Origin: Longimicrobium sp.
Lineage (GTDB): Bacteria; Gemmatimonadota; Gemmatimonadetes; Longimicrobiales; Longimicrobiaceae
Length of the DNA: 64,000 nt
NCBI GenBank assembly: GCA_036377595.1
Contig: DASUYB010000026.1
Span: 1-64,000 of the forward strand
Direction: 5' to 3'
Shown here: positions 1 through 64,000 of the stretch, in pieces
Position numbering within the stretch: position 1 is the first letter of the stretch
How the letters are laid out: every line of letters starts with the position of its first letter
Position numbers and translations under genes: made by a program
Notes under the pieces: model-generated
Told to the model about the DNA's origin: nothing
The model's input: the letters and a program-made list of their open reading frames with translations, nothing else
Database searches by the model: none

Positions 1-13
1 CCCCCAAAGCCGC

Positions 14-1492
14 TCACGCAGGCGCAAGCACGCCCCGCGAGGTGCCGCGCCTTTTCCTGAGCCGCTCCAGGAGACACTTCACCCCCAGCACGTTGATGAC
101 GCGCCTCAGGTTGTAGGAGAGCGCCATCAGACTGAATTCCCCACGCACCTTCCGCAGACCCTTCAGCAGGAAGTAGCCGAAGTCCATGCCCCGCTTCATC
201 GTCCCGAAGGGGTGCTCGACTACGCACTTCCTCTGCTGCTGCAGCTCGGGCCGGGCCTTCACCCGCCCTTCCATCGCCTCGGCCCAGGGCTCGTCCACCC
301 GCCGCGAGAGCCGGCGGCCCTCCTTCTTGCTGCTCGTGCACCGCTCCCGCAGCGGGCACCCGCGGCAGGCCTCCGCGTTGGCGTAGTACCGCACCTCCTG
401 CCCCTTGTCCCGACTCTGGGTGAAGAAGGCCAGCCACTGTCCGGCCGGGCAGCGGTATGCGTCACGCTGCGCGTCGTAGGTGAAGTCCAGCTTGGTGTAC
501 AGCCCCTTGTTCGCGTTCTTCGAGCTCTCCATCGCCGGCACGTACGCAGTGATCTTCGCCTCCGCGCACTCCTTCACCTTCGTAGCGTTGTGGTAGCCGC
601 AGTCGGCCACCACCTCCAGCGCCTCGACCCCGAGCGCTTCCTTCGCCGCCCGCGCCATCACCGCCAGCTGCTCGCGGTCGTTCACCTCGTTGGTGACGTC
701 CTGCTCCACGATCAGGTGGTGCTTCGGATCGACCGCGATCTGCCCGTTGTAGCAGACCCCGAAGCCTTCGCGCGTCTTCATCCGCCGGCTCTCGGCGTCC
801 GTCAGCGAGAGCTGGCGCTCCCCGTTCTCCTTCAGCGCCTGCTGGTGCTGCTCGTACATCGTCTTGCGCTCCTTCAGCCGCTCCAGCTTCTGCTTCAGCG
901 ACTTCTGCGCGGGCGTCTCCTCGGCCGCCTCTGCGCCGTCCTGCCGCTCCAGCTCCGCCAGGTACTCCCCGATCCGCTCCTCGATCCGCGGCAGCAGCTT
1001 CTTCAGCCGCTCCACCGTGAAGTTGCGGTCCTTGCCGTTGACCGCCTGGATCTTCGTCCCGTCGATGAAGCTCAGCTCCCTTCCGAACAGGTCCAGCTCT
1101 CCGCACAGCAGCGTGAACTCCCGCCACACCTGCTTCAGCGCGCCCACGTTCTCCCGCCGGAACTCCGCGATCGTCTTGTGGTCCGGCGACAGCCGCCGCA
1201 ACAGCCACATCACCTCCACGTTGCGGTGGCACTCGCGCTCCAGGCGCCGACTCGACCGGATCCGGTTCAGATAGCCGTACACGTAGAGCTTCAGCAGGTC
1301 GCGCGGATGATACCCCGGCGCCCCCAGGCGCGCTGGCATGGCGCGCTTGATCTCCAGCTTCACCGGGTCCAGCCCTTCAACGAACGCGTCGATCACCCGG
1401 ACCTCGTTTTCTTCCGCGACGTAATCGTCCAGCCGCTCCGGAAGCAGCGCCATCTGCCCGCGGTCCGCTCCAATCCTGTATCCGCTCACCAT
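14..1492 (-). CDS. IS1182-like DDE transposase
   Basis: Transposase of an insertion sequence; it would catalyse cut-and-paste or copy movement of its element. The 492-residue protein has the IS1182-type plan: an N-terminal domain of about 130 residues with the YHPRDLLKLYVYGYL region, then a DDE catalytic domain. The first Asp is in FIDGTKIQA (about residue 144), the second in VVADCGYHN (about 306), and the Glu in VVEHPFGTMKRGMDFGYF near the C-terminus. A CRGCPLRERC Cys cluster lies between the last two. The frame is intact, so it may be active. The element's left end lies outside the window, so terminal inverted repeats cannot be checked. Family assignment rests on motif pattern only. Confidence 0.9.
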   Translation of the reverse strand: MVSGYRIGADRGQMALLPERLDDYVAEENEVRVIDAFVEGLDPVKLEIKRAMPARLGAPGYHPRDLLKLYVYGYLNRIRSSRRLERECHRNVEVMWLLRRLSPDHKTIAEFRRENVGALKQVWREFTLLCGELDLFGRELSFIDGTKIQAVNGKDRNFTVERLKKLLPRIEERIGEYLAELERQDGAEAAEETPAQKSLKQKLERLKERKTMYEQHQQALKENGERQLSLTDAESRRMKTREGFGVCYNGQIAVDPKHHLIVEQDVTNEVNDREQLAVMARAAKEALGVEALEVVADCGYHNATKVKECAEAKITAYVPAMESSKNANKGLYTKLDFTYDAQRDAYRCPAGQWLAFFTQSRDKGQEVRYYANAEACRGCPLRERCTSSKKEGRRLSRRVDEPWAEAMEGRVKARPELQQQRKCVVEHPFGTMKRGMDFGYFLLKGLRKVRGEFSLMALSYNLRRVINVLGVKCLLERLRKRRGTSRGVLAPA

Positions 1493-1580
1493 CCCTCCAG
1501 CAACGAAGGCCTGACGTCAGCGAGGATACATATAGTATACAGAGTAAACAAGCCGCCCGCCAGAGTTCTGACACACTCTG

Positions 1581-1640
1581 GGCCTCAGGATGACGTCGGC
1601 GTGGGATTGGTCCGGGTGCATCAACCGAATTCCAACGGGA
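1581..1640 (-). repeat. partial copy of dispersed repeat A, beside the IS
   Basis: Read on the minus strand, this stretch matches the first part of the longer repeats near 38141 and 62891 (TTGATGCACC, then GACGTCATCCTGAGGCC). Similarity stops at about 1580, toward the transposase. The simplest reading is that the IS inserted into, or next to, a copy of the repeat. Confidence 0.6.
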
Positions 1641-1672
1641 GCCGCCCCCGCGGCCACGACCGCGGGGGCGGC
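1641..1672 (-). terminator. GC-rich hairpin after the small peptide gene
   Basis: A perfect 13-bp stem (GCCGCCCCCGCGG and its complement) with a 6-nt loop lies 49 nt past the stop of the leftward peptide gene. No clear T-run follows, so it is a terminator by position and shape only. Confidence 0.5.
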
Positions 1673-1720
1673 TTCGCGCGTCCGACCCGAAACGCTCGGC
1701 TCAGACGCGCGCGGCGCCGA

Positions 1721-1888
1721 TCACGGCGGGCAGCAGCGCCCGGCCGTCACGGTGATGCACACGTCGCAGCTGTGGCAGGTCTGCACCTCGGTGAAGAATC
1801 CCTGCACCGTGCCCTCGTGCATCTCCTTCGCGTCGGTGGTGAACGAGTCCACCGCCAGCTTGTCCACGTCCAGGGTCAGCTTCTTCAT
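1721..1888 (-). CDS. small Cys-rich peptide with RiPP-like leader
   Basis: A 55-residue peptide beginning MKKLTLDVDKLAVDSFTTD and ending in a Cys-rich tail (CHSCDVC ... RCCPP, five Cys). The ATG at 1888 has a good ribosome site (AGGAGA, 7 nt upstream), which favours this start over the longer open frame. The leader motif, Leu-x-Leu-Asp then Leu-x-Val-x-Ser-Phe-x-Thr, recurs in five other short genes at 48.2-49.8 kb. The division into charged leader and Cys/Thr-rich tail looks like a ribosomally made, modified peptide precursor of pinensin/lanthipeptide type. That function is inference: no lanthionine, YcaO or other maturation gene is adjacent, and no signal peptide is visible. Confidence 0.72.
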   Translation of the reverse strand: MKKLTLDVDKLAVDSFTTDAKEMHEGTVQGFFTEVQTCHSCDVCITVTAGRCCPP

Positions 1889-2187
1889 GGTCACTTCTCC
1901 TGTTCCGGGTCGGCCCGCCGCGGGTGGCGTTTCCACCCTGTCCGTCCGGGCTCGCAGGCGAATCGTGGCCATAAACGCGTGGGGAGGCGACGATCGTGGG
2001 ACAAACTGTAGGAACATCGGTATGAACCGCGGCCCGGCGCGCCCGCGCAGATCCTCGTCTCCGCCGCCGTTCGGGGGGACGGAAGAGCGGCGGCACGCAC
2101 TTCGTCGTGCGGGTGTCACGATCGGCCGGTGCGGGCCGTTGATGGAGGCGGAACCCGCATCGGCCCACTCCAGCGAACCTCCTCCCG

Positions 2188-2553
2188 ATGAAGACGACGC
2201 GCATTTGGATCACCGCCGCACTCGCCGCCCTCGCCCTGGCCGGCGCGGGCGGATGCAGGCTGCCCACCACCGCGTGCACGATGGAGCTGCGCGTGGACAT
2301 CTCCCCCGCGCAGAAGAGCATCCACGTGGGCGACAGCTTCCAGGCGAAGGCCGAGGGCGTGTCGTGCGGCGGCCGCGACCGCTTCCCGTACGAAGGCGTC
2401 ACCTGGAGCACGTCCGACACCGGCGTCATCCAGCTCGACGCCGCGACCGGGCGCATCACCGGCCTCGCCGCCGGCTCGGCGACGGTGACGGCGCACGACC
2501 CCGCCAATCCCCAGTTCCCGCTCGGGACGGTGAGCGTCACCGTGCAGCCCTGA
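2188..2553 (+). CDS. lipoprotein with a BIG2-type Ig-like domain
   Basis: A 121-residue lipoprotein with a hydrophobic signal and a lipobox-like LAGAGGC near residue 23. The rest is one bacterial Ig-like (BIG2) domain: DISPAQKSIHVGDSFQAKA, then VTWSTSDTGVIQLDAATG and ITGLAAGSATVTA, the usual strand pattern of this fold. Such domains are structural modules of surface proteins, and no catalytic residues are seen. It is divergent from the small Cys-rich peptide gene to the left. Exact role unknown. Confidence 0.75.
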   Translation: MKTTRIWITAALAALALAGAGGCRLPTTACTMELRVDISPAQKSIHVGDSFQAKAEGVSCGGRDRFPYEGVTWSTSDTGVIQLDAATGRITGLAAGSATVTAHDPANPQFPLGTVSVTVQP

Positions 2554-2650
2554 GGATTGCCGCCGGGCGCCATCCGCGATTACGATGCGCGGCAGGTGAG
2601 GCCTGCCGCGCATCGCTTATTCATCTCCCTTTTGACGAGATCGCCGCCCG

Positions 2651-2803
2651 ATGACCGATGGTGAGCGCCCAAAAGCCATGGAGATCCGCATCGAGCCCGT
2701 CACGGAGGCGCACGTCGAGTCGTTCCATCGCTGCTTCGAAGCGGTGGCGCGCGAGCGCCGCTGGCTGGCGCTCTTCCCCGCCCCGCCAACTGCGGACAGC
2801 TGA
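2651..2803 (+). pseudogene. truncated GNAT acetyltransferase remnant
   Basis: A 50-residue frame encodes only the start of a GNAT fold: MEIRIEPVTEAHVESFHRCF, then EAVARERRWLALFPAPP, which matches the beta1-alpha1-alpha2 region of N-acetyltransferases. It stops at a TGA where the protein should continue for another 120 residues or so. The acetyl-CoA binding motif (R/Q-x-x-G-x-G/A) is absent and is not found in the following 500 bases. Best read as the 5' stump of a decayed gene; a real short protein is less likely. Confidence 0.5.
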
Positions 2804-3354
2804 TCTCCAGGGAGATGGGGTGACTGCGCCGACGCGTCCCGCCGCGCTCTTCGCCACCCTGCTGCCGGCCTGAGTCTCGCCCGTCCCACCGAGACACCGC
2901 CGCCGCAGACGACCGCGCGGTGGATGCGCCCGCGGCCGGACGCCCACTCCAATCCGTAAATCCCCACCACAGCAGCATTTCCCGCGACGGAGGCCGGCTC
3001 TCGCTCAACGGGCCTACGCGCGACATCGATCGTGTCCGCTCCCGGCGCGGTTGATGCAATTGAGTGATCGTGGCCGATCTCCTCCGGCCAGTCATTCGCG
3101 GCCGCGACAACCTCATCCCGCTTCTCTCGCAGCCTGATCCTCTTCAAAGCACTTCCGATCATACGCCCGTCGATACTCCCTCAAGCTCTCATCGCGCCAT
3201 TATTTTACCATCACGCAAACCTCATCTGTCCACGAATGACTATTCCGCACGGCCGCAGCAGTCGGGACGGCCCCGGCGTCCAGACGCTGCGGCGTGCGTG
3301 CCGGATAAATCGAGGTCATCGAAAAATGACGATCCCCCTGATAGGAGCAGACCC
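2804..3354. other. intergenic, no convincing gene
   Basis: No reading frame here has family character. The left part may hold decayed GNAT sequence. The right part (about 3180-3240) is less GC-rich than its surroundings and could carry the promoter of the next gene; no clean -35/-10 pair was found. Confidence 0.4.
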
Positions 3355-3759
3355 ATGACCCAGCCCAACCAGGAGCACGCCACCGAGCTCGACGCCATGC
3401 GCCTGGAAGCGGGCGTCACCCCCCTGGCCGCCGGGACCGTGACGCCGTGCGACGAATTCGGCGAGCGGGTGGACGAAGTGATCCGGAGAGACTGCCGCAG
3501 GAAGGTCAATCACCTCCGGCACTGTTCGGGCGAGCAGGAACGCTGTCCGTGGCAGATCCGCCCGCGCGGCCCCATCTGCTTCGGCGACATCGAGCCGTGC
3601 CGCGACAACCGGGGCTCGTGCGTCTCGCGCGAGGTGGTGCTGATCACGCGCGGCGCCAAGGGCGGCGACTACCGCGTGATCGTGGGCCCGGTGTGCTTCA
3701 GCGTGTGCTGGGGCTACGCCACGCGCGACTGCTTCGTCCTGCCGCTCTGCCCCGACTGA
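3355..3759 (+). CDS. Cys-rich protein of unknown function
   Basis: A 134-residue soluble protein with 11 Cys, all in the last 105 residues, and no signal peptide or membrane segment. The N-terminal 30 residues are Cys-free (MTQPNQEHATELDAMRLEAG). The tail has paired spacings such as CSGEQERC, PICFGDIEPC and VCFSVCWGY. The pattern could bind metal or form disulfides after export by an unknown route; a leader-plus-tail reading like that of the small peptide genes is possible, but the leader motif is missing. The start ATG follows AGGAGC by 7 nt; the longer upstream frame has no such site. No family recognised. Confidence 0.6.
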   Translation: MTQPNQEHATELDAMRLEAGVTPLAAGTVTPCDEFGERVDEVIRRDCRRKVNHLRHCSGEQERCPWQIRPRGPICFGDIEPCRDNRGSCVSREVVLITRGAKGGDYRVIVGPVCFSVCWGYATRDCFVLPLCPD

Positions 3760-3879
3760 CTGGACGCGAAGGCCGCGCCCGGGTGCGCCGCCTCGCTGGT
3801 CTGCAGGAGTGAAACCGGATGGCGACATGGGCGTAGTAATCCCCCGTTACCATCTGTTTCTCTCCGCAGGAGCCTTCCG

Positions 3880-4095
3880 ATGTTCATCCCCCACGTGCGC
3901 ACGCGCGGCCCGGTCACCCGCGAGCGCTGGCTGATGCTGACGGTTCTCGCCGTGGCCGCCGCGATCGTGGCCGGCCTGCAGTTCACCTCCGCCGCGCTGC
4001 TGCCGCCGGAGAAGACCGCCGCCATCTCCGGCGTGGCCGTCGGGCTGGTGATCGGCAGCATCGCGCTCGGCATCCAGCGCCTGCGCGGCGAGTAG
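3880..4095 (+). CDS. small two-helix membrane protein
   Basis: A 71-residue protein with two predicted membrane helices, WLMLTVLAVAAAIVAGL (about residues 17-33) and AAISGVAVGLVIGSIALGI (about 47-65), joined by a short loop rich in Pro and Glu. Both ends are Arg-rich, so they probably face the cytoplasm. No family recognised. It ends 15 nt before a 34-bp palindrome that separates it from the convergent M16 gene. Confidence 0.55.
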   Translation: MFIPHVRTRGPVTRERWLMLTVLAVAAAIVAGLQFTSAALLPPEKTAAISGVAVGLVIGSIALGIQRLRGE

Positions 4096-4110
4096 AATTC
4101 GAAAACAGAA

Positions 4111-4186
4111 GGTCTCACGCAGAGAAGCAGAGGCAGCAGAGAACTTCATTCCGTTCTCTGCTGCCTCTGCTTCTCTGCGTGAGACC
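4111..4186. repeat. palindrome family P, copy 1
   Basis: A perfect 34-bp inverted repeat with an 8-nt loop. Each arm opens with GGTCTCACGCAGAG and contains three GCAGAG units. It sits between two convergent genes and could act as a bidirectional terminator. Other copies are near 12226, 30353, 41026, 48070, 49981 and 52163. Confidence 0.85.
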
Positions 4187-4215
4187 CAATCTTTTACGGA
4201 TCTCTTGCAGGATCG

Positions 4216-5661
4216 TCAGCTCGACGCGACGGGGTTGCCGTTCTCGTCGACGACGACGATGGGGAGGTTGAGCGCGCGCAGCCCCGGCTCGATCACCCTG
4301 CGGTCGCCGACGACCACGATGGCCGACTTCTGCGGGTCGAGATACTTCGACGCCGCGGCGGCCAGCTCCGCGCCCGACAGCCCGCCGATGCGCTGCGCGT
4401 AGCTGTTGTAGAAGTCCACCGGGATCCCGTTCGCCAGCAGGTCGCCAACGGCGAACGCCACCTGCGTGACCGTCTCGAAGCGCAGCGGCAGACCGGCCGT
4501 GCGGTTGGTCTTGGCGAACACCAGCTCCTGGTCGGTGATCGGCCGCTCGCCCCGGATGCCGCGCAGCTCGCCCAGCCACTCGGTGATGGCGCTGTCGGTC
4601 TTGGCCGCCACGATGTCGCTGGAGCCGCGCACCGTGCTGACCTGCGGCACCCGGCGCCACTGCAGCCCGCTGTTGGCGCCGTAGGTGAAGGCGTGCCGCT
4701 CGCGCAGGTTGCTGTTCAGCCGCGCCGCGCTGACCCCGCCGAACACGGTGTTCATGGCCTCGAGCGCGTAGTAGTCGGGCGTGTCGCGCGACGGGCCCAC
4801 CTGCCCCACCCACACCGTGCTCTGCGGCGAGTTGGGCCGGTCGAGCAGGTAGATGGTGGTGGCGCCGGCGGGGCGCGCGGCGGGGACCTCGTAGCGCGCC
4901 GTCTTCCCCCCCGCGGGCCAGGCGCCGAACACCCGCTCCAGGCTGCGCACCGCGGCGTCGGGCGTCACGTCGCCCACCACCACCAGCTTCACGTTCTGCG
5001 GCCGCACCCAGTCCGAGTGGAAGGCCATCAGGTCCGCGCGCGTCACCGAGCTTACCGTCTGCTCGGTGGCCAGGCGCGCGTACGGGTGGTCGGCGCCGTA
5101 GAGCACCGCGTTCAGCACGTGGTCGGCCAGGAACGACGGCTGCTCGCGCAGGCGCCGGAGCTGCGCCACCGTGTTGGCCTTGTTGCGCGCCAGCGCCGCC
5201 TCGGGAAAGGCGGGGTGCATGAGCATGTCGCCCATCAGCTCCAGCGCGCGGTCCAGGTTCCCCTTCACCGTGGTGAAGCCCTGCGCCGTCACGTTGGTGC
5301 CCAGGTCGGCGAACTCGGTGGCCAGCTGGTCGGCGCTGCGCGTGGCCGTTCCCTCGGCCAGCATCTGGTTGACGAGGTTGGAGAGCCCGGCCTTGTCCGC
5401 CGGCTCCAGCAGCGGCCCCGCGTCGATCACCGCGCGCACGGCCACGATGGGAAGCTGGTGGTTCTGGATCACCGCCACGGGGATGCCGTTGCTCAGCGCG
5501 CGCATCTCCACCGTGGGAAGGCGGAAGGGCGCGGCGGCGGGCGCCACCGGGCGCTGCGCGCGGTCGAGCGTCTGCGCGAGGGCGTCCGTGGCCGCGGCGG
5601 TGGAGACGAGCGCCGCGGCGGCGATGACGCGCCACGCCGCCTGGTTCGTGCGGATGGACAT
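4216..5661 (-). CDS. M16-family protein, non-catalytic partner
   Basis: A 481-residue exported protein of the M16 (insulinase/pitrilysin) fold. A signal peptide (AAWRVIAAAALVSTAAATDALA) precedes two M16 halves. Where a catalytic copy has HxxEH, this one reads AGLSNLVNQMLAEGT, so the zinc site is missing. In many bacteria such an inactive subunit pairs with an active M16 subunit to form a peptide-degrading heterodimer in the periplasm. Its start overlaps the stop of the upstream catalytic gene by one base (TGATG), which supports translational coupling and a joint complex. Confidence 0.85.
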   Translation of the reverse strand: MSIRTNQAAWRVIAAAALVSTAAATDALAQTLDRAQRPVAPAAAPFRLPTVEMRALSNGIPVAVIQNHQLPIVAVRAVIDAGPLLEPADKAGLSNLVNQMLAEGTATRSADQLATEFADLGTNVTAQGFTTVKGNLDRALELMGDMLMHPAFPEAALARNKANTVAQLRRLREQPSFLADHVLNAVLYGADHPYARLATEQTVSSVTRADLMAFHSDWVRPQNVKLVVVGDVTPDAAVRSLERVFGAWPAGGKTARYEVPAARPAGATTIYLLDRPNSPQSTVWVGQVGPSRDTPDYYALEAMNTVFGGVSAARLNSNLRERHAFTYGANSGLQWRRVPQVSTVRGSSDIVAAKTDSAITEWLGELRGIRGERPITDQELVFAKTNRTAGLPLRFETVTQVAFAVGDLLANGIPVDFYNSYAQRIGGLSGAELAAAASKYLDPQKSAIVVVGDRRVIEPGLRALNLPIVVVDENGNPVASS

Positions 5662-7124
5662 CAGTTCGCTCCCGGGGCGGGGGTGGCGGTGGCGGCCTGG
5701 GACGTGGTCCCGGCGGGGGTCACGTTGGTGAACGGCAGCGAGGGCTTGCTGACCTGGTCGAGCTTGCCCGCGGGCACCATCGACAGCACCACGCGGCCGG
5801 CGCCCAGGTACCGCCGGGCCACGCGCTGCACGTCGGCCGGGGCCACCGCGGCCGACTTCGCCAGGTTGGTGCGGTACGCCATCGGGTCGCCGTCGAACAC
5901 CTGCCCCGTGGCCAGCTGCTCCACCCGGCTCAGGCGCGACTCCAGCCCGACGACCGTGTTCACCGCCTGGTAGTTCTTCACCCGCTGCACCTCGGCGGCC
6001 GAGAGCGGCTCCGTCTTCACCGCGGCCACGATGCTGTCCACCAGCCCCTCGATCTCGGTCAGCGACGCGTTCGGGCGCGGGGTGACGCCGATCTGGAAGT
6101 AGCCCGCATCCTCGTTGGTGCTGTTGAAGGCGAACACCCCCGTGGCCAGCTGCCGGTCGTAGACCAGCAGCTTGCGCAGCCGGCTGGTGCGGTCCAGCGT
6201 CAGCAGCGAGCCCAGCGCGGCGAGCGCGGGGCGGTCGGCCGACTGGCGGCCGACGGTGGGCCAGGTGAAGGTGATCTGCGGCAGCCGCGCACGCGTATCC
6301 TCCAGCACCAGCCGCTTCTCCGCCGCCAGCGGGTTCGTCACCACGCGCGGGCGCTCGATGGCGGGGCCGCGGGGGATGGAGCCGAACCAGCGGTCCAGCA
6401 TCCCCTTCGTCCGGGCGACGTCGATGTCGCCGCTGATGACGATGGTGGCGTTGTTGGGCGAGTAGTACGTGCGGAAGAAGTCGCGCACGTCCTCGAGCGA
6501 CGCGGCCGACAGGTCGGCCATCGACCCGATCACCGGCCACGAGTACGGGTGCGTCGAGGGATAGAGGGCGGCCAGCGTCACCTCGTCGCCCACGCCGAAG
6601 GGCTGGTTGTCGACGCGCAGCCGGCGCTCGTTCTTCACGATCTCGCGCTCGGCGTCGAGCCGCTCCTGGTTCACCCGCGTCAGCAGCGTGGCCATGCGGT
6701 CCGACTCCAGCCAGAGCGCCGTCTCCAGCTGGTTGCTGGGGAGCACCTCGTAGTAGTTGGTGCGGTCTTCGGTGGTGCTGCCGTTGAACACGCCGCCCAG
6801 CGACTGGATCAGGCGGCGGTGCTCGCCCTGCCCCACGTTCTGCGACCCCTCGAACATCATGTGCTCGAACAGGTGGGCGAAGCCGGTGCGGCCGGGCTTC
6901 TCGTTCTTCGAGCCCACGTGGTACCACACCGTCAGCGCCACCACGGGAGCGGAGTGGTCTTCGCTGAGCAGCGCCGTCATCCCGTTGGCCAGCGTGTGCC
7001 GGACCAGCGGAAGGGTGGGCACGTCCACCGGGGCGGACCTTGCGCCTTGCGCCTGCGCCGCGCCGCCGTACAGCAGGCATGCGGCGAGCAGCGCGCGCCG
7101 CGCGGACCGGGCCGTTCGCGTCAT
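5661..7124 (-). CDS. M16 zinc metallopeptidase, catalytic subunit
   Basis: A 487-residue exported zinc protease. A signal peptide (ALLAACLLYGGAAQAQG) is followed by the N-terminal M16 domain, with the inverted zinc motif HLFEH at residues 84-88 (His84, Glu87, His88) and the distal Glu region NYYEVLPSNQLETALWLESD. A second M16 domain follows. It probably degrades peptides in the periplasm together with the non-catalytic M16 protein encoded immediately downstream. Length fits single-repeat bacterial M16B proteins. The gene opens the two-gene operon. Confidence 0.9.
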   Translation of the reverse strand: MTRTARSARRALLAACLLYGGAAQAQGARSAPVDVPTLPLVRHTLANGMTALLSEDHSAPVVALTVWYHVGSKNEKPGRTGFAHLFEHMMFEGSQNVGQGEHRRLIQSLGGVFNGSTTEDRTNYYEVLPSNQLETALWLESDRMATLLTRVNQERLDAEREIVKNERRLRVDNQPFGVGDEVTLAALYPSTHPYSWPVIGSMADLSAASLEDVRDFFRTYYSPNNATIVISGDIDVARTKGMLDRWFGSIPRGPAIERPRVVTNPLAAEKRLVLEDTRARLPQITFTWPTVGRQSADRPALAALGSLLTLDRTSRLRKLLVYDRQLATGVFAFNSTNEDAGYFQIGVTPRPNASLTEIEGLVDSIVAAVKTEPLSAAEVQRVKNYQAVNTVVGLESRLSRVEQLATGQVFDGDPMAYRTNLAKSAAVAPADVQRVARRYLGAGRVVLSMVPAGKLDQVSKPSLPFTNVTPAGTTSQAATATPAPGAN

Positions 7125-7460
7125 GGGCTCTCTCTGGGTCTGGGGGGATGGGGGATGGGGTTGGGGATGATGATGCGGGTGTCCACCGCACGCCTTCGAC
7201 CCCGCCGCCGCGGAAACCGTTGCGTGGAAGACTCGCCGGGGATCGGGTCGTGGAGCAATGTAAGAACGCGCGCACGCGGACGATACATGTTTTTCCGCCA
7301 GAACGTCCCACTATGTCGCAGGGTGTTCCATTCCGGGTGCGGATCGCGCTTCTCCGGGCACGGATGGCCGGGGGGAAGGCAGCGCCCGGCGCGCTTGTCG
7401 CCGGTATCCCGTGCGACGACATTGGGCACCGAGGTGGGCAGAGGACAGGGAACAGGGGAG

Positions 7461-7976
7461 ATGACGAGCGTGGAGCCCCGCCGGACTGCGCCCGTGAGCG
7501 TGACCGTCGCAAAGCCCGCCGAGTACGCGGAGATCGCGGCGGTGAACGTGGCCGCGTACGAGGAGTTCCGCGCGCGCATCGACGACGCGGGATGGACGCG
7601 GATGCGCGCGAACATCTCGGGAATCGCGAGGGAGGCGGAGACGTCGACGGTGCTCGTCGCGCGCGGCGGGGACGGCGTGCTCGGCGCGGTGCTCTACTAC
7701 GCGCCGGGAACGACGATCCCGCCGCTCGCGCCGGAGTGGGCGTCGATCCGCACGCTCGCCGTGTCCCCCGCGGCGCGCGGGCGCGGCGTGGGCGAGGCGC
7801 TGGTGCGCGAATGCATCGCGCGGGCGCGGGCGGACGGCGCCGCGGCGCTCGGCCTCTACACCACGGCCATGATGGGCACCGCCATCGCCCTCTACGAACG
7901 GCTCGGCTTCGTCCGCGACGGCGACCTGCCGCCGCGCCACGGCCATCCGTGCTGGCGCTACCGCCTGGATCTCTGA
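7461..7976 (+). CDS. GNAT family N-acetyltransferase
   Basis: A 171-residue acetyltransferase that would move an acetyl group from acetyl-CoA to an amine of an unknown substrate. The GNAT core is clear: IRTLAVSPAARGRGVGEALV carries the acetyl-CoA P-loop motif RGRGVG, and ALYERLGFVRDGD is the C-terminal beta5-alpha4 region. The ATG sits directly behind GGGGAG with almost no spacer; a GTG 33 nt further in (MSVTVAKPAE) is an equally good start. It ends 6 nt before the next gene, so it heads an operon with an exported protein and an RQC-type protein. Confidence 0.85.
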   Translation: MTSVEPRRTAPVSVTVAKPAEYAEIAAVNVAAYEEFRARIDDAGWTRMRANISGIAREAETSTVLVARGGDGVLGAVLYYAPGTTIPPLAPEWASIRTLAVSPAARGRGVGEALVRECIARARADGAAALGLYTTAMMGTAIALYERLGFVRDGDLPPRHGHPCWRYRLDL

Positions 7977-7982
7977 ACGGGG

Positions 7983-8855
7983 ATGAAAATGGTGCGACGT
8001 ACCTCGATCTTCGCCCTGACCGCCATCTCCCTCGCGGCCCCGATCTCCCTCGCCGCGCAGGATGACCTTGCCGCCCGCAACGAAGCCTTCCTGCGCGCGG
8101 TGCGCGACGGGGATCGCGAGCGCATCGCCGCCTTCTTCCCCACCCGCGGCGACTGGACGTGGGTGCAGGCGTGGGAGAATGCGCCCGCGAGGAAACCGTC
8201 GATCCACCGCTTCGCCGCCGCGGAGACGATGCGGGCGATCGCCAACGACGGCCCCGCCTGCATGTCGTTCGAGCAGATGTCCGGCGAGGTGGGGCCCGTC
8301 GAGACCGTGCTGTCGATGGTGGCGCAATTCAACGAAGGCCCGTGGCGCCGGACGCGCGGCACCCGCTTCGTGCCGCCCGCAAGCGCATCCCGGCGGCCGG
8401 GCGCCTCGTCCGCGTTCGTCGAGTGGCGGCGCGAGGACGGGCGCTGGGTCGTCTCCACCTTCGGCGACGCGATGTACTACCGGGGACCGCGCCTGATCGG
8501 CCGCGAGCGCTTTTACGGTGGCGTGCGCGACAGCATCCTGCCGCTGCCGCCCACGCCGGTCTACGCGGCCGCGGAGCGCTGGTACGTGAACAACGAGCCA
8601 TTCTACTTCGAGGGCCGCCGCTACGTGAAGTACGGCCTGCCGCGCACCATCGACCCGGCCCTGCTCAGGCGCATCGGACGGTTCGGGCTGATGGGTATCT
8701 ACGCCGAGAAACCCAGGCCCGGCGAGGACGACGCCGAGACCGTGTACATCCCCGTGGGCCCCGGCGAATACCAGCCGTACCAGGCATTCGGGTACTTCTA
8801 CCACTGCGGCGTCTTCCGGCGTGGCAACGCCGCCCTTCCATCTCCCCGGGGATGA
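7983..8855 (+). CDS. exported protein of unknown function
   Basis: A 290-residue protein with a signal peptide (IFALTAISLAAPISLAAQ). The beginning of the mature part, DDLAARNEAFLRAVRDGDRERIAAFFPTRGDWTW, resembles the helix-and-first-strand region of NTF2-like (SnoaL) domains. The rest has conserved-looking aromatic segments (RERFYGGVRDSILPLPP, EYQPYQAFGYFYHCG) but no recognised catalytic motif. It overlaps the following RQC-type gene by 4 nt (ATGA), so the two are probably co-translated although one product is exported and the other cytoplasmic. Confidence 0.6.
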   Translation: MKMVRRTSIFALTAISLAAPISLAAQDDLAARNEAFLRAVRDGDRERIAAFFPTRGDWTWVQAWENAPARKPSIHRFAAAETMRAIANDGPACMSFEQMSGEVGPVETVLSMVAQFNEGPWRRTRGTRFVPPASASRRPGASSAFVEWRREDGRWVVSTFGDAMYYRGPRLIGRERFYGGVRDSILPLPPTPVYAAAERWYVNNEPFYFEGRRYVKYGLPRTIDPALLRRIGRFGLMGIYAEKPRPGEDDAETVYIPVGPGEYQPYQAFGYFYHCGVFRRGNAALPSPRG

Positions 8856-9460
8856 GCCGCAGGGTCTACCGCCGGCCGTATCACCTCGACGACTCCGGCG
8901 TGCCGCGGCTGCCGCCGGACGAGATCGCCGTCATCCTGCGCGGCGCCGACGACCTGATCATGCGCGGCGGCCGCACCCTGCTGGCCAAGGTGCTCAAGGG
9001 ATCGCGGGAGAAGCGCGTGCTGGAGCTCGAGCTGGACCGGAGCCCCGTCTACGGCCGCTACCGGGAGATGAAGCCGGACGAGATCCTGCACCGCATCGAC
9101 TGGGTGATCCGGCATGGCTACCTGCGCATCGAGTACGACTACAAGCTGCCGCTGCTGGTCTACACGCCCGCCGGGTGGGAGATCGAGAAGGAGACCTTCG
9201 CCCGCGAGAAGATCGCGCGGCTGGACGAGATGCTCGCTGTCGGGCCGCCGTATCCCACCGAGGAGTTGAAGAGCACGAACAACCAGGTGAAGCGGCGCAT
9301 GCTGGAGATGCTGCTGGAGCGTGGAGATGCGGCGTATCTCCCCGTCCTCCAGGCGTGGAAGCGGACCGACTCCCAGAAGATGCGCCCGGAGATCGACCGC
9401 GCCGTCCGCCTCCTGCGTCGCGACGATGCCGATCCCCACGGTGGGGACGAATCGCCCTGA
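8852..9460 (+). CDS. RQC-like winged-helix DNA-binding protein
   Basis: A 202-residue protein resembling the stand-alone RQC-minor family, which derives from the RecQ C-terminal winged helix. The recognisable core is LRGADDLIMRGGRTLLAKVL, LELELDRSPVYGRYREM, ILHRIDWVIRHGYLRIEYD and LPLLVYTPAGWEIE, giving one winged-helix domain over residues 20-115. RQC domains bind duplex DNA ends and help helicases open them; no helicase is encoded here. The tail (120-202) is helical and charged. It is translationally coupled to the exported protein upstream. Family call from remembered sequence pattern; a domain search would settle it. Confidence 0.65.
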   Translation: MSRRVYRRPYHLDDSGVPRLPPDEIAVILRGADDLIMRGGRTLLAKVLKGSREKRVLELELDRSPVYGRYREMKPDEILHRIDWVIRHGYLRIEYDYKLPLLVYTPAGWEIEKETFAREKIARLDEMLAVGPPYPTEELKSTNNQVKRRMLEMLLERGDAAYLPVLQAWKRTDSQKMRPEIDRAVRLLRRDDADPHGGDESP

Positions 9461-9477
9461 GCGCCGTCTCCACGACA

Positions 9478-9668
9478 ACGTGTCATCCTGAGGAGGCGCC
9501 GCACCGAATCCGCGTCCGCACGCGATCCCGGCGCCGACGAAGGATCTTGCATGGCCCGCGGAGATCTTCGTGTGTCGCCTGGATCTCGCTGCGGGTACGG
9601 TAGATCCTTCGGGCGCGCAGGGTTCGGTGCACACCCCGGTTCCTCGCCCGCGCCCTCAGGATGACACC
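9478..9668. repeat. imperfect palindromic element with GTCATCCTGAGG ends
   Basis: The 369-base gap between the RQC-type gene and the radical SAM gene is filled by an imperfect inverted repeat. It opens with TGTCATCCTGAGG and closes with CCTCAGGATGACAC, with inner GAAGGATCTT and AGATCCTTCGG halves. Ends of this kind are common in dispersed repeats of GC-rich bacteria and match part of repeat A in this window. No gene is seen in it. Confidence 0.6.
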
Positions 9669-9829
9669 GCGTCGCGATGTCGCGGGCTCGTCGTCCTGTC
9701 CCCCGTCCCCACCCTGACGTCGCGGCCTATCCGGGGCTGAACGCGTGAACGCTGTTGCTCCGCGCGCAATCCGTTCCTATCGTGCGAAGGTTGTGCTCCG
9801 CTGGAAACCCACCACGACGGAGGGACGGC

Positions 9830-11371
9830 GTGCGAATCGGGATCATCGACCTGCTGGGGAAGGAACCGCCGCGCAACGGCTACTCGCGGCTGATGCGGGC
9901 GAACAACACCAGCATCATGCCCCAGGTGATCGGGGTGTGGTGCGAGGAGGAGGGGCACGAGGCCCACATCGCCTACCTCTCCGGGCCCGACCTGCTTGCC
10001 GGCGGCGTGCCCGAGGAGCTGGACCTCGTCTTCATCAACGCCTTCTCGCAGGCCGCGCTCCTGGCGTACGCGCTCTCCGCCTTCTACCGCGCCCGCGGCG
10101 TGCCGACGGTCCTCGGCGGACCGCACGCGCGCTCGTATCCCGAAGACGCGCGCAAGTACTTCGACTACGTGGTGGGCTTCTGCGACCGCGAGCTGCTGCG
10201 CGAGATCCTGGCCGACGCGCAGCGCCACGAGGGGCTGGGGACGTACGCCTCCGCGAAGGCACAGCCGTCGCACCTGCCGGGTCTGCGCCAGCGCTGGAAG
10301 TTCCTCAAGCCGTCGATGGACCGGGCGAAGGTGCTCAAGCTCGTGCCCCTGCTGGGGAGCCTGGGGTGCCCGTACAAGTGCAGCTTCTGCATCGACGCGG
10401 TGGTGCCCTACCAGCCGCTGGAGTTCGACGGGCTGAAGGACGACCTGCGCTTCTTCCAGGAACTGAAGATGCCGCGCTCGGTGGCGGTGTGGCACGACCC
10501 CAACTTCGGCATCCGCTTCGACGAGTACCTCGACGCCATCGAGGAGGTGGTGCCGCCGGGCGCGGTGACCTTCGTGGCCGAGACGTCGCTGTCGCTGCTC
10601 AAGGAGGACAACCTCAAGCGGCTGAAGAAGAACGGCTTCAAGGCCATCGCCCCCGGCATCGAGTCGTGGTTCGACATCGGCGACAAGTCGCGGATGAAGC
10701 GCACCACGGGGATGGAGAAGGTGCGGCAGGTGGCCGAGCAGGCCAACCTGGTGAACGCGTACGTCCCCTACACGCAGTGCAACCTGATCTTCGGGCTGGA
10801 CGCGGACGAGGGGGCGGAGCCGTTCGAGCTGACCAAGCGCTTCATCGACCTGGCCCCCGGCGTGTATCCGCACTTCGCGCTGCTGTCGGCGTTCGGCCGC
10901 AACGCGGTGCTGAACATGGACTACCAGCGCGACGGCCGCGTCATCCCCGTGCCCTTCCACTTCCTGGACCTGGTCCAGTGCATGAACGTGCGCCCGAAGA
11001 ACTACAGCTGGACGCAGTTCTACGACCTGGTGATCGACACCTTCGAGTACTCGTTCTCGGCCAGGGCGATGGCGCGCCGTCTCTGGGTGAACAAGCGCTC
11101 GTACATCTGCTGGGAGCAGCTATTCCGCGGCATCTCGTCGGAGCGCAGCAACCGGCTGGGGTACCACAAGAAGATGCGGCGGTGGATGGAGGAGCCGCGC
11201 GTGCGCCGTTTCTTCGAAGGCGAGACGCGCGAGGTGCCGCCGGAGCTGACCGACCAGATCCGCGCGCACCTGGGCCCGCTGTGGGAGTGGCTGCCGAAGG
11301 AGGCGCTGCAGCACGACCCCAACGCCTATCTCAACTCCGGCGCCCCGCACCCCCTCCCCGTGCTGGTGTGA
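9830..11371 (+). CDS. B12-binding-type radical SAM protein
   Basis: A 513-residue enzyme that would cleave S-adenosylmethionine with a [4Fe-4S] cluster. The first 130 residues form a Rossmann-like, B12-binding-type domain (IGIIDLLGKEPP, ELDLVFINAFSQAALLAYAL, GVPTVLGGPHARSYPEDA). The radical SAM core follows with CPYKCSFC (Cys180, Cys184, Cys187), then VTFVAETSLSLLKEDNLKRL and a C-terminal helical region with many aromatic residues. The GTG start has GGAGGG 5 nt upstream. Substrate unknown: such proteins include methylases and ring-forming enzymes. It stands alone, ended by a hairpin. Confidence 0.82.
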   Translation: MRIGIIDLLGKEPPRNGYSRLMRANNTSIMPQVIGVWCEEEGHEAHIAYLSGPDLLAGGVPEELDLVFINAFSQAALLAYALSAFYRARGVPTVLGGPHARSYPEDARKYFDYVVGFCDRELLREILADAQRHEGLGTYASAKAQPSHLPGLRQRWKFLKPSMDRAKVLKLVPLLGSLGCPYKCSFCIDAVVPYQPLEFDGLKDDLRFFQELKMPRSVAVWHDPNFGIRFDEYLDAIEEVVPPGAVTFVAETSLSLLKEDNLKRLKKNGFKAIAPGIESWFDIGDKSRMKRTTGMEKVRQVAEQANLVNAYVPYTQCNLIFGLDADEGAEPFELTKRFIDLAPGVYPHFALLSAFGRNAVLNMDYQRDGRVIPVPFHFLDLVQCMNVRPKNYSWTQFYDLVIDTFEYSFSARAMARRLWVNKRSYICWEQLFRGISSERSNRLGYHKKMRRWMEEPRVRRFFEGETREVPPELTDQIRAHLGPLWEWLPKEALQHDPNAYLNSGAPHPLPVLV

Positions 11372-11407
11372 CGGGGTGAGGGGGAGATAGCTTTCCGCTC
11401 TGACATT

Positions 11408-11433
11408 CGCGGGCGAGGCTCGCCTCGCCCGCG
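11408..11433 (+). terminator. hairpin after radical SAM gene
   Basis: A 10-bp GC stem (CGCGGGCGAG / CTCGCCCGCG) with a 6-nt loop lies 37 nt past the radical SAM stop and just before the next start. Without a T-run it is only a probable terminator. Confidence 0.5.
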
Positions 11434-11437
11434 GCGC

Positions 11438-11686
11438 TTGAAGGTGATCCCGGAGTGTTCAGTGAACGGGCACAGATCCGAGACGTTCGATTCGCGCCGC
11501 GTCACCTACACGATCGAGGTGGACGGCGAGCTGGTGGTGATCGCGCACGTTTCCGCCCGGGTGAACGTAAAGACGGGCGAGCGCTTCTTCGCGCCGGAGA
11601 CACTCGAGCGGCTCCAGGAGATCGTGTGGGAGCGCCACGCGCCGTCCCGAACGATCGAGGCGCCGGTGTTCGAGTTCGCCGCGTGA
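11438..11686 (+). CDS. YgiT-like small protein without zinc ligands
   Basis: An 82-residue protein similar in layout to YgiT/MqsA-type zinc-finger proteins: RRVTYTIEVDGELVVIAHVS, then ARVNVKTGERFFAPETLERL, the usual strand-turn-helix with G-E-x-F-x-x-P-E-T. The Cys pairs that hold zinc in that family are absent; the one Cys (ECSVNG) is alone. YgiT-type proteins often act as antitoxins, but no toxin-like gene is adjacent. The start is uncertain: TTG at 11438 or GTG two codons later. It overlaps the next gene by one base. Confidence 0.5.
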   Translation: MKVIPECSVNGHRSETFDSRRVTYTIEVDGELVVIAHVSARVNVKTGERFFAPETLERLQEIVWERHAPSRTIEAPVFEFAA

Positions 11687-12201
11687 TGCTCTGCTTTCCG
11701 GCCTACAACACACGTCCGGCGTTCACCCTCGCCCTCGGCGCCGCGCTGGCGCTGGGGGCGTGCGGCTCGCGCCCCGGCACCGTGGTGGGCGACGCGTACA
11801 TCGTCACCGAGTCGGGGCAGGAGGTGAGCCTGGGGGAGATGCCGGTGCGGCTCATCCCCGAGTCGCCGGCCATCGACACGCTTCTGGAGAAGGCCTGCCC
11901 CCGCCCGCGCTACCGCCGCGCCGAGCCGGAGACGCTCGACTCGGCCGCGTACGCACGTGCCTGGCAGCAGCGCGCGCAGATCCTCTCGCCGCAGGTAGCT
12001 CGCACCACGCGCGCGGACCGGGCCGCGCACTTCGCGTTCGACACCGTCGCACCAGGGAGGTATCGCCTCTGGGCCGACACCTCGTATGGCGGCACGCGCT
12101 GGACCTGGCTGGCCCCTGTGAAGGTCGAGTCCGGCGACAGCGTCCGCATCGCCCTCAGCAACGCCAACCCCGACGAGAACCCGTTCCGCTGCAGGAGTTG
12201 A
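11686..12201 (+). CDS. lipoprotein of unknown function
   Basis: A 171-residue lipoprotein with signal AFTLALGAALALGAC (lipobox LGAC, about residue 26). The mature part has a strand-rich C-terminal half, AHFAFDTVAPGRYRLWADT and WTWLAPVKVESGDSVRIAL, which resembles the tail of carboxypeptidase-regulatory-like beta sandwiches. The start ATG overlaps the previous stop (TGATG), and no better start exists downstream before the signal. No known family. Confidence 0.6.
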   Translation: MLCFPAYNTRPAFTLALGAALALGACGSRPGTVVGDAYIVTESGQEVSLGEMPVRLIPESPAIDTLLEKACPRPRYRRAEPETLDSAAYARAWQQRAQILSPQVARTTRADRAAHFAFDTVAPGRYRLWADTSYGGTRWTWLAPVKVESGDSVRIALSNANPDENPFRCRS

Positions 12202-12225
12202 TGCGCGGGACGGGCGATCTTTGTC

Positions 12226-12298
12226 CTCACGCGGAGGGCGCGGAGGACGCAGAGAAATGCATTCGAATCCTCTGCGTTCTCCGCGCCCTCCGCGTGAG
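12226..12298. repeat. palindrome family P, copy 2
   Basis: Two 29-nt arms pair fully, with one G-U, around a 15-nt loop. Each arm starts CTCACGCGGAG and carries three GC[AG]GAG units at 9-nt spacing. It lies 24 nt behind a lipoprotein stop. Confidence 0.85.
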
Positions 12299-12382
12299 AC
12301 TTCCTTCCGTGAATCTCCGCGCGCGGCGCTCGCGTAGAAGCGCCATCACCATCACCGCACACCACCCGCACCAGACCCGCAG

Positions 12383-12727
12383 ATGAGCCCGGAACAGCTC
12401 GAGATGCTGGCGCCGCTGATCGGCTTCGCCATCGCCGCGTTCGTCGTCTCCATCCCCGTGATCGCGTTCAGCGCGCGCTTCGCCATCAAGCCCGTGGTGG
12501 ACGCGCTCATCCGGCTGCGCGAGGCGCAGACGAAGACGGGCGCGTCCAGCGAGATGCTGGCCATGCAGGACCGCCGGCTGGCTTTGCTGGAGAGCGAGAT
12601 GCAGCACATCGGCGCGTCGCTCGACCGGCTGATCGAGGCGCAGGAGTTCCACGCCCGCCTGGGCGCGCCGCAGACCGGCTCGCTCGCCGCGCCGCGCGCC
12701 GCGAAGGAGGAGACCCCGGCGCACTGA
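12383..12727 (+). CDS. small membrane protein with coiled coil
   Basis: A 114-residue protein. One hydrophobic helix, LIGFAIAAFVVSIPVIAFSA (about residues 12-31), anchors it. The following 60 residues (VVDALIRLREAQTK through LDRLIEAQEFHA) are helical with heptad-like Leu and Ile, probably a cytoplasmic coiled coil. The last 25 residues are Ala-rich and disordered. No family recognised; a scaffold or regulator of a membrane complex is conceivable, with nothing nearby to test it. Confidence 0.6.
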   Translation: MSPEQLEMLAPLIGFAIAAFVVSIPVIAFSARFAIKPVVDALIRLREAQTKTGASSEMLAMQDRRLALLESEMQHIGASLDRLIEAQEFHARLGAPQTGSLAAPRAAKEETPAH

Positions 12728-12922
12728 CCGGCATCGCCCGGCCGCCTAACGACCGCGCGGCGGCGGGTGTCTGGTGGAGCGAAGGCGGACGGCCCGCGAC
12801 GGCGCGGGCCGTCCGCACGTCCGCAAGCGGCCGCGGCGGCAGCAGAACGTCGCATCGGGGAACATCTCCCGCCGTTCGTGGTATCCGCGTGGCCCGTTCG
12901 CACCCATCCTGGAGGGACCCCA

Positions 12923-13480
12923 GTGCACGATCGCAGGCTTTCCTTCCGCGCCGCGCTCGCGGCCGCGGCGCTGCTCGTTCCGCTCGCGGCCGCGCCGGCG
13001 CGCGCGCAGGTGGCGCTCATCCCCGACAACAACATGAGCGCCGAGCAGATGCGCTTCCGCGCCGAGGCCATGGCGCTGGCCACGGAGACGCTGAACGCCT
13101 GGCGCACCGCCTGGGAGGCGGACGACGTGCGCGGGCTGATGCGTCTCTACCAGAAGGACGCGCTGCTGGTGCTTCCCGGCGTCGGCACGCCGTCGCAGGG
13201 CACGCGGGCCATCGAGCAGGCGCTGCAGTCCGGCCTGCCGCGGCTGGGCAAGGTGGATCTGGCGACCGTGGACGCGGCGGTGGACGACCACCTGCTCTAC
13301 ATCTACCAGAAGTTCGTGGTGGAGCCCGGCACCGACGCGGGCGCCGCCGGCACCGCCACGCTGGTGATGCAGCGCGAGGGAAGCCGCTGGAAGATCCGCG
13401 CGCAGATCTTCTCGCCCGAGCCGGCGCTGGCCGTGTCCGGGAACGCCGCCACCCCCGCGCAGGCCGCCGACACGCAGTAG
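12923..13480 (+). CDS. exported NTF2-like (SnoaL/SgcJ type) protein
   Basis: A 185-residue protein with a signal peptide (AALAAAALLVPLAAAPARAQ). The mature part follows the NTF2-like fold: ALNAWRTAWEADDVRGLMRLYQKDALLVLPG is the usual long helix and first strand, and GTATLVMQREGSRWKIRAQ is the last hairpin. Members of this fold are small-ligand binding or catalytic domains; the active residues vary and are not assignable here. GTG start chosen because GGAGGG lies 6 nt upstream and the signal peptide follows at once. A strong terminator closes the gene. Confidence 0.72.
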   Translation: MHDRRLSFRAALAAAALLVPLAAAPARAQVALIPDNNMSAEQMRFRAEAMALATETLNAWRTAWEADDVRGLMRLYQKDALLVLPGVGTPSQGTRAIEQALQSGLPRLGKVDLATVDAAVDDHLLYIYQKFVVEPGTDAGAAGTATLVMQREGSRWKIRAQIFSPEPALAVSGNAATPAQAADTQ

Positions 13481-13505
13481 CGCGGCCGCGATCCGCATCC
13501 CCACG

Positions 13506-13536
13506 ACCGCCGCCCGGCACCGCGCCGGGCGGCGGT
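13506..13536 (+). terminator. rho-independent terminator
   Basis: A perfect 13-bp stem (ACCGCCGCCCGGC and complement) with a 5-nt loop, followed by TCTGGTTTCTCGTTTC. It is the most convincing terminator in the window and ends the NTF2-like gene. Confidence 0.75.
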
Positions 13537-13614
13537 TCTGGTTTCTCGTTTCACCCATCCGCCGTATACTCCGTTCAACCTGCGAATCCATCCACCGCCT
13601 CGAACGGGGTCCCC

Positions 13615-14001
13615 ATGCTTACGCGATACGATCCCGACCGCGCACCCGAGCCGACCCGCTGGCTGGCCACCCCGGAGGACCAGAGACTCGAGATCATCCG
13701 CCGGTTCCACAGGAAGGCGGGGATCCGGATCCCGAACATGACCGTGCACGTGGTGCTGCACTCCATCGTCGAGAACCAGGTGGCGCTGGGCGACGAAACG
13801 CCGGTGGCGGCAACGCTCGCGCGGCTGATGCGCGAGGGACTGACGCGCCACGATGCGATCCACGCCGTGGCCACCGTGCTCCTCCGGCACATGACGGCGC
13901 TCATGGAGGACGAGGTTCCCGAAGGAGAGGATCCGAACGTCCGCTACTTCGCCGAGCTGGAGGAGCTCACGGCCGATGCATGGCTCGCGAGCGCGGAATA
14001 G
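13615..14001 (+). CDS. DUF1841-like protein
   Basis: A 128-residue soluble protein. The middle, MTVHVVLHSIVENQVALGDE, followed by VAATLARLMREGLTRHDAIH and AVATVLLRHM, matches the pattern of the DUF1841 family (H-x3-H-x3-E-N-Q, then a R-H-D/E-A-I-H motif). The conserved His and Glu suggest a metal site, but no activity is known to me for the family. The N-terminal 35 residues are specific to this protein. It has its own upstream spacer and is not obviously in an operon. Confidence 0.5.
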   Translation: MLTRYDPDRAPEPTRWLATPEDQRLEIIRRFHRKAGIRIPNMTVHVVLHSIVENQVALGDETPVAATLARLMREGLTRHDAIHAVATVLLRHMTALMEDEVPEGEDPNVRYFAELEELTADAWLASAE

Positions 14002-14100
14002 CCCGACCGACAAAGTGCCCCGGCCACGTCTCGCGCGTGCCGAGCCTCCGGTTATCTTCCCCCCGTCGCTGATCCGGAACCGATCACCCTCGGAGCACTC

Positions 14101-14451
14101 ATGCCGGTCGGCTTCGACCAGGTGCGGGAGATGGCGATGGCGCTGCCGGGCGTCACCGAGGGGGTGGCGATGGGCACGCCGGCCTTCTACGTGCGCAAGC
14201 TGTTCTTCATGCGGCTGAAGGAAGACGGCGAGACGCTGGTGCTGCGCATCAACCTGTTCGAGCGCGAATACCTGCTCCAAGCCGAGCCCGACGCGTACTT
14301 CGTGACCGACCACTACCGCGAGTACCCGGTGGTGCTGGCCCGTCTCCCCGCGCTGAGCGTGGAGCGGCTGCGCCCGCGCATCGAGGACGCGTGGCGGATG
14401 CGGGCGCCCAAGCGGCTGGCCGACGAATACGACCGGCGCGCGTCCGCCTGA
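14101..14451 (+). CDS. MmcQ/YjbR family DNA-binding-like protein
   Basis: A 116-residue protein of the MmcQ/YjbR fold, related to the DNA-binding domain of phage Mu transposase. Diagnostic parts are VREMAMALPGVTEGVAMGTP, the strand pair FYVRKLFFMRLKEDGETLVL, and LPALSVERLRPRIEDAWRMR at the end. Members bind nucleic acid or are of unknown role. Its stop is 37 nt before the amidase start, so the two may be co-transcribed. Confidence 0.82.
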   Translation: MPVGFDQVREMAMALPGVTEGVAMGTPAFYVRKLFFMRLKEDGETLVLRINLFEREYLLQAEPDAYFVTDHYREYPVVLARLPALSVERLRPRIEDAWRMRAPKRLADEYDRRASA

Positions 14452-14487
14452 CCGCATCGGATCTCATCCTCCCGAATCCCCCGACGG

Positions 14488-15912
14488 ATGCCCGACGAGT
14501 CGCTCGCCCTGCTGACCGCCACGGAGATGGCCCGCCGCGTCCGCGCGCGCGAGGTGTCGCCGGTCGACGTCCTCGACGCCTGCCTGGCGCGCGTGGAGCG
14601 CCTGGACCCCGCCATCAACGCCATCGTCACGCACAACCCGCGCGCCCGCGACGAGGCGCGCGAGCTGGAGCGCCGCATCGCCGCGGGCGAGGACGCGGGC
14701 CCGCTGGCCGGCGTGCCGGTGGGGATCAAGGACGTGACGCAGGTGGGAGGCGTGCGCTGCACCTTCGGCTCGCCGCTGTTCAGCGAGCACGTGCCCGGGG
14801 AGGACGCGCTGGTGGTGCGGCGGCTGCGCGCGGCGGGCGCGGTGATCCTGGGGAAGACGAACTGCCCCGAGTTCGCCGCGGGGGGCAACACCTTCAACGA
14901 GGTGTTCGGCCGCACGCGCAACCCGTGGAACCCGGAGCGCAGCGCGGGGGGATCGACCGGCGGCGGCGCGGCCGGGCTGGCCACGGGGATGATCGCGCTG
15001 GCGGAGGGGACGGACCTGGGCGGCTCGCTGCGCATCCCCGCGTCGTTCTGCGGGGTCGTCGGCCTGCGCCCGTCCGTCGGCCTCGTCCCCACCGTGCCGA
15101 GCGACTACGCGTGGGACACGCTGCAGGTGACCGGGCCGATGGCGCGCACCGCCGAGGACGTCGCGCTGATGCTGCAGGCCGTCGCCGGCCCCTCGCCGGA
15201 AGCGCCGCTCTCGCAGCCCGTCACCGGACGCGACTTCGTCGGCGCGGTGCGCGCGGCGGACGCGAAGGGGCTGCGCATCGCCTACTGCCGCGACATCGCG
15301 GGGATCGGGATCGACGCCGAGGTGGAGCGCGTCTGCCGCGAGGCCGCGTTCGCGCTGGAGCAAGCGGGGGCGACGGTGGAGGAGATCGACCTCGACCTCT
15401 CCTACGGGCGGAAGGCGTTCCTGGCGCTGCGGGGGCTGTGGTTCGTCTCCATGCTCCATCCCCATCTCGACAAGCTGGACCGCTTCGGCGTGAACGTCGC
15501 CAACAACATCCGCTCGGGGCTGGGCACCTCGGTCGAGGAGATCGGCGCGGCGGAGCAGGCGCGCAAGCGGATGCGCGAGCAGTTCGCCGGGCTCTTCGCC
15601 CGCTTCGACCACCTGCTGACGCCCACGATGGCCGTCCCCCCCTTCCCCGTGGTCGAGAACTTCCCGCGCACGGTGGGCGGGCGGGAGATGGAGACGTACG
15701 TGGACTGGATCGCGCCGACGTTCGTGCTGAGCCTGACCGGCCTCCCCGTGGGCTCCGTGCCCGCAGGGGTGGATGGGGAAGGGATGCCGTGCGCGCTGCA
15801 GGTGGTCGGCGCGCCGTTCGGCGAGGAGCGCGTCCTCGCGCTCCAGGCGGTCATGCAGCAGCTCCGCCCGCTCCCCCTCCCCATCGAGCCGCGCGCCGCG
15901 ACGCCCGCGTAG
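14488..15912 (+). CDS. amidase signature family hydrolase
   Basis: A 474-residue amidase that hydrolyses a C-N amide bond of an unspecified substrate. The Ser-cisSer-Lys triad is present: Lys81 in GVPVGIKDVT, cis-Ser156 in SAGGSTGGGAAG and nucleophile Ser180 in TDLGGSLRIPAS. GKTNCPEFAAGGNTFNEVFG and the C-terminal LPVGSVPAGVDGEGMPCALQ are typical of the family. It could be an aliphatic amidase or related hydrolase; no gatB or gatC gene is next to it, so a GatA role is unlikely. No signal peptide, so cytoplasmic. Confidence 0.92.
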   Translation: MPDESLALLTATEMARRVRAREVSPVDVLDACLARVERLDPAINAIVTHNPRARDEARELERRIAAGEDAGPLAGVPVGIKDVTQVGGVRCTFGSPLFSEHVPGEDALVVRRLRAAGAVILGKTNCPEFAAGGNTFNEVFGRTRNPWNPERSAGGSTGGGAAGLATGMIALAEGTDLGGSLRIPASFCGVVGLRPSVGLVPTVPSDYAWDTLQVTGPMARTAEDVALMLQAVAGPSPEAPLSQPVTGRDFVGAVRAADAKGLRIAYCRDIAGIGIDAEVERVCREAAFALEQAGATVEEIDLDLSYGRKAFLALRGLWFVSMLHPHLDKLDRFGVNVANNIRSGLGTSVEEIGAAEQARKRMREQFAGLFARFDHLLTPTMAVPPFPVVENFPRTVGGREMETYVDWIAPTFVLSLTGLPVGSVPAGVDGEGMPCALQVVGAPFGEERVLALQAVMQQLRPLPLPIEPRAATPA

Positions 15913-15950
15913 ATCATCGTCCGCCCACCCGAATCCCGGAGCCGCAACGG

Positions 15951-16349
15951 ATGCGCATCGCCCTCGCCCTCCTGCTCCTCGTCACCCCCGCCTGCGCGGG
16001 CCGGCAGCCGGCGCCGGGAACCCCGTCGGCGGCGGTCGTGGGGATCTGGCGCGTGACCCAGGTGAACGGGCGCGACCTTCCCGCCGCCTCGCCGCAGGAG
16101 GCGAACGTGACGGTGGAGCGCGCGTCGCTGATGCTGCAGGCGAACCGCAACTACACGCTCAGCATCACCGCGCGCACCGGCCAGGCGCCGGCGTCGGAGC
16201 GCTCGCAGTCCGGCACCTGGTCGGCCGGCGAGAGCACGCTGACGCTGAGCCCCGACGGCGCGCGGCCCACGCGCTTCGACTACCGGTTCTCGGCCGGCAC
16301 GCTGACCCTGCGCGAGGGCAGCACCGTCTACACGCTCGTGCGGAGCTGA
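15951..16349 (+). CDS. lipocalin-like small lipoprotein
   Basis: A 132-residue lipoprotein with a short signal and lipobox (LLVTPAC). The mature part, VVGIWRVTQVNGRDLPA, then LMLQANRNYTLSITAR and SGTWSAGESTLTLSPDG, follows the repeated strand pattern of lipocalin-like or META-like domains, which bind small molecules or are structural. It is 38 nt behind the amidase and 3 nt before the next gene, so the three may form one operon. Confidence 0.65.
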   Translation: MRIALALLLLVTPACAGRQPAPGTPSAAVVGIWRVTQVNGRDLPAASPQEANVTVERASLMLQANRNYTLSITARTGQAPASERSQSGTWSAGESTLTLSPDGARPTRFDYRFSAGTLTLREGSTVYTLVRS

Positions 16350-16352
16350 GGC

Positions 16353-17159
16353 GTGCCCGACATCCCCGCGCGCGACGCATCATCGATCCAGACCCGGCGG
16401 CACCGTGGAGTCGCGGAGACGCCCCTTGCCTCTCGCGCCGCTGTCCGATCGACGCTCGCGGCGCTGCTGATCGCCATCTCCGCCCGGACAGCTGGGGCCC
16501 AGGTCATCGTCGGCCGGGTGCTCGACGCGCAGAGCGGAGCGGCGGTCCAGGGGGCGGGCATCACCATCGCCACGGTCACCCAGCGCGCGGCCGGACGGAC
16601 GGTCGCGAGAGACGACGGCCGCTTCTCCATCGTGCTGTTCGGCCCCGGCACGTACCGTGTGGCGGCTACGCGGGCGGGATATGGCACCGAGTACAGCGAC
16701 GCGGTGTTCGTGGGGCCGGGCGACACCGTCCGCGTGGACCTGCGGCTGCAGCCCGGAGCGGTGGAGCTGGCCGGGGTGACGGCCACCGTCCGCCCCCGCC
16801 GGCTGGGGACGCGCGGCAAGTTCGTCCCCACGGGGATCGTGACGCCGGTGCGGGCGGAGGGGCTGGGGCGGAGGATCCTGGCGCAGGGGACGTTCGTGGC
16901 GCCGAGCGAGTGCTACCAGCTGGCGGGGGTGGCCGACCGCCTGCGCTCGGTGGTGACGCTGTACGTCGACGCGCGTCCGAACGGCCAGTACTGCATGGGC
17001 GGCCCGACCGCGTTCCGGTACACGGTCACCGTGCGCGGGCTCGCGGCGGGCAGCTACACCTTCCGCATCATGCACACCTACCGCGACGGCTCGGTGAAGC
17101 CGTCGCTGGCGCTGGACACGGCGCTCGTGGTGCCGGAGCGGGACCCGCCGCGGCGCTAG
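16353..17159 (+). CDS. exported carboxypeptidase-regulatory-like domain protein
   Basis: A 268-residue protein. A signal-type helix (STLAALLIAISARTAGAQ) ends at about residue 49 and is followed by a carboxypeptidase-regulatory-like beta sandwich (VIVGRVLDAQSGAAVQGAGI, then DGRFSIVLFGPGTYRVAATR and AGYG), the module common at the front of TonB receptors. Here no receptor follows; the second half holds one Cys pair (ECYQLAG, GQYCMGG). The first 30 residues before the signal are Arg-rich and may mean the true start is an internal codon. Role unknown. Confidence 0.65.
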   Translation: MPDIPARDASSIQTRRHRGVAETPLASRAAVRSTLAALLIAISARTAGAQVIVGRVLDAQSGAAVQGAGITIATVTQRAAGRTVARDDGRFSIVLFGPGTYRVAATRAGYGTEYSDAVFVGPGDTVRVDLRLQPGAVELAGVTATVRPRRLGTRGKFVPTGIVTPVRAEGLGRRILAQGTFVAPSECYQLAGVADRLRSVVTLYVDARPNGQYCMGGPTAFRYTVTVRGLAAGSYTFRIMHTYRDGSVKPSLALDTALVVPERDPPRR

Positions 17160-17226
17160 GCGCCGCGCCACCCGTCGTTTAGATTTCGCCTCTCCGCAGA
17201 GGTCACGCAGCAGGGAGCAGGACGCG

Positions 17227-17559
17227 ATGAGCTATCGCCGCTTCACCGATTCCTCCGGCACGCCGTGGCGCGTGTGGGAGGTGGTTCCGCAGCCGGTCGA
17301 CCGGCGCCGCGGGGTGCGCCGCATCAAGGTGGTCCGGATCCATCACCCCGAACGCCGCGTGGTGCCCACGCGGCGCCTGGACATGCGCCGCTCGCGTCTC
17401 TTCTTCCCGCCCAGCGAGACGCCGTGGCTGACCTTCGAGTCGGCCGACGAGCGCCGCCGCCTGCGCCCTGTGCCGGAGACGTGGTGGCTGGAGGACGCGC
17501 GCGGCCTGGAGCGCCTCTGCGCGCAGGCCGCCCCGCAGCGGGCGATGGCGACGGAGTAG
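17227..17559 (+). CDS. hypothetical Arg-rich protein
   Basis: A 110-residue basic protein (MSYRRFTDSSGTPWRVWEVV). The segments TPWRVWEVVP and SRLFFPPSETPWLTFESADE share a T-P-W core and aromatic pattern, followed by RRRLRPVPETWWLEDARGLE. Soluble, with no signal. Not a family I recognise by name, but the coding pattern and a GGGAG-type ribosome site upstream support a real gene. Confidence 0.55.
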   Translation: MSYRRFTDSSGTPWRVWEVVPQPVDRRRGVRRIKVVRIHHPERRVVPTRRLDMRRSRLFFPPSETPWLTFESADERRRLRPVPETWWLEDARGLERLCAQAAPQRAMATE

Positions 17560-17655
17560 CGCCTGCTCGAATCGCGGCGGGACACCGGGGTAAGCGGCTG
17601 ATCCTCCTCGAATGCCACCGCGGTTCCCTGCCGTCGGCGAGGCCGTCCTTCGACA

Positions 17656-18573
17656 TCACTTCGAGAATCCGCCCAGCTCGACTGCTCCAGCCCCCCTGCA
17701 CCATTCCAGGATCGCATCCCGTTCGAGCAAGCCCAGCTCGTGCGGGATCGCGTGCCGAAATTCCTTCTTGGCGTCCCGGGAAACGTAGGACGAGGTAGCC
17801 AGCACCACCTGGCTCGCACGATTCAATGCGCGTATGCCGTACAGCGCGCGGACGACTGCCACGCCAACCTTGCGTGAAGGATCGTATCGCTTCGCCTCGA
17901 TCAGGACCTTGAGTTCGTTGGGCATGCTCTTCCTGAGCGCAATGATATCGTAGCCCCCATCGCGCGTCCGGACCGACAACTCCACTTCCCAGCCGTGATC
18001 GCGGTAAACCTCGGCGACCAACTCCTCGAACTTCCGCGGATCGATCCGGTGCAGTTCGTCGGGGTGCGCCGCCAGATGCCGCCTGAGCTCGGTCCACGGT
18101 CCTGAAACCACCCGGATCAGCGGCGGCACCCGCTCTATGGTGCCGCTGCTCTCCGCCGGGTGAGCGAACGGTTCGATCAGCCATTTCAGGAGCTGCTCGA
18201 ACCGTTCGGGACTGGCGTATTTCGACAGCAGGCGAGTGTTTGAATCGCCACGCGCTGTCTCCTCGGCCAGCTCTGGCACAGCGGACCGGATGATGACGCG
18301 TGCCTCGGGGGTGATCGGGCGGATGACCGCGTTCAGGAACTCGATCCCTTCCAGCGGCCCCTCGTCGCGCTCGCGATCCCGGAAGAGGTTCTGGATGTAA
18401 CCCAGTATCCGGTGGTGCTCCCGGGCAACGAAGTTTATGGCTGCTTCATCCGAGGAGAACAGCTCCAGGCGCAGAGGAGCCGGCACCACGCTACGGCAGG
18501 CCAGCTCGTAGAAGTTGAGACTCTCGATGTCGTCATCCAGCGCGACGATGATGGTTCGCTCGGTCATGGTCAT
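17656..18573 (-). CDS. Mrr-like restriction endonuclease with receiver-like domain
   Basis: A 305-residue protein with two parts. The C-terminal part (about 175-290) is an Mrr-type PD-(D/E)xK nuclease: FEELVAEVYRDHGWEVE, then TRDGGYDIIAL and LKVLIEAKRYDPSRKV, giving Glu, Asp and E-x-K in the right order. Mrr-type enzymes cut methylated or foreign DNA. The N-terminal part (1-130) looks like a response-regulator receiver: TIIVALDDDIESLN with the acidic cluster, but the phospho-acceptor position reads YIQNLF rather than Asp. It is probably a pseudo-receiver protein interaction domain. Start at the first Met of MTMTERT; upstream frame lacks support. It follows an acyl-CoA synthetase by 44 nt. Confidence 0.75.
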   Translation of the reverse strand: MTMTERTIIVALDDDIESLNFYELACRSVVPAPLRLELFSSDEAAINFVAREHHRILGYIQNLFRDRERDEGPLEGIEFLNAVIRPITPEARVIIRSAVPELAEETARGDSNTRLLSKYASPERFEQLLKWLIEPFAHPAESSGTIERVPPLIRVVSGPWTELRRHLAAHPDELHRIDPRKFEELVAEVYRDHGWEVELSVRTRDGGYDIIALRKSMPNELKVLIEAKRYDPSRKVGVAVVRALYGIRALNRASQVVLATSSYVSRDAKKEFRHAIPHELGLLERDAILEWCRGAGAVELGGFSK

Positions 18574-18617
18574 GCTGATGAGGACGCGAACAGATCCGTC
18601 TCGCAGAAGCAGCGACC

Positions 18618-20114
18618 CTACACGAACAGCTTCGCCACCTCCGGCTTCGTCACCTTGCCCATCGCGTTGCGCGGGAGCGCGTCGACGGCGCGGAGGGCGC
18701 GGGGGAGCTTGTAGGGCGCCAGCCGCTCGCGCGCCCACGGCTGCAGCTCGTCCAGCGTGAGCGGCATCCCCCCGCGCAGCTCGACCGCGGCGCACACCCG
18801 CTCGCCCCACTCCGCGTCCGCCACGCCGACGACGGCGCACTCCGCCACCGCGGGGTGGGTCCGCAGCACCTCCTCGATCTCCAGCGCGGAGACCTTGAAG
18901 CCGCCGGTCTTGATGATGTCGACGCTGCGGCGGCCCAGGATGCGGAAGTAGCCGTCCTCCACCACCGCCACGTCGCCGGTGCGGAACCAGCGGCCGGCGC
19001 GAAACGCCTCGGCGGTGGCGTCGGGGCGGCGCCAGTACTCCAGGAATACGCCGGGCCCGCGCACCTCGATCTCCCCCGGCGCGCCGGGCTCCACCTCCCC
19101 CCCGTCCTCGTCCACCAGCCGCACCTCCACGCCGGGAAGCGGCATCCCCACCGAGCCGGGGCGGCGATCACCGTGCAGCGGGTTGCTGAGCGCCATCCCG
19201 ATCTCCGTCATCCCGTAGCGCTCCAGCAGCGTGTGGCCACTGATCTCGCGCCACCGCTCGAGCGTGCTCACCGGCAGCGCGGCCGAACCCGACACCATCA
19301 GCCGCATCGCCCCGCACCCCGCCGACATCCGCGCGCGCCGCTCCTCCGGCGCCGCCTCCCACGCGGCGATCAGCCGGTTGTAGACGGTCGGCACGGCCAT
19401 GAAGACGGTGAGCTCGCGCGCCTCGATGCGCGCCCACACCGCGTCCGCGTCGAACTTCGCGTGCACCTCGCAGACGGCGCCGTTCCAGAGCGCGCACGAC
19501 AGGATGTTGACGATGCCGTGCACGTGGTGGAGCGGCAGCACCAGCAGCGTGCGGTCGTCGGCGCGCCATCCCCACGCGCCGGTCAGCGTCTCCACCTGCG
19601 CGCGGAGGTTGGCGTGCGTCCAGACGACGCCCTTGGGCCGGCCGGTGGTGCCGCTCGTGTACAGCATCATCGCCCGCCGCTCCTCGTCGACCCGCGGGAG
19701 CGCGGATGGAGACACGGCGAGCGCCTCGTCCGTCGTCAGGAAGCGCGCGCCGTGCGCCTTCGCCAGCGGCCGCAGCGTCTCCGCGAACTGCGGGTGGGCG
19801 ACGACGATGGAGGCGTCCGCGTCCCCGATCGCGTACTCCAGCTCCGCGGGGGGATGCGAGACGGCGAGCGGCACTCCGATCCCCCCCGCGCGCCACACGC
19901 CCCACTGCACCGCCGCGTACTCGAGCGACGGGGGGACGAGGAAGCACACCCGCGCCTCGCCGAGATCCTCCGCGCCGGCCAGCAGCGCCGCGGCGACACG
20001 CGCGGAGGCGTCGACGAGCTCCGCGTACGTGTGCGCCCCCGCCGCGTCGACGATGGCGGTGCGATCAGCGTGTTCGCGGGCACGGGAGACGAGGGGAAGG
20101 TCGATCGGCGGCAT
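18618..20114 (-). CDS. AMP-dependent acyl-CoA synthetase
   Basis: A 498-residue adenylate-forming enzyme that would activate a carboxylic acid with ATP and join it to CoA. Signature motifs are present: MMLYTSGTTGRPKGVVWTHA (A3), LLERYGMTEIGMALSNPL (A5), WFRTGDVAVVEDGYFRILGR (A7/A8) and the catalytic Lys in PRNAMGKVTKPE (A10). The size and the LPLHHVHGIVNIL motif recall malonyl-CoA synthetase / ACSF3-type enzymes; substrate not certain. The Mrr-like gene follows on the same strand. Confidence 0.9.
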   Translation of the reverse strand: MPPIDLPLVSRAREHADRTAIVDAAGAHTYAELVDASARVAAALLAGAEDLGEARVCFLVPPSLEYAAVQWGVWRAGGIGVPLAVSHPPAELEYAIGDADASIVVAHPQFAETLRPLAKAHGARFLTTDEALAVSPSALPRVDEERRAMMLYTSGTTGRPKGVVWTHANLRAQVETLTGAWGWRADDRTLLVLPLHHVHGIVNILSCALWNGAVCEVHAKFDADAVWARIEARELTVFMAVPTVYNRLIAAWEAAPEERRARMSAGCGAMRLMVSGSAALPVSTLERWREISGHTLLERYGMTEIGMALSNPLHGDRRPGSVGMPLPGVEVRLVDEDGGEVEPGAPGEIEVRGPGVFLEYWRRPDATAEAFRAGRWFRTGDVAVVEDGYFRILGRRSVDIIKTGGFKVSALEIEEVLRTHPAVAECAVVGVADAEWGERVCAAVELRGGMPLTLDELQPWARERLAPYKLPRALRAVDALPRNAMGKVTKPEVAKLFV

Positions 20115-20599
20115 TCGGTCGGGACGGGAGGGGCGGCAGGGGCGGTGGGCGAGCGGCCCAATGTAAAGGCCACAGCGGCAGCGCGCACCGTCTGGGCACC
20201 CGCCCGCGCCGCGCCTCGCGGGGGCCGGATCGAGCGTGCCGGGCGACACTCCGCAGTGCTTGACACGCCGTGACCTGCTCTTCATTACTTGTCTCAAACC
20301 AACAGATCGCGTTCGTACCGCGCCCACGCACTGCCCGCGCATCGTCAGCGCAGGCGTGGGGCCTCGTGCTTTTCCAAGATCCGCCGACGCCCTCTCGTTA
20401 CGGCGCCAACCGGAGCCGATCCCCCCAGCTCCCGTGCGCCCGGACCGCTTTGCAAGGAGGGGCCATGAGCGCTTCGAACCCACCCTTCCAGCCTAGTCTG
20501 CGACGGTGCCGGCGATCGCCTCGGACCGCCCGCCGGTAAATCCGCGCGCTCCGTCGCAGACTCCAGCGAAGACCCGTCCGTCTCTTTCCTGGAGGGGTT
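20115..20599. other. intergenic, between divergent genes
   Basis: This 485-base gap separates a leftward synthetase and a rightward lipoprotein. TTGACA at 20260 is a good -35 hexamer and a weak -10-like CATTAC lies 17 nt on, on the rightward strand. No gene of any character is seen. Confidence 0.4.
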
Positions 20600-21658
20600 A
20601 TGAGTCTCTACGGTCCCCACGTGCGCAGGCCGCTGGTCCTGCGCGTGCCCACCGCGGCGAAACTGGCCGCAGCGGGACTCGTCGCGCTTCTCATGGCCGG
20701 GTGCGCTGACGCACCCCGCCGGCTCACCGGACCCGAATCGGCGGAGCTTCCCGGGGCGCGCGGAGCCCCATCCACCAACACGGCCATCGTCGCCTGCAAG
20801 CTGGCCGTCCGCATGCCTTCGGGAAGCTACCGCACGAAGGAGCTCACGGTCCGGGCACCTCGCCACATCGCCGATCCAGCCGGGAAAACGGTGACGCACG
20901 GCTATCGCGAATGGGTCACGGGATTGCCCGATCCGGTGCGCCTGGTGATGTGCGAGGTCCCGGCCACGCCCGCCGCCGAGGAATGGTTCCGCACCGTTTT
21001 CCCCGGCGTTCAGGCGTCCGTGGCGGGGTCGGCCCCCGGTGCCCGGTCGCCGCTGGCCACGCTGGTCACGGCGGCCGACGCGTTCACGACGTCGCCGGCG
21101 GTCGTGTATGACGGGCTCGGACGGCGGGCGATGGTCGAATGCGAGCCGTACGAGCAACTGGCCGTCGACTGCAGCGGCGGCGACACCGGTGGAGGCGAAT
21201 GGGAGGGTCCACCGCCGCCCGACGAAGAGCCGGGAGACGCCGCCATCGACGCGTCGGGTGATCCCGTCGCCGCGATGGCGGAGGGCGCGGAGGGAGGGGG
21301 CGCCGCCGCGGCGATCCCTATCACCTGCGCCGGACAGACCGACAACCCGCACCGGTCCACGCACGTTCCGGGGATGGTCAACGTCATCGGCAGGACGACC
21401 TGCAGCGCTCCTATCCCGATCTCCGTCTCCGTCGCGCTGCAAAGGCAGAGCTGCGTCTGGATCTTCTGCTGGTGGTCGTCGCGCGCCAGCGGCTACAATG
21501 CCACCACCGGAACGTTCGTCCAGGCGAACGCGGCGTCCTTCTGCCAGACCGGATACTGGCGCGGCCGCAGCACGCACTCCGCCACGCCCGGCTTCGGCTA
21601 CTGGCCGCCGTCGGCCACGTGGAGCACCGCCCGCACCAGCTACATCTCCTACTGCTAG
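20600..21658 (+). CDS. lipoprotein of unknown function
   Basis: A 352-residue lipoprotein with signal LAAAGLVALLMAGC (lipobox MAGC, about residue 35). The mature protein is modular: a folded region (about 60-200) with paired Cys, an acidic Gly/Pro linker (GGDTGGGEWEGPPPPDEEPG), and a C-terminal region of aromatic and Cys residues (QRQSCVWIFCWWSSRASGYN). The tail ends in YISYC, a terminal Cys. No known family. A hairpin about 80 nt downstream closes the gene. Confidence 0.6.
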   Translation: MSLYGPHVRRPLVLRVPTAAKLAAAGLVALLMAGCADAPRRLTGPESAELPGARGAPSTNTAIVACKLAVRMPSGSYRTKELTVRAPRHIADPAGKTVTHGYREWVTGLPDPVRLVMCEVPATPAAEEWFRTVFPGVQASVAGSAPGARSPLATLVTAADAFTTSPAVVYDGLGRRAMVECEPYEQLAVDCSGGDTGGGEWEGPPPPDEEPGDAAIDASGDPVAAMAEGAEGGGAAAAIPITCAGQTDNPHRSTHVPGMVNVIGRTTCSAPIPISVSVALQRQSCVWIFCWWSSRASGYNATTGTFVQANAASFCQTGYWRGRSTHSATPGFGYWPPSATWSTARTSYISYC

Positions 21659-21738
21659 CGCAGGTGGTGGAGAGGGTGCGTGAAGGAGCCCCGCCGTCCG
21701 GTCGGCGATGATCGAGCCCGGTCGGCGGGGATGTAGAG

Positions 21739-21780
21739 GAGAGGGCCAACCCGGGACGTTTCAGCCGGGCGGGCCCTCTC
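21739..21780 (+). terminator. hairpin after lipoprotein gene
   Basis: GAGAGGGCC and CCCGG on the left pair with CCGGG and GGCCCTCTC on the right, around an 8- to 10-nt loop. It lies about 80 nt past the stop. No T-run; probable terminator. Confidence 0.5.
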
Positions 21781-21870
21781 GGATCATGGTACGGTCATGC
21801 GGCCCCGGCATTCGCGCCGGCGTTGGTCACTCCGGCCGGCGCGGCCCCCCGGCACACTCACAGTGCGGCA

Positions 21871-22641
21871 ATGCGGCGCGACCTCCGCGAGCTTTTCTCG
21901 TACGCGCGGGAGAGCTTCGCCAGCGTCCAACTGGAATGGACTGCGGACTGCGACGCGGCGGTGCTGCAGCGCGCGTTCGAGCGTTCCGTGCCGGACTTCG
22001 AGGCGCTCGACGCGTCGGGCGCCGTCGTCCGGTTCGAGGCCCCACCGGGCGCGGCGCGGCCCCGCTCGCGCGATGGGCGATTCCGGTACGAAGGGCGCGC
22101 TTGGTGGCGCAGGCCCTCCTGCTGGCGCGACGACGTGATCCGGGAGAATGGCGCCACCACGGTCAACGTCGTCTGCGGCGCGGACGTCAGTGCCTTTCAT
22201 TCCGCCCCACCCACGCTCCTCACCAACCGGCGCTCCGGGCAACAGATCCCGAGGCTGAGGTCCCTGCTGGGTCCGCGGCCCGGTGTCGCGCTGCCGACGA
22301 TCGAAGGCCGGCTGAGGACGGTCACCCTGGTCGACCCCGCCTTCCTCGCCTCGGGATGGGAGCTCTCGGTCCTGGGCGAGCGTACGCACGCAGGGCGGGA
22401 GACGATCCACGTGCAGGCCACGCGCCTCGACCTGGAGTCCGGAGCGGTTCCCTGGGAAGGGGTGAACCGATACGAGCTGCTCGTCGACCGGCAGCGGGGC
22501 GTGCTCTTGCGCTGCGCGGGAATCGTGGACGGCGTAGAAGCGGGCATCCTGTCTGTACGCTCCGTCGTGTTCGACGAGCCGATCCCGGACGAGGTATTCT
22601 CCTGCCCGGCGCCGAAGGGTACCCGCGTCGTGTGGGTCTGA
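21871..22641 (+). CDS. hypothetical protein, sorting-factor-like strand pattern
   Basis: A 256-residue protein (MRRDLRELFSYARESFASVQ) without a visible signal peptide. The second half (TIEGRLRTVTLVDPAFLASG, then HAGRETIHVQATRLD and YELLVDRQRGVLLRCAGIVD) resembles the repeated strand pattern of outer-membrane lipoprotein-sorting-like folds: a ligand-measure strand followed by V-D-x-x-x-G-x-L-L-R. Such proteins carry lipids in Gram-negatives, but the missing signal argues against that. ATG at 21871 chosen; upstream in-frame codons give only low-complexity sequence. Confidence 0.5.
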   Translation: MRRDLRELFSYARESFASVQLEWTADCDAAVLQRAFERSVPDFEALDASGAVVRFEAPPGAARPRSRDGRFRYEGRAWWRRPSCWRDDVIRENGATTVNVVCGADVSAFHSAPPTLLTNRRSGQQIPRLRSLLGPRPGVALPTIEGRLRTVTLVDPAFLASGWELSVLGERTHAGRETIHVQATRLDLESGAVPWEGVNRYELLVDRQRGVLLRCAGIVDGVEAGILSVRSVVFDEPIPDEVFSCPAPKGTRVVWV

Positions 22642-22705
22642 AGCCGACGAACCCGGGACGCCGCATCCGGGCACTGCGCGGGAACGCGCACGGAGGGGAG
22701 ATGCG

Positions 22706-23308
22706 CTACTTCGATGCGGCGGCGGGAACGTTGTAAACGATGTGGCGATCCAGCTCGGCGCGGCGCAGGTACGGCTGGATGTAACTGAACGCCTCGGCGG
22801 GGATGGCGGAGTCGCTGACGTACTCGCGCCCGCCGATGGTCACGCGCCACGGCCGCCGGTCGTTGCCCTGCGACGCGGAGTAGAACTCCGCCACCGCGGT
22901 GTCCGCGCGAAGGCGGATGGTGAGCTCGGGATAATCGTCGGTGTGCTCGATCCGCGGCTCGTAGCGGCCGGGCGCGCGCGGCGCCACCTCCAGCCCGCGC
23001 AGGAACGCCCGCATCGCCGTACCGGGGATGGCGATGCGGAGCGGACCGGCGTGCCGGCGGCGCGCCTGCGTCAGCTCGCCCGTCCCCGCGAACGCGAACG
23101 TAATTCCCTGCCGCTCCAGGTGATAGACGGCTTCGATCGGGCCCTGCGGCTCCAATCCCATCCAGTAATCCCTGATCTCCACCACCCGCGGCTCGAACGG
23201 CGATGCGTCGCGCGCGCCGTCGGCGTCCGCTTGCCTCGGCGCGGACCTTCCGCAGGCGGCAACGATCACCATCATGGCGAGGAGATTGGTGCGGCGCGGG
23301 AACGTCAT
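22706..23308 (-). CDS. lipoprotein of unknown function
   Basis: A 200-residue lipoprotein with signal MTFPRRTNLLAMMVIVAACG (lipobox VAAC). The mature part contains VVEIRDYWMGLEPQGPIEAV, TFAFAGTGELTQA and YPELTIRLRADTAVAEFYSA, strand-rich and hydrophilic, with no motif that I recognise. It is convergent with the preceding gene; 64 nt separate the two stops. Confidence 0.6.
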   Translation of the reverse strand: MTFPRRTNLLAMMVIVAACGRSAPRQADADGARDASPFEPRVVEIRDYWMGLEPQGPIEAVYHLERQGITFAFAGTGELTQARRRHAGPLRIAIPGTAMRAFLRGLEVAPRAPGRYEPRIEHTDDYPELTIRLRADTAVAEFYSASQGNDRRPWRVTIGGREYVSDSAIPAEAFSYIQPYLRRAELDRHIVYNVPAAASK

Positions 23309-23500
23309 CGACGGACCGGGATCTCTGGTGAACGATGGCCGGGTGCCCTGAAACGAACACCCGGCCTCGATTCTTTCAACCGGCTACGTCAAAAGTTTGC
23401 TGTCGGAGTCGGACGCTGCACAGCATCTTCGCATCCGCGGGCCGCCGGCCACCCACACGCCCTTCCTTCGCGTCCGCATTCCCGCATCCGGAGAACACCC

Positions 23501-23779
23501 ATGTCCAGCCGCTCCCTCCGCCGCATCCCCCTCCTTCTGCTCGTGCTCGCCATCGGCGTCGTGCTCGGGCTGGCGGTTTCGTCGGGCACCGCGCAGCGCC
23601 GCCGCAACGTGGAACAGCAGCCGCACATGCGGCTTTCGCTCGACGCGCTGCGCTCGGCCGAGCACCACCTGAACGAGGCCACCGGCGACAAGGGCGGCCA
23701 CCGCGTCCGCGCCATCAACCTCGTGCGCCAGGCCGAGGCCGAGGTCCAGCGCGGCATCGCGTGGGACAACGCGCACTGA
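23501..23779 (+). CDS. small exported helical protein
   Basis: A 92-residue protein with signal SLRRIPLLLLVLAIGVVLGL and a helical mature part (MRLSLDALRSAEHHLNEATG, then HRVRAINLVRQAEAEVQRGI). It resembles small periplasmic four-helix or hairpin proteins in layout. No family named. A terminator hairpin lies 32 nt past the stop. Confidence 0.6.
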   Translation: MSSRSLRRIPLLLLVLAIGVVLGLAVSSGTAQRRRNVEQQPHMRLSLDALRSAEHHLNEATGDKGGHRVRAINLVRQAEAEVQRGIAWDNAH

Positions 23780-23811
23780 GCCGGATCGCCTGATCAGCAT
23801 CAAATGCAGAA

Positions 23812-23840
23812 GAGGCCGGGCGCACAGGGCGTCCGGCCTC
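23812..23840 (+). terminator. hairpin terminator
   Basis: A 12-bp stem (GAGGCCGGGCGC / GCGTCCGGCCTC, one G-U pair) with a 5-nt loop follows the small exported protein gene and faces the convergent Uma2 gene. Confidence 0.6.
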
Positions 23841-23871
23841 CATTGTCGTACCTCGACTATCCGGATCCTGC

Positions 23872-24444
23872 TCACCGTGGCGGGAACACGTCCCGAAGCT
23901 GCACCCGCCATCCCGGAACCACATCCCCGCCGTCCAGAAAATCATTCTCTGTGAGGAGAACAATGTCACCGCGGGACCGATATACGGTCGCGGTGCGCCG
24001 CTTGGGGTTTACGACTACAACCATCCGACATCCCGCCGCCAGATATTCGGAAACCTTTTCATCAACATCGCTGAACGAGTCTGTCGGCGAAATCACCTCG
24101 ACCACGAGATCGGGCGCACCGGGCCAGAATCCTTCAATGTCCCCGACTTCATCGACCCGCGGGCGCGTGACAAACGAAACATCGGGCATCCGGATGGTGT
24201 CAGGGGTCGAGAAAAGCCTGAAACCCGTATCGGAATTATAAACTTCGCCCAGGTCGTTGGCCGCCGAGTATACCTCGAGCCGGGACAGGATCTTTGCTCC
24301 GATCCGACCGTGGCGACTTCCAGCGGGGCTCATCTCGCGGAGCTCTCCGCGGACGAGCTCGCGTCGAACGCCATCATCGGGCATGCGGAACAGCTCGTCG
24401 GCTGTGACGAGTGCGGGCTCCGCGGCGGTTGCAGCTCGTGGCAT
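23872..24444 (-). CDS. Uma2 family (DUF820) nuclease-fold protein
   Basis: A 190-residue Uma2 family protein with a restriction-endonuclease-like fold. Characteristic pieces are VTADELFRMPDDGVRRELVR, GELREMSPAGSRHGRIGAKI, then GFRLFSTPDTIRMPDVSFVT and PDLVVEVISPTDSFSDVDEK, where the Glu, Asp and E-x-x-S-P motif form the presumed active site. Members are abundant in multicopy families; whether they cut DNA is open. It ends the operon meaB - mutase - uma2, only 11 nt behind the mutase gene, which may be simple hitch-hiking. Confidence 0.88.
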   Translation of the reverse strand: MPRAATAAEPALVTADELFRMPDDGVRRELVRGELREMSPAGSRHGRIGAKILSRLEVYSAANDLGEVYNSDTGFRLFSTPDTIRMPDVSFVTRPRVDEVGDIEGFWPGAPDLVVEVISPTDSFSDVDEKVSEYLAAGCRMVVVVNPKRRTATVYRSRGDIVLLTENDFLDGGDVVPGWRVQLRDVFPPR

Positions 24445-24455
24445 GGCAGCATACC

Positions 24456-26192
<1,737 letters not shown>

Positions 26193-26213
26193 GATGGGAT
26201 TCTTTCGTTGGAT

Positions 26214-27281
26214 CTATCGTGATGTGACGCCAAGCTCGGCCACGATCCGCTCGGCCACCGCGTAGGGCGATTCGTCGCCCGCCTCGAGCGCGGGGAGCGA
26301 ATCGGCCAGGATCTCCTCGCCCCGCCCCGAGCGCCAGGCCAGCCGCTGCAACCGCCGCTCCACCACGGCGCGCACCCGCTCTTCCAGCCGCGCGCGGCGC
26401 CGCCGCGAAAGCTCGCCCGAGTCCCGCAGATACACCCGGTGGCGCTCCAGCGTTCGCGCCAGCTCCTCGATTCCCTCGCCGCTCTGCCCCACCGTCTTCA
26501 GCACGGGGATGGCCCACGCGCCGCTCTCGGCGGCCGCCTGCCGCGCCGACTCGCGCGCGTGCCGCCCAACGGTCTTGAGGGACACGCCGTGGTGCCCCGG
26601 CGCCGTGGGCGCGTCGCCGAGCCGCATGTGCAGCATCAGCTCGATCTCGTTCGCCAGCTTGTCGGCGCCGGGGCGGTCGGCCTTGTTGACCACGAAGACG
26701 TCGGCGATCTCCATCAATCCCGCCTTCATGGCCTGGATCGAGTCGCCGCTCTCGGGGACGAGCACCACCACGCAGGTGTCCGACGTTCCCGCGATCTCCA
26801 GCTCGCTCTGGCCGACGCCCACCGTCTCCATCACCACCCGCTCGAAGCCGTACGCGTCGAGCAGGTCGGCCACTTCCTTGGTGGTCGTCGCCAATCCCCC
26901 CAGCGCGCCCCTGGTCGCCATCGAGCGGATGAAGACGCCGGGGTCGGTGGAGATGTTGTTCATGCGGATGCGGTCGCCCAGCAGCGCGCCGCCGGTGAAG
27001 GGGGAGGAGGGATCGACCGCGACGATCCCCACCTTCTCCTCCGCCTTGCGGTACTCCATCGCCAGCTTCGACGTCAGCGTGCTCTTTCCCGCGCCCGGCG
27101 GGCCGGTGATGCCGATGCGGTGGGCGCGCAGCATGTCGCCGTGCAGGTCGTGCAGCAGGCGCTCGAAGCCGGGGCGCCCGTCTTCCACCATGCTGATGGC
27201 GCGGGCCAGCGCCGTGCGCTGGCCCGCGCGGAAGCGGTCGAGCAGCTCCTGCTCCCGCGATGTTTCCGTGCTCGCAGTCAT
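26214..27281 (-). CDS. meaB: mutase-associated GTPase MeaB/ArgK
   Basis: A 355-residue G3E-type GTPase that protects and reloads the cobalamin-dependent mutase. Motifs seen are the Walker A RIGITGPPGAGKSTLTSKLA, the KVGIVAVDPSSPFTGGALLG segment with RIRMNNISTDPGVFIRSMAT, ETVGVGQSELEIAGTSDTCV and the base-recognition VNKADRPGADK. The ATG at 27281 gives the family's usual length; a longer in-frame extension is low complexity. It leads the operon ahead of the mutase. Confidence 0.92.
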   Translation of the reverse strand: MTASTETSREQELLDRFRAGQRTALARAISMVEDGRPGFERLLHDLHGDMLRAHRIGITGPPGAGKSTLTSKLAMEYRKAEEKVGIVAVDPSSPFTGGALLGDRIRMNNISTDPGVFIRSMATRGALGGLATTTKEVADLLDAYGFERVVMETVGVGQSELEIAGTSDTCVVVLVPESGDSIQAMKAGLMEIADVFVVNKADRPGADKLANEIELMLHMRLGDAPTAPGHHGVSLKTVGRHARESARQAAAESGAWAIPVLKTVGQSGEGIEELARTLERHRVYLRDSGELSRRRRARLEERVRAVVERRLQRLAWRSGRGEEILADSLPALEAGDESPYAVAERIVAELGVTSR

Positions 27282-27938
27282 CCGCGAAAAGTGCCGCGCG
27301 CGCGTGAGGTTCGTCAAGCGCGCGAACGCTCGTACGAACGGCGGGCGGGCGCGGAGAGGAGGGGAGATCTCCGTCCGGCGGGAGCACCGCGCCGCCCGCG
27401 CGGAGGGGAATCGCCCATCCCACACGCCGGCGAAATCGGCCGACTCCGCGGCCGCCGCGACACGTCCAGCTTGCAGGGTGCGCCCGATTGGGGGAACGCG
27501 ACCGGTGCCGCGTTCCCCGCCCCTCGTCGCACGTCCGGCAGGGGCGGCGCGGTGAAATCGTGTGACGTCGCGGGCTGCATCGCCGTCAACCCGCGCCGGG
27601 GATCGCACCGGAGGCAACGAACCGCCAAGCCATGCAGCGTCGGGAATTGCACGATCGTCTGGAGAACGCGACCGTTTGCTCCGGCGGCGGTCTTCCATCT
27701 CCCGATAGCCCCGCCGGAGCGGCGAGCGCGCTTCGCCGCACCGTCGCCGAATTGACGTAGGTAGTTGCGGCATTACGGGATGTCCGATTCGCGACGGGCG
27801 ATTGTGGGGATGCATCTGTTTGGGGATATTTCCTTGGGACAGCATACGTTCTACCCGCCGGATCCCACCCCGCGCGGGTGCTGTTCATGCCACGCAGCCC
27901 TCTTCCCGCGGGACCTCTCGATCCAGGATCGCCGACCC
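27282..27938. other. intergenic, between divergent genes
   Basis: This 657-base gap lies between meaB and a small rightward lipoprotein. I see no gene with family character and no clear promoter pair; the codon pattern is irregular in every frame. Confidence 0.4.
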
Positions 27939-28064
27939 GTGAAGCCTGTCCTCGTCCGCGTTGCCCTCGCCGCCGTGGCCATGGCCGCCGCGGCGTGTGA
28001 TTCGCCGTCCAGCGTCGTAGGGACGGACGCCATGGCCGGGCCGGCGGAAACCGCTTCTACATGA
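27939..28064 (+). CDS. possible small lipoprotein
   Basis: A 41-residue frame from a GTG start: VKPVLVRVALAAVAMAAAAC then DSPSSVVGTDAMAG. It is a classic lipoprotein signal and lipobox with hardly any mature sequence. It is 27 nt before a second lipoprotein whose signal has the same end (ACDSP). Either a tiny lipopeptide or a decayed duplicate of the neighbour's start; I cannot tell which. Confidence 0.35.
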   Translation: MKPVLVRVALAAVAMAAAACDSPSSVVGTDAMAGPAETAST

Positions 28065-28091
28065 AGCTCCCCTGAATCCATCGAAACGGGC

Positions 28092-30269
28092 ATGAACCCC
28101 ATTCGCACCACGACCCGCATCGCCCTTGCCGCAGTGCTGGGGGCCGCGCTGGCCCCGCTGCCGGCGTGCGACTCGCCGACGCACCGCAGCACGCCGGCGC
28201 AGGTGGCGGCGGCCGGCGGCAACGCACAGTCGGCGCCGGCGGGCACCGAGCTGGCGCCGCTCGTCGTCACGGTGACCGACGGTTCGGGGCGACCGGTGGG
28301 CGGCGTGCCCGTGACCTGGGCCGTGGTCACCGGCGGGGGCACCATCACCCCGCTGGATTCGATCACCAACGCGCAGGGGCAGGTCTCGGCGCGCTGGCGG
28401 CTGGGGACGGTGGCGGGGCAGCAGTCGGTCACCGCGACGGTGGCGGGGCTCACCCCCGTCACCTTCACCGCCACGGCGAACGCGGGATCGCCGACGGCGC
28501 TCGTGCGCGTCTCCGGGAACGACCAGCAGGAGCGGCCGGGCTTCGTCGTCCCCGACTCGCTCGTCGCGAAGCTGACGGACGCCGCGGGGAACCCGATCGC
28601 CGGCGCGCTCGTCCGCTGGACGGTGTCGCCCGACGGCTCCATCTCCCCCGACACCACGCGGACGCGGGCGGACGGGACGGTGAAGGCGCAGTGGACGCTG
28701 GGGAGCTACGGCGCGCCGGTGGCCACCGCGGCCCTCGTCTCCGACACCACGGTGCGGGTGACCTTCACCGCGCGGATGCTGACGGGGATCCAGCTCGGCG
28801 CGCTCCCCGTGCCCAACACGCTGGTGGTCGACACGGCCACGCTCGAGGTGGAGGCGACGGGCCCGTACACCGTCACCAGCGTGCGCGCGATCTTCGGCAC
28901 GCAGACGGTACCGCTGACGCTGTCGTTCACCCGCTGGAAGGCGCTGCTGAACTTCACCGCGCTGCCGCTGGGCCCCTTCAACGTGCGCATCGAGGCCACC
29001 GACAGCCGTGGCGTGGTGACGGTGCTGGACCGGCCGCTGCGGAAGACCACGCTCCCGACGCTCACGCTTCAGTCCCCCTCGGACTGGCAGGTGTCGATCG
29101 GCGGGCAGATCCGCTTCGCCGCCACCTGCACGACGCCGGATCCCAGCGGGTGCTACGTGGTCGTGTCCGATGCGAACAAGCCCGACGTGGCGCTGGCGCA
29201 GGGAACGGGGACGCTCGACGTGACGCTCAACTACTCGGCGCTCACGGGGACCAGCTCGCTGGTGTTCAACATCTGCGCGTACAACAACGCGGGCGGCGGG
29301 CGCTGCGTTCTGCGCCAGCACGTCTATCTCGTGCTGCGCGGCAACCTGACGGAGGTGGTGCGCGCGCCGGGCACCATCGTCGACTACGACGACACCCGCA
29401 TCCTGTACGTCGACGGGCTGAACGAGAGGAACGCGCTGAAGGTGCGCAGCCGCGCCACCGGCCAGGACCAGCTGGTGGCCGACTCCAGCGCGCACATCGT
29501 GGATCCGCACCTGTCGCCCGCGGGTGTGGTATACGCCGCGATCCAGAACCTCTCCTCGCCCGAAGGCAAGACGGTGTACGAGTGGGTGAACGGCACGCGC
29601 AACGTCCTGGTCCCGACCGCGTCCGCATACATCGTCCGGGGCACCTGGCTGGTGACCACGCAGATCGCGGGAGCCGTCATGCGGCGCGACCTGGTCACCG
29701 GCGCGGAGGTGGTGGTGGCGCCGTCGGCCTCGTCGCTGGCGCTGGGGCCGAACGGCGACGTGGTGTACGTGCGCGAGGGCTCGGTGTGGCGGTACCGCGA
29801 CGGGACCACGGAGATGCTGCGGACCGGCGCGCCGTACTCGTACGGGTTCGTGATGACCGACGGCGTGCAGGTGGTCTACCAGCCGTTCACCCTGGGCAAC
29901 CTGAGCGCGAACAGCTGGGCCATCTACCGCCCCGCGGGCGACGTCGTCATTCCCGGCGTCACCCCGTGGCCCGTGGTGGGCGGGGGATACGTCGCCTACC
30001 GCCGCTCGAACGCGCTGTTCGTGCTCGATGCGTCGTACGTCGAGACGCAGGCCACGTTCACCAACGATCCTTTCGTCACGCCGGTGGCGGTGGGCGACAA
30101 CGGCGGCGTGCTCTTCACCACGGCGCTCGACGAGTACTACCACGTGACCTATCCGCCCTATCCGCTGCAGCCCACCATCCTGGAGCGCCTGCAGACCTTC
30201 GCCACGTGGGAATGGCGCAACGGGCACTTCGTGGTGTTCATGGGCGGCTCGGTGCTCCAGGCGCCCTGA
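28092..30269 (+). CDS. large lipoprotein with Ig-like and propeller-like domains
   Basis: A 725-residue lipoprotein. The signal ends in a lipobox-like ALAPLPAC (about residue 26). Two invasin/BIG1-type Ig-like repeats follow (VVTVTDGSGRPVGGVPVTWA and VAKLTDAAGNPIAGALVRWT, each with a G-x-V-x-A-x-W closing strand), then a third beta-sandwich. The last 340 residues have the repeated GDVVYVREGSVWRYRDGT and TRILYVDGLNERNALKVRSR pattern of TolB-like beta-propeller blades. Such proteins are surface or periplasmic binding scaffolds; ligand unknown. It faces the DUF885 gene with palindrome P copy 3 between. Confidence 0.75.
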   Translation: MNPIRTTTRIALAAVLGAALAPLPACDSPTHRSTPAQVAAAGGNAQSAPAGTELAPLVVTVTDGSGRPVGGVPVTWAVVTGGGTITPLDSITNAQGQVSARWRLGTVAGQQSVTATVAGLTPVTFTATANAGSPTALVRVSGNDQQERPGFVVPDSLVAKLTDAAGNPIAGALVRWTVSPDGSISPDTTRTRADGTVKAQWTLGSYGAPVATAALVSDTTVRVTFTARMLTGIQLGALPVPNTLVVDTATLEVEATGPYTVTSVRAIFGTQTVPLTLSFTRWKALLNFTALPLGPFNVRIEATDSRGVVTVLDRPLRKTTLPTLTLQSPSDWQVSIGGQIRFAATCTTPDPSGCYVVVSDANKPDVALAQGTGTLDVTLNYSALTGTSSLVFNICAYNNAGGGRCVLRQHVYLVLRGNLTEVVRAPGTIVDYDDTRILYVDGLNERNALKVRSRATGQDQLVADSSAHIVDPHLSPAGVVYAAIQNLSSPEGKTVYEWVNGTRNVLVPTASAYIVRGTWLVTTQIAGAVMRRDLVTGAEVVVAPSASSLALGPNGDVVYVREGSVWRYRDGTTEMLRTGAPYSYGFVMTDGVQVVYQPFTLGNLSANSWAIYRPAGDVVIPGVTPWPVVGGGYVAYRRSNALFVLDASYVETQATFTNDPFVTPVAVGDNGGVLFTTALDEYYHVTYPPYPLQPTILERLQTFATWEWRNGHFVVFMGGSVLQAP

Positions 30270-30352
30270 CCGTCGGCGACAGCGATGAACGACGGAGGCC
30301 GGTGACGAGCTATGCCACCGGGCTCCTCCGCATGATCAGAAAAGAGATTGGG

Positions 30353-30425
30353 CTCACGCAGAGGTCGCAGAGGGCGCAGAGGATCGGCATCGGTTCCTCT
30401 GCGCCCTCTGCGGCCTCTGCGTGAG
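30353..30425. repeat. palindrome family P, copy 3
   Basis: Two 31-nt arms, one G-U and otherwise perfect, with an 11-nt loop. Each arm starts CTCACGCAGAG and carries three CGCAGAG units at 9-nt spacing. It lies between convergent genes. Confidence 0.85.
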
Positions 30426-30440
30426 ATCAAAGATCCTCCG

Positions 30441-32213
30441 TCACCGCGCCTTCTCCTGCGCGATCCAGAGGCGGACGTTGTCCTCCAGCACGCCCAGGGG
30501 GATCGAGCCGCTGCCGAGGACCACGTCATGGAAGCGGCGCACGTCGAACTTCGGTCCCAGCTCGCGCTCGGCGAGGATCCTGAGCTCGCGGATCTTCATC
30601 TGCCCCGTCTTGTACGCCAGCGCCTGCCCGGGCCACGCGATGTAGCGGTCTACCTCATTGGTGATGTTGGTCAGCGTCAGCGCGCTGTTGGCCGCCATGT
30701 AGTCGATGGCCTGCTGCCGCGTCCATCCCTTCGAGTGCAGCCCCGTGTCAACGACGAGGCGGCAGGCGCGCCACATCTCGTAGCTGAGCCGCCCGAACTC
30801 GCTGTAGGGATCGCGATAGAAGCCGACCTCCTTCCCCAGCGACTCCGCGTAGAGCGCCCATCCCTCCACGAACGCCGTCACCCCGCCGAAGCGGCGGAAG
30901 TTGGGGATGTTCTCCAGCTCCTGCTGCAGCGCGATCTGCAGGTGGTGCCCGGGAACGGCCTCGTGGCTGGCCAGCGCCTCGATCTCGTACAGCGGGCGCG
31001 ACGGGAGATCGTAGACGTTCACCCAGTAGTTGCCGGCGCGCGTCCCGTCGCCGGCGGGCGGGCCGTAGTACGCCGTGGTGGTGCGCGGGGCGATGAAGTC
31101 GGGGATGGTCTTGATCCCGTAGCTCATCCGCGGCAGCCGGCCGAACAGCCGCGGCAGCTCGCCGTCCATCCGCTTGAGGAAGACGCTGTTCTTCTCCAGC
31201 AGCTCCTCGGGGGTGGCTACGTAGAAGCGCGGATCGGTTCGCAGCATCCGCACGAAGCCGGCGAAGTCGCCCGTCCACCCGGTCGACCGCATCACCGAGT
31301 CCATGGCGGCGCGGATGCGGGCCACCTCGCGCAGGCCGATGGCGTGCACCGAGTCGGGCGTGGCCGAGTCGAGCGTGGTGTACTGGCGGACGAGGAAGCC
31401 GTAGTACGCACGCCCGTTCGGCAGCTCGCCGGCCGCGAAGCCGGGGCGCGCGGCGGGGCGGTACTCGCGCTGGATGAACTGCAGGAAGTCGCGGTAGCCG
31501 GCGACGACGCCGTCCATGATCGCCGTCCGCCCTGCCGCCATCAGCGCCGCGCGCTCGCCCTCGGGCACCGTCGCCGGGAACTCGGTGAACGGCTTCCAGA
31601 GCAGGCTCCTGGTGGGATCGTCGACGATCTGCGGCGTGAGGATCCCCTCCATCCCCTCCAGCGACACGCGAGGCAGCACCATCCCCCGCCGGATCCCCTC
31701 GCGCATCAGCTCCACGTATCCCCCCTCGTACTGCCGGAAGGCGCGGAGGCGGGCGATATAGGTGCGGTAGTCCTCCGCGGTGCGCAGGGGGACGTTGTCG
31801 GGAAGCTCGGGGAAGCCGGTGTGGAACCCCTCGCGGTTGGTGATGGGGATGAGATAGTCGAGCAGCTCGTCGGACTCGATGTTCTCGCGCAGGTTGCGCT
31901 CGAAGATGTCGCGGTTGATCTGGTCCTCGCGCGGCAGCGAGTCGCGCGGGATGGCGCGCACGCGGGCCAGGAAGGCGCGCGCAGCCGCGTTGCGCCGCGC
32001 CGACGCCGCCAGGCCGACCTCGGGGAGGCGGTCGTTGAAGCGCCGGTCGCCCATCGAGGTGGCCAGCAGCGGGTTCTCGCGCAGGCGCAGCTCCCACTCC
32101 TCGTCGAACAGCCGGTGCAGCCGCTCGGACGGCGTCCCCTGCGCGGCCGCGGGCAGGGCGGTGGCGGCGGCCAGCAGCGCGGCGGCCGCGGTACGGCGGA
32201 GGGCTGGTTTCAT
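30441..32213 (-). CDS. DUF885 family zinc-peptidase-like protein
   Basis: A 590-residue exported protein of the DUF885 family, a metallopeptidase-like group. A signal peptide (TAAAALLAAATALPAAAQG) is followed by a long helical body. The zinc motif is SHEAVPGHHLQIAL (H-E-x4-H-H in this family), and the distal acidic residue is probably in FVEGWALYAESLGKEVGFY. The length matches the family. It probably degrades peptides in the periplasm; substrate unknown. The start Met is the first before the signal peptide. Confidence 0.88.
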   Translation of the reverse strand: MKPALRRTAAAALLAAATALPAAAQGTPSERLHRLFDEEWELRLRENPLLATSMGDRRFNDRLPEVGLAASARRNAAARAFLARVRAIPRDSLPREDQINRDIFERNLRENIESDELLDYLIPITNREGFHTGFPELPDNVPLRTAEDYRTYIARLRAFRQYEGGYVELMREGIRRGMVLPRVSLEGMEGILTPQIVDDPTRSLLWKPFTEFPATVPEGERAALMAAGRTAIMDGVVAGYRDFLQFIQREYRPAARPGFAAGELPNGRAYYGFLVRQYTTLDSATPDSVHAIGLREVARIRAAMDSVMRSTGWTGDFAGFVRMLRTDPRFYVATPEELLEKNSVFLKRMDGELPRLFGRLPRMSYGIKTIPDFIAPRTTTAYYGPPAGDGTRAGNYWVNVYDLPSRPLYEIEALASHEAVPGHHLQIALQQELENIPNFRRFGGVTAFVEGWALYAESLGKEVGFYRDPYSEFGRLSYEMWRACRLVVDTGLHSKGWTRQQAIDYMAANSALTLTNITNEVDRYIAWPGQALAYKTGQMKIRELRILAERELGPKFDVRRFHDVVLGSGSIPLGVLEDNVRLWIAQEKAR

Positions 32214-32558
32214 GGGTCGGCGCGGGAGGTGGGGACGGGAACGAGGGAATGGGGACAGGACTCCAGCGTACCACCCCGCGGCCGGAGCCGCAACGCGGGC
32301 ATCGCCGAAGATCGCGGGCGTCACCCCGCGGCGCGGGCGGAACGTGGGGGGAAGAAACGTCGCCGCCGCCACCCCTCCCCCGGCCCGGAACGTGCGGCAG
32401 GCGCGGGCAAAGAACGTCCTTTGACGCTCCGCGCGAGGCGCACTATCGTGGCCTCCGTGCCGCTCGGCCTGCCGTGCGGCATTCGCCCGCCCGCGGCCGG
32501 CGATCCTCCGCGGGCGGCGCCGGGCGGTTCCACCCTCAACCTACCGGCGGCGACCCCG

Positions 32559-34670
32559 ATGAAACGGTTCCACCCGTTCTTCCTCGGCCTCTGCGGGCTT
32601 CTGGCCGCGTGCGCCGACCGCACCCCGCTGGCGGCGCCCGGCGACGACGCCCGGCGCTTCGACTGCACCGCCCTGGTGCGCGAGCAGCGGATCACCTGCG
32701 CGCCCGCCACGCCCGCGGGGATCCGCGGCGCCATCCTCGGCGGGCAGGGGCAGTACGTCCGCATCACCTCCACCAACGTGGCGTTCGACGCGGGCACCGG
32801 CACCTTCTCGGCCGACGTCACGGTGCAGAACCTTCTCCCGACCGCGATGGGAACGCTCGACGGGGTGAACGCCGACCCCGCCGGGTTACGCGTGTTCTTC
32901 CACGCCGGGCCCGCGGTAACCTCGGGGTGGGGGACGGTGACGGTGCAGAACGCCGACGGCACCGGCGTGTTCACCGCCGCGGGGCAGCCGTACTTCCAGT
33001 ACCCGGGAATCCTGGCCCCCGGCGCCACCTCGGCCCCGCGGACCTGGCAGTTCCACGCCGACCCCGACGTGGCCTGGTTCGCCTTCACTGTGTACGTGTC
33101 CACGCACACCGCGCCCACGCTGGTGATCAGCGAGATCATGGCGCATCCCACCACCGCCTCGGAGCCGGCGGGCGAGTGGTTCGAGGTGCACAACCGCAGC
33201 CGCGACTCGATCAACCTGCAGGGGTGGACCATCGCCTCGGGCGGCGACGCGCCGCACGTGATCGCCTCGCCGGTGGTGGTGCCCAGCCAGGGATACGTGG
33301 TGCTGGGCGGCAGCACCAGCACGTCGGCCAACGGTGGGGCGCCGGTGGCGTACGCGTACTCCGGGATCGACCTGGCCAACGGCACCGGCGACTGGCTGGC
33401 GCTGCGCTCGCCCGCCGGGTTCACCACCGACTCGGTGGACTGGGGCGCCGCGCCGGCCGAAACCGCGTCGCCGCCGCCCACCGGGATCTCGATGGAGCTG
33501 GACTCGGTGGGATCCGACAACCTGTACCTGAGCGGGGCCGGCAGCCACTGGGTGCCCTCGCCGGTCACCTTCGGCACGGGGCAGAACGGCACGCCCGGCG
33601 CGCGCCGGCGGATCCCGCTGCGGGCCACCTCCATCGCCGCGGGGCTGCTCCACACCTGCGCGCTCGACACCGGCGGGCAGATCTGGTGCTGGGGGAGCAG
33701 CCAGGCCGGCCGGCTCGGCATCGGCTCCGCCACCGTCCCGGTGTTCGGCATCGACGCGCTGGTCCTGTCGCCGGTGCGCGTGGCGCAGCCGGCGGGGGTC
33801 ACCTTCACGCAGGTGGTGGCGGGCTCGACCGACAACACCTGCGCGCTGACCTCCACGGGCCAGGCGTACTGCTGGGGATCGTCCGTGCCCACCGGCGCCA
33901 CGCTGGCCCTGCGCACCACCCCGTCGCCCATCCCGCAGCCGGGCGGGCTGGCCTTCGCCTCGCTGGGGCTCATGGGCCGGAGCTTCGGCTGCGGCCTGGA
34001 CGGCTCGGGCCAGGCGTGGTGCTGGGGGGTCGACGACGTCAACGGGTCGAGCGGGCAGGTGTTCGCCCTCACCACGCCCACGCTGCGCGCCATGCCCGGG
34101 CCGCTCGCCCAGATCTCGCGCGTGGACCAGGCGGAGTGCGCGCTCACCACCGCCGGACAGGCGTACTGCCGCCACAAGCTCACCGTGGGCGGCGACACGC
34201 TCTCGCTGGTGTCGCGGCCGGGCGTCACCTGGCAGTGGATCGACACCAGCGACCGCCGCTCGTGCGGGATCTCCACCCTCGGCCAGATGTTCTGCTGGGC
34301 GCCGGATGTGCGCGCGGTGGAGGTGATGGACCACCCGGTCACGGTGCGCTTCGCGTCGCTGGCGGTGAGCGGGCGGAACGTGTGCGGCGTGACCACCGCG
34401 GGCGAGGTGTGGTGCCAGGGCCCCGAATCTTCCACCGGCCAGCTCGGCGACGGCAGCACCGCCGAGAACCCCGTGCTGGCGCCGGTGGCCGCGCCGCCGG
34501 GGGTGACGTTCTCGGCCGTGGCGCTGTCGCGCAAAGGCCTGTCCGACTCCGTCGGCCAGGGATGCGCGCTGCAGGCCGTCACCGGGCAGGTGTACTGCTG
34601 GGGAAGGGGCGGCTACGTGGGCGACGGCACGCAGAGCCAGCGCAACGCGCCGGTGCCCATCTACCGCTGA
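32559..34670 (+). CDS. lipoprotein with lamin-tail and RCC1-like domains
   Basis: A 703-residue lipoprotein. The signal FFLGLCGLLAACAD gives a lipobox LAAC. After a beta-sandwich region comes a lamin-tail domain (LVISEIMAHPTTASEPAGEW, FEVHNRSRDSINLQGWTIAS, then YVVLGGSTS), a fold used for surface or polymer binding. The last 360 residues hold RCC1-like beta-propeller repeats: HTCALDTGGQIWCWGSSQAG, NTCALTSTGQAYCWGSS, FGCGLDGSGQAWCWGV and CGISTLGQMFCWAP, each with C-x-L-x3-G-Q-x-x-C-W-G. The two Cys per repeat probably form a disulfide in each blade. Role: a secreted binding scaffold, ligand unknown. Confidence 0.82.
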   Translation: MKRFHPFFLGLCGLLAACADRTPLAAPGDDARRFDCTALVREQRITCAPATPAGIRGAILGGQGQYVRITSTNVAFDAGTGTFSADVTVQNLLPTAMGTLDGVNADPAGLRVFFHAGPAVTSGWGTVTVQNADGTGVFTAAGQPYFQYPGILAPGATSAPRTWQFHADPDVAWFAFTVYVSTHTAPTLVISEIMAHPTTASEPAGEWFEVHNRSRDSINLQGWTIASGGDAPHVIASPVVVPSQGYVVLGGSTSTSANGGAPVAYAYSGIDLANGTGDWLALRSPAGFTTDSVDWGAAPAETASPPPTGISMELDSVGSDNLYLSGAGSHWVPSPVTFGTGQNGTPGARRRIPLRATSIAAGLLHTCALDTGGQIWCWGSSQAGRLGIGSATVPVFGIDALVLSPVRVAQPAGVTFTQVVAGSTDNTCALTSTGQAYCWGSSVPTGATLALRTTPSPIPQPGGLAFASLGLMGRSFGCGLDGSGQAWCWGVDDVNGSSGQVFALTTPTLRAMPGPLAQISRVDQAECALTTAGQAYCRHKLTVGGDTLSLVSRPGVTWQWIDTSDRRSCGISTLGQMFCWAPDVRAVEVMDHPVTVRFASLAVSGRNVCGVTTAGEVWCQGPESSTGQLGDGSTAENPVLAPVAAPPGVTFSAVALSRKGLSDSVGQGCALQAVTGQVYCWGRGGYVGDGTQSQRNAPVPIYR

Positions 34671-35649
34671 CGCTCGAGCGGTGGCGCAGGGCGCGGGGGG
34701 AGCTTCGGCTCTCCGCCCTGCGCGCTTCTCCCGCTCCAGGGCGGGCGATCCCATCCGGCCTCGAGCCGGCCGGCGGGAGGGGCGGAAGACGGAGATCGCG
34801 CGCTCCCCCTTGACGGCGGGCGGGGACGTAGATAGTCTTTGGCGCACGAAACGGGAGTCGCGTCCCCAGCCGTCAGCGCAGCACCGAGTCCGCAAGGGCT
34901 GGTCTGCGAGACGGGGTTGCCCCAGGAAACGGGGCGATCGGACGCGCCTCCCGTTTTCGTTTTGCCTCGAAACCGGTCCTCGTGATCGGCCGTATCGGAG
35001 GCGGCAGGATGCACGACGAACGACTGAACCGACGCACGAACGAAGAACCCGCGATGACCACCACCGTACTCGCCGCCGCCATCCGGATGCCGCACGCGGC
35101 ATCCGTGGCCGCCCCCGCGCCGCATGCGCCCGGGGCCTCGGCGGAGCCGTGCGCCGCGGCGATGAGCCCCGCCGCGCGGGGACTGGACATGGGCGGGATT
35201 ATCGCGCCGGCCGTCCGTGGCCGGCGGAATGGGACGGAGATCGGCGATCGATTCGGCGGCAAGGCGCGCTCGAGCGTCGGCAGTGCGTGGTACGGGCAGG
35301 ATTCGGCACAACTCGCGGGAGGTGGTCCGTTGCGGGCGTAGGCATCCGCACCCGGACCTGGCGCTGTGATGGTTCGAGCGCCCCGCCTCCCGACGTGGAG
35401 GCGGGGCGCTTCGTCGTTCCGGCCCTCTCCCCGCGGCTCCGGTGACACGGACCCGCGCGGCATTGCAGCACCGGCGGGCCCACGCGGCCCGGCATGTTTG
35501 ACAATCCGGGTCATGGGTTCTCGTGAGCTGGTTTCGCGAGGGGGAGGGCGGGCCGGACGGCCGGCGCCCGCACCATCACGTGGCACGCGACTCCCGGGAC
35601 GGGGCGCGGCACGGCAGGAAGGTCCGCACCTCTCCCTCGCGACTCCAGC
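34671..35649. other. intergenic before the tRNA array
   Basis: About 980 bases with no recognised gene apart from the terminator at its left. A rightward frame beginning near 35054 (MTTTVLAAAIRMPHAASVAA) is low complexity and has no good ribosome site. The promoter of the tRNA array must lie in the last few hundred bases; no consensus pair was found. Confidence 0.4.
34684..34723 (+). terminator. two-step hairpin after the RCC1-like gene
   Basis: GCGCAGGGC pairs with GCCCTGCGC, and an inner GGGGAG pairs with CTCTCC around CTTCGG. It starts 14 nt past the stop, so a strong structural terminator; no T-run follows. Confidence 0.55.
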
Positions 35650-35722
35650 GCTTCCGTAGCTCAGCAGGCAGAGCGCGTCCATGGTAAGGACGAGGCCCGG
35701 GGTTCGACTCCCCGCGGAAGCT
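35650..35722 (+). tRNA. tRNA-Thr(GGT)
   Basis: Full cloverleaf; acceptor GCTTCCG/CGGAAGC, loop ATGGTAA. No CCA encoded. First gene of the array. Confidence 0.93.
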
Positions 35723-35734
35723 TGAAGCACACAC

Positions 35735-35807
35735 ACGGCGGTAGCTCAACTGGCAGAGCGCCGGTCTCCAAAACCGGGGGTTGGGGGTTCGATTCCCTCC
35801 CGCCGTG
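35735..35807 (+). tRNA. tRNA-Trp(CCA)
   Basis: Acceptor ACGGCGG/CCGCCGT, anticodon loop CTCCAAA, discriminator G as in bacterial tRNA-Trp. CCA tail not encoded. Confidence 0.92.
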
Positions 35808-35857
35808 CTTCCAGGAAAGTGCGTGAGTGCGGAAGTGCGTCGGTGCGCTTCCGTCAT

Positions 35858-35930
35858 GGTGCCATCGTCCAGCGGCCGAGGATACCGGACTGTCTATCCG
35901 GAGACCGGGGTTCGAATCCCCGTGGCATCG
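35858..35930 (+). tRNA. tRNA-Asp(GTC)
   Basis: Acceptor GGTGCCA/TGGCATC with one G-U, loop CTGTCTA, discriminator G. Variable loop is only 4 nt. Confidence 0.9.
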
Positions 35931-35937
35931 CTGTGGA

Positions 35938-35986
35938 AGTGCCCAGTGCCCAGTGCCCAGTGCCCAGTGCGCAGTGCCCAGTGCCC
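35938..35986 (+). repeat. AGTGCCC heptamer array
   Basis: Seven tandem copies of AGTGCCC (one reads AGTGCGC) in the spacer between the Asp and Gly tRNA genes. The inverted complement, ACTGGGC, is repeated 12 times at 36912. Confidence 0.9.
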
Positions 35987-35999
35987 GGGGAACTGCTTT

Positions 36000-36072
36000 G
36001 CGGACATAGCTCAGATGGCAGAGCGCGACCCCGCCATGGTCGAGGCCGCGGGTTCGAATCCCGCTGTCCGCT
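36000..36072 (+). tRNA. tRNA-Gly(GCC), C33
   Basis: Acceptor GCGGACA/TGTCCGC. Stem CGACC/GGTCG encloses CCGCCAT, so position 33 is C where U is nearly invariant. Confidence 0.88.
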
Positions 36073-36089
36073 TTTCAATCAATCGACAG

Positions 36090-36162
36090 GGACACGTAGC
36101 TCAGGGGTGAGAGCACTCGGCTGATATCCGAGCGGTCGGAGGTTCGATTCCTCCCGTGTCCA
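36090..36162 (+). tRNA. tRNA-Ile(GAT)
   Basis: Acceptor GGACACG/CGTGTCC, loop CTGATAT, discriminator A. Standard cloverleaf. Confidence 0.92.
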
Positions 36163-36171
36163 TCTCAATGC

Positions 36172-36245
36172 GGTCCGGTAGCCCAGCGGCCGAAGGCGCC
36201 TGTCTCACACACAGGAGAGCGGAGGTTCGAATCCTCCCCGGACTA
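36172..36245 (+). tRNA. tRNA-Val(CAC)
   Basis: Loop CTCACAC between CCTGT and ACAGG. Acceptor GGTCCGG/CCGGACT, with a G-U as the first pair. Discriminator A. Confidence 0.88.
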
Positions 36246-36252
36246 CTTCCAC

Positions 36253-36325
36253 GCCAGCGTAGCTCAGCCGGTAGAGCACTCCACCCATACTGGAGCGGCC
36301 GGCGGTTCGAATCCGCCCGCTGGTA
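36253..36325 (+). tRNA. tRNA-Met(CAT) type, C33
   Basis: Loop CCCATAC between CTCCA and TGGAG puts C at 33. First acceptor pair is G-U. The anticodon stem lacks the G/C triplet of initiators; it may be elongator Met or a CAT-type tRNA-Ile read after lysidine change. Confidence 0.82.
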
Positions 36326-36344
36326 CTGCAAGTCACCACGAGAC

Positions 36345-36429
36345 GCCGGGTTGGCAGAGAGGCCGATCGCGCCTGACTGTAGATCAGGAGCCCTGCGGGG
36401 CCACGGAGGTTCGAATCCTTCACCCGGCA
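36345..36429 (+). tRNA. tRNA-Tyr(GTA)
   Basis: Acceptor GCCGGGT/ACCCGGC, loop CTGTAGA, and the long variable arm expected for bacterial tRNA-Tyr. Discriminator A. Confidence 0.92.
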
Positions 36430-36451
36430 CTTCGGCGATTCATCAACCCCC

Positions 36452-36524
36452 GGGCGGGTAGCTCAGCCGGTAGAGCGCCTGACTGTTAATCAGGTGCGCG
36501 TGGGTTTGAGTCCCACCCCGCCCT
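36452..36524 (+). tRNA. tRNA-Asn(GTT)
   Basis: Acceptor GGGCGGG/CCCGCCC, loop CTGTTAA. The T loop is TTTGAGT, a little different from its neighbours. Confidence 0.92.
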
Positions 36525-36539
36525 CTTTTCGATCGCCAT

Positions 36540-36611
36540 TGCTCGGTAGCTCAGGGGTAGAGCGGCGGAGTGAAGATCCGCGCGTCGGGGGTTCGATTCC
36601 CTCCCGGGCAA
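36540..36611 (+). tRNA. tRNA-Phe(GAA)
   Basis: Acceptor TGCTCGG/CCGGGCA, loop GTGAAGA, discriminator A. Confidence 0.9.
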
Positions 36612-36616
36612 CTCAT

Positions 36617-36689
36617 CCTCCCGTAGCCAAGTGGGAAGGCATCGGTCTGCAAAACCGACAGCGACCGGGTTCGATTCCCGGCGGGAGGT
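36617..36689 (+). tRNA. tRNA-Cys(GCA)
   Basis: Acceptor CCTCCCG/CGGGAGG, loop CTGCAAA, discriminator T as usual for tRNA-Cys. Only 5 nt separate it from the Phe gene. Confidence 0.92.
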
Positions 36690-36699
36690 CTGAACTGAA

Positions 36700-36730
36700 A
36701 GCGCCCAGTGCCAAGTGCCCAGTGCCCAGT
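36700..36730 (+). repeat. short AGTGCCC heptamer array
   Basis: Four degenerate copies of the same heptamer as at 35938, in the same direction, between Cys and Thr(CGT) genes. Confidence 0.8.
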
Positions 36731-36740
36731 TCGGTTTGTC

Positions 36741-36814
36741 GCCGTCGTAGCTCAGAATGGAAGAGCGCTCGCCTCGTAAGCGAGAGGTCCCCGGTTCGAT
36801 CCCGGGCTTCGGCT
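36741..36814 (+). tRNA. tRNA-Thr(CGT), weak acceptor stem
   Basis: Loop CTCGTAA. Acceptor GCCGTCG faces CTTCGGC, leaving pairs 5-68 and 6-67 as T-T and C-T mismatches. Possibly a decaying gene. Confidence 0.8.
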
Positions 36815-36839
36815 CTGCGGGTGCTTGCGATGGATACAT

Positions 36840-36912
36840 GGGGCCGTAGCTCAGCGGGTAGAGCGCTCCGTCGGCTGCGGAGAGGTCGAGGGTTCGACTC
36901 CCTCCGGCTCCA
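36840..36912 (+). tRNA. tRNA-Ala(GGC), C33
   Basis: Acceptor GGGGCCG/CGGCTCC has the G3-U70 pair that marks alanine tRNA. Loop TCGGCTG between CTCCG and CGGAG: C at position 33. Confidence 0.87.
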
Positions 36913-36998
36913 CTGGGCACTGGGCACTGGGCACTGGGCACTGGGCACTGGGCACTGGGCACTGGGCACTGGGCACTGGGCACTGGGCACTGGGCACT
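36912..36998 (+). repeat. ACTGGGC heptamer array, 12 copies
   Basis: Twelve uninterrupted ACTGGGC units directly after tRNA-Ala(GGC), the first unit sharing the discriminator A. It is the reverse complement of the arrays at 35938 and 36700, so the RNA of the array could pair over about 1 kb. Confidence 0.92.
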
Positions 36999-37003
36999 TC
37001 CCT

Positions 37004-37075
37004 GGGACCGTAGCTCAACGGGAGAGCATCCGCCCTGCAAGCGGAAGGATGGGGGTTCGAATCCGCCCGGTTCCA
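37004..37075 (+). tRNA. tRNA-Ala(TGC), C33
   Basis: Acceptor GGGACCG/CGGTTCC with G3-U70. Loop CCTGCAA has C33. The T stem GGGGG/CCGCC has one G-G mismatch. Confidence 0.84.
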
Positions 37076-37185
37076 CTATCCACGACGACGAGATGTGCCC
37101 GCGCTCGGCGGGCCGACGCCCTTCCGGTTTCGGGAGCCGGGCGGGCGCCTCCTGATTCCCGGAGAGGTGAGCGAGAGATGCGACA

Positions 37186-37707
37186 ATGAGCATGACGCTG
37201 GTCATCAGCCCGGGCTACCTGCCGATCTGCACCGTGACCGTGCAGCGCGCCGTGCAGCTGTACGTGGACGGCAAGGCCGAGATCGAGCGAGCCCACCCCA
37301 CGCGCCGCTTCCGCTCGATGCGCCTGGTGGTGCCCGCGCCGCGCGTGCTGCGCCTGCGCGCGGACGTGAAGCTGCCCGCCCGGCTGTTCGGGGCGGCGCC
37401 GCTCGGCGGAAGCAACCAGAACCTGTTCGACCGCGACGGCCGGCGCTGCCAGTACTGCGGCCGCACCGAGGCGCAGGTTCGGCGCGAGGGGCACCGGCTG
37501 ACGCGTGACCACGTCGTGCCCCTGTCGCGAGGCGGGCGGGACGAGTGGCGGAACGTGGCCACCGCCTGCGAGCCGTGCAACAACCGGAAGGCCGACCGCA
37601 CCCCCGACGAGGCCGGGATGGCGCTGCTCGCAGAGCCGCGCACCCCCACGGCGTGGGAGCTGGTCCGCGCGCGCCACGACGACGTGGCCGAGCTCCTGGC
37701 CTTCTAG
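37186..37707 (+). CDS. HNH endonuclease within the tRNA array
   Basis: A 173-residue HNH nuclease. The zinc-bound HNH core is complete: NLFDRDGRRCQYCGR (Cys88, Cys91), then TRDHVVPLSRGGRDEWRN with the catalytic His109 and Asn123, and ACEPCNNRKADRTP (Cys128, Cys131). The N-terminal 80 residues (LPICTVTVQRAVQLYVDGKA) are typical of a family found as single genes in many bacteria. The only protein gene in the tRNA array, it lies between tRNA-Ala(TGC) and tRNA-Leu(CAG). HNH genes near tRNAs can be homing or mobile; this one could also be a stable resident. Ribosome site weak. Confidence 0.9.
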   Translation: MSMTLVISPGYLPICTVTVQRAVQLYVDGKAEIERAHPTRRFRSMRLVVPAPRVLRLRADVKLPARLFGAAPLGGSNQNLFDRDGRRCQYCGRTEAQVRREGHRLTRDHVVPLSRGGRDEWRNVATACEPCNNRKADRTPDEAGMALLAEPRTPTAWELVRARHDDVAELLAF

Positions 37708-37785
37708 GGAGCAGGGAACAGGGAACAGCGGGATGGAGATGGTGCCGTCTTCGCTTGCTGTACCCCGTTCCCTGTTCCCTCTCCC
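37707..37785 (+). repeat. palindrome of GGGAACA repeats
   Basis: GGGAGCAGGGAACAGGGAAC on the left pairs with GTTCCCTGTTCCCTCTCCC on the right over a 40-nt loop. It starts at the last base of the HNH gene and probably ends its transcript. Confidence 0.75.
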
Positions 37786-37796
37786 CTGATGCCCTT

Positions 37797-37880
37797 GCCC
37801 TGGTGGAGGAATGGCAGACTCGCCCGGCCCAGACCCGGGAGGCCGCACCGGCATTGAGGGTTCGAATCCCTCCCAGGGAA
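37797..37880 (+). tRNA. tRNA-Leu(CAG), C33
   Basis: Long variable arm. Anticodon stem CCCGG/CCGGG encloses CCCAGAC, giving CAG with C33. Acceptor GCCCTGG/CCAGGGA has a G-A mismatch at the first pair. Confidence 0.82.
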
Positions 37881-37891
37881 CTCGGATGCGT

Positions 37892-37960
37892 GGCAGGTAC
37901 AGCGGAGAGCCGGCATGAAACACGATTCGACCGGCCGATCAGCTGTCCCCTGTACCTGTC
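37892..37960 (+). repeat. palindrome with CAGGTACAG arms
   Basis: GGCAGGTACAG pairs with CTGTACCTGTC (one G-U) over a 47-nt loop, in the spacer between Leu and Arg tRNA genes. Confidence 0.55.
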
Positions 37961-37978
37961 GCCTGTCCACCGCAGTTC

Positions 37979-38052
37979 GCCCCCGTAGCTCAGCGGACCA
38001 GAGCGCCGGATTACGAATCCGGAGGTCCCGGGTTCGAATCCTGGCGGGGGCA
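37979..38052 (+). tRNA. tRNA-Arg(ACG)
   Basis: Acceptor GCCCCCG/CGGGGGC, loop TTACGAA, discriminator A. Anticodon A34 would be changed to inosine by TadA. The acceptor is identical to that of the interrupted gene at 38501. Confidence 0.92.
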
Positions 38053-38056
38053 TTTC

Positions 38057-38129
38057 CGAGACGTAGCTCAGCTGGAAGAGCGCCCGCCCTGGGAGCGGGA
38101 GGTCCGCGGTTCGAGCCCGCGCGTCTCGA
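38057..38129 (+). tRNA. tRNA-Pro(TGG), C33
   Basis: Acceptor CGAGACG/CGTCTCG; loop CCTGGGA between CCCGC and GCGGG, so C at 33. Discriminator A. Confidence 0.86.
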
Positions 38130-38140
38130 CTGGTAAGAAA

Positions 38141-38300
38141 AATCCGGGAGTTTGGCTGATGCACCCCAGGCCGATCCCAGGCTGACGTCATCCTGAGGCC
38201 GGTCAGACCGTAATCAGCGTCTGTTCAAGAGCTTGCAGGCCGAAGGATCTATGATCGCGTCAGCACGTGATCGGGTCGGGCGCACCAATACTCCACCCAG
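38141..38300 (+). repeat. dispersed repeat A, copy in the tRNA array
   Basis: About 160 bases nearly identical to those at 62891: AATCCGGGA, GCTGACGTCATCCTGAGGCC, CAAGAGCTTGCAGGCCGAAG, GATCTAT. It lies between two Pro tRNA genes and contains no gene. Confidence 0.85.
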
Positions 38301-38316
38301 GAGGGTGTGTGGATGA

Positions 38317-38391
38317 CGGGACGTAGCTCAGCCAGGCCAGAGCGCTGGTTTCGGGTACCAGAGGCCCGCGGTTCGAATCCGCGCGTCCCGA
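38317..38391 (+). tRNA. tRNA-Pro(CGG)
   Basis: Acceptor CGGGACG/CGTCCCG, loop TTCGGGT with normal U33, discriminator A. Confidence 0.9.
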
Positions 38392-38408
38392 CTGGATGAT
38401 GGATCGAT

Positions 38409-38492
38409 GGAGGGTTGGCAGAGTGGACAATTGCGCGCGGGTGCTAACCGCGAGGGCCAACGCCCACGGGGGTTCGAATCCCCCACCCTCCT
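38409..38492 (+). tRNA. tRNA-Ser(GCT)
   Basis: Acceptor GGAGGGT/ACCCTCC, stem CGCGG/CCGCG with loop GTGCTAA, and a long variable arm. Discriminator is T, where Ser tRNAs usually have G. Confidence 0.88.
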
Positions 38493-38500
38493 CTGGTTTT

Positions 38501-38672
38501 GCCCCCGTAGCTCAGAATCGGACAGAGCGCCGTAAAACTACGGAAACGGGTCACAGGCAGCGGGTTGCAGAGGCACAGAACACGGGTAGAGCCCCCAGTA
38601 GGGAAGCGGGTTTTCCCGGTCTGCCTGACTCTCCTCCGGGGGAGTGCGCGGGTTCGAATCCCGCCGGGGGCA
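38501..38672 (+). tRNA. interrupted tRNA-like gene (Arg-like acceptor)
   Basis: Ends are tRNA: acceptor GCCCCCG/CGGGGGC with A73 as in tRNA-Arg(ACG), D arm GCTC/GAGC, and T arm GCGGG-TTCGAAT-CCCGC. The anticodon arm is CCGTA/TACGG with a 4-nt loop AAAC, so no anticodon can be assigned. About 104 nt then separate it from the T arm. That insert holds three stems: CAGGCAG/CTGCCTG (38554, 38621), CGGG-TTTT-CCCG, and ACTCTCC-TCCG-GGGGAGT. A second GCCCCCA at 38591 could also pair with the 3' acceptor. Too short for a known group I intron. A broken gene is most likely, a structured RNA possible. Confidence 0.55.
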
Positions 38673-38688
38673 CTGCGGCACGATCCCG

Positions 38689-38773
38689 GGGAGGTTGGCA
38701 GAGCGGCCGATTGCGCCCGTTTCGAAAACGGGAGCCCCACGCGGGGCCGGGGGTTCGAATCCCTCACCTCCCT
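38689..38773 (+). tRNA. tRNA-Ser(CGA)
   Basis: Acceptor GGGAGGT/ACCTCCC, stem CCCGT/ACGGG, loop TTCGAAA, long variable arm. Discriminator T again, as in Ser(GCT). Confidence 0.88.
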
Positions 38774-38783
38774 CCATCCCCAT

Positions 38784-38857
38784 GCGCCCGTAGCTCAGCG
38801 GAGCAGAGCGTCGGTTTCCGGCACCGAAGGCCGCAGGTTCGAGTCCTGCCGGGCGCA
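38784..38857 (+). tRNA. tRNA-Arg(CCG)
   Basis: Acceptor GCGCCCG/CGGGCGC, loop TTCCGGC, discriminator A. Last gene of the array. Confidence 0.92.
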
Positions 38858-39195
38858 TCCAATCCCCATCCCCGAACGTAATCTCCATCGCCGGCGCAGC
38901 GAGAACCCGGACCCGGGACCGATTTCCCTCCCCACGCCCTTCCTCGATCCCCCCTGCTGTCTCTTGCAGTCTCTCGAGATCGCCGCGCGGTCCGCCCCGT
39001 TCCGCGGGGTGGACCGTGCGGCAGCCCGCCTCGCGCACGGACGGGTTGCCATGGCGCAAAAGGGCGCGTAAGTTTCTGCCACCCATCCGCTTCAAGCTGA
39101 TTCCGCGGCCGTGGCCCGCGTCCGGCGCATCCCCCGCGCCAGGCAAAGGGCCGGGGACTTCCGGCATTGCTCGACCGCTCCTGCATCATACCCCG
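38858..39195. other. intergenic after the tRNA array
   Basis: 338 bases with no gene and no clear terminator hairpin. It should hold the end of the tRNA transcript and the promoter of the chemotaxis receptor. Confidence 0.4.
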
Positions 39196-41016
39196 ATGAC
39201 CGATACGCTCATCCCGGCGCCTCCGGCGGCGCCCCGGACGACGCGGCGCATGCGCGTGCGCTCGCCGCGCGACTGGCCGTTCGCGTGGAAGCTGCGCGCG
39301 GGCGTGGCCGTGCTCCTGCTCGTCGCCGCCGTGGGCGCGGTGGCCATGCTGGCCGCCGTGCAGCGCGCCCGCTCGCTCACCGGCACCCTCACCGCGCGCG
39401 ACATGGCGGGGCTGGGGCTGATCCTGAACATCGACCGCGACGGCTACCAGGCCCGGCTGGCGCTGGACCAGGCCGCCCACGCGGCCACGCCGGAGGAAAC
39501 GAAGAAGGCGCTCGACTTCTACGCCGAGAACATCGGGCAGACGCAGGAGCGGCTGAACCGCTACCGCGCGCTCCCCGACCTCCCGGCCGACCGCCGCGCG
39601 GTGGCCGAGCAGGCCACGGCGGAGCGCGCGCGCTTCGCGGAGATCGGCGCCCGGATGGCCGCGCGCCTGGCCGCCGCGCCCGTGGGCGCCGGCCGTGAGA
39701 ATCACGCCGAGGAGGCCGCGCTGCAGGCCAGCCTCGACTCTTTCCGCGTGTTCCTGGGCCAGCTCGAGGACGCGCAGCAGGCCTCGGGCGACGCGCTCGG
39801 CGCCTCGGTGGCCGCATCGGGGACGGCGGCGATGGCGATCGGGCTGGCCTCGCTGCTGGTGCTGGCGCTGACGGGGTACCTGCTCAGCCGCGTGCTGCAC
39901 CGGGGCGTGGCGGGCCCGGTCACGCGCGTGGCCGAGGCGGCGGGGCGGATCGCGGCGGGCGACCTGACCGGCGCCACCCTTCCCGTTTCCAGCCGCGACG
40001 AGGTGGGGGTGATGGCGCGCTCGTTCAACCGCATGACGGGCGACCTGCGCGCGGTGATCGCCGAGATCCAGCGCACCGGGGCGACGCTGGCCTCGCACAG
40101 CGCGGAGATCGCCAGCCTGACGGGCGAGACGCGCACCGGGGTGGAGCACCTGAACGGCGCGGTGGCGCAGATCACCGCCGGCGCCGAGGAGCAGTCGGCG
40201 GCGGCGCAGCACGTGTACGGGCAGACGGGCGAGATCTCCGGCGCGCTGGGCAACATCGCCGCGGGAACGGAGCGGATGGCGGCGTCGATCCGCGACAGCG
40301 TGGCGGCCGCGCGCGGCGGCGGCGAGACGGTGCGCGCCATCGCCCGCGCCACGGGCGACCTGGGGCGCGTGGCGGTCGAGAACACCGAGCAGGTGCGGCG
40401 GCTGCAGCGCCACTCGGCGCGCATCGAGGAGTTCGTGCGCGCCATCACCGAGGTGGCCGAGCAGACCAACCTGCTGGCGCTGAACGCCGCCATCGAGGCC
40501 GCGCGCGCGGGCGAGGCGGGGCGCGGCTTCGCGGTGGTGGCCGACGAGGTGCGCAAGCTGTCGGAGAGCGCGTCGGGCGCGGCGTCGCACACCGTTTCCG
40601 TCGTGGCCGAGATGCAGCGCGACATCGACGAGACCGTGGTCTCCATCGAGCGCAGCGCGGCGGGGGTGCAGGAGACGGCCGGCCGCGCGGCCGAGGTGGG
40701 TGGCGCGCTCGACGCCATCTTCCACGCGCTGGAAGAGAGCGAGCGCGTGGTGCAGGGGCTGGCCGACGAGACGCGCACCATCTCCGGCCGCGTGAACGAG
40801 ACGGCGGGGATGATCGGCGACGTGGCGGCCGTGGCCGAGGAGAACGCCGCGTCGGCGGAGGAGATGGCCGCGCTCTCCGAGCAGCTGGAGGGCACGATGG
40901 CCTCCATCTCCCTGCTGGCCGGCGGCTCGCGCGCGGGCGACGGCGCGGACTCGCTCAACGTACTGGCGGAGCGGCTGTCGTCGCTGGTCTCGCGCTTCCG
41001 CGTGGCCGAAGGCTGA
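39196..41016 (+). CDS. methyl-accepting chemotaxis protein
   Basis: A 606-residue chemoreceptor that senses a ligand outside and controls CheA. Two membrane helices, [20 protein letters not shown] (about 34-53) and [19 protein letters not shown] (about 211-229), flank a helical periplasmic sensor of about 155 residues. A HAMP domain ([20 protein letters not shown]) and the signalling domain follow, with the highly conserved tip [20 protein letters not shown] and [19 protein letters not shown]. No CheB/CheR pentapeptide is seen at the C-terminus. No che gene is adjacent, so it works with a cluster elsewhere. Confidence 0.95.
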
Positions 41017-41025
41017 TCTAAACAG

Positions 41026-41106
41026 ATTGGGCTCACGCAGAGTCAGCAGGGTAAGCAGTGAACTGCGGTTCAACTGCTAACCCTGCTGACTCTGCGTGAG
41101 CCCAAT
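41026..41106. repeat. palindrome family P, copy 4
   Basis: Arms of about 37 nt, opening ATTGGGCTCACGCAGAG, nearly perfect. Interior units have drifted (GCAGAG, GCAGGG, GCAGTG), yet both arms changed together, so pairing is kept. Lies between convergent genes. Confidence 0.85.
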
Positions 41107-41124
41107 TCTTTTCCTGGTCTGACG

Positions 41125-41835
41125 CTACGCGCGGCAGTAGGCGCGGACGTGGTTGATCCGCACGTCGGTGGCGACGGTGCCCATGCGCACCAGGTACTCG
41201 GAGGCGCCGTAGCGCGGCGAGCCCGGGTGCCAGTTGTAGGTGTATCCCAGCCGCGTCCAGGGATATCCGTTCGGTACGCGCCAGCGGGTGAGGAACTGGC
41301 TGGAGATGAAGCTCACGTGCCGCGGATCGACGCCGTCCGGGAAGTGCTGCCCGCACTCGGCCTGGATGGTGTCGCCGCACGGATAGCGCGTGGTGACGGC
41401 GGGGTCGGCGACGGGACGGAAGAGGGCGGCCACCGGCACCGTCATCTCCACCATCAGCGTGTCACCGCCGGAGGGCGGCAGGCCGAGCAGCTGGTTCAGC
41501 CGCAGCCGCAGCTCGTCGGGCGCGAAGCCGCGGCACGAGTCGCGGACCTCCGGCACCAGCGTCACCCACAGGTTGATGGGGATGCTGTCACGCCCCGGCA
41601 TGTAGCCCGGATAGCTGGTGAAGGTGACCACGCGCACGTTCCCGTTCGCGTCCGGCTGCGCGGCGTTCAGCGGCAGCACGTGGTCCGCCCGCCACACCGC
41701 CGCGTCGTCGATCGAGCGCTGGTACAGGCTGTCGAGCGGCATCCCCACCGGCGACGGGCCGGAGGCGAGCGGCGGCGTGCACGCGGCGCTCGGCATCACG
41801 GAAACGAGCGCGAGCGCCATCATGTGGATCTTCAT
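41125..41835 (-). CDS. lipoprotein of unknown function
   Basis: A 236-residue lipoprotein; signal MMALALVSVMPSAAC gives a lipobox SAAC. The mature part has NVRVVTFTSYPGYMPGRDSI and INLWVTLVPEVRDSCRGFAP, then TLMVEMTVPVAALFRPVADP and VSFISSQFLTRWRVPNGYPW. Four further Cys probably pair in the periplasm. No known family or catalytic motif. Confidence 0.6.
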   Translation of the reverse strand: MKIHMMALALVSVMPSAACTPPLASGPSPVGMPLDSLYQRSIDDAAVWRADHVLPLNAAQPDANGNVRVVTFTSYPGYMPGRDSIPINLWVTLVPEVRDSCRGFAPDELRLRLNQLLGLPPSGGDTLMVEMTVPVAALFRPVADPAVTTRYPCGDTIQAECGQHFPDGVDPRHVSFISSQFLTRWRVPNGYPWTRLGYTYNWHPGSPRYGASEYLVRMGTVATDVRINHVRAYCRA

Positions 41836-41884
41836 GGAGTTCGTCAGGTGGGGGATAAAGAAGATGGTATTTCGGCGAGAATCA

Positions 41885-41993
41885 CGTCACAGCAATCGAA
41901 CCAGCCGCGAGCGAAGCGAGCCCGGGTCCCTCCCCCAGTCGGTTTTGGGGGAGGGACAGCCGCGAAGCGGCAGGGAGAGGGCCCCCCGCAGGC
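41885..41993 (+). repeat. repeat G, left copy beside guaA
   Basis: Contains GGTCCCTCCCCCAGTCGG, TTTTGGGGGAGGGACAG and CAGGGAGAGGGCC. An inverted, similar copy lies at 43695. Each copy also forms a local stem between CCCTCCCCCA and TGGGGGAGGG. Confidence 0.75.
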
Positions 41994-42030
41994 GTCGCGT
42001 CGCGGGACTGATCCCGTCAGATCGAGACCG

Positions 42031-43575
42031 CTACTCCCACTCGATGGTCGCCGGCGGCTTGGAGCTGACGTCGTAGACCACGCGGTTGATCCCCTTCACC
42101 TCGTTGATGATGCGCGTGCTGATGCGCGCCAGCACCTCGTGCGGGAAGGGATACCAGTCCGCCGTCATCCCGTCGCGGCTGGTGACGGCGCGCAGCGCGC
42201 ACACGTTCTCGTACGTCCTGAAATCCCCCATCACCCCCACGCTGCGCACGGGAAGGAGCACGGCGAACGCCTGCCAGATGTCGTCGTACAGCCCCGCCGC
42301 GCGGATCTCCTCTAGGTAGATGGCGTCGGCCTGGCGCAACACGTCGAGCTCGCCGCAGTCGATGGCGCCGAGGACGCGGATCGCCAGCCCCGGCCCGGGG
42401 AAGGGGTGCCGCCCCACCATCTCCTCCGGCAGCCCCAGCTCGCGGCCCACCTGCCGCACCTCGTCCTTGAACAGCTCCCGCAGCGGCTCGATCAGCTCGA
42501 ACTTCATGTCCTCCTTCAAGCCGCCGACGTTGTGGTGCGTCTTGATGGTCGCCGACGGGCCCTTCACCGACAGGCTCTCGATCACGTCGGGATAGAGCGT
42601 CCCCTGCACCAGGAACCGCGCGTCGTGGCCGATGCGCGCGGCCGCCTCCTCGAACACGTCGATGAAGGTGTGGCCGATGATCTTCCGCTTCTCCTCCGGC
42701 TCCTCCACGTCCTTCAATCGCCCGAGGAAGAGCTCCGACGCGTCGATCACCTCGAGCTTGATTCCCATGTGCTGGCGGAAGGTGCGCTCCACGCTCTCGC
42801 GCTCGCCCAGCCGCAGCAGACCGGTGTCGACGAAGATGCAGGTCAGCCGGTCGCCGATGGCACGGTGCACCAGCGTCGCCGCGACGGAGGAATCGACGCC
42901 GCCGCTGAGGCCGCACACCGCCTGCGCCTCGCCCACCTGCCCGCGGATGCGCCGCAGCTCGTTCTCGATGAAGCTTCCCGCCGTCCAGGTGGGCTGGCAC
43001 CCGCATACGCCGAACACGAAGTTCGACATGATCTCGGCGCCGCGCGTGGTGTGCGCCACCTCGAGGTGAAACTGCACGCCGTAGATGGGCCGGTCGTCGG
43101 CCGCGAACGCCGTCCAGGGAATGCCTTCGCTGCTGGCCAGGAGATGGAAGCCGGGCGGCGGCTGCACGATGTGGTCGCCGTGGCTCATCCAGGCCTGCGT
43201 GCGCTCGCCCACCTCGAAGCCGTCGAAGATGCCGCTAGCCTCACGCACCTCCACCTGCTGGCGGCCGTACTCGCGCTTGCCGTGCTCCACCACGCCGCCC
43301 TCGAGGTGGGCGATCAGCTGCATCCCGTAGCACACGCCGAGGACCGGGATGCCCATCCGCAGCAGCCCGGGGTCCGCCGTGGGTCCGTCGCTGTCGTAGA
43401 CGGAGGAGGGGCCGCCGGAGAGCACGATCCCCTTCGGCGCCCACTCGCGGATCCAGTCGAGCGGGCGGGTGGGGGGATGGATCTCGCAGTACACGCGCTC
43501 CTCGCGGATCCGCCGCGCGATGAGCTGCGTGAACTGCGAGCCGTAGTCGATGATGAGGATGCGGTTGGGATCCAC
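42031..43575 (-). CDS. guaA: GMP synthase (glutamine-hydrolysing)
   Basis: A 514-residue GMP synthase that converts XMP, ATP and glutamine to GMP in purine synthesis. The glutamine amidotransferase half has nucleophile Cys82 in [10 protein letters not shown] and the His/Glu pair in [12 protein letters not shown]. The synthetase half has the PP-loop [16 protein letters not shown], and the dimerisation end has [20 protein letters not shown] and closes in PPATIEWE as in all GuaA proteins. A complete housekeeping gene, alone, with no guaB nearby, and flanked by two inverted copies of repeat G. Confidence 0.97.
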
Positions 43576-43694
43576 GGAGATGCCGTCGGCGTGCGCGTCA
43601 GGGAGATGAGGTCGCGAGGCGGGAAGATACGGCGTGGCAGGCGGGACGAAAACCCGGCGGTGGGGAGATCTACATCACCGCTGCGATGGATTGA

Positions 43695-43855
43695 TCGGTG
43701 CGAGCCGCGGGGCCCTCTCCCTGGCTGCCCGGCGCGACTCCCGTCGCGCCCGGACAGCCTGTCCCTCCCCCAAAACCGACTGGGGGAGGGACCTGGGCGC
43801 GCTGCGCGCGCGGCTACTTTGATGGTCGAACGTGGTGATCGGGTGCTCGACTGCG
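43695..43855 (-). repeat. repeat G, right copy beside guaA
   Basis: Inverted copy of the repeat at 41885 (CCCTCCCCCAAAACCGACTG, GGGGGAGGGACC, GGCCCTCTCCCTGG). It differs inside by a short GC-rich insertion, so these are diverged relatives, not a recent duplication. Confidence 0.75.
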
Positions 43856-43859
43856 TCCG

Positions 43860-44945
43860 TCAGGTTCGCGCGCCAAAGCACGCGTGCTCGTCGATCACGT
43901 AGCGATCCACGTAAGCACTGGCTTTCTCGCCGCGCACGGCCTGCTGCACGATGTAGAGGGTGTCTCCGCGGAATGCGGTGTACGGCTGCGCGTCACGTGA
44001 AACGGGAAGCTCGCGGTCCACGCACGCACGCGAGAAGTCGGCGGAGAGGAGGGTGAGGAAGACGCGCGCGGTGATCAGGCTGCCGTCGATCGTCTGGTCG
44101 TAGTACACGAGGGCGAAATTCCCGCCCGGCAGCCGCGCGATGCGGAACAGCACCGAGTTGGCGCTGAACTGTTCGGGAAAGTCGAGGTGCTCGATGGAGT
44201 GGACGAGATCGGGCATCTCGCCCTTTCGCGCGCGCACGGGCACGCGCAGGGTGCGGATCTCCGATCCGTCGGGACGGAAGAACGTAAGGCGGTTCAGCCC
44301 CTCGTAGCCGACCAGGACCGTGTCATTCCAGGCGGCGACCTCCGCGCCCGAGTAAATCCCCGCCAGCGGCGCCGACTGCGTGAACTGCGCGGGGATGGAG
44401 CCCAGGCCACGCACCTCGCCGTCGCCGGGCTCCCAGACGCCCACGCTGGTCTTCCGCTCCACGTCCAGCCCGCCCAGCCACAGCCGTCCGCGGTCGGGCA
44501 CGATGGAGGTCGGCACGCCACGGAAGCGCACGCTGGCGCGGAAGGCGCCGTCGTCGCGGCCGAAGCGCGTCAGCCGGTGCGCGCCCACGTCGGCCACCAC
44601 GATCTCGTCTCCGGCGACCTCCACCGCGCCAGGATCTCGCAGCTCGCCGGGACCGTCGCCGCGCCTGCCGTAGCCGCGGAGCAGCCGGCCGTCCGCGGAG
44701 AAGCGCAGGACGCGTCCCAGGAACGCATCCGTCACGTACAGGCTGCCGTCCCCAGGATCCACCGCCAGCGCGGCCGGGCGCCCGAGATAGGCGGTATCGT
44801 TCTCCGTCAGCGTGAGCCTCGCGAGCGATCGCACCGTCGGCTGCGGAAGCGCGGTGCCGCGCCTCGCCTCGTGCTCGCCATCACCGCGCGCGCAGGAACC
44901 GGCCGCACCGAGCAGAACAACGGCGATCAGCTTGCGCATCCACAT
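43860..44945 (-). CDS. 6-bladed beta-propeller lipoprotein
   Basis: A 361-residue lipoprotein. The signal AVVLLGAAGSCARGD gives a lipobox-like GSC. The mature part is an NHL/6-bladed beta-propeller: LAVDPGDGSLYVTDAFLGRV, then LRFSADGRLLRGYGRRGDGP and AVEVAGDEIVVADVGAHRLT, the standard blade repeat. In Bacteroidota, propeller lipoproteins of this type are often encoded beside tiny exported peptides; here a 65-residue Cys-rich exported peptide lies 58 nt upstream and a redoxin-like lipoprotein before that, all on one strand. Its role is unknown: a binding scaffold for the peptide is one idea. Confidence 0.75.
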   Translation of the reverse strand: MWMRKLIAVVLLGAAGSCARGDGEHEARRGTALPQPTVRSLARLTLTENDTAYLGRPAALAVDPGDGSLYVTDAFLGRVLRFSADGRLLRGYGRRGDGPGELRDPGAVEVAGDEIVVADVGAHRLTRFGRDDGAFRASVRFRGVPTSIVPDRGRLWLGGLDVERKTSVGVWEPGDGEVRGLGSIPAQFTQSAPLAGIYSGAEVAAWNDTVLVGYEGLNRLTFFRPDGSEIRTLRVPVRARKGEMPDLVHSIEHLDFPEQFSANSVLFRIARLPGGNFALVYYDQTIDGSLITARVFLTLLSADFSRACVDRELPVSRDAQPYTAFRGDTLYIVQQAVRGEKASAYVDRYVIDEHACFGART

Positions 44946-45003
44946 CTCCAGCGTTGCCCCGTGAACCAGGAGCGCCGCCCCCGACGGCGTGGAGATCAGC
45001 GTC

Positions 45004-45201
45004 TCACGTCGTGCAGGGACACGAGTACTCGACCGGATTGCAGCAGGCGGGGCAGCGATTGTGGCTGTCTTTCCAGCGCGTCTTGAACTTGCACCCTTCG
45101 TCGAGCATGTCCTCCTGAGCGGTCAGCAGCCGGGGCCCCGCCGCGGCCAGCATCAGCAGCGCCGCCGCGGCGAGGCGGAAACACTTCGTCTTCATGCTCA
45201 T
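45004..45201 (-). CDS. small exported Cys-rich peptide
   Basis: A 65-residue peptide with a clear signal (CFRLAAAALLMLAAAGPRLL). The mature part of about 35 residues starts near QEDMLDEGCKFKTRWKDSHN and has six Cys (CKF, CPACC, SCPC). The ATG at 45201 has an AGGAGG site 5 nt upstream and is preferred to the Met two codons later. It sits between a redoxin-like lipoprotein and a propeller lipoprotein in one operon, a layout like Bacteroidota NVEALA-peptide loci; the peptide itself lacks that motif. Six Cys could give three disulfides or modification sites. Confidence 0.68.
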   Translation of the reverse strand: MSMKTKCFRLAAAALLMLAAAGPRLLTAQEDMLDEGCKFKTRWKDSHNRCPACCNPVEYSCPCTT

Positions 45202-45287
45202 CGGCTCCTCCTCGCGTGAACGTGGTGCCGGGGGGCGGCACTGGGCAAAAGACTGGCGGGAACCTCCAGGAATCCAGGATGCGGGCG

Positions 45288-45797
45288 TCACGACCGCCCG
45301 GGCGATGCCATCCGCCGGTACAGGGCCGAACGCAGGGCTCGCGGCCGCACGCGGTCGAGCGACACGAGGCGGCCGTTCACGAGCAGCAGCTCGGATGGAG
45401 CCGGCGGTGCGTCGATCGCATCCAGCAGCTGCCGCCGTAGGATTCCATCCGCGCGGATGTGGTGCGTCGCGAGCTGCGTGCGCTCGGCGCTCGTGGGCTC
45501 GCGCGTGAACACCAGCGCGAATGCGCCGACGTGCCGACGTCTCCACTCGAGCCAGGGCTGGAGGGAGCCGCTGCACACGAACGTGTCCGACGGCCGGTAG
45601 AGCAGCACGACAGCCGTGTCGGCGCGCGCGACGAGCGAAGCAAGGGTGCCGCCGCCCACGATCGGGCGTTCAGGGAGACGGGATGAAGCGCGGGCGCACC
45701 CGGAAATGGCGGAAACGGCGACCATGGCCATCGCGGCCATGCGCCGCACCACGCATGGGAAGGAGCGGAGACGAGTCGAAGAGAGGCGGATCTTCAT
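45288..45797 (-). CDS. thioredoxin-like lipoprotein
   Basis: A 169-residue lipoprotein with signal MAAMAMVAVSAISGC (lipobox ISGC). The next part, VARADTAVVLLYRPSDTFVC then SGSLQPWLEWRRRHVGAFAL, matches the first strand and active-site helix of AhpC/TlpA-type thioredoxin folds. Only one Cys is at the active site, so it would be a single-Cys redoxin-like protein. LLLVNGRLVSLDR near the end is the last strand with its usual turn. It leads the operon with the Cys-rich peptide and the propeller; oxidising or reducing that peptide would be a natural job, but is inference. Confidence 0.55.
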   Translation of the reverse strand: MKIRLSSTRLRSFPCVVRRMAAMAMVAVSAISGCARASSRLPERPIVGGGTLASLVARADTAVVLLYRPSDTFVCSGSLQPWLEWRRRHVGAFALVFTREPTSAERTQLATHHIRADGILRRQLLDAIDAPPAPSELLLVNGRLVSLDRVRPRALRSALYRRMASPGRS

Positions 45798-45912
45798 TAC
45801 GAGCCCGCGCCGGACGAGGCCACTTTCGCTCAAGAATATGCGGATTGGGTGCGGTTGACGCAATCGCCTCGTTACGATCCGATGCGCTGATGCTCCCCTC
45901 CTCCCCACAGCG

Positions 45913-46350
45913 TCACGGCAGGATCAGCGACCCGTCCTCCGCGAAGGGGAAGGCGGGGTTCCAGGCCACCTCCCACGGGTGGCCGTCGGGGTCGGCGAAG
46001 TAGCCGGAGCGGCCGCCCCATTCCGCGTCCGCGGCGGGGGTGAGGAGACGCCCGCCCGCGCGGACGGCCAGCTCCAGCGTGGCGTCGACCTCGTCGCGCG
46101 CGCGCACGTTGTGGGCGATCGCGATGCCGCCGAACTCCTTCCACGCCCCGCGCCGGTCCGGGAGGCTCGCGTCGCGCGCGAGGCTGGCGTGCGAATACAG
46201 GGCGAGCACCACGCCGCCCGCGCGGAAGAACGCCACCTCCCCCTCCACGCTCGCGCTCGACGGCGTCCACCCCAGCCCGTCGCGGTAGAAGGCCAGCGAG
46301 CGCGCCAGGTCGTCGACGCCGAGCGTGATCAGGCTGATGCGCGGCTCCAT
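45913..46350 (-). CDS. VOC family protein (glyoxalase-like)
   Basis: A 145-residue vicinal-oxygen-chelate protein with two beta-alpha-beta-beta-beta units. RISLITLGVDDLARSLAFYR and DGLGWTP form the first; YFADPDGHPWEVAWNPAF is the diagnostic end with the metal-ligand-type His/Glu. Members bind a metal and act as lyases, dioxygenases or resistance proteins; substrate not assignable. Single gene. Confidence 0.88.
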   Translation of the reverse strand: MEPRISLITLGVDDLARSLAFYRDGLGWTPSSASVEGEVAFFRAGGVVLALYSHASLARDASLPDRRGAWKEFGGIAIAHNVRARDEVDATLELAVRAGGRLLTPAADAEWGGRSGYFADPDGHPWEVAWNPAFPFAEDGSLILP

Positions 46351-46727
46351 CCCCAAATCTCCGGAAGGTGGGTGAACAGATGACCACTCGGCGGGCGGTG
46401 CGGACGGGCGCGGAGCCGCCATAACACCCGCCAGGAATTCCGAAAAACTGGAACTCGCGATCCGCGGCCGGCGAGCCTGTCCACGGCGCGCGGTTCGATC
46501 TCCGTCAGAACGGCGCCGCGCGGGCCGTTCTTCCAGCGGTGGCAGGGAATTCATGTCCCTGCCGCTGGGGCGGAAATGGGCCACTCGCGAACCCGCCGGG
46601 AGGGCATTGCGCGGCCGCTTCCGCGGCACCATTTTCGCGTCCTTTCGCACGCACCCTTCGGACCCCCGGCCGGCCACCCGCTCGCCCCCGGTCCGCCACC
46701 CGTAAGCGCCGTACCCGCAGGACCGCC
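46351..46727. other. intergenic, between divergent genes
   Basis: 377 bases, no gene. At 46533-46568 an imperfect hairpin (CCAGCGG-TGG-CAGGGA with TCCCTGCCGCTGG) stands alone. No clear promoter motif. Confidence 0.4.
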
Positions 46728-48065
46728 GTGACCACCCGCACGCTCGTCCGGGCGCCGCTCTGCGTCGCGCTCGCCGCCTCCCTCACCGCCTGTTTCCGCA
46801 CCCCTTCGCCCGAGACCGACGCGGGCGCCGCCCTGGTCAAGCAGCTCGCCGGCGCCGGCGAGGCGCACGCGCAGGCCGCCGCGCCGCCGGCGCTCCCGGC
46901 GCGCGCCCGATCGCGTCCCGACGACCCCGCGCCGCCGGTGATCCGCGGGATCTACGTGAACGCCTACGCGGCGGGCAACCCCGTGCGGCGCAAGGAGCTG
47001 CTGGCGCTGACCGACAGCACCGAGCTCAACACCTGGGTGGTCGACGTCAAGGACGAGGACGGCGTCCGCTATCCCAGCGCGCTGCCGCTGGCGGTGGAGG
47101 CCACGCACGTGCGCAGCATCCCCATCCGCAACCTGCGCGGGCTGGCCGACACGCTGCGGGCGCACGGGATCCACCCCATCGCGCGGATCGTCGTCTTCAA
47201 GGACCCGCGCCTTTCCCGCGCGCGGCCGGACTGGTCCATCCGCCAGCCCAGCGGCGGGCTCTGGCACGACAAGGTGGGCAACACCTGGGTGAACCCGTGG
47301 GACCGGCGCGTGTGGGACTACAACCTGGCCATCGCCGAGGAGGCGGTGCGCGCGGGGTTCCGCGAGGTTCAGTTCGACTACGTGCGCTTCCCCGAGGCCT
47401 ACCGCTCGCTTCCCACGCAGGTGTTCCCCACGGCGGTGGGGAAGAAGGCGGACGCCATCACCGGCTTCCTGGCCGAGGCCGGCGCGCGGCTCCATCCGCT
47501 CGGCGCGTCGATCACCGCCGACGTGTTCGGGCTGACGATGAACGACCCGCTCGACGTGGGGATCGGGCAGCAGTGGGAGCGCGTCTCGTCGACGGTGGAC
47601 CACGTACTGCCGATGGTATATCCGTCGCACTACTTCCCCACCCACCTGCCGGGGATCCGCCGCCCGAACCGGATGCCGTACGAGACGGTGTTCGCCTCCG
47701 TGGGCCAGGGGGTGATCCGCAGCCGGCGGCTGGAGTCGGCGGGGGTGAAGTCGGCGCGCATCGTTCCCTGGCTGCAGGCGTTCACCGCGACGTGGAACGA
47801 CCGCGCGTTCCGCTACGGCCCCGCGCAGGCGCGCGCGCAGACGCAGGCGGTGTACGACCTGGGGCTGGAGGACTGGATCTTCTGGAACCCCAACTCCAAC
47901 TACGACGCCGTCGCCGCGGGCTTCGAGCGCTCCGCCGTGGGCCGCGCGAAGCCTTTCGTCCCGCCCGTGCACATGGCCAGGCAGGTCGACGTCCTGGACC
48001 GCGAGGGCGCCGCCGCCGCACGCCAGTTGGTGGCATCGCAGCCTTCCGGCGCGCTGGGGCAGTAG
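46728..48065 (+). CDS. DUF4015 family, putative glycoside hydrolase
   Basis: A 445-residue exported lipoprotein-like protein of the DUF4015 family, with a glycoside-hydrolase-type TIM barrel. The signal LVRAPLCVALAASLTAC ends in a lipobox-like LTAC. Barrel pieces include IRGIYVNAYAAGNPVRRKEL, TELNTWVVDVKDEDGVRYP, GFREVQFDYVRFPEA and PMVYPSHYFPTHLPGI; the Asp/Glu of V-x-F-D-Y-V-R-F-P are the family hallmark. Substrate unknown, presumably a polysaccharide. A GTG start is chosen because the signal follows at once. Palindrome P copy 5 follows. Confidence 0.82.
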   Translation: MTTRTLVRAPLCVALAASLTACFRTPSPETDAGAALVKQLAGAGEAHAQAAAPPALPARARSRPDDPAPPVIRGIYVNAYAAGNPVRRKELLALTDSTELNTWVVDVKDEDGVRYPSALPLAVEATHVRSIPIRNLRGLADTLRAHGIHPIARIVVFKDPRLSRARPDWSIRQPSGGLWHDKVGNTWVNPWDRRVWDYNLAIAEEAVRAGFREVQFDYVRFPEAYRSLPTQVFPTAVGKKADAITGFLAEAGARLHPLGASITADVFGLTMNDPLDVGIGQQWERVSSTVDHVLPMVYPSHYFPTHLPGIRRPNRMPYETVFASVGQGVIRSRRLESAGVKSARIVPWLQAFTATWNDRAFRYGPAQARAQTQAVYDLGLEDWIFWNPNSNYDAVAAGFERSAVGRAKPFVPPVHMARQVDVLDREGAAAARQLVASQPSGALGQ

Positions 48066-48069
48066 AGGA

Positions 48070-48148
48070 TCTCACGCGGAGACGCGGAGACGCGGAGGAG
48101 TCGGGCGCATTCCTCCGCGGCTCCGCGGCTCCGCGTCTCCGCGTGAGA
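48070..48148. repeat. palindrome family P, copy 5
   Basis: Opens TCTCACGCGGAGACGCGGAG; 8-nt spacing between GCGGAG units. The right arm has four units and the left three, as if one unit had been gained by slippage. Begins 5 nt after the DUF4015 stop. Confidence 0.85.
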
Positions 48149-48240
48149 ATTCTAGTGCTGGGGGGCGACGTGATTGTTGGTCGGGAGATGGACGGCTACC
48201 ATGAAGGGTGATCCCATCCCCCCCAACCCGTGAGATGACG

Positions 48241-48432
48241 ATGAGCCGCCTGACCCTCGATCCGTCGACGCTGCGCGTGGAGTCGTTCGAAGGCGTCGTC
48301 CCCATCATCATCGGGGCGGGCGGAGAGACTTATCCCGACTGCCCGACGGCGACGGGGTGCACCTGCGTCGACGCCTGCATCTCCATCGTCCGCCCGCCCT
48401 GCCAGGAGACGGTCGCCGTCGCCACGGCGTAG
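48241..48432 (+). CDS. small Cys-rich peptide with RiPP-like leader
   Basis: A 63-residue peptide with the shared leader MSRLTLDPSTLRVESFEGV and a Cys-rich, Thr-rich tail (YPDCPTATGCTCVDACISIV, then RPPCQE; five Cys). A second ATG lies two codons upstream (MTM...); 48241 is chosen because it matches the leader start of the related peptides. It is the only member at this site on the plus strand, facing the four minus-strand members across the SnoaL gene. Precursor of a modified peptide is inference from the leader-tail split. Confidence 0.72.
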   Translation: MSRLTLDPSTLRVESFEGVVPIIIGAGGETYPDCPTATGCTCVDACISIVRPPCQETVAVATA

Positions 48433-48478
48433 CGACTCGTCGCGCCGGCGAAAACCGTCGCGTGGGCGAACGGGGGCT

Positions 48479-48509
48479 GGGGGAAGATGCAACGTCGGCG
48501 TCTTCCCCC
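48479..48509. terminator. 12-bp hairpin between convergent genes
   Basis: GGGGGAAGATGC pairs with GCGTCTTCCCCC (one G-U) around a 7-nt loop, then TTCTCC. It lies between the peptide gene and the convergent SnoaL gene and can serve both. Confidence 0.65.
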
Positions 48510-48539
48510 TTCTCCATCCCTGCAATCCTCCGGATCGGA

Positions 48540-48968
48540 TCACACCACAGCGGCGGGGGCGAGCTGCTGCATCATCCCGAAGACGTCGTTCTCGACCCAG
48601 TCCTCCGCAACCTTCCCGTCGGCAAAGCGCAGCCAGCTGATCCCCGTCCAGCGGGCGCGGGCGCCGCTCGGCTCCACGCCCAGCAGCGGGCCGCGGTGCG
48701 TGCCCTCGGCGGTCCAGCGCACGCACACCACGTCGCCCGCGGCCACCGTCTCGTGCACGGTGAAATGGAGATCGGGGAACGCGGCGAGATAGCCTTCGAT
48801 CACGCCGCGGATGACGGCGGGGCCGCGGGCGTCCTCGGGCCCGCCGGTCAGGTGGAGGCGGTAGTCGGGGGCGAACAGCTCGTCCACCACGCCCAGGTCG
48901 CCCGCGTTCATGGCGGCGAACCAGCGCAGGGCGAGCTGGCGGTTGCGTTCGGTCTGGTCGATCGGCAT
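48540..48968 (-). CDS. SnoaL-like / ester cyclase family protein
   Basis: A 142-residue NTF2-fold protein of the SnoaL/ester cyclase type. RQLALRWFAAMNAGDLGVVD, ELFAPDYRLH, VIEGYLAAFPDLHFTVHETV and VVCVRWTAEGTHRGPLLGVE match the family well. It has no signal. SnoaL enzymes close rings of polyketides, but most family members are of unknown function. Whether its position between the two groups of leader peptides means anything is not known. Confidence 0.85.
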   Translation of the reverse strand: MPIDQTERNRQLALRWFAAMNAGDLGVVDELFAPDYRLHLTGGPEDARGPAVIRGVIEGYLAAFPDLHFTVHETVAAGDVVCVRWTAEGTHRGPLLGVEPSGARARWTGISWLRFADGKVAEDWVENDVFGMMQQLAPAAVV

Positions 48969-49042
48969 CGGAGGCTCCGAGGGCTGCGGGGATGTGCGCT
49001 CGTCGAGGAGCTTACGCCGCCCGGCATCCCGCGGATCTCATG

Positions 49043-49080
49043 GAAGAGGGGAGGACGCCGCGTGCGTCCTCCCCCTCTTC
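49043..49080 (-). terminator. hairpin after the leader-peptide cluster
   Basis: A 16-bp stem (GAAGAGGGGAGGACGC with GCGTCCTCCCCCTCTTC, one bulge) lies 19 nt past the last peptide gene on the minus strand. It marks the end of the four-gene cluster. Confidence 0.6.
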
Positions 49081-49099
49081 GTCTGCATCTCCCGCGAAG

Positions 49100-49273
49100 T
49101 CAGCCGGCGACCGGGTCGGCGGGCTCCTTCGGGCACCAGGGCGTGGTGCACTCGCGGCCCTCGGTCATGCATAGCGGCGAGACGCAGTTGTCGGACTGCA
49201 CGGTCATCGGCACGGACAGCGGCGCCGTGTCGAACGTGGTGACCGACAGCGCGTCGGGATCGAGCCTGGTCAT
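49100..49273 (-). CDS. small Cys-rich peptide with RiPP-like leader
   Basis: A 57-residue peptide, too short to be found by ordinary gene callers with a 60-residue limit. Leader MTRLDPDALSVTTFDTAPLS, then SDNCVSPLCMTEGRECTTPW, with a fourth Cys in WCPKEP. The C-x-S-P-x-C pattern is shared with two neighbours. GGGAG lies 7 nt upstream of the ATG. Last of four tandem genes on the minus strand before a terminator hairpin. Precursor function inferred as for the other members. Confidence 0.68.
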   Translation of the reverse strand: MTRLDPDALSVTTFDTAPLSVPMTVQSDNCVSPLCMTEGRECTTPWCPKEPADPVAG

Positions 49274-49316
49274 CTGTGCTCCCGCGTACGAGGAATCAGG
49301 CAGTTCCCACCATCGC

Positions 49317-49463
49317 CTACGGACACTGGTCCGGCAGCCACGTGGGAGCGCAGTACGGCGAGTAGCAGCGGGGCTGCGGCGCGGTGTACGCCGCGCTCTC
49401 GATCGGTGTGGCCTCGGCGGTCGCGAACGAGGTCACCTCGATCTGGTCGATGGAAAGCGGCAT
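49317..49463 (-). CDS. small peptide with RiPP-like leader
   Basis: A 48-residue peptide: leader MPLSIDQIEVTSFATAEATP, then a Pro/Tyr-rich tail with CYSPYC and a final Cys (DQCP). It has three Cys, and C-x-S-P-x-C as in two neighbours. It starts 8 nt after the stop of the preceding member, so these genes are probably read from one transcript. GGATAGG upstream is a modest ribosome site. Confidence 0.68.
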   Translation of the reverse strand: MPLSIDQIEVTSFATAEATPIESAAYTAPQPRCYSPYCAPTWLPDQCP

Positions 49464-49470
49464 GGCGCGC

Positions 49471-49629
49471 CTATCCGCACCTGGTGACGCAGGTCCGCTG
49501 CTCGGTGTCCATGCACAGCGGCGACCAGCACTCGATCTGCTGCGTGTCGATGACCGTGGTGCCGGTCGACGGCGCGGCGACGGTGTCGAACGACGAGACC
49601 TGGAGCTCCTCGAGCTTGAGCCTGGGCAT
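49471..49629 (-). CDS. small Cys-rich peptide with RiPP-like leader
   Basis: A 52-residue peptide: leader MPRLKLEELQVSSFDTVAAP and tail ECWSPLCMDTEQRTCVTRCG (four Cys, with C-x-S-P-x-C). A strong GGAGG lies 5 nt upstream of the ATG, which fixes the start; a longer frame upstream is not needed. The tail resembles the member at 49100 (CVSPLCMTE against CWSPLCMDT), so these two are recent relatives. Confidence 0.72.
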   Translation of the reverse strand: MPRLKLEELQVSSFDTVAAPSTGTTVIDTQQIECWSPLCMDTEQRTCVTRCG

Positions 49630-49691
49630 GCGGTCCTCCGGGTGCGGTGATGGGGGGACGGCGGAGCAGAAGTGTTCCGCCGGTGGCGCAA

Positions 49692-49832
49692 TCAGCGCGT
49701 GATGGGCGGGCACCCCGCCATGAATGAGAAGCAGTCCTCGCCATGGGTGGTGGTGGGCAGCGCCACCGTGAGCACCGCGGGGGCGCCGGTCTCGAACGAG
49801 GTGACCCGCAACTGGTCGAGCGACAGCGACAT
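49692..49832 (-). CDS. small peptide with RiPP-like leader
   Basis: A 46-residue peptide: leader MSLSLDQLRVTSFETGAPAV, then Thr-rich LTVALPTTTHGEDCFSFMAG and CPPITR. It has only two Cys. GGAGG lies 7 nt upstream of the ATG. It is the first gene of the tandem group and lies 232 nt downstream of an M1 peptidase gene on the same strand, with palindrome P copy 6 between. An exported peptidase could in principle trim a leader, but there is no direct evidence. Confidence 0.7.
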   Translation of the reverse strand: MSLSLDQLRVTSFETGAPAVLTVALPTTTHGEDCFSFMAGCPPITR

Positions 49833-49980
49833 GGGCGTGCCTCCGCGTGCAGGATGGAGAGAGGAGGACGGAGATGCAAACAGGTTGCGTCCGGAAATGT
49901 CATCACCCCGCACGCGCAGCGCAAGCATCGCATTCTCCCGCGCGCCGCGGCTCCAATCTCCATCTACTGAAAAGAGAAGG

Positions 49981-50045
49981 GCTCACGCAGAGCAGCAGAG
50001 GCAGCGGAGAACATACCTCTGCTACCTCTGCTGCTCTGCGTGAGC
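49981..50045. repeat. palindrome family P, copy 6
   Basis: Arms of 30 nt opening GCTCACGCAGAG with GCAGAG units at 8- and 9-nt spacing. One C-A mismatch and one G-U. It separates the peptide cluster from the M1 peptidase gene. Confidence 0.82.
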
Positions 50046-50064
50046 CAGGTCTTTCAGCTCGAGA

Positions 50065-52017
50065 TCAGCCGCCGGTCCACACGTTGTTGGTGCGGTTGTC
50101 GTCCACGAGGCGCTTCGTGGGGTCCAACTCGATGCGCGTGACGCGCTTTCCGGCGAACTGGTACTCACGCACGTAGCGCCGCTGGTTGGTGGCCCACACC
50201 TCGGCCGGGTACTCGAATTCCTGCGCGCTGCCGTCGCTGAAGGTGAAGCGCGCGCGGATCGGCAGCACCCCGCGCTCGCGGTTGCCGTACGCCACGACCA
50301 CGTGCTCTCCCCCGCCCTGCGCGTCGGCGATGACGGTGTCGACCGCCTGGTCGTAGCGCGCGTTCTCGAGGAACCAGCCGCGCCAGAACCAGTCCAGCCG
50401 CCGGCCGCCCACGTCTTCCATGGTGCGGAAGAAGTCCGCGGGGGTGGGATGGCGGAAGGCCCAGCGGCGGACGTAGGTGCGGAAGGCGTCGTCGAACGCC
50501 TCGGGACCCATGATCTCCTGTCGCAGCAGCTGCAGCCCCACCGACGGCTTGTAGTACGCCGCCACCCCCAGCTGCGCGGGCTGGATGCGGTCCGGCGGCG
50601 TCTCGATGGTCAGGTCCACGCCCTGCTGCATCAGCCGCTCCACCAGCTGCCGCTCGGCCAGCGCGCGCGCCGCCTGGTTCCCCTTCTCCGGGTAGCGCCG
50701 CGCCTCGCTGAAGGTGTTGACGAAGGTGTTGAAGCCCTCGTCCTGCCACATGTGCACGCGCTCGTTGGAGCCCACGATCATCGGGAACCACATGTGCCCG
50801 ATCTCGTGCGTGACCACGTTGTACAGGTCGTAGACGTCCTCGCTGTGCGCCTCCATGGCCACCATCGGGTACTCCATCCCGCTGATGGGCCCCTCCACCG
50901 CGCTGATCTGCGGCCAGGGATACGGGAACCAGCGCTCGGAGTACTCCATGATCGACATCCGCGACTGGTCGGCCGCGTCCTTCCACGGGTCGATCGCCGT
51001 CGGCCGGTAATAAGCCATCGCCAGCTTGCCGTTCCAGCCGCTGGCGTCCCACAGGTAGTCGGGGCTGGCGGCCCACACCGCGTCGCGCACGCTGTCGGCG
51101 TGGAAGTGCCAGGTCATGGTCCCCGTGCGCCGGGGCCGCGCGGCGCCGCTCCTCAGCTCGTCGAGGGTGACGATGTTGACGGGCGTGGCGCTGGTCCGCG
51201 CGCGCGCCAGCCGCGAGATCTCGGCGGGCGTCAGCACCTCCTGCGCGTTCTGCAGCATCCCCGTGGCGGCGACGATGTAGCCGGCGGGGACGGTGACGTA
51301 GACGTCGTAGTCGCCGTAGTCCAGGTAGAACTCGCCCTGGCCCAGGTACGGCTCGGTGTTCCAGCCGCGCACGTCGTCGTACACGGCCACGCGCGGATAC
51401 CACTGCGCGATCTCGTACAGCGCCCCGTCGCGCCCCATGCGGTCGGCGCCGTGCTCGGGGACGGCAAAGTGCCAGGCGACGCTGAAGGTGGCCGTCTCTC
51501 CCGGCGCCAGCGGCTCGGCCAGGTCGACCTTCGTCACCGTCTCCTGCCCGCGCGTGCGCAGGGGGACGGCGCGCGCGCCCAGCACCTGCTCGAAGCGCTC
51601 GATCACGTCGCCGCCCTCGAAGCCGCGCGCGCCGAAGCGCGAGCCGGCGGGAAAGTAGTACGAGTTTAGCGAGTTGCTCCTGAACGCGTTCTGCTCCGTC
51701 TGCATCCACACGAAGCGCAGCGTGTCGGGCGAGCGGTTGGTGTAGCGCAGCCGCATCTCGCCGCGCACGTTCTTGGTGGCGGTGTCGAGCGTGGCGCGGA
51801 GGGTGTAGTCGGCGCGGTTCTGCCAGTAGCGCGCGCCGGGCGCCCCCGAGCCGGTGCGCATCTCGTTGGGACTCGGCCAGAGCCCCAGCGGCGCGAAGAT
51901 CGAAGTGTCGCGCACGCTGCCATGCGACTGCGCCGCCGCCTGCATCGCCCCGCCCGCCACCATCGCGGCGGCGAGCGCGAGCAGCGGCGCGCCAGAGAAC
52001 ATCTTCCTCATCCCCAT
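50065..52017 (-). CDS. M1 family aminopeptidase-like metallopeptidase
   Basis: A 650-residue exported M1 metallopeptidase that removes N-terminal residues from peptides. A signal peptide (LLALAAAMVAGGAMQAAAQ) is followed by the M1 beta domain. The zinc motif is VVTHEIGHMWFPMIVGSNER with the third ligand Glu in MWQDEGFNTFVNTF. The substrate-binding loop, usually GAMEN, reads SGMEYPMVAMEAH. The C-terminal helical domain is shorter than in E. coli PepN. It probably acts in the periplasm. Confidence 0.92.
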   Translation of the reverse strand: MGMRKMFSGAPLLALAAAMVAGGAMQAAAQSHGSVRDTSIFAPLGLWPSPNEMRTGSGAPGARYWQNRADYTLRATLDTATKNVRGEMRLRYTNRSPDTLRFVWMQTEQNAFRSNSLNSYYFPAGSRFGARGFEGGDVIERFEQVLGARAVPLRTRGQETVTKVDLAEPLAPGETATFSVAWHFAVPEHGADRMGRDGALYEIAQWYPRVAVYDDVRGWNTEPYLGQGEFYLDYGDYDVYVTVPAGYIVAATGMLQNAQEVLTPAEISRLARARTSATPVNIVTLDELRSGAARPRRTGTMTWHFHADSVRDAVWAASPDYLWDASGWNGKLAMAYYRPTAIDPWKDAADQSRMSIMEYSERWFPYPWPQISAVEGPISGMEYPMVAMEAHSEDVYDLYNVVTHEIGHMWFPMIVGSNERVHMWQDEGFNTFVNTFSEARRYPEKGNQAARALAERQLVERLMQQGVDLTIETPPDRIQPAQLGVAAYYKPSVGLQLLRQEIMGPEAFDDAFRTYVRRWAFRHPTPADFFRTMEDVGGRRLDWFWRGWFLENARYDQAVDTVIADAQGGGEHVVVAYGNRERGVLPIRARFTFSDGSAQEFEYPAEVWATNQRRYVREYQFAGKRVTRIELDPTKRLVDDNRTNNVWTGG

Positions 52018-52162
52018 CCCGAAGTAGAAACGTGAAAGCGCGCCCGCCGTCCGGCGAGCGCGTGCAAGGTGGGTTGCAGTCGGATCAACCGTAAATCTAT
52101 CCGCTACTTACACACTCGTTGGGCACCCATGGTTCCGCGCGTCGTTCCCAGCATCCATGGGC

Positions 52163-52230
52163 CTCACGCGGAGGCGCGGAGACGCGGAGGCGGTGCCAGA
52201 CTCCTCCGCGTCTCCGCGGCTCCGCGTGAG
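52163..52230. repeat. palindrome family P, copy 7
   Basis: Arms of 28 nt opening CTCACGCGGAG, three GCGGAG units, one G-G mismatch, 12-nt loop. It ends 1 nt before the lysA stop, so it is read into the lysA transcript end. Confidence 0.85.
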
Positions 52231-52231
52231 A

Positions 52232-53527
52232 TCAAAGATCCACTTCCGCCGCGACCAGGTCCTCGAACGTCTCGCGGCGGCGGACGAGCTGGGCGGTGTT
52301 GCCGTCGACGAGGACCTCGGCGGGGCGCGGGCGCTGGTTGTACTGGCTGGACATCGAGAAGCCGTACGCGCCCACGGTGTGGATCGCCAGCAGCTCGCCG
52401 GGCTTGGGGATCTCCATGTCGCGGTCGAGCGCCAGGAAGTCGCCGGTCTCGCAGATGGGGCCCACGATGTCGACGGTGCCGCGCGCGCGCTCGTGGCTTT
52501 CCACCGGCTCCACCGCGTGCCAGCCGCTGTAGTGGCTGGGGCGGATCAGGTCGTTCATCCCCGCGTCGGTGATCACGAAGCGCTTCCCTCCGCCCTCCTT
52601 CACGTAGATCACCCGCGTCAGCAGCACGCCGGCCTCGCCCACGATGAAGCGGCCGGGCTCCACCACCAGCCGCAGCCCCGTCTCCTCCACCTGCGGGACC
52701 ACGGCCTCGGCGAACGCCTGCGCCGTGGTCGCCGGCTCGCCCTGGTAGGCGATCCCCAATCCCCCGCCGAGATCCAGGAATTCCAGGGGGATGTCGTCCT
52801 GCTTGAGGCGATGGGCGAGCTCGAGGACGGACTCCAGCGCCAGGCCGAACGGCGCCACGTCGAGGATCTGCGAGCCGATGTGCACGTCGATGCCGCGCAC
52901 GCGGATCCCCTGCAGCCGCGCGGCGATGCCGTACAGGTCGCGCGCTCGCTCGGCGGCGATACCGAACTTGGTGGCCGCGTGGCCGGTGCGCGTGTAGTGG
53001 TGCGGCGTGGGGCTCTCGATGTCGGGGTTGATTCGGATTGCGACCGGCGCCTTCTTCCCCATCGTGCAGGCGAGGTCGGAGAGCGCGCACAGCTCGCCCT
53101 CGCTCTCCACGTTGAAGGCGTAGATCTCCTCGTTCAGCCCCAGCGCCAGCTCGTTGATGGTCTTCCCCACCCCGCTGAACACGATGCGCTCGCCGGGGAT
53201 GCCGGCCATGCGCGCGCGCCGCAGCTCGCCGCCGGAGACCACGTCGGCGCCGGCGCCCATCTCGGCCAGCGTGCGCAGGATGGCCAGGTTGGGGTTGGCC
53301 TTGACGCTGTAGGCGATGAGGTGGGGGACGGGCGAGAGCGCCTCGTCGAGCTCGCGGTAGCGGCGGCGGATGGCGCCGCGCGAGTAGACGTACAGCGGCG
53401 TGGCCCAGCGCGCGACCAGCTCGGGGAGCGGCACGCCTTCGCAGTGCAGGACGCCGTCGTGGCGGGGGAACGACTCGGCCGCGGCGTCCGTGGGGACGGT
53501 GGAGATTTCGGCGGTGCTGGTGGCCAC
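52232..53527 (-). CDS. lysA: diaminopimelate decarboxylase
   Basis: A PLP enzyme of 431 residues that makes lysine from meso-diaminopimelate. Key parts are the Schiff-base Lys in LIAYSVKANPNLAIL, HIGSQILDVAPF, the glycine-rich LDLGGGLGIAY, LVVEPGRFIVGEAGVLLTRV and the active-site Cys in GPICETGDFLALDRDM. Start uncertain: a GTG at 53527 gives the usual length and is used here; an ATG at 53629 would add 34 residues. Palindrome copy 7 abuts its end. Cytoplasmic. Confidence 0.93.
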   Translation of the reverse strand: MATSTAEISTVPTDAAAESFPRHDGVLHCEGVPLPELVARWATPLYVYSRGAIRRRYRELDEALSPVPHLIAYSVKANPNLAILRTLAEMGAGADVVSGGELRRARMAGIPGERIVFSGVGKTINELALGLNEEIYAFNVESEGELCALSDLACTMGKKAPVAIRINPDIESPTPHHYTRTGHAATKFGIAAERARDLYGIAARLQGIRVRGIDVHIGSQILDVAPFGLALESVLELAHRLKQDDIPLEFLDLGGGLGIAYQGEPATTAQAFAEAVVPQVEETGLRLVVEPGRFIVGEAGVLLTRVIYVKEGGGKRFVITDAGMNDLIRPSHYSGWHAVEPVESHERARGTVDIVGPICETGDFLALDRDMEIPKPGELLAIHTVGAYGFSMSSQYNQRPRPAEVLVDGNTAQLVRRRETFEDLVAAEVDL

Positions 53528-53753
53528 GGGCTGCCCGGGTCTGCGGATCTCTGGGTGTTCGGGGGTCGAAAGATACGGGCCCCGCGCGAATCGTACCAGA
53601 CGAATCGTGACGGGGCGGCTGATGCCCATTGCGGATCTAAGCCGGTAAGAGGGCGGTGTAGCGAAGAAGTGCCGGGTTAGAGCCGCAGAGCTTCGCCAAG
53701 TAGCTGTCCCTCGACGGGAGCCAGCCGCGAGCACCGATGCTTCGTCCGAACGA

Positions 53754-53810
53754 GATTCTGTAGTCCGCGAAGGCGGACTTCGTGTAGTTGTAGCCGCGAA
53801 TTCATTCGCC
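53754..53810 (+). repeat. dispersed repeat B, copy 1
   Basis: A stem AGTCCGC-GAAG-GCGGACT, then CGTGTAGTTGTAGCCGCG and AATTCATTCGCC. Copies are also at 58151 and 59006 (inverted) and 63166. About 57 bases; no gene. Confidence 0.82.
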
Positions 53811-53856
53811 CTGGACCACGGCGCCGGAAACCTCGCTCCCGGCTCCTGGACGATCC

Positions 53857-56172
53857 TCAAATCCCCGTCGCGATCCGGAGCGTGAGGCTGCGGCCGGGGT
53901 CGAGGGCGAACTCCTTGTAGCGGTTCAGGAAGCTGCGGTACTCCGTGTTCAGCGCGTTCCGCACCTGCAGGTCCACGCGGAAGCCGCGCGCGCCCACGCG
54001 GCGCTCCACCCCGCCGCCCACGTCCAGCAGCGTGTGGCCGTCCGGCGCGAGCTCGTCCTCCGTGGCGTGCGTCTGCTTCGCGACCATCTCCACGCCGGCG
54101 GAGAGGTAGCCGCGGCCGAGGCCGAACATACGCTCGCGGCGGTACTCGGCCTCGGCGCGGCCGCGCGCGGGCGGGATCAGCGCCAGGTCGTCGCCGCTGC
54201 CGCGCTCGGTGCCGCGCACGTAGTCGAACACGCCGCGCAGCGTCAGCGGCGCCAGCACGCGCACCTCGCCCTGCGCCTCCACGCCGCGCAGCAGCGCGTC
54301 CGTCTGCATGGTCTGGAACACGCGCAGCCCACCCAGGAAGATCCCCGTCGGCTCGGTGACGATGAAGTGGTCGACGGCGTTGCGGTACACGTTCACCTCC
54401 AGCCGCGCCGCGCGCCCCGTCCACCGCACCCCGCCGTCGATCTCCATCCCCCGCTCCTCCGCCAGCGTCGAGTCGCCGCGGTCGTAGCGCGCCTCGCCGA
54501 TGCGCGGGCCGTTGGCGTACAGCTCGAACAGCGTCGGCGCGCGCCACGAGCGCCCCACCCCCGCGGTCAGCGCCAGCCCCGCGCCCACGTCGAGCACCGC
54601 GCCCGCGTTCCACGACGGCGCCGTCCAGCTGCGCTCGTCGTCCGCCGGCAGGCCGAGCGCGGGGACGTCCCTCGCGGTCTGCGTGCGATGGTCCACGCGC
54701 GCGCCGGCCAGCAGCCGCAGCGGCCCGAAGTCGTTCTGCCACAACGCGAACGCGCCGCCCGAGCGGACCGACGCGTCGGGCACCAGCAGCTGCGGCCCGC
54801 GCGAGTCGTTCTCCTGCGCCAGGCCAGAGACGCCGAGCGTGGCCTCGCCCAGGGCCGCGGGGGCGAGGTGCGCCAGCACGTCGGCGGTGAAGGTGTTCAG
54901 CCGCAGGTCGAACTGGATGCTTTCCCCTCCCTCCGCGGCGGGGATGGGGAGGATCTCCTCGTCGGCCAGCTCCTGCAGCACGTGGCGCTGGAACTGCGCG
55001 CGCGTCTCGATTCGCACGCCGGGGAGCGGGAACGCGCCGGAGAGCTGGACGCGATCGTCGGACAGCTTGCGCTCGGGCCCGCCCTCTTCCTCCTCGCCCT
55101 CCGCCGCGAGGATGGCGCCGCGGGGAGCCAGCCGGTCGTCGATCACGGCCGGCTCCTCGGCCTCGAGCAGCTTGAACTCGCCGCCGTAGCGCTGGTAGCG
55201 CAGCGCCAGCGTCCCCCACGGGCGGCTGAGGCCCAGCGCCGCCTCGCCGTTCACCGCACCGAAGCCGGTGTTGGGGATCTCGCCGCCGGGGGTGTGGATG
55301 TCCTGCCCCATCCGTCCGATCACCGTGGCGCGCCACCCCAGGCCGCGGCCCGCGCCCTCCGCGCGGGCGACCAGTCCCCCCTCCAGGTTGCCGCTGGCGA
55401 AGTACGTCTCCACGCCGCCGCGCATGTACAGCCGCCCGGACGCCTCCGGCAGCGGCTCGGGGATGACGTTCACCACGCCGCCAACCGCGTCGGAGCCGTA
55501 GAGGAGGCTCGCCGGCCCGCGGATCACCTCCACCCGCTCCGCCAGCCGCGCGTCGACCGACGGCGCGTCCTCGTCGCTCCACGAGTAGTCCTCCAGCCGC
55601 AGCCCGTCGGCCAGCGTGGCCACGCGCGAGCCGAAGAGGCCGCGGATCACCGGCTTCCCCACCTGCTCGCCGGTGGTCAGCGCGCGCACGCCGGGGAGCG
55701 TCGACAGCGTCCGCGCGAGCGACACCGAGTGCTCGCGGCGCAGGCGCTCCGGCCCGAGCGTCGACGTCGCCAGCGGCGAATTGGCGATGAGTTGCGGCGA
55801 GCGCGACGCGGTGACGGCCACGGGCTCCAGCTCGAACGAGCGCTCCTGCATCACCACCTCGCCGACGGCCTGGCTGGCGGTGACGCGGAGCGAGGTGGAC
55901 GCGTACCCCGGCGCGGTGACCCGCAGCGTGTACCACCCCGCCGGCAGCCCGCCGATGGCGAAGTTGCCGTCGCGGTCCGCGCGGGTGGCGCGCTCCAGCT
56001 CCAGCACGGACACCTGCGCGCCCGCCAGCGGCTGCCCGCTGGGGCCGAGCACGCGCCCGCGCAGCGTGTCGTCCACGACGGCAATGGCGGCGGGGGATGA
56101 TGCGCCCGCGTGCGCGTTCGCCGGCATCGCGGCACCCAGCGCGGCGGCAAGGAAGGGGATCGCTGTGATCAT
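53857..56172 (-). CDS. TonB-dependent receptor with regulatory-like domain
   Basis: A 771-residue outer-membrane receptor. After a signal peptide (AIPFLAAALGAAMPANAHAG) comes a carboxypeptidase-regulatory-like domain (LRGRVLGPSGQPLAGAQVSV, then GGLPAGWYTLRVTAPGYAS), then the plug (TLSTLPGVRALTTGEQVGKP, ERVEVIRGPASLLYGSDAVG GVVNV in sequence) and a 22-strand-type barrel that ends in a Phe-free RSLTLRIATGI. The plug type is that of siderophore, cobalamin or metal receptors; the substrate cannot be named. An acidic loop (AAEGEEEEGG) and the long His/Glu-poor barrel do not point to a metal. No TonB gene is near. Confidence 0.92.
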   Translation of the reverse strand: MITAIPFLAAALGAAMPANAHAGASSPAAIAVVDDTLRGRVLGPSGQPLAGAQVSVLELERATRADRDGNFAIGGLPAGWYTLRVTAPGYASTSLRVTASQAVGEVVMQERSFELEPVAVTASRSPQLIANSPLATSTLGPERLRREHSVSLARTLSTLPGVRALTTGEQVGKPVIRGLFGSRVATLADGLRLEDYSWSDEDAPSVDARLAERVEVIRGPASLLYGSDAVGGVVNVIPEPLPEASGRLYMRGGVETYFASGNLEGGLVARAEGAGRGLGWRATVIGRMGQDIHTPGGEIPNTGFGAVNGEAALGLSRPWGTLALRYQRYGGEFKLLEAEEPAVIDDRLAPRGAILAAEGEEEEGGPERKLSDDRVQLSGAFPLPGVRIETRAQFQRHVLQELADEEILPIPAAEGGESIQFDLRLNTFTADVLAHLAPAALGEATLGVSGLAQENDSRGPQLLVPDASVRSGGAFALWQNDFGPLRLLAGARVDHRTQTARDVPALGLPADDERSWTAPSWNAGAVLDVGAGLALTAGVGRSWRAPTLFELYANGPRIGEARYDRGDSTLAEERGMEIDGGVRWTGRAARLEVNVYRNAVDHFIVTEPTGIFLGGLRVFQTMQTDALLRGVEAQGEVRVLAPLTLRGVFDYVRGTERGSGDDLALIPPARGRAEAEYRRERMFGLGRGYLSAGVEMVAKQTHATEDELAPDGHTLLDVGGGVERRVGARGFRVDLQVRNALNTEYRSFLNRYKEFALDPGRSLTLRIATGI

Positions 56173-56575
56173 CGATGGAGATGGTGGTGATCGATGGAGA
56201 TAGCGGTTGATGCGCGATTGGTGGGAGTTGAATTGAAGACTAGACTTAGCGCCGCGGGCGGGCAACCCGGGAGGACGGCGCCGGGCACCGGCCGGGGACA
56301 GGCGGTAAACCCGCGGCTGGAACATTGGAAAGCCTCGCAAACCGCGCGAGGCTTCAACTGCGTGAGGGGGACATGGCGGCACGAATGGCCGCCGCTTGCG
56401 CGGGTGCCAGCCGTGGAGCCTGCGCAGCAGGCTTCCCAATGTTCCAGCCGCGGCTTTAGCCGCCCGTCTCCCACACCCGCCCGGCGCCCTCGTTGCCGCG
56501 CACCGCCGCCGCATCTACCATGTAACGATCCCGTCACATCTCCGTATCGCCATCCCCATCTCCACCCGACCCGAC
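56173..56575. repeat. intergenic with dispersed repeat C
   Basis: The 403 bases between a leftward receptor and a rightward membrane gene hold two facing halves of a repeat (CCGCGGCTGGAACATTGG at about 56312 and CCAATGTTCCAGCCGCGGCT near 56439), with GCGAGGCTTCAACTGCGTGA between them. A single half recurs at 59146. No gene seen. Confidence 0.65.
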
Positions 56576-58093
56576 ATGCCCCGTGACACGCACCTGCTGG
56601 TCCGCTCGACGCTCCTGATCGCCGCGGGGATCGCGGTGCTGCTGCTGGTGCAGACGCTGGCCGACGTGGGCTCCATCCGCGGCACCCTGGCCACGGCGTT
56701 CTCGTTCAACCCGGACGAGGCGCGGCTGCTAATGACGGCGCTGAACCGCAGCTTCAACCAACTGATGGCCATCATCCTCACCGCCGTGGCCATCGCCGTC
56801 CCGCTGACCGCCAACACCTACTCGGTCAAGCTGCTGGAGACCTTCATCGACGACCGGGTGAACCGCGCGGTGCTGCTGGCGTTCGTCTTCGGCGTGTGCA
56901 ACAACCTGTGGCTGCACCACGTGATCGGGCATGGCGTCGTCCCCCGCGTGCAGCTCGCGATCTCGCTGGCGATGGCGCTGCTCTACCCGTCGCTGCTGGT
57001 GCCGTACCTCTACTACGTCTTCCGCTTCCTGCAGCCCGACACACTGCTGCGCCGCCTCTCCGGCGAGCTGCTGGCCGGCGTCGAGGCCGCGGCGGCGACG
57101 CCATCGCGCGCTGCGGAGGTCGCGGAGAATGCGCCGGCGCTGGTGGAGCACGTGGGGAGCATCGGCATCCGCTCGGTGGACCGCATGGACCGCACGACCG
57201 CGGTGGAGACGGTGCACACGCTGCGGGCCATCGTCGAGCGCTACCGGACGGAGAAGCGCGGGCTGCCGCCGGCGTGGACCGAGGCGGGGCGGCACGCGTT
57301 CGGCGGGAGCGCGCACGACGCCGAGGTGTGGCTGGAGGCGCGGGTGTTCGCCGAGCTGCGGGCGCTGCTCTCCGCCGCCGTGCCGAAGATGCACGCCGCC
57401 GTGGCGGCCATCGCCGACGACGCGTGCGCCATGGGACTGGCGCCGGACGCCCGCGGCGACGAGGACGTGGACGAGCTGGTGGTGGAGTACTTCAACACCT
57501 TCATCCGCCTGGCCGTCAGCCGCAAGGACGTGCGCTCGCTCTTCATCCTCTTCCACCGTTACCGCGACTACGCGGCGGGGATCAACGCCGATCGGCCCGA
57601 GCGGGCGCTGGAGATCGCCTTCTACTTCCAGTACTACGCGCGCGCGGCCTGCGACGCCGGGATGCCGTTCGCGGTGGAGACGGTGGCGCACGACCTGGCC
57701 GTGCTGGTGCGCCGCGCGTGGGAATCGGGCGCGCCCAACCGCGGCAAGCTGCTGGAGCGGATGCTGGCGTTCGGGCGCGAGGCCACCCCGCGGCCGCTGG
57801 CGGGGGTGAAGAAGGCGGAGGCGATCCTGGCCGCGTTCTTCCTTCTGCGGGGGGATGGAGATCAGGCCGCGCGCATCGCCGAGGGCTTCCGCGGGCTGGA
57901 GCGCGGCTTCGTGGACCGGCTGCGCGACGACATCGTGCACGTGCGCCGCGAGCGCTACTGGGAGGTGACGGACCGCCGCGTGAACCTCGATTACGTCCCT
58001 GACGATCAGCGCGCCAAGGTGGAGGAGTTCTTCGCGATGGTGACGGAGGCGGAGAGGACCGTGGAGGCGGCGCCGGCGGAGGTGGGGGATTGA
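56576..58093 (+). CDS. DUF2254-like membrane protein
   Basis: A 505-residue membrane protein resembling DUF2254. Four hydrophobic segments lie in the first 170 residues: LLIAAGIAVLLLVQTLA, NQLMAIILTAVAIAVPLTAN, VLLAFVFGVCNNLWLHHVIG and LAISLAMALLYPSLLVPYLY. SFNPDEARLLMTALNRSF between the first two is family-like. The remaining 330 residues are cytoplasmic and helical (DRMDRTTAVETVHTLRAIVE). Function not known; an ion channel or transporter-like role is only a guess. Confidence 0.7.
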   Translation: MPRDTHLLVRSTLLIAAGIAVLLLVQTLADVGSIRGTLATAFSFNPDEARLLMTALNRSFNQLMAIILTAVAIAVPLTANTYSVKLLETFIDDRVNRAVLLAFVFGVCNNLWLHHVIGHGVVPRVQLAISLAMALLYPSLLVPYLYYVFRFLQPDTLLRRLSGELLAGVEAAAATPSRAAEVAENAPALVEHVGSIGIRSVDRMDRTTAVETVHTLRAIVERYRTEKRGLPPAWTEAGRHAFGGSAHDAEVWLEARVFAELRALLSAAVPKMHAAVAAIADDACAMGLAPDARGDEDVDELVVEYFNTFIRLAVSRKDVRSLFILFHRYRDYAAGINADRPERALEIAFYFQYYARAACDAGMPFAVETVAHDLAVLVRRAWESGAPNRGKLLERMLAFGREATPRPLAGVKKAEAILAAFFLLRGDGDQAARIAEGFRGLERGFVDRLRDDIVHVRRERYWEVTDRRVNLDYVPDDQRAKVEEFFAMVTEAERTVEAAPAEVGD

Positions 58094-58150
58094 TGGCCCG
58101 CGGTTCGACGGATATCCCCACATCGATGGGTCGCGATGCGGATATCCCGA

Positions 58151-58205
58151 GAATGCGAGTGAACTCGCGGCTACAACCACACGCAGTCCGCCTTCGCGGA
58201 CTTTA
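58151..58205 (-). repeat. dispersed repeat B, copy 2 (inverted)
   Basis: Reverse complement of the repeat at 53754, with the AGTCCGC/GCGGACT stem. Lies between the DUF2254 gene and the phosphoesterase. Confidence 0.8.
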
Positions 58206-58217
58206 TCGGCAGCTAGG

Positions 58218-58961
58218 CTATTTCGGTTCGGCGTGGGTGAAGGCGGCGAGGACCTTCTCTTCCGACAGCGGACGCAGGACGTTGTTCGCGGCGAAGTCCT
58301 CGGCCTGCGGATAGGCCGTCGCGCGGATGCGTGCGGCCGCGGCGGCGAGGTCGTACGGCGTGCGGCGGAGATCGACGGTGTCGCCGAGGAGCAGCCAGTA
58401 CGCGCCGGGCTCGCCGAACGGCATCCCGACGCTGCCGGCGTTCACCACGCGCGTGCGGCCGGCGGTGCGGTCGAACTGCATGTGCGTGTGACCGCAGGTG
58501 ACCAATGGCGTCTCCACCCCCTCGAACAGCGGCGCGAGGCGCTCGTCCGGTGTCAGCCGGGTGAAGATCTCCGTGTCGCTGCGCGGCGTGGCGTGGCAGA
58601 AGAGCACCTCGCCGATCCCCCCGATCTCCATCTCCAGCGTCGGCGGCCAGCCGGCGAGCAGGTCCTCGCGCCCCGCCAGCTCCCGCGCGGACCAGCGGAT
58701 CACGTCGCGGAACGGCTCGGGGACGTCGGCGGGCTCCATCCCCCGCATCACCTCCAGCACCGACCGGTCGCCGTTGCCGCGGATGAAGCGGGCCGGGAGA
58801 TCGAGCTCCAGCAGCACGTCCATGCACTCGCGCGGCATCGGCCCCGGCACCACGTCGCCGCCGACGACGACGAGGTCGGCGCCCGCGCGTCGCACGTCGC
58901 CGAGCACCGCCTCCAGCGCAGGGAGATTGCCGTGGATGTCGTACAGCGCCGCGACGGGCAT
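58218..58961 (-). CDS. metallophosphoesterase
   Basis: A 247-residue calcineurin-type phosphoesterase. The two-metal site motifs are complete: ALYDIHGNLPALEAVL (Asp, His), VVVGGDVVPGPMP, FIRGNGDRSVLEV (Asn/Asp), EVLFCHATPRSD and VTCGHTHMQFDR, then VVNAGSVGMPFGEP. This is the YfcE/DUF-type subgroup, which hydrolyses phosphodiesters; physiological substrate unknown. A clear AAAGG site lies 7 nt before the ATG. Confidence 0.92.
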   Translation of the reverse strand: MPVAALYDIHGNLPALEAVLGDVRRAGADLVVVGGDVVPGPMPRECMDVLLELDLPARFIRGNGDRSVLEVMRGMEPADVPEPFRDVIRWSARELAGREDLLAGWPPTLEMEIGGIGEVLFCHATPRSDTEIFTRLTPDERLAPLFEGVETPLVTCGHTHMQFDRTAGRTRVVNAGSVGMPFGEPGAYWLLLGDTVDLRRTPYDLAAAAARIRATAYPQAEDFAANNVLRPLSEEKVLAAFTHAEPK

Positions 58962-59005
58962 AAGCGTGCCTTTCGAGCTGGATCGATCGGCGGCGGGCAT
59001 GGCCG

Positions 59006-59054
59006 GGCGAATGAATTCACGGCAACAACTGCACAAAGTCCGCGGCGCGGACTG
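59006..59054 (-). repeat. dispersed repeat B, copy 3 (diverged)
   Basis: A degraded inverted copy (GGGCGAATGAATTCACGGCA, then AAAGTCCGCGGCGCGGACTG). The central stem survives. Confidence 0.65.
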
Positions 59055-59145
59055 CGGCCGCGGCATCCGAACTCGCACCTGATCTCCGCGCGAATCCAAC
59101 CTACCGCCGCGCTTCCGGAGACGCAGCCCCATCGCCCCCGCATGT

Positions 59146-59206
59146 AGTTGAAGCCTCGCGCTGTTTGCGAGGCTTTCCAATGTTCTAGCCGCGGCTTCAG
59201 CCGCCC
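59146..59206 (+). repeat. dispersed repeat C, half copy
   Basis: TTGAAGCCTCGCGCTGTTTG and CGAGGCTTTCCAATGTTCTA, then GCCGCGGCTTCAGCC, close to the right half of the 56.4-kb element. Confidence 0.7.
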
Positions 59207-59229
59207 GTCACGATGGAGACAGGAGCCGT

Positions 59230-59261
59230 AAGGGCCTCCGCGGCGCACCGCGGAGGCCCTT
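59230..59261 (-). terminator. 14-bp hairpin after Cys-rich gene
   Basis: A perfect stem AAGGGCCTCCGCGG with its complement and a 4-nt loop, 25 nt past the stop of the exported Cys-rich protein on the minus strand. Confidence 0.65.
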
Positions 59262-59285
59262 CCTGCTCCCGCCCTCAGCCGCGCG

Positions 59286-59993
59286 TCAGTCACGCACGCA
59301 GCTGCACTTGCAGTTCGTCGGGTCGGGCGTGCAGTCGCAGCACGCGTGGAACCCCGGGATGCAGAGGATCTGGCAGGTGGAGCTGCTGCAGTCGGTGCTC
59401 CCGTCGCCGGGGCATCCCGGAGGCGTCCCGGCCCGCTTCGTAGCGCCGGCTTTGGCCGCACTCCCACCGCAGCTCGCCAGGACCTGCCGCATCGTGGCCG
59501 CGGAGAGCCCTTCCGCGCCGATGCGCACCTCGCCCTTCCGCAGCGCGAGCCCGCGTCCCGTCCAGCGCTCGCCGACCCGCGTGGCGCCCAGGAACGACGC
59601 CGAGGCCGGGGAGAGCGCCTCGCGTCCGGCCAGGGACAGCACCACCGCCGGACCGCCGTCCGCCGGCGCGACGAGGATGGTCCCCTGGTCGTAGAGGACG
59701 CGCGCGCCGGTGTAGCGATGCACGCCGTTCCCCGCGGGCGCGCCGTCGCGCTGCAGCACGAACACGCGGTCGGCGATCCCGTCCGCGGCCTCGCCGCGGG
59801 TCCCGCCGTCCACCGCCACCACCACGCTGGGGCTCGACACCGAGCGCTGCACCACCACGGTGCCCGTCCGGGCCTCCCGCAGCGGCATCGGTGCGTGTCC
59901 GCCGCCGGGCGGGCGAGCAGCCACGGCCGCACCGGCGCCGGCCCATCCGGCGAGACCCAGCGCGCCCACCAAAAGAATGGCGGATCTCCTCAT
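59286..59993 (-). CDS. exported protein with Cys-rich C-terminal tail
   Basis: A 235-residue exported protein. Signal SAILLVGALGLAGWAGAGAA, then a strand-rich domain (HRYTGARVLYDQGTILVAPA, RVFVLQRDGAPAGN, VVLSLAGREALSP) of unknown type. The last 45 residues are Cys-rich: PGCPGDGSTDCSSSTCQILC, then GFHACCDCTPD and NCKCSC, with ten Cys. A strong AGGAGG lies 6 nt upstream of the ATG. The tail looks like a disulfide-rich or metal-rich module appended to a soluble domain; whether it is cut off as a separate peptide cannot be told. Confidence 0.65.
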   Translation of the reverse strand: MRRSAILLVGALGLAGWAGAGAAVAARPPGGGHAPMPLREARTGTVVVQRSVSSPSVVVAVDGGTRGEAADGIADRVFVLQRDGAPAGNGVHRYTGARVLYDQGTILVAPADGGPAVVLSLAGREALSPASASFLGATRVGERWTGRGLALRKGEVRIGAEGLSAATMRQVLASCGGSAAKAGATKRAGTPPGCPGDGSTDCSSSTCQILCIPGFHACCDCTPDPTNCKCSCVRD

Positions 59994-60115
59994 GGCACCC
60001 TCCTGTGGGTTCGGGGAGAGGGAGGAAAAAAGCGGGTCTGGATGATGCAAGAACTACACCTTTCATGATGCACTAAGGCGCAATACGGACGGTTCTGCGG
60101 GATTGGAGAAATGGT

Positions 60116-60151
60116 GAGCCGGAGCCCCACCTGGTGGCGAAACTCCGGCTC
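60116..60151 (-). terminator. hairpin after SRPBCC-like gene
   Basis: A 9-bp stem (GAGCCGGAG with CTCCGGCTC) and an 18-nt loop, about 20 nt past the stop on the minus strand. Confidence 0.5.
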
Positions 60152-60169
60152 GATCCGGTGGAAGGCTCG

Positions 60170-60922
60170 TCAGACGGGCGATGATTCGAGGAACCGCCGC
60201 TCGGCCGCGGCCTTCACCACGGGGAGCGAGAGGCGGCGGACGAGCCTGATCCCCGGCGAGAAGACCGACCAGTAGCGCCGGAACTTCGCCCGCGCCCTGG
60301 CGTCCGTCGTCCGCACGCGCACGCGCGTCCGGGCGATGGACGCCTCGGGGCCGATGGGCTCCGCCTCCAGCGTCCACACGATCTTCACCCACCCCGGCTC
60401 GTTGAAGCCGCGGAACGTCTCCGGCTCCAGCGCGTGGAAGGTCACGTCCGCCTCCCACGGCTTCGTCACCGCGCCGACCACGATCTCCCGCCCCGGCACC
60501 TCGGCCAGCACGCCCCACCCCATCGCCAGCGTGGACGTCAGCAGCCCGCGCGGCAGCTCGCTCGCGTCCGCCTCGGTGCCCAGGATCAGCGCGCGGGCCT
60601 TGAAGATGGCGTGCACGAGGGGGATGCTCTCCAGGTCCGTCTCCTTCAGGGCCTCGAGGGCGAATTCCGCGGGCGCGGCCACCCGGATCTCGTGCCGGTC
60701 GCCCACCTCGTATTCGGGGATGAAAGTGTCGATCAGGATCGACTCGCCTTTCCCCGCCCCGCCGTTGCGGCGATGGTGGCCGTAGCGCAGCCAGGTGGCC
60801 GCCGCGTAGCCGCCCCATCCCAGCGCGAACGCCCCCGCCGCGCCCGCCAGCAGCCGCGCGGGGCGATGCTTCCTCGCGTGCGCGGACGTGCCGTTCCGCC
60901 CGCCATTGCTCGTCATCAGCAT
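60170..60922 (-). CDS. membrane-anchored SRPBCC-like protein
   Basis: A 250-residue protein. One N-terminal helix (LAGAAGAFALGWGGYAAATW) anchors it. The rest has the plan of a polyketide-cyclase/START-like (SRPBCC) domain: HEIRVAAPAEFALEALKETD, then FKARALILG, GWGVLAEVPGREIVVGAVTK and TVWTLE-type strands, ending in a long helix. Such proteins bind hydrophobic ligands. AGGAGG lies 8 nt upstream of the ATG. Ligand unknown. Confidence 0.55.
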   Translation of the reverse strand: MLMTSNGGRNGTSAHARKHRPARLLAGAAGAFALGWGGYAAATWLRYGHHRRNGGAGKGESILIDTFIPEYEVGDRHEIRVAAPAEFALEALKETDLESIPLVHAIFKARALILGTEADASELPRGLLTSTLAMGWGVLAEVPGREIVVGAVTKPWEADVTFHALEPETFRGFNEPGWVKIVWTLEAEPIGPEASIARTRVRVRTTDARARAKFRRYWSVFSPGIRLVRRLSLPVVKAAAERRFLESSPV

Positions 60923-61387
60923 GGAGACACCTCCTCGTCCAGAGTCGATGCGAACCGCCTCCGAACGATCCGTCCGCACGCCCGCCACGGGAGTGGGGGA
61001 AAGGTCGCGCACGTGAGCGCAGATCCACGTCGGGTGATTGGCGGACGCGGTGCACTGGGGGCATTCGGGGTTTCTACGCTGGCATCCTGCCCGCCCGGCT
61101 GGCCCCCTCCCCCGCTTCGCAGGGGCGGGGGAGAACTCAGCGTGGACGCGCCGCGGGTGCGGAGTGCGATGTCGCCGAGCGGCGCACCCACCCTCTCCCG
61201 GTACGGGAGAGGGCGAGCTCTAAGGCGCGGGGAGAGGGCGGACCGATGCCCGCCACCCGCTACCCAATCTCGATTCACGACCCTTGCGCCCGAAGCATCT
61301 TCGCATTTTATTCGGATTGATATACCGAATGGAAGCCGAAGTAGACGAACGAGGAAGTACCGGGGCGACGGGACGAAGGAGGCGCAG
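60923..61387. other. intergenic, with a GC-rich palindromic stretch
   Basis: 465 bases without a gene, between divergent genes. Positions 61105-61230 hold CCTCCCCCGCTTCGCAGGGG-like and CCCTCTCCCGGTACGGGAGA-like hairpins, another repeat type. The last 80 bases are the least GC-rich of the window (GCATTTTATTCGG near 61302) and probably carry the promoter of the radical SAM gene. Confidence 0.45.
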
Positions 61388-62665
61388 ATGGACGCGGACA
61401 TGCCGCTGGAGCAGAAGCTCGACATCCTGATGGAGCTGGCAGCCGACGACCACGACGGCGCGGGCGGTCGCGCGCGCGTGCTGCCGCCGCGGCTGCGGCA
61501 CGCGAAGGAGGTGGGCGCGCTGCGGCCGCTGAACATCCGGCAGCTGCGCACGTCGGTGGGCAAGGTGGCGCTGATGCGCATCCTGATGACCAACGCCTGC
61601 TCCTTCAACTGCCACTACTGCCCCATGCGGCGCGACCGCAGCATGCCGCGCACGTTGCTGAAGCCCGAGGAGCTCGTCCGCGTCTTCCTCGAGGCGCACC
61701 GCCGCGGCTGGTGCAGCGGGCTGTTCCTGACCACGGGGATCCCCGGCCGCCCGGTGAAGGTGATGGACGACCTGATCACCGTGCTGGAGCTGCTGCGCGT
61801 GAAGCACCGCTTCGCCGGCTACGTGCACGTGAAGATGGTGCCCGGCGCCGAGCCCGCGCAGATCGAGCGGCTCACCGCGCTGGCCAGCCGCGTGTCGCTG
61901 AACCTCGAGGCGCCCTGCGGCCAGACGCTCACCCAGATCGCGCCGGAGAAGAGCTTCGACACGGCGATGACCTCGCTCGACCGCGCCCGCCGCCAGGTGC
62001 TGCGCGGCAAGGAGGAGACGGCGATGGGGCGCCCCGCCGACCCGCTCGCCCCCGGCGGCGCCAGTGGGATGACGATGCAGTTCGTGGTCGGCGCCACGCC
62101 CGACACGGACCGCACCATCGTGGGCAAGGTGACGGAGCTGTACGCGGGCGGCGGCATCCACCACGCGCACTTCAGCGCCTTCCGCCCCATCCGCGAGACG
62201 CCGATGGAGGACGCGCCCGCCGCGCCAGCGTTGCGCGAGGTGCGGCTGTACCAGACCGACTACCTGCTGCGGCAGTACGGCTTCAGGCACGACGAGGTGG
62301 TGTTCGACGGGCGCGGCAACCTGCCGCTGGCCAACGACCCCAAGACCACCTGGGCGCTCGCCCACCCCGAGCGCTTCCCGGTGGAGGTGCGCACCGCGCC
62401 GTACGAGGAGCTGGTGCGCGTCCCCGGCATCGGCCCCGGCGCCGCGAAGAAGATCGTGGCTGAGCGCGGGCAGGCGGTGCTGCGCACGCTGGCCGACCTG
62501 CGCGGGCTAGGGGTGGTCACCACGCGCGCGGCGGGATTCCTGACGCTGAACGGCCGCCGCTTCCAGGACGTGAAGTGGAGCGAGCAGCTGGGCTTCTGGG
62601 GCGCGGACGACGACACCGGCGCCCACCATTTCGTCTACGACGTCAGCCCGGGGACCTTCCGATGA
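61388..62665 (+). CDS. radical SAM protein with HhH domain (DNA modification/repair type)
   Basis: A 425-residue radical SAM protein like those annotated as putative DNA modification/repair enzymes. The cluster motif is NACSFNCHYCPMRRDR (Cys71, Cys75, Cys78). The TIM-barrel strands include GWCSGLFLTTGIPGRPVKVM and RVSLNLEAPCG. At the C-terminus a helix-hairpin-helix motif, VRVPGIGPGAAKKIVAERGQ, suggests DNA binding. In many genomes the gene is followed by a DNA glycosylase-like partner; here the next gene is a 73-residue orphan. AAGGAGG lies 6 nt before the ATG. Confidence 0.87.
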   Translation: MDADMPLEQKLDILMELAADDHDGAGGRARVLPPRLRHAKEVGALRPLNIRQLRTSVGKVALMRILMTNACSFNCHYCPMRRDRSMPRTLLKPEELVRVFLEAHRRGWCSGLFLTTGIPGRPVKVMDDLITVLELLRVKHRFAGYVHVKMVPGAEPAQIERLTALASRVSLNLEAPCGQTLTQIAPEKSFDTAMTSLDRARRQVLRGKEETAMGRPADPLAPGGASGMTMQFVVGATPDTDRTIVGKVTELYAGGGIHHAHFSAFRPIRETPMEDAPAAPALREVRLYQTDYLLRQYGFRHDEVVFDGRGNLPLANDPKTTWALAHPERFPVEVRTAPYEELVRVPGIGPGAAKKIVAERGQAVLRTLADLRGLGVVTTRAAGFLTLNGRRFQDVKWSEQLGFWGADDDTGAHHFVYDVSPGTFR

Positions 62666-62883
62666 GCGCCGACGCGCACCCCATCGCCGCGATCGGCGAC
62701 GGCTGGGACGCGTCTCCGGCGCATCGTATGGCGACGGCCGCGAGGGAGGCGATGTTGCCGCGCATCCACCGCATGCGCCTCATCCCCCTCTGCGACGGCT
62801 ACCCCACCGCGCGCGGCGGTGAAGCCTATGCCGCGCGCGAGTACCACCCGTACGGCCTGATGGTGTGGCACGGGTACGACTGA
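62662..62883 (+). CDS. small orphan protein coupled to the radical SAM gene
   Basis: A 73-residue protein whose ATG overlaps the stop of the radical SAM gene (ATGA), so it is probably co-translated. Sequence pieces: MSADAHPIAAIGDGWDASPA and EAMLPRIHRMRLIPLCDGYP. One Cys, several His (HPIA, HRMA, IHRM, YHPYGLMVWHG), and no known fold. It stands in the place of the usual glycosylase-like partner. It may be a helper of the radical SAM enzyme or an unrelated short frame; the overlap favours a link. Confidence 0.5.
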   Translation: MSADAHPIAAIGDGWDASPAHRMATAAREAMLPRIHRMRLIPLCDGYPTARGGEAYAAREYHPYGLMVWHGYD

Positions 62884-62890
62884 TACGAAA

Positions 62891-63047
62891 TCCGGGAATT
62901 TGGTTGATGTACCCAGGCCGATCCAACGCTGACGTCATCCTGAGGCCGGCCAGACCGTAACCAGCGTCTGCGCAAGAGCTTGCAGGCCGAAGGATCTATC
63001 ATCGCATCAGCACGAGCTTCGATCGGACGCGCCAATGCTTCACCCGG
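62891..63047 (+). repeat. dispersed repeat A, second full copy
   Basis: Matches the copy at 38141 almost base for base in the block CATCCTGAGGCCGGCCAGAC, then CAAGAGCTTGCAGGCCGAAG and GATCTATCATCGCATCAGCA. It fills most of the 373-base gap before the sterol desaturase. Confidence 0.85.
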
Positions 63048-63165
63048 ACTTGGTATGAGTCCGTCGAAGACCTCAGCGGCAGCAAACAGCAACGCCGCCG
63101 GATCGCTCCCGCGGCGTTGATCCTTTCGATGCCCGTCGCGTGCCTGGATGCAGCGTCATGCACGC

Positions 63166-63222
63166 GATTCTGTAGTCCGCGAAGGCGGACTTCGTGTGGT
63201 TGTTGCCGCGAATTCATTCGCC
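63166..63222 (+). repeat. dispersed repeat B, copy 4
   Basis: GATTCTGTAGTCCGCGAAGG, then CGGACTTCGTGTGGTTGTTG and CCGCGAATTCATTCGCC, three bases off the copy at 53754. Confidence 0.82.
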
Positions 63223-63256
63223 CCGACCACCCTCGAATCCCGCCCCCGGACGCGCC

Positions 63257-64000
63257 TCACATGATCGGCGCGAGCTCTGTCTCCGTCAGCGCGCCGCGGC
63301 GGGGGAGGAACCATGCGAGCGAGGCGGCGCAGAACGCCACGCCGCCGGCGGCGGCGAAGACCGGGAGCGCGCCCGTCCAGCCGAGGACCGCGCAGGCGGC
63401 GCCGAGCACCAGCAGCCGCGCGGTCTCGATCGGCCCCGCCCACTTCGCGGACTCGAACACCCCGCCCACGCCCGCCAAGCTGATCGCCACGTAGAACCCC
63501 GCCGCGGCCACGTGCGCCCCCGGCATCCCCGCCGCGCGCTGCAGCAGCACGAAGCTCCCCGCCAGCGCGGCGGCGAACTGCACGAAGCCGTAGAGCGCCA
63601 GCCCCGCAGGGACGGCCGGGTCCCACGCCTCCGCCGTCTCCGCGGTCACCTCGGGCGGCGCCTGCGGTCCGCCCTCCGCGGCGGAGCGCCATCCCGGCGG
63701 GCCGAACACGTACATCAGCCGGTCGCGCCATCGGCCGGCGCGCCGCGCGTCGCGCACGATCTCCACGAAGCCGTGCACGTTGGCCCACAGCGGGTTCCAG
63801 CTCCGCAGCGGCGTCGTGATCCCGTACACCGGCTCCTCCTCCTCCGCCTGGAAGGTGCCGAACATCCGGTCCCACACGATCAGCACGCCGGCGTGGTTGC
63901 GGTCCAGGTACTTGGGGTTGCGCCCGTGGTGCACGCGGTGGTGCGACGGCGTGTTCATCACGAGCTCCGTCAGCCGTCCCATCCTCCCGACCGCGCGGGT
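63257..64000 (-). CDS. sterol desaturase / fatty acid hydroxylase, partial
   Basis: The C-terminal 248 residues of a membrane di-iron hydroxylase; the gene runs off the window. The iron-binding His cluster is NTPSHHRVHHGRNPKYLDRN, followed by HAGVLIVWDRMFGTF, the family signature. These enzymes add oxygen to sterol, fatty acid or carotenoid chains. The C-terminal part here holds two or three more hydrophobic helices (LALYGFVQFAAALAGSFVLL, HVAAAGFYVAISLAGVGGVF). The N-terminal membrane domain with the first His motif must lie past position 64000. Confidence 0.88.
   Translation of the reverse strand, partial: TRAVGRMGRLTELVMNTPSHHRVHHGRNPKYLDRNHAGVLIVWDRMFGTFQAEEEEPVYGITTPLRSWNPLWANVHGFVEIVRDARRAGRWRDRLMYVFGPPGWRSAAEGGPQAPPEVTAETAEAWDPAVPAGLALYGFVQFAAALAGSFVLLQRAAGMPGAHVAAAGFYVAISLAGVGGVFESAKWAGPIETARLLVLGAACAVLGWTGALPVFAAAGGVAFCAASLAWFLPRRGALTETELAPIM

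Follow-up and report, generated by a model that had tools for sequence, protein, structure and literature searches.

Probable pinensin-type lanthipeptide precursors dispersed through a Longimicrobium genome, with split LanB and LanC enzymes encoded at a distance

Between positions 48241 and 49832 of a 64,000-nucleotide stretch of contig DASUYB010000026.1 from Longimicrobium sp. (the window, meaning the whole stretch analyzed) there are five very short genes that share one leader and end in cysteine-containing tails. A preliminary description, made from the sequence alone, took them for precursors of ribosomally synthesized and post-translationally modified peptides (RiPPs) with a pinensin-like leader. 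The question that this locus raises is whether they really are such precursors and, if so, which enzymes would act on them, given that no maturation enzyme gene is found inside the window, as had already been noted. We have examined 21 genomes of the family, namely the source genome of the window (G000) and its relatives (G001 and following). The features of the window that matter here are these:

48241..48432, plus strand: precursor peptide 1, 63 aa; leader HMM E 5e-4, type-B profile E 3e-5
49100..49273, minus strand: precursor peptide 2, 57 aa, CVSPLC in tail; leader HMM E 1e-4, type-B profile E 5e-6, ribosome site GGGAG
49317..49463, minus strand: precursor peptide 3, 48 aa, CYSPYC in tail; leader HMM E 4e-4, NF038180 E 0.026 (below cut-off)
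49471..49629, minus strand: precursor peptide 4, 52 aa, CWSPLC in tail; leader HMM E 3e-5, syntenic orthologue in G003
49692..49832, minus strand: precursor peptide 5, 46 aa; leader HMM E 1.5e-5, NF038180 E 0.003 (below cut-off), syntenic orthologue in G003
1721..1888, minus strand: sixth precursor peptide, 55 aa, canonical leader with GTV, tail CHSCDVC...CC; leader HMM E 1e-14, NF038180 E 0.0024
49043..49080, minus strand: strong hairpin after the last tandem gene, -39.5 kcal/mol for a 73-nt stretch, z -4.2
4114, 12226, 30353, 41032, 48071-48147, 49982-50044 and 52163: CTCACGC...GCGTGAG palindromes

All five frames of 46 to 63 residues were present as described, and the copy at 1721-1888 is an addition. 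The leader HMM was trained on 49 leaders from elsewhere in the genome, with the window sequences excluded, and it recovered exactly these six frames, with scores of 18.1-52.1 bits and E from 5e-4 to 1e-14; among the remaining ORFs of the window the best had E = 1, and the best score over 60 random windows was 11.8 bits. A Pfam search of the five peptides gave no match. In the leader motif proposed earlier the D is D or E, and the C-x-S-P-x-C element does occur in three tails. The tandem group is real, with gaps of 62, 7 and 43 nt instead of the 8 to 62 nt first given. A ribosome site had been claimed for each gene; clear GGAGG or GGGAG sites precede 49832, 49629 and 49273, but those at 49463 and 48241 are weak. 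Peptide 1 (48241) has five Cys, lacks the GTV element treated below and has an alternative start at 48235. The hairpin said to close the group is also real but lacks a minus-strand T run; it is a possible transcript end, and scans for terminators and sigma-70 promoters called nothing, this hairpin included. The palindromes, seven in number, 63-77 bp long and interspersed, were absent from shuffled sequences, and two of them flank the peptide cluster. Another short ORF (45004-45199, minus strand) begins like a signal peptide and has a tail rich in Cys (MKTKCFRLAAAALLMLAAAGPRLLTAQ...RCPACCNPVEYSCPCTT); it has no pinensin leader.

The leader extends far beyond the window. The profile search suggested in the preliminary description, which had seen five copies, gave 180 distinct leader ORFs over the G000 loci fetched, spread over 45 contigs in 73 places, which is a lower bound for the genome (best E in the reversed-sequence control, 0.14). 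This number comes from the HMM; an earlier regular expression had given 145 frames, at least one of them false (C94:104311). Within the fetched loci 40 precursors were singletons and the longest run was of 13. Homologues of the leader in related genomes, without which the first reading would have been refuted, were found as well, some 150 or more of them in the richest relatives. With a profile made from the G000 copies (E ≤ 0.01) there were at least 150 matches in G000 and in G003, at least 149 in G001, 85 in G009, 79 in G014, 51 in G015, 19 in G008, 11 in G002, six in G020 and one in G007, and none in the remaining 11 of the 21 family genomes. Outside the family, among 395 genomes drawn evenly from the phylum, the leader was present in two only, with one or two copies each. 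These counts depend on draft assemblies and on profile thresholds, and the contamination estimate for G000 is 4.83%. Contamination is not an easy explanation, because several separate assemblies show the leaders, among them G009, about 98% complete and with about 1% contamination.

The variation is concentrated in the tails, with mean pairwise identities of 49% for the leaders and 35% for the aligned cores. At least two Cys were present in the tail of 179 of the 180 G000 ORFs, and the tail composition was about 15% Cys, 13% Thr and 7% Ser. One could think of unmodified disulfide-rich or metal-binding small proteins with a common targeting N-terminus, and the amount of cysteine would suit them, the chemistry of the tails being inferred only. 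We consider this very improbable: the leaders have no signal-peptide-like hydrophobic stretch, Thr and Ser beside Cys fit thioether substrates and, within the family, the leader occurs only in genomes that bear LanB.

Most copies have a leader of the form M[KR]KLxLxxDxLxVESFxT, with GTVx[AG] seven or eight residues further on. The five window leaders, together with a minority elsewhere, have neither the GTV element nor the KK start. Precursors with and without GTV are found together inside the cluster on contig C103 of G000 (see below) and inside the C23 cluster of G003, and a difference in leader thus need not mean a different enzyme. We had considered that the GTV-less frames were paired only with LanB of the type found on contig C98; this was rejected, since such frames adjoin a C103-type set in G003 and occur within the C103 cluster itself. 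The NCBIfam model for pinensin leaders (NF038180) matched three of the five window frames with 14.4-17.4 bits, below its cut-off of 24, and did not match the remaining two. Across G000 the same model gave 91 matches at E ≤ 1, about nine or ten of them over or nearly over the curated cut-off, and the window frames connect to these passing copies through their own family profile. The likeness to pinensin-type leaders remarked on earlier is supported by these matches, together with the co-occurrence of the leader with split LanB that is described below.

We have compared the window locus with its relatives. In G003, the nearest relative that has a syntenic site, orthologues of 49629 and 49832 lie close downstream of the M1 peptidase gene shared with the window (87% protein identity). 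The first pair has dN 0.16 and dS 0.44 with a near-identical core (CWSPLCMDT-QRTC), the second dN 0.23 and dS 0.65 with a closely aligning tail (GEDCFS-MAGCPPITR). The dN/dS is about 0.36 for each frame and 0.29 for the peptidase, and the synonymous excess pooled over both frames has p 4e-4. Synteny, dN/dS and this excess indicate that both frames are under purifying selection as proteins. The other three frames have no counterpart at the syntenic G003 site, and in G009, G014 and G015 the peptidase is present without precursors beside it, indicating that the content of the locus changes quickly and that some of the window copies could be decaying. It could therefore be argued that the window copies are relics, duplicates without the GTV recognition element whose maturation has been lost, and the two weak ribosome sites point the same way. 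This seems unlikely to us in view of the selection on two frames with cores near-identical across species, and of the GTV-less precursors inside LanB-LanC clusters; besides, at the place where 49629 has TGTTVID in the window, its G003 orthologue has kept TGTVID.

As to the enzymes, the two halves of a split LanB, LanB_N (PF04738) and LanB_C (PF14028), were each found in exactly the 10 of 21 family genomes that have leaders (Fisher p 2.8e-6 if genomes are independent, which is only approximately so). Presence and absence vary within genera: G004, G005 and G006 lack leaders, LanB_N and LanB_C within the genus, and genus g10 has one genome with all three and one with none. The link is accordingly not only a matter of shared ancestry. 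LanC is looser, being present in 13 of the 21 genomes, three of them leaderless, and for this reason LanC alone was rejected as the leader partner. No YcaO was found in G000, nor did YcaO correlate with leaders across the genomes. In G007 a single split LanB adjoins the single leader match; in G001 at least 149 leader matches stand against one LanB pair. A precursor with this leader also accompanies the homologous LanB loci of Ignavibacteriales and Acidobacteriota. The adjacency of same-leader precursors to LanB-LanC in several phyla, with the family-wide co-occurrence, supports the identification as RiPP precursors.

Two complete LanB-LanC sets were found in G000, on contigs C103 and C98, both off the window contig and both with PF04738 and PF14028 on separate proteins. 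The preliminary description had left a choice between maturation genes acting at a distance and a different chemistry; with these sets on other contigs and YcaO absent, the former is the better option, and which of the two sets is cognate for the window peptides is not determined. The C103 order is LanB_N, LanB_C, LanC with an extension, two precursors, eight more precursors, an ABC exporter without C39 domain, HlyD and a subtilase (the exporter and protease domains were assigned by Pfam on G015 homologues and carried over to C103 through tblastn matches of 48-76% identity). C98 carries the second, divergent set, whose LanC (L065:7743-8978) has a CCG zinc motif, characteristic of ProcM-like synthetases (PMC10783134). 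Compared with LicM2 and LANCL1, the LanCs retain the zinc-ligand motifs WCHG and CHG or CCG; their best model was the LanM-like TIGR03897, with a score below its cut-off as expected for a lone cyclase. The nearest solved relative of LanB_N was 6ec7, a lantibiotic dehydratase domain protein that we take to be TbtB, and LanB_C fell below the pyridine synthase cut-off.

Two other candidates in G000, a class III LanKC at C145 and a LanB_N-only protein at C1 (L068:9647-11770, minus strand), were set aside as they were not tied to leaders. The latter adjoins ABC transporter and NRPS-like genes, with no LanB_C nearby, and is perhaps of the peptide aminoacyl-tRNA ligase type. We also observed that the second half of the C98 LanB_C protein (L065:18131-19813, 560 aa) has, by eye, an HxxGxAxD...WWH pattern like VanY/M15 peptidases, and that a 622-aa protein inside the C98 lanthipeptide cluster (L065:10840-12708) has a weak glycosyltransferase 2 match.

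The C103-type LanCs (L067:16839-17600 in G000 and homologues) have in common a C-terminal extension of about 235 aa. Its AlphaFold model (mean pLDDT 81, seven sequences) resembles TglI (Foldseek E 1.4e-6), NGO1945 (1e-4), the leader-binding domain of TbiB1 and PqqD, and Pfam gave weak PqqD and NGO1945_C matches. Because of these fold and Pfam matches the extension is probably a RiPP recognition element (RRE), a reading that relies on a predicted model and for which there are no binding data. It differs from the RRE proteins TglI and NGO1945 (HvfC) in being fused to a lanthionine cyclase, leader binding being inferred. RREs have been reported in many fused proteins, and no LanC-RRE fusion is described in the portions of the two RRE surveys available to us (PMC7470986, PMC12710340). 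The kinship with TglI and NGO1945, which belong to other RiPP pathways, and the presence of LanC in leaderless genomes leave some room for a leader that serves a different kind of modification (radical SAM, YcaO, MNIO, methylation or epimerisation), its link to LanB being one of shared descent only. We hold this to be quite unlikely, as LanB_N and LanB_C track the leader exactly, precursors lie within LanB-LanC operons, and YcaO is missing from G000 and uncorrelated with leaders (radical SAM and MNIO fell outside the genome-wide search).

The leader family, its copy number, the co-occurrence and co-location with LanB/LanC, the selection on two frames and the make-up of the clusters were computed directly. 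On this basis the window genes are very probably dispersed precursors of class I, pinensin-type lanthipeptides, matured in trans by split LanB/LanC enzymes encoded elsewhere. Against this stand the window leaders without GTV and under the NF038180 cut-off, the lack of an enzyme in the window, the draft state of the assemblies, and the absence of any transcript, peptide or mass data. In the mechanism that we propose, each gene would encode a leader L-x-[LP]-[DE]-x-x-L-x-V-x-S-F-x-T followed by a hypervariable Cys/Thr/Ser-rich core; the leader would be recognised in trans by the split LanB enzymes, dehydration of Ser/Thr would be divided between LanB_N, for glutamylation, and the separate LanB_C, for elimination, and LanC would join Cys into thioether rings. 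The subtilase would then cut off the leader and the ABC-HlyD exporter secrete the product, and the RRE-like domain fused to the C103-type LanC may give a second grip on the leader, with tolerance of many cores as a result. Binding, dehydration, ring formation, proteolysis, export and the use of these enzymes by the window peptides are inferences, as is any function of the peptides.

The leader family and the split LanB were already known from the pinensins of Chitinophaga, whose LanCs are related to LanM cyclase domains (PMC7268733), as is that of G000. Our case belongs to a different phylum and, where the pinensins have a few precursors in one cluster, it has from tens to about 180, scattered; only here have we noted a LanC with an RRE-like fusion, and most copies, the window's five included, are under the family cut-off. 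The thiopeptide split dehydratases (TbtB/TbtC type) also have glutamylation and elimination on separate proteins, and 6ec7 is nearest to our LanB_N, but here YcaO is missing from G000, LanC is present and LanB_C stays below the pyridine synthase cut-off. In the open-access literature (subscription papers were outside the search) we found no paper joining pinensin-type leaders with Gemmatimonadota. An antiSMASH report on Longimicrobium terrae listed three lanthipeptide regions, one of them hybrid, and RiPP regions without known relatives (PMC7291104); a cluster-based report of this kind would not reveal scattered precursors. Individual genes may already carry the pinensin-leader name through NCBI's leader model.

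The textbook case of natural combinatorial peptide biosynthesis is that of the prochlorosins, which involves one class II enzyme type; our best reading of the present system is a pinensin-type, class I analogue of it. Like the prochlorosins and synechococsins (ProcM/SyncM), our system has scattered precursors with one leader, hypervariable cores and few enzymes, and the CCG motif of the promiscuous ProcM recurs in the C98 LanC (PMC10783134). It thus meets the prochlorosin-type criterion of scattered precursors with a common leader and variable cores, and does not meet that of a single promiscuous LanM, the leader-associated sets being class I split LanB with LanC; the leader is unrelated too (not Nif11, no GG site). 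Precursors per enzyme in prochlorosin-type systems number 29 and 79 (PMC10783134), against at least 149 for the single LanB pair of G001, and the largest class I number highlighted in a large survey was ten, in one cluster (PMC7268733). We lean, with moderate confidence, to the idea that one class I dehydratase-cyclase set with a cyclase-fused RRE matures at least 150 unrelated cores encoded chromosome-wide, and that it evolved independently of the prochlorosins. If this single-set reading holds, no natural lanthipeptide library known to us is larger per enzyme.

With at least 180 scattered genes and one or two enzyme sets, the bacterium appears to maintain a natural peptide library of very large size. 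If true, this class I system, its precursors about twice as numerous as in the prochlorosins, would mean that such libraries evolved twice, and the split dehydratase with its possible RRE-bearing cyclase would give peptide engineers a new set of substrate-tolerant enzymes. It would also explain why cluster-based genome mining misses most such peptides, and the purpose of peptide libraries would become testable in a second lineage.
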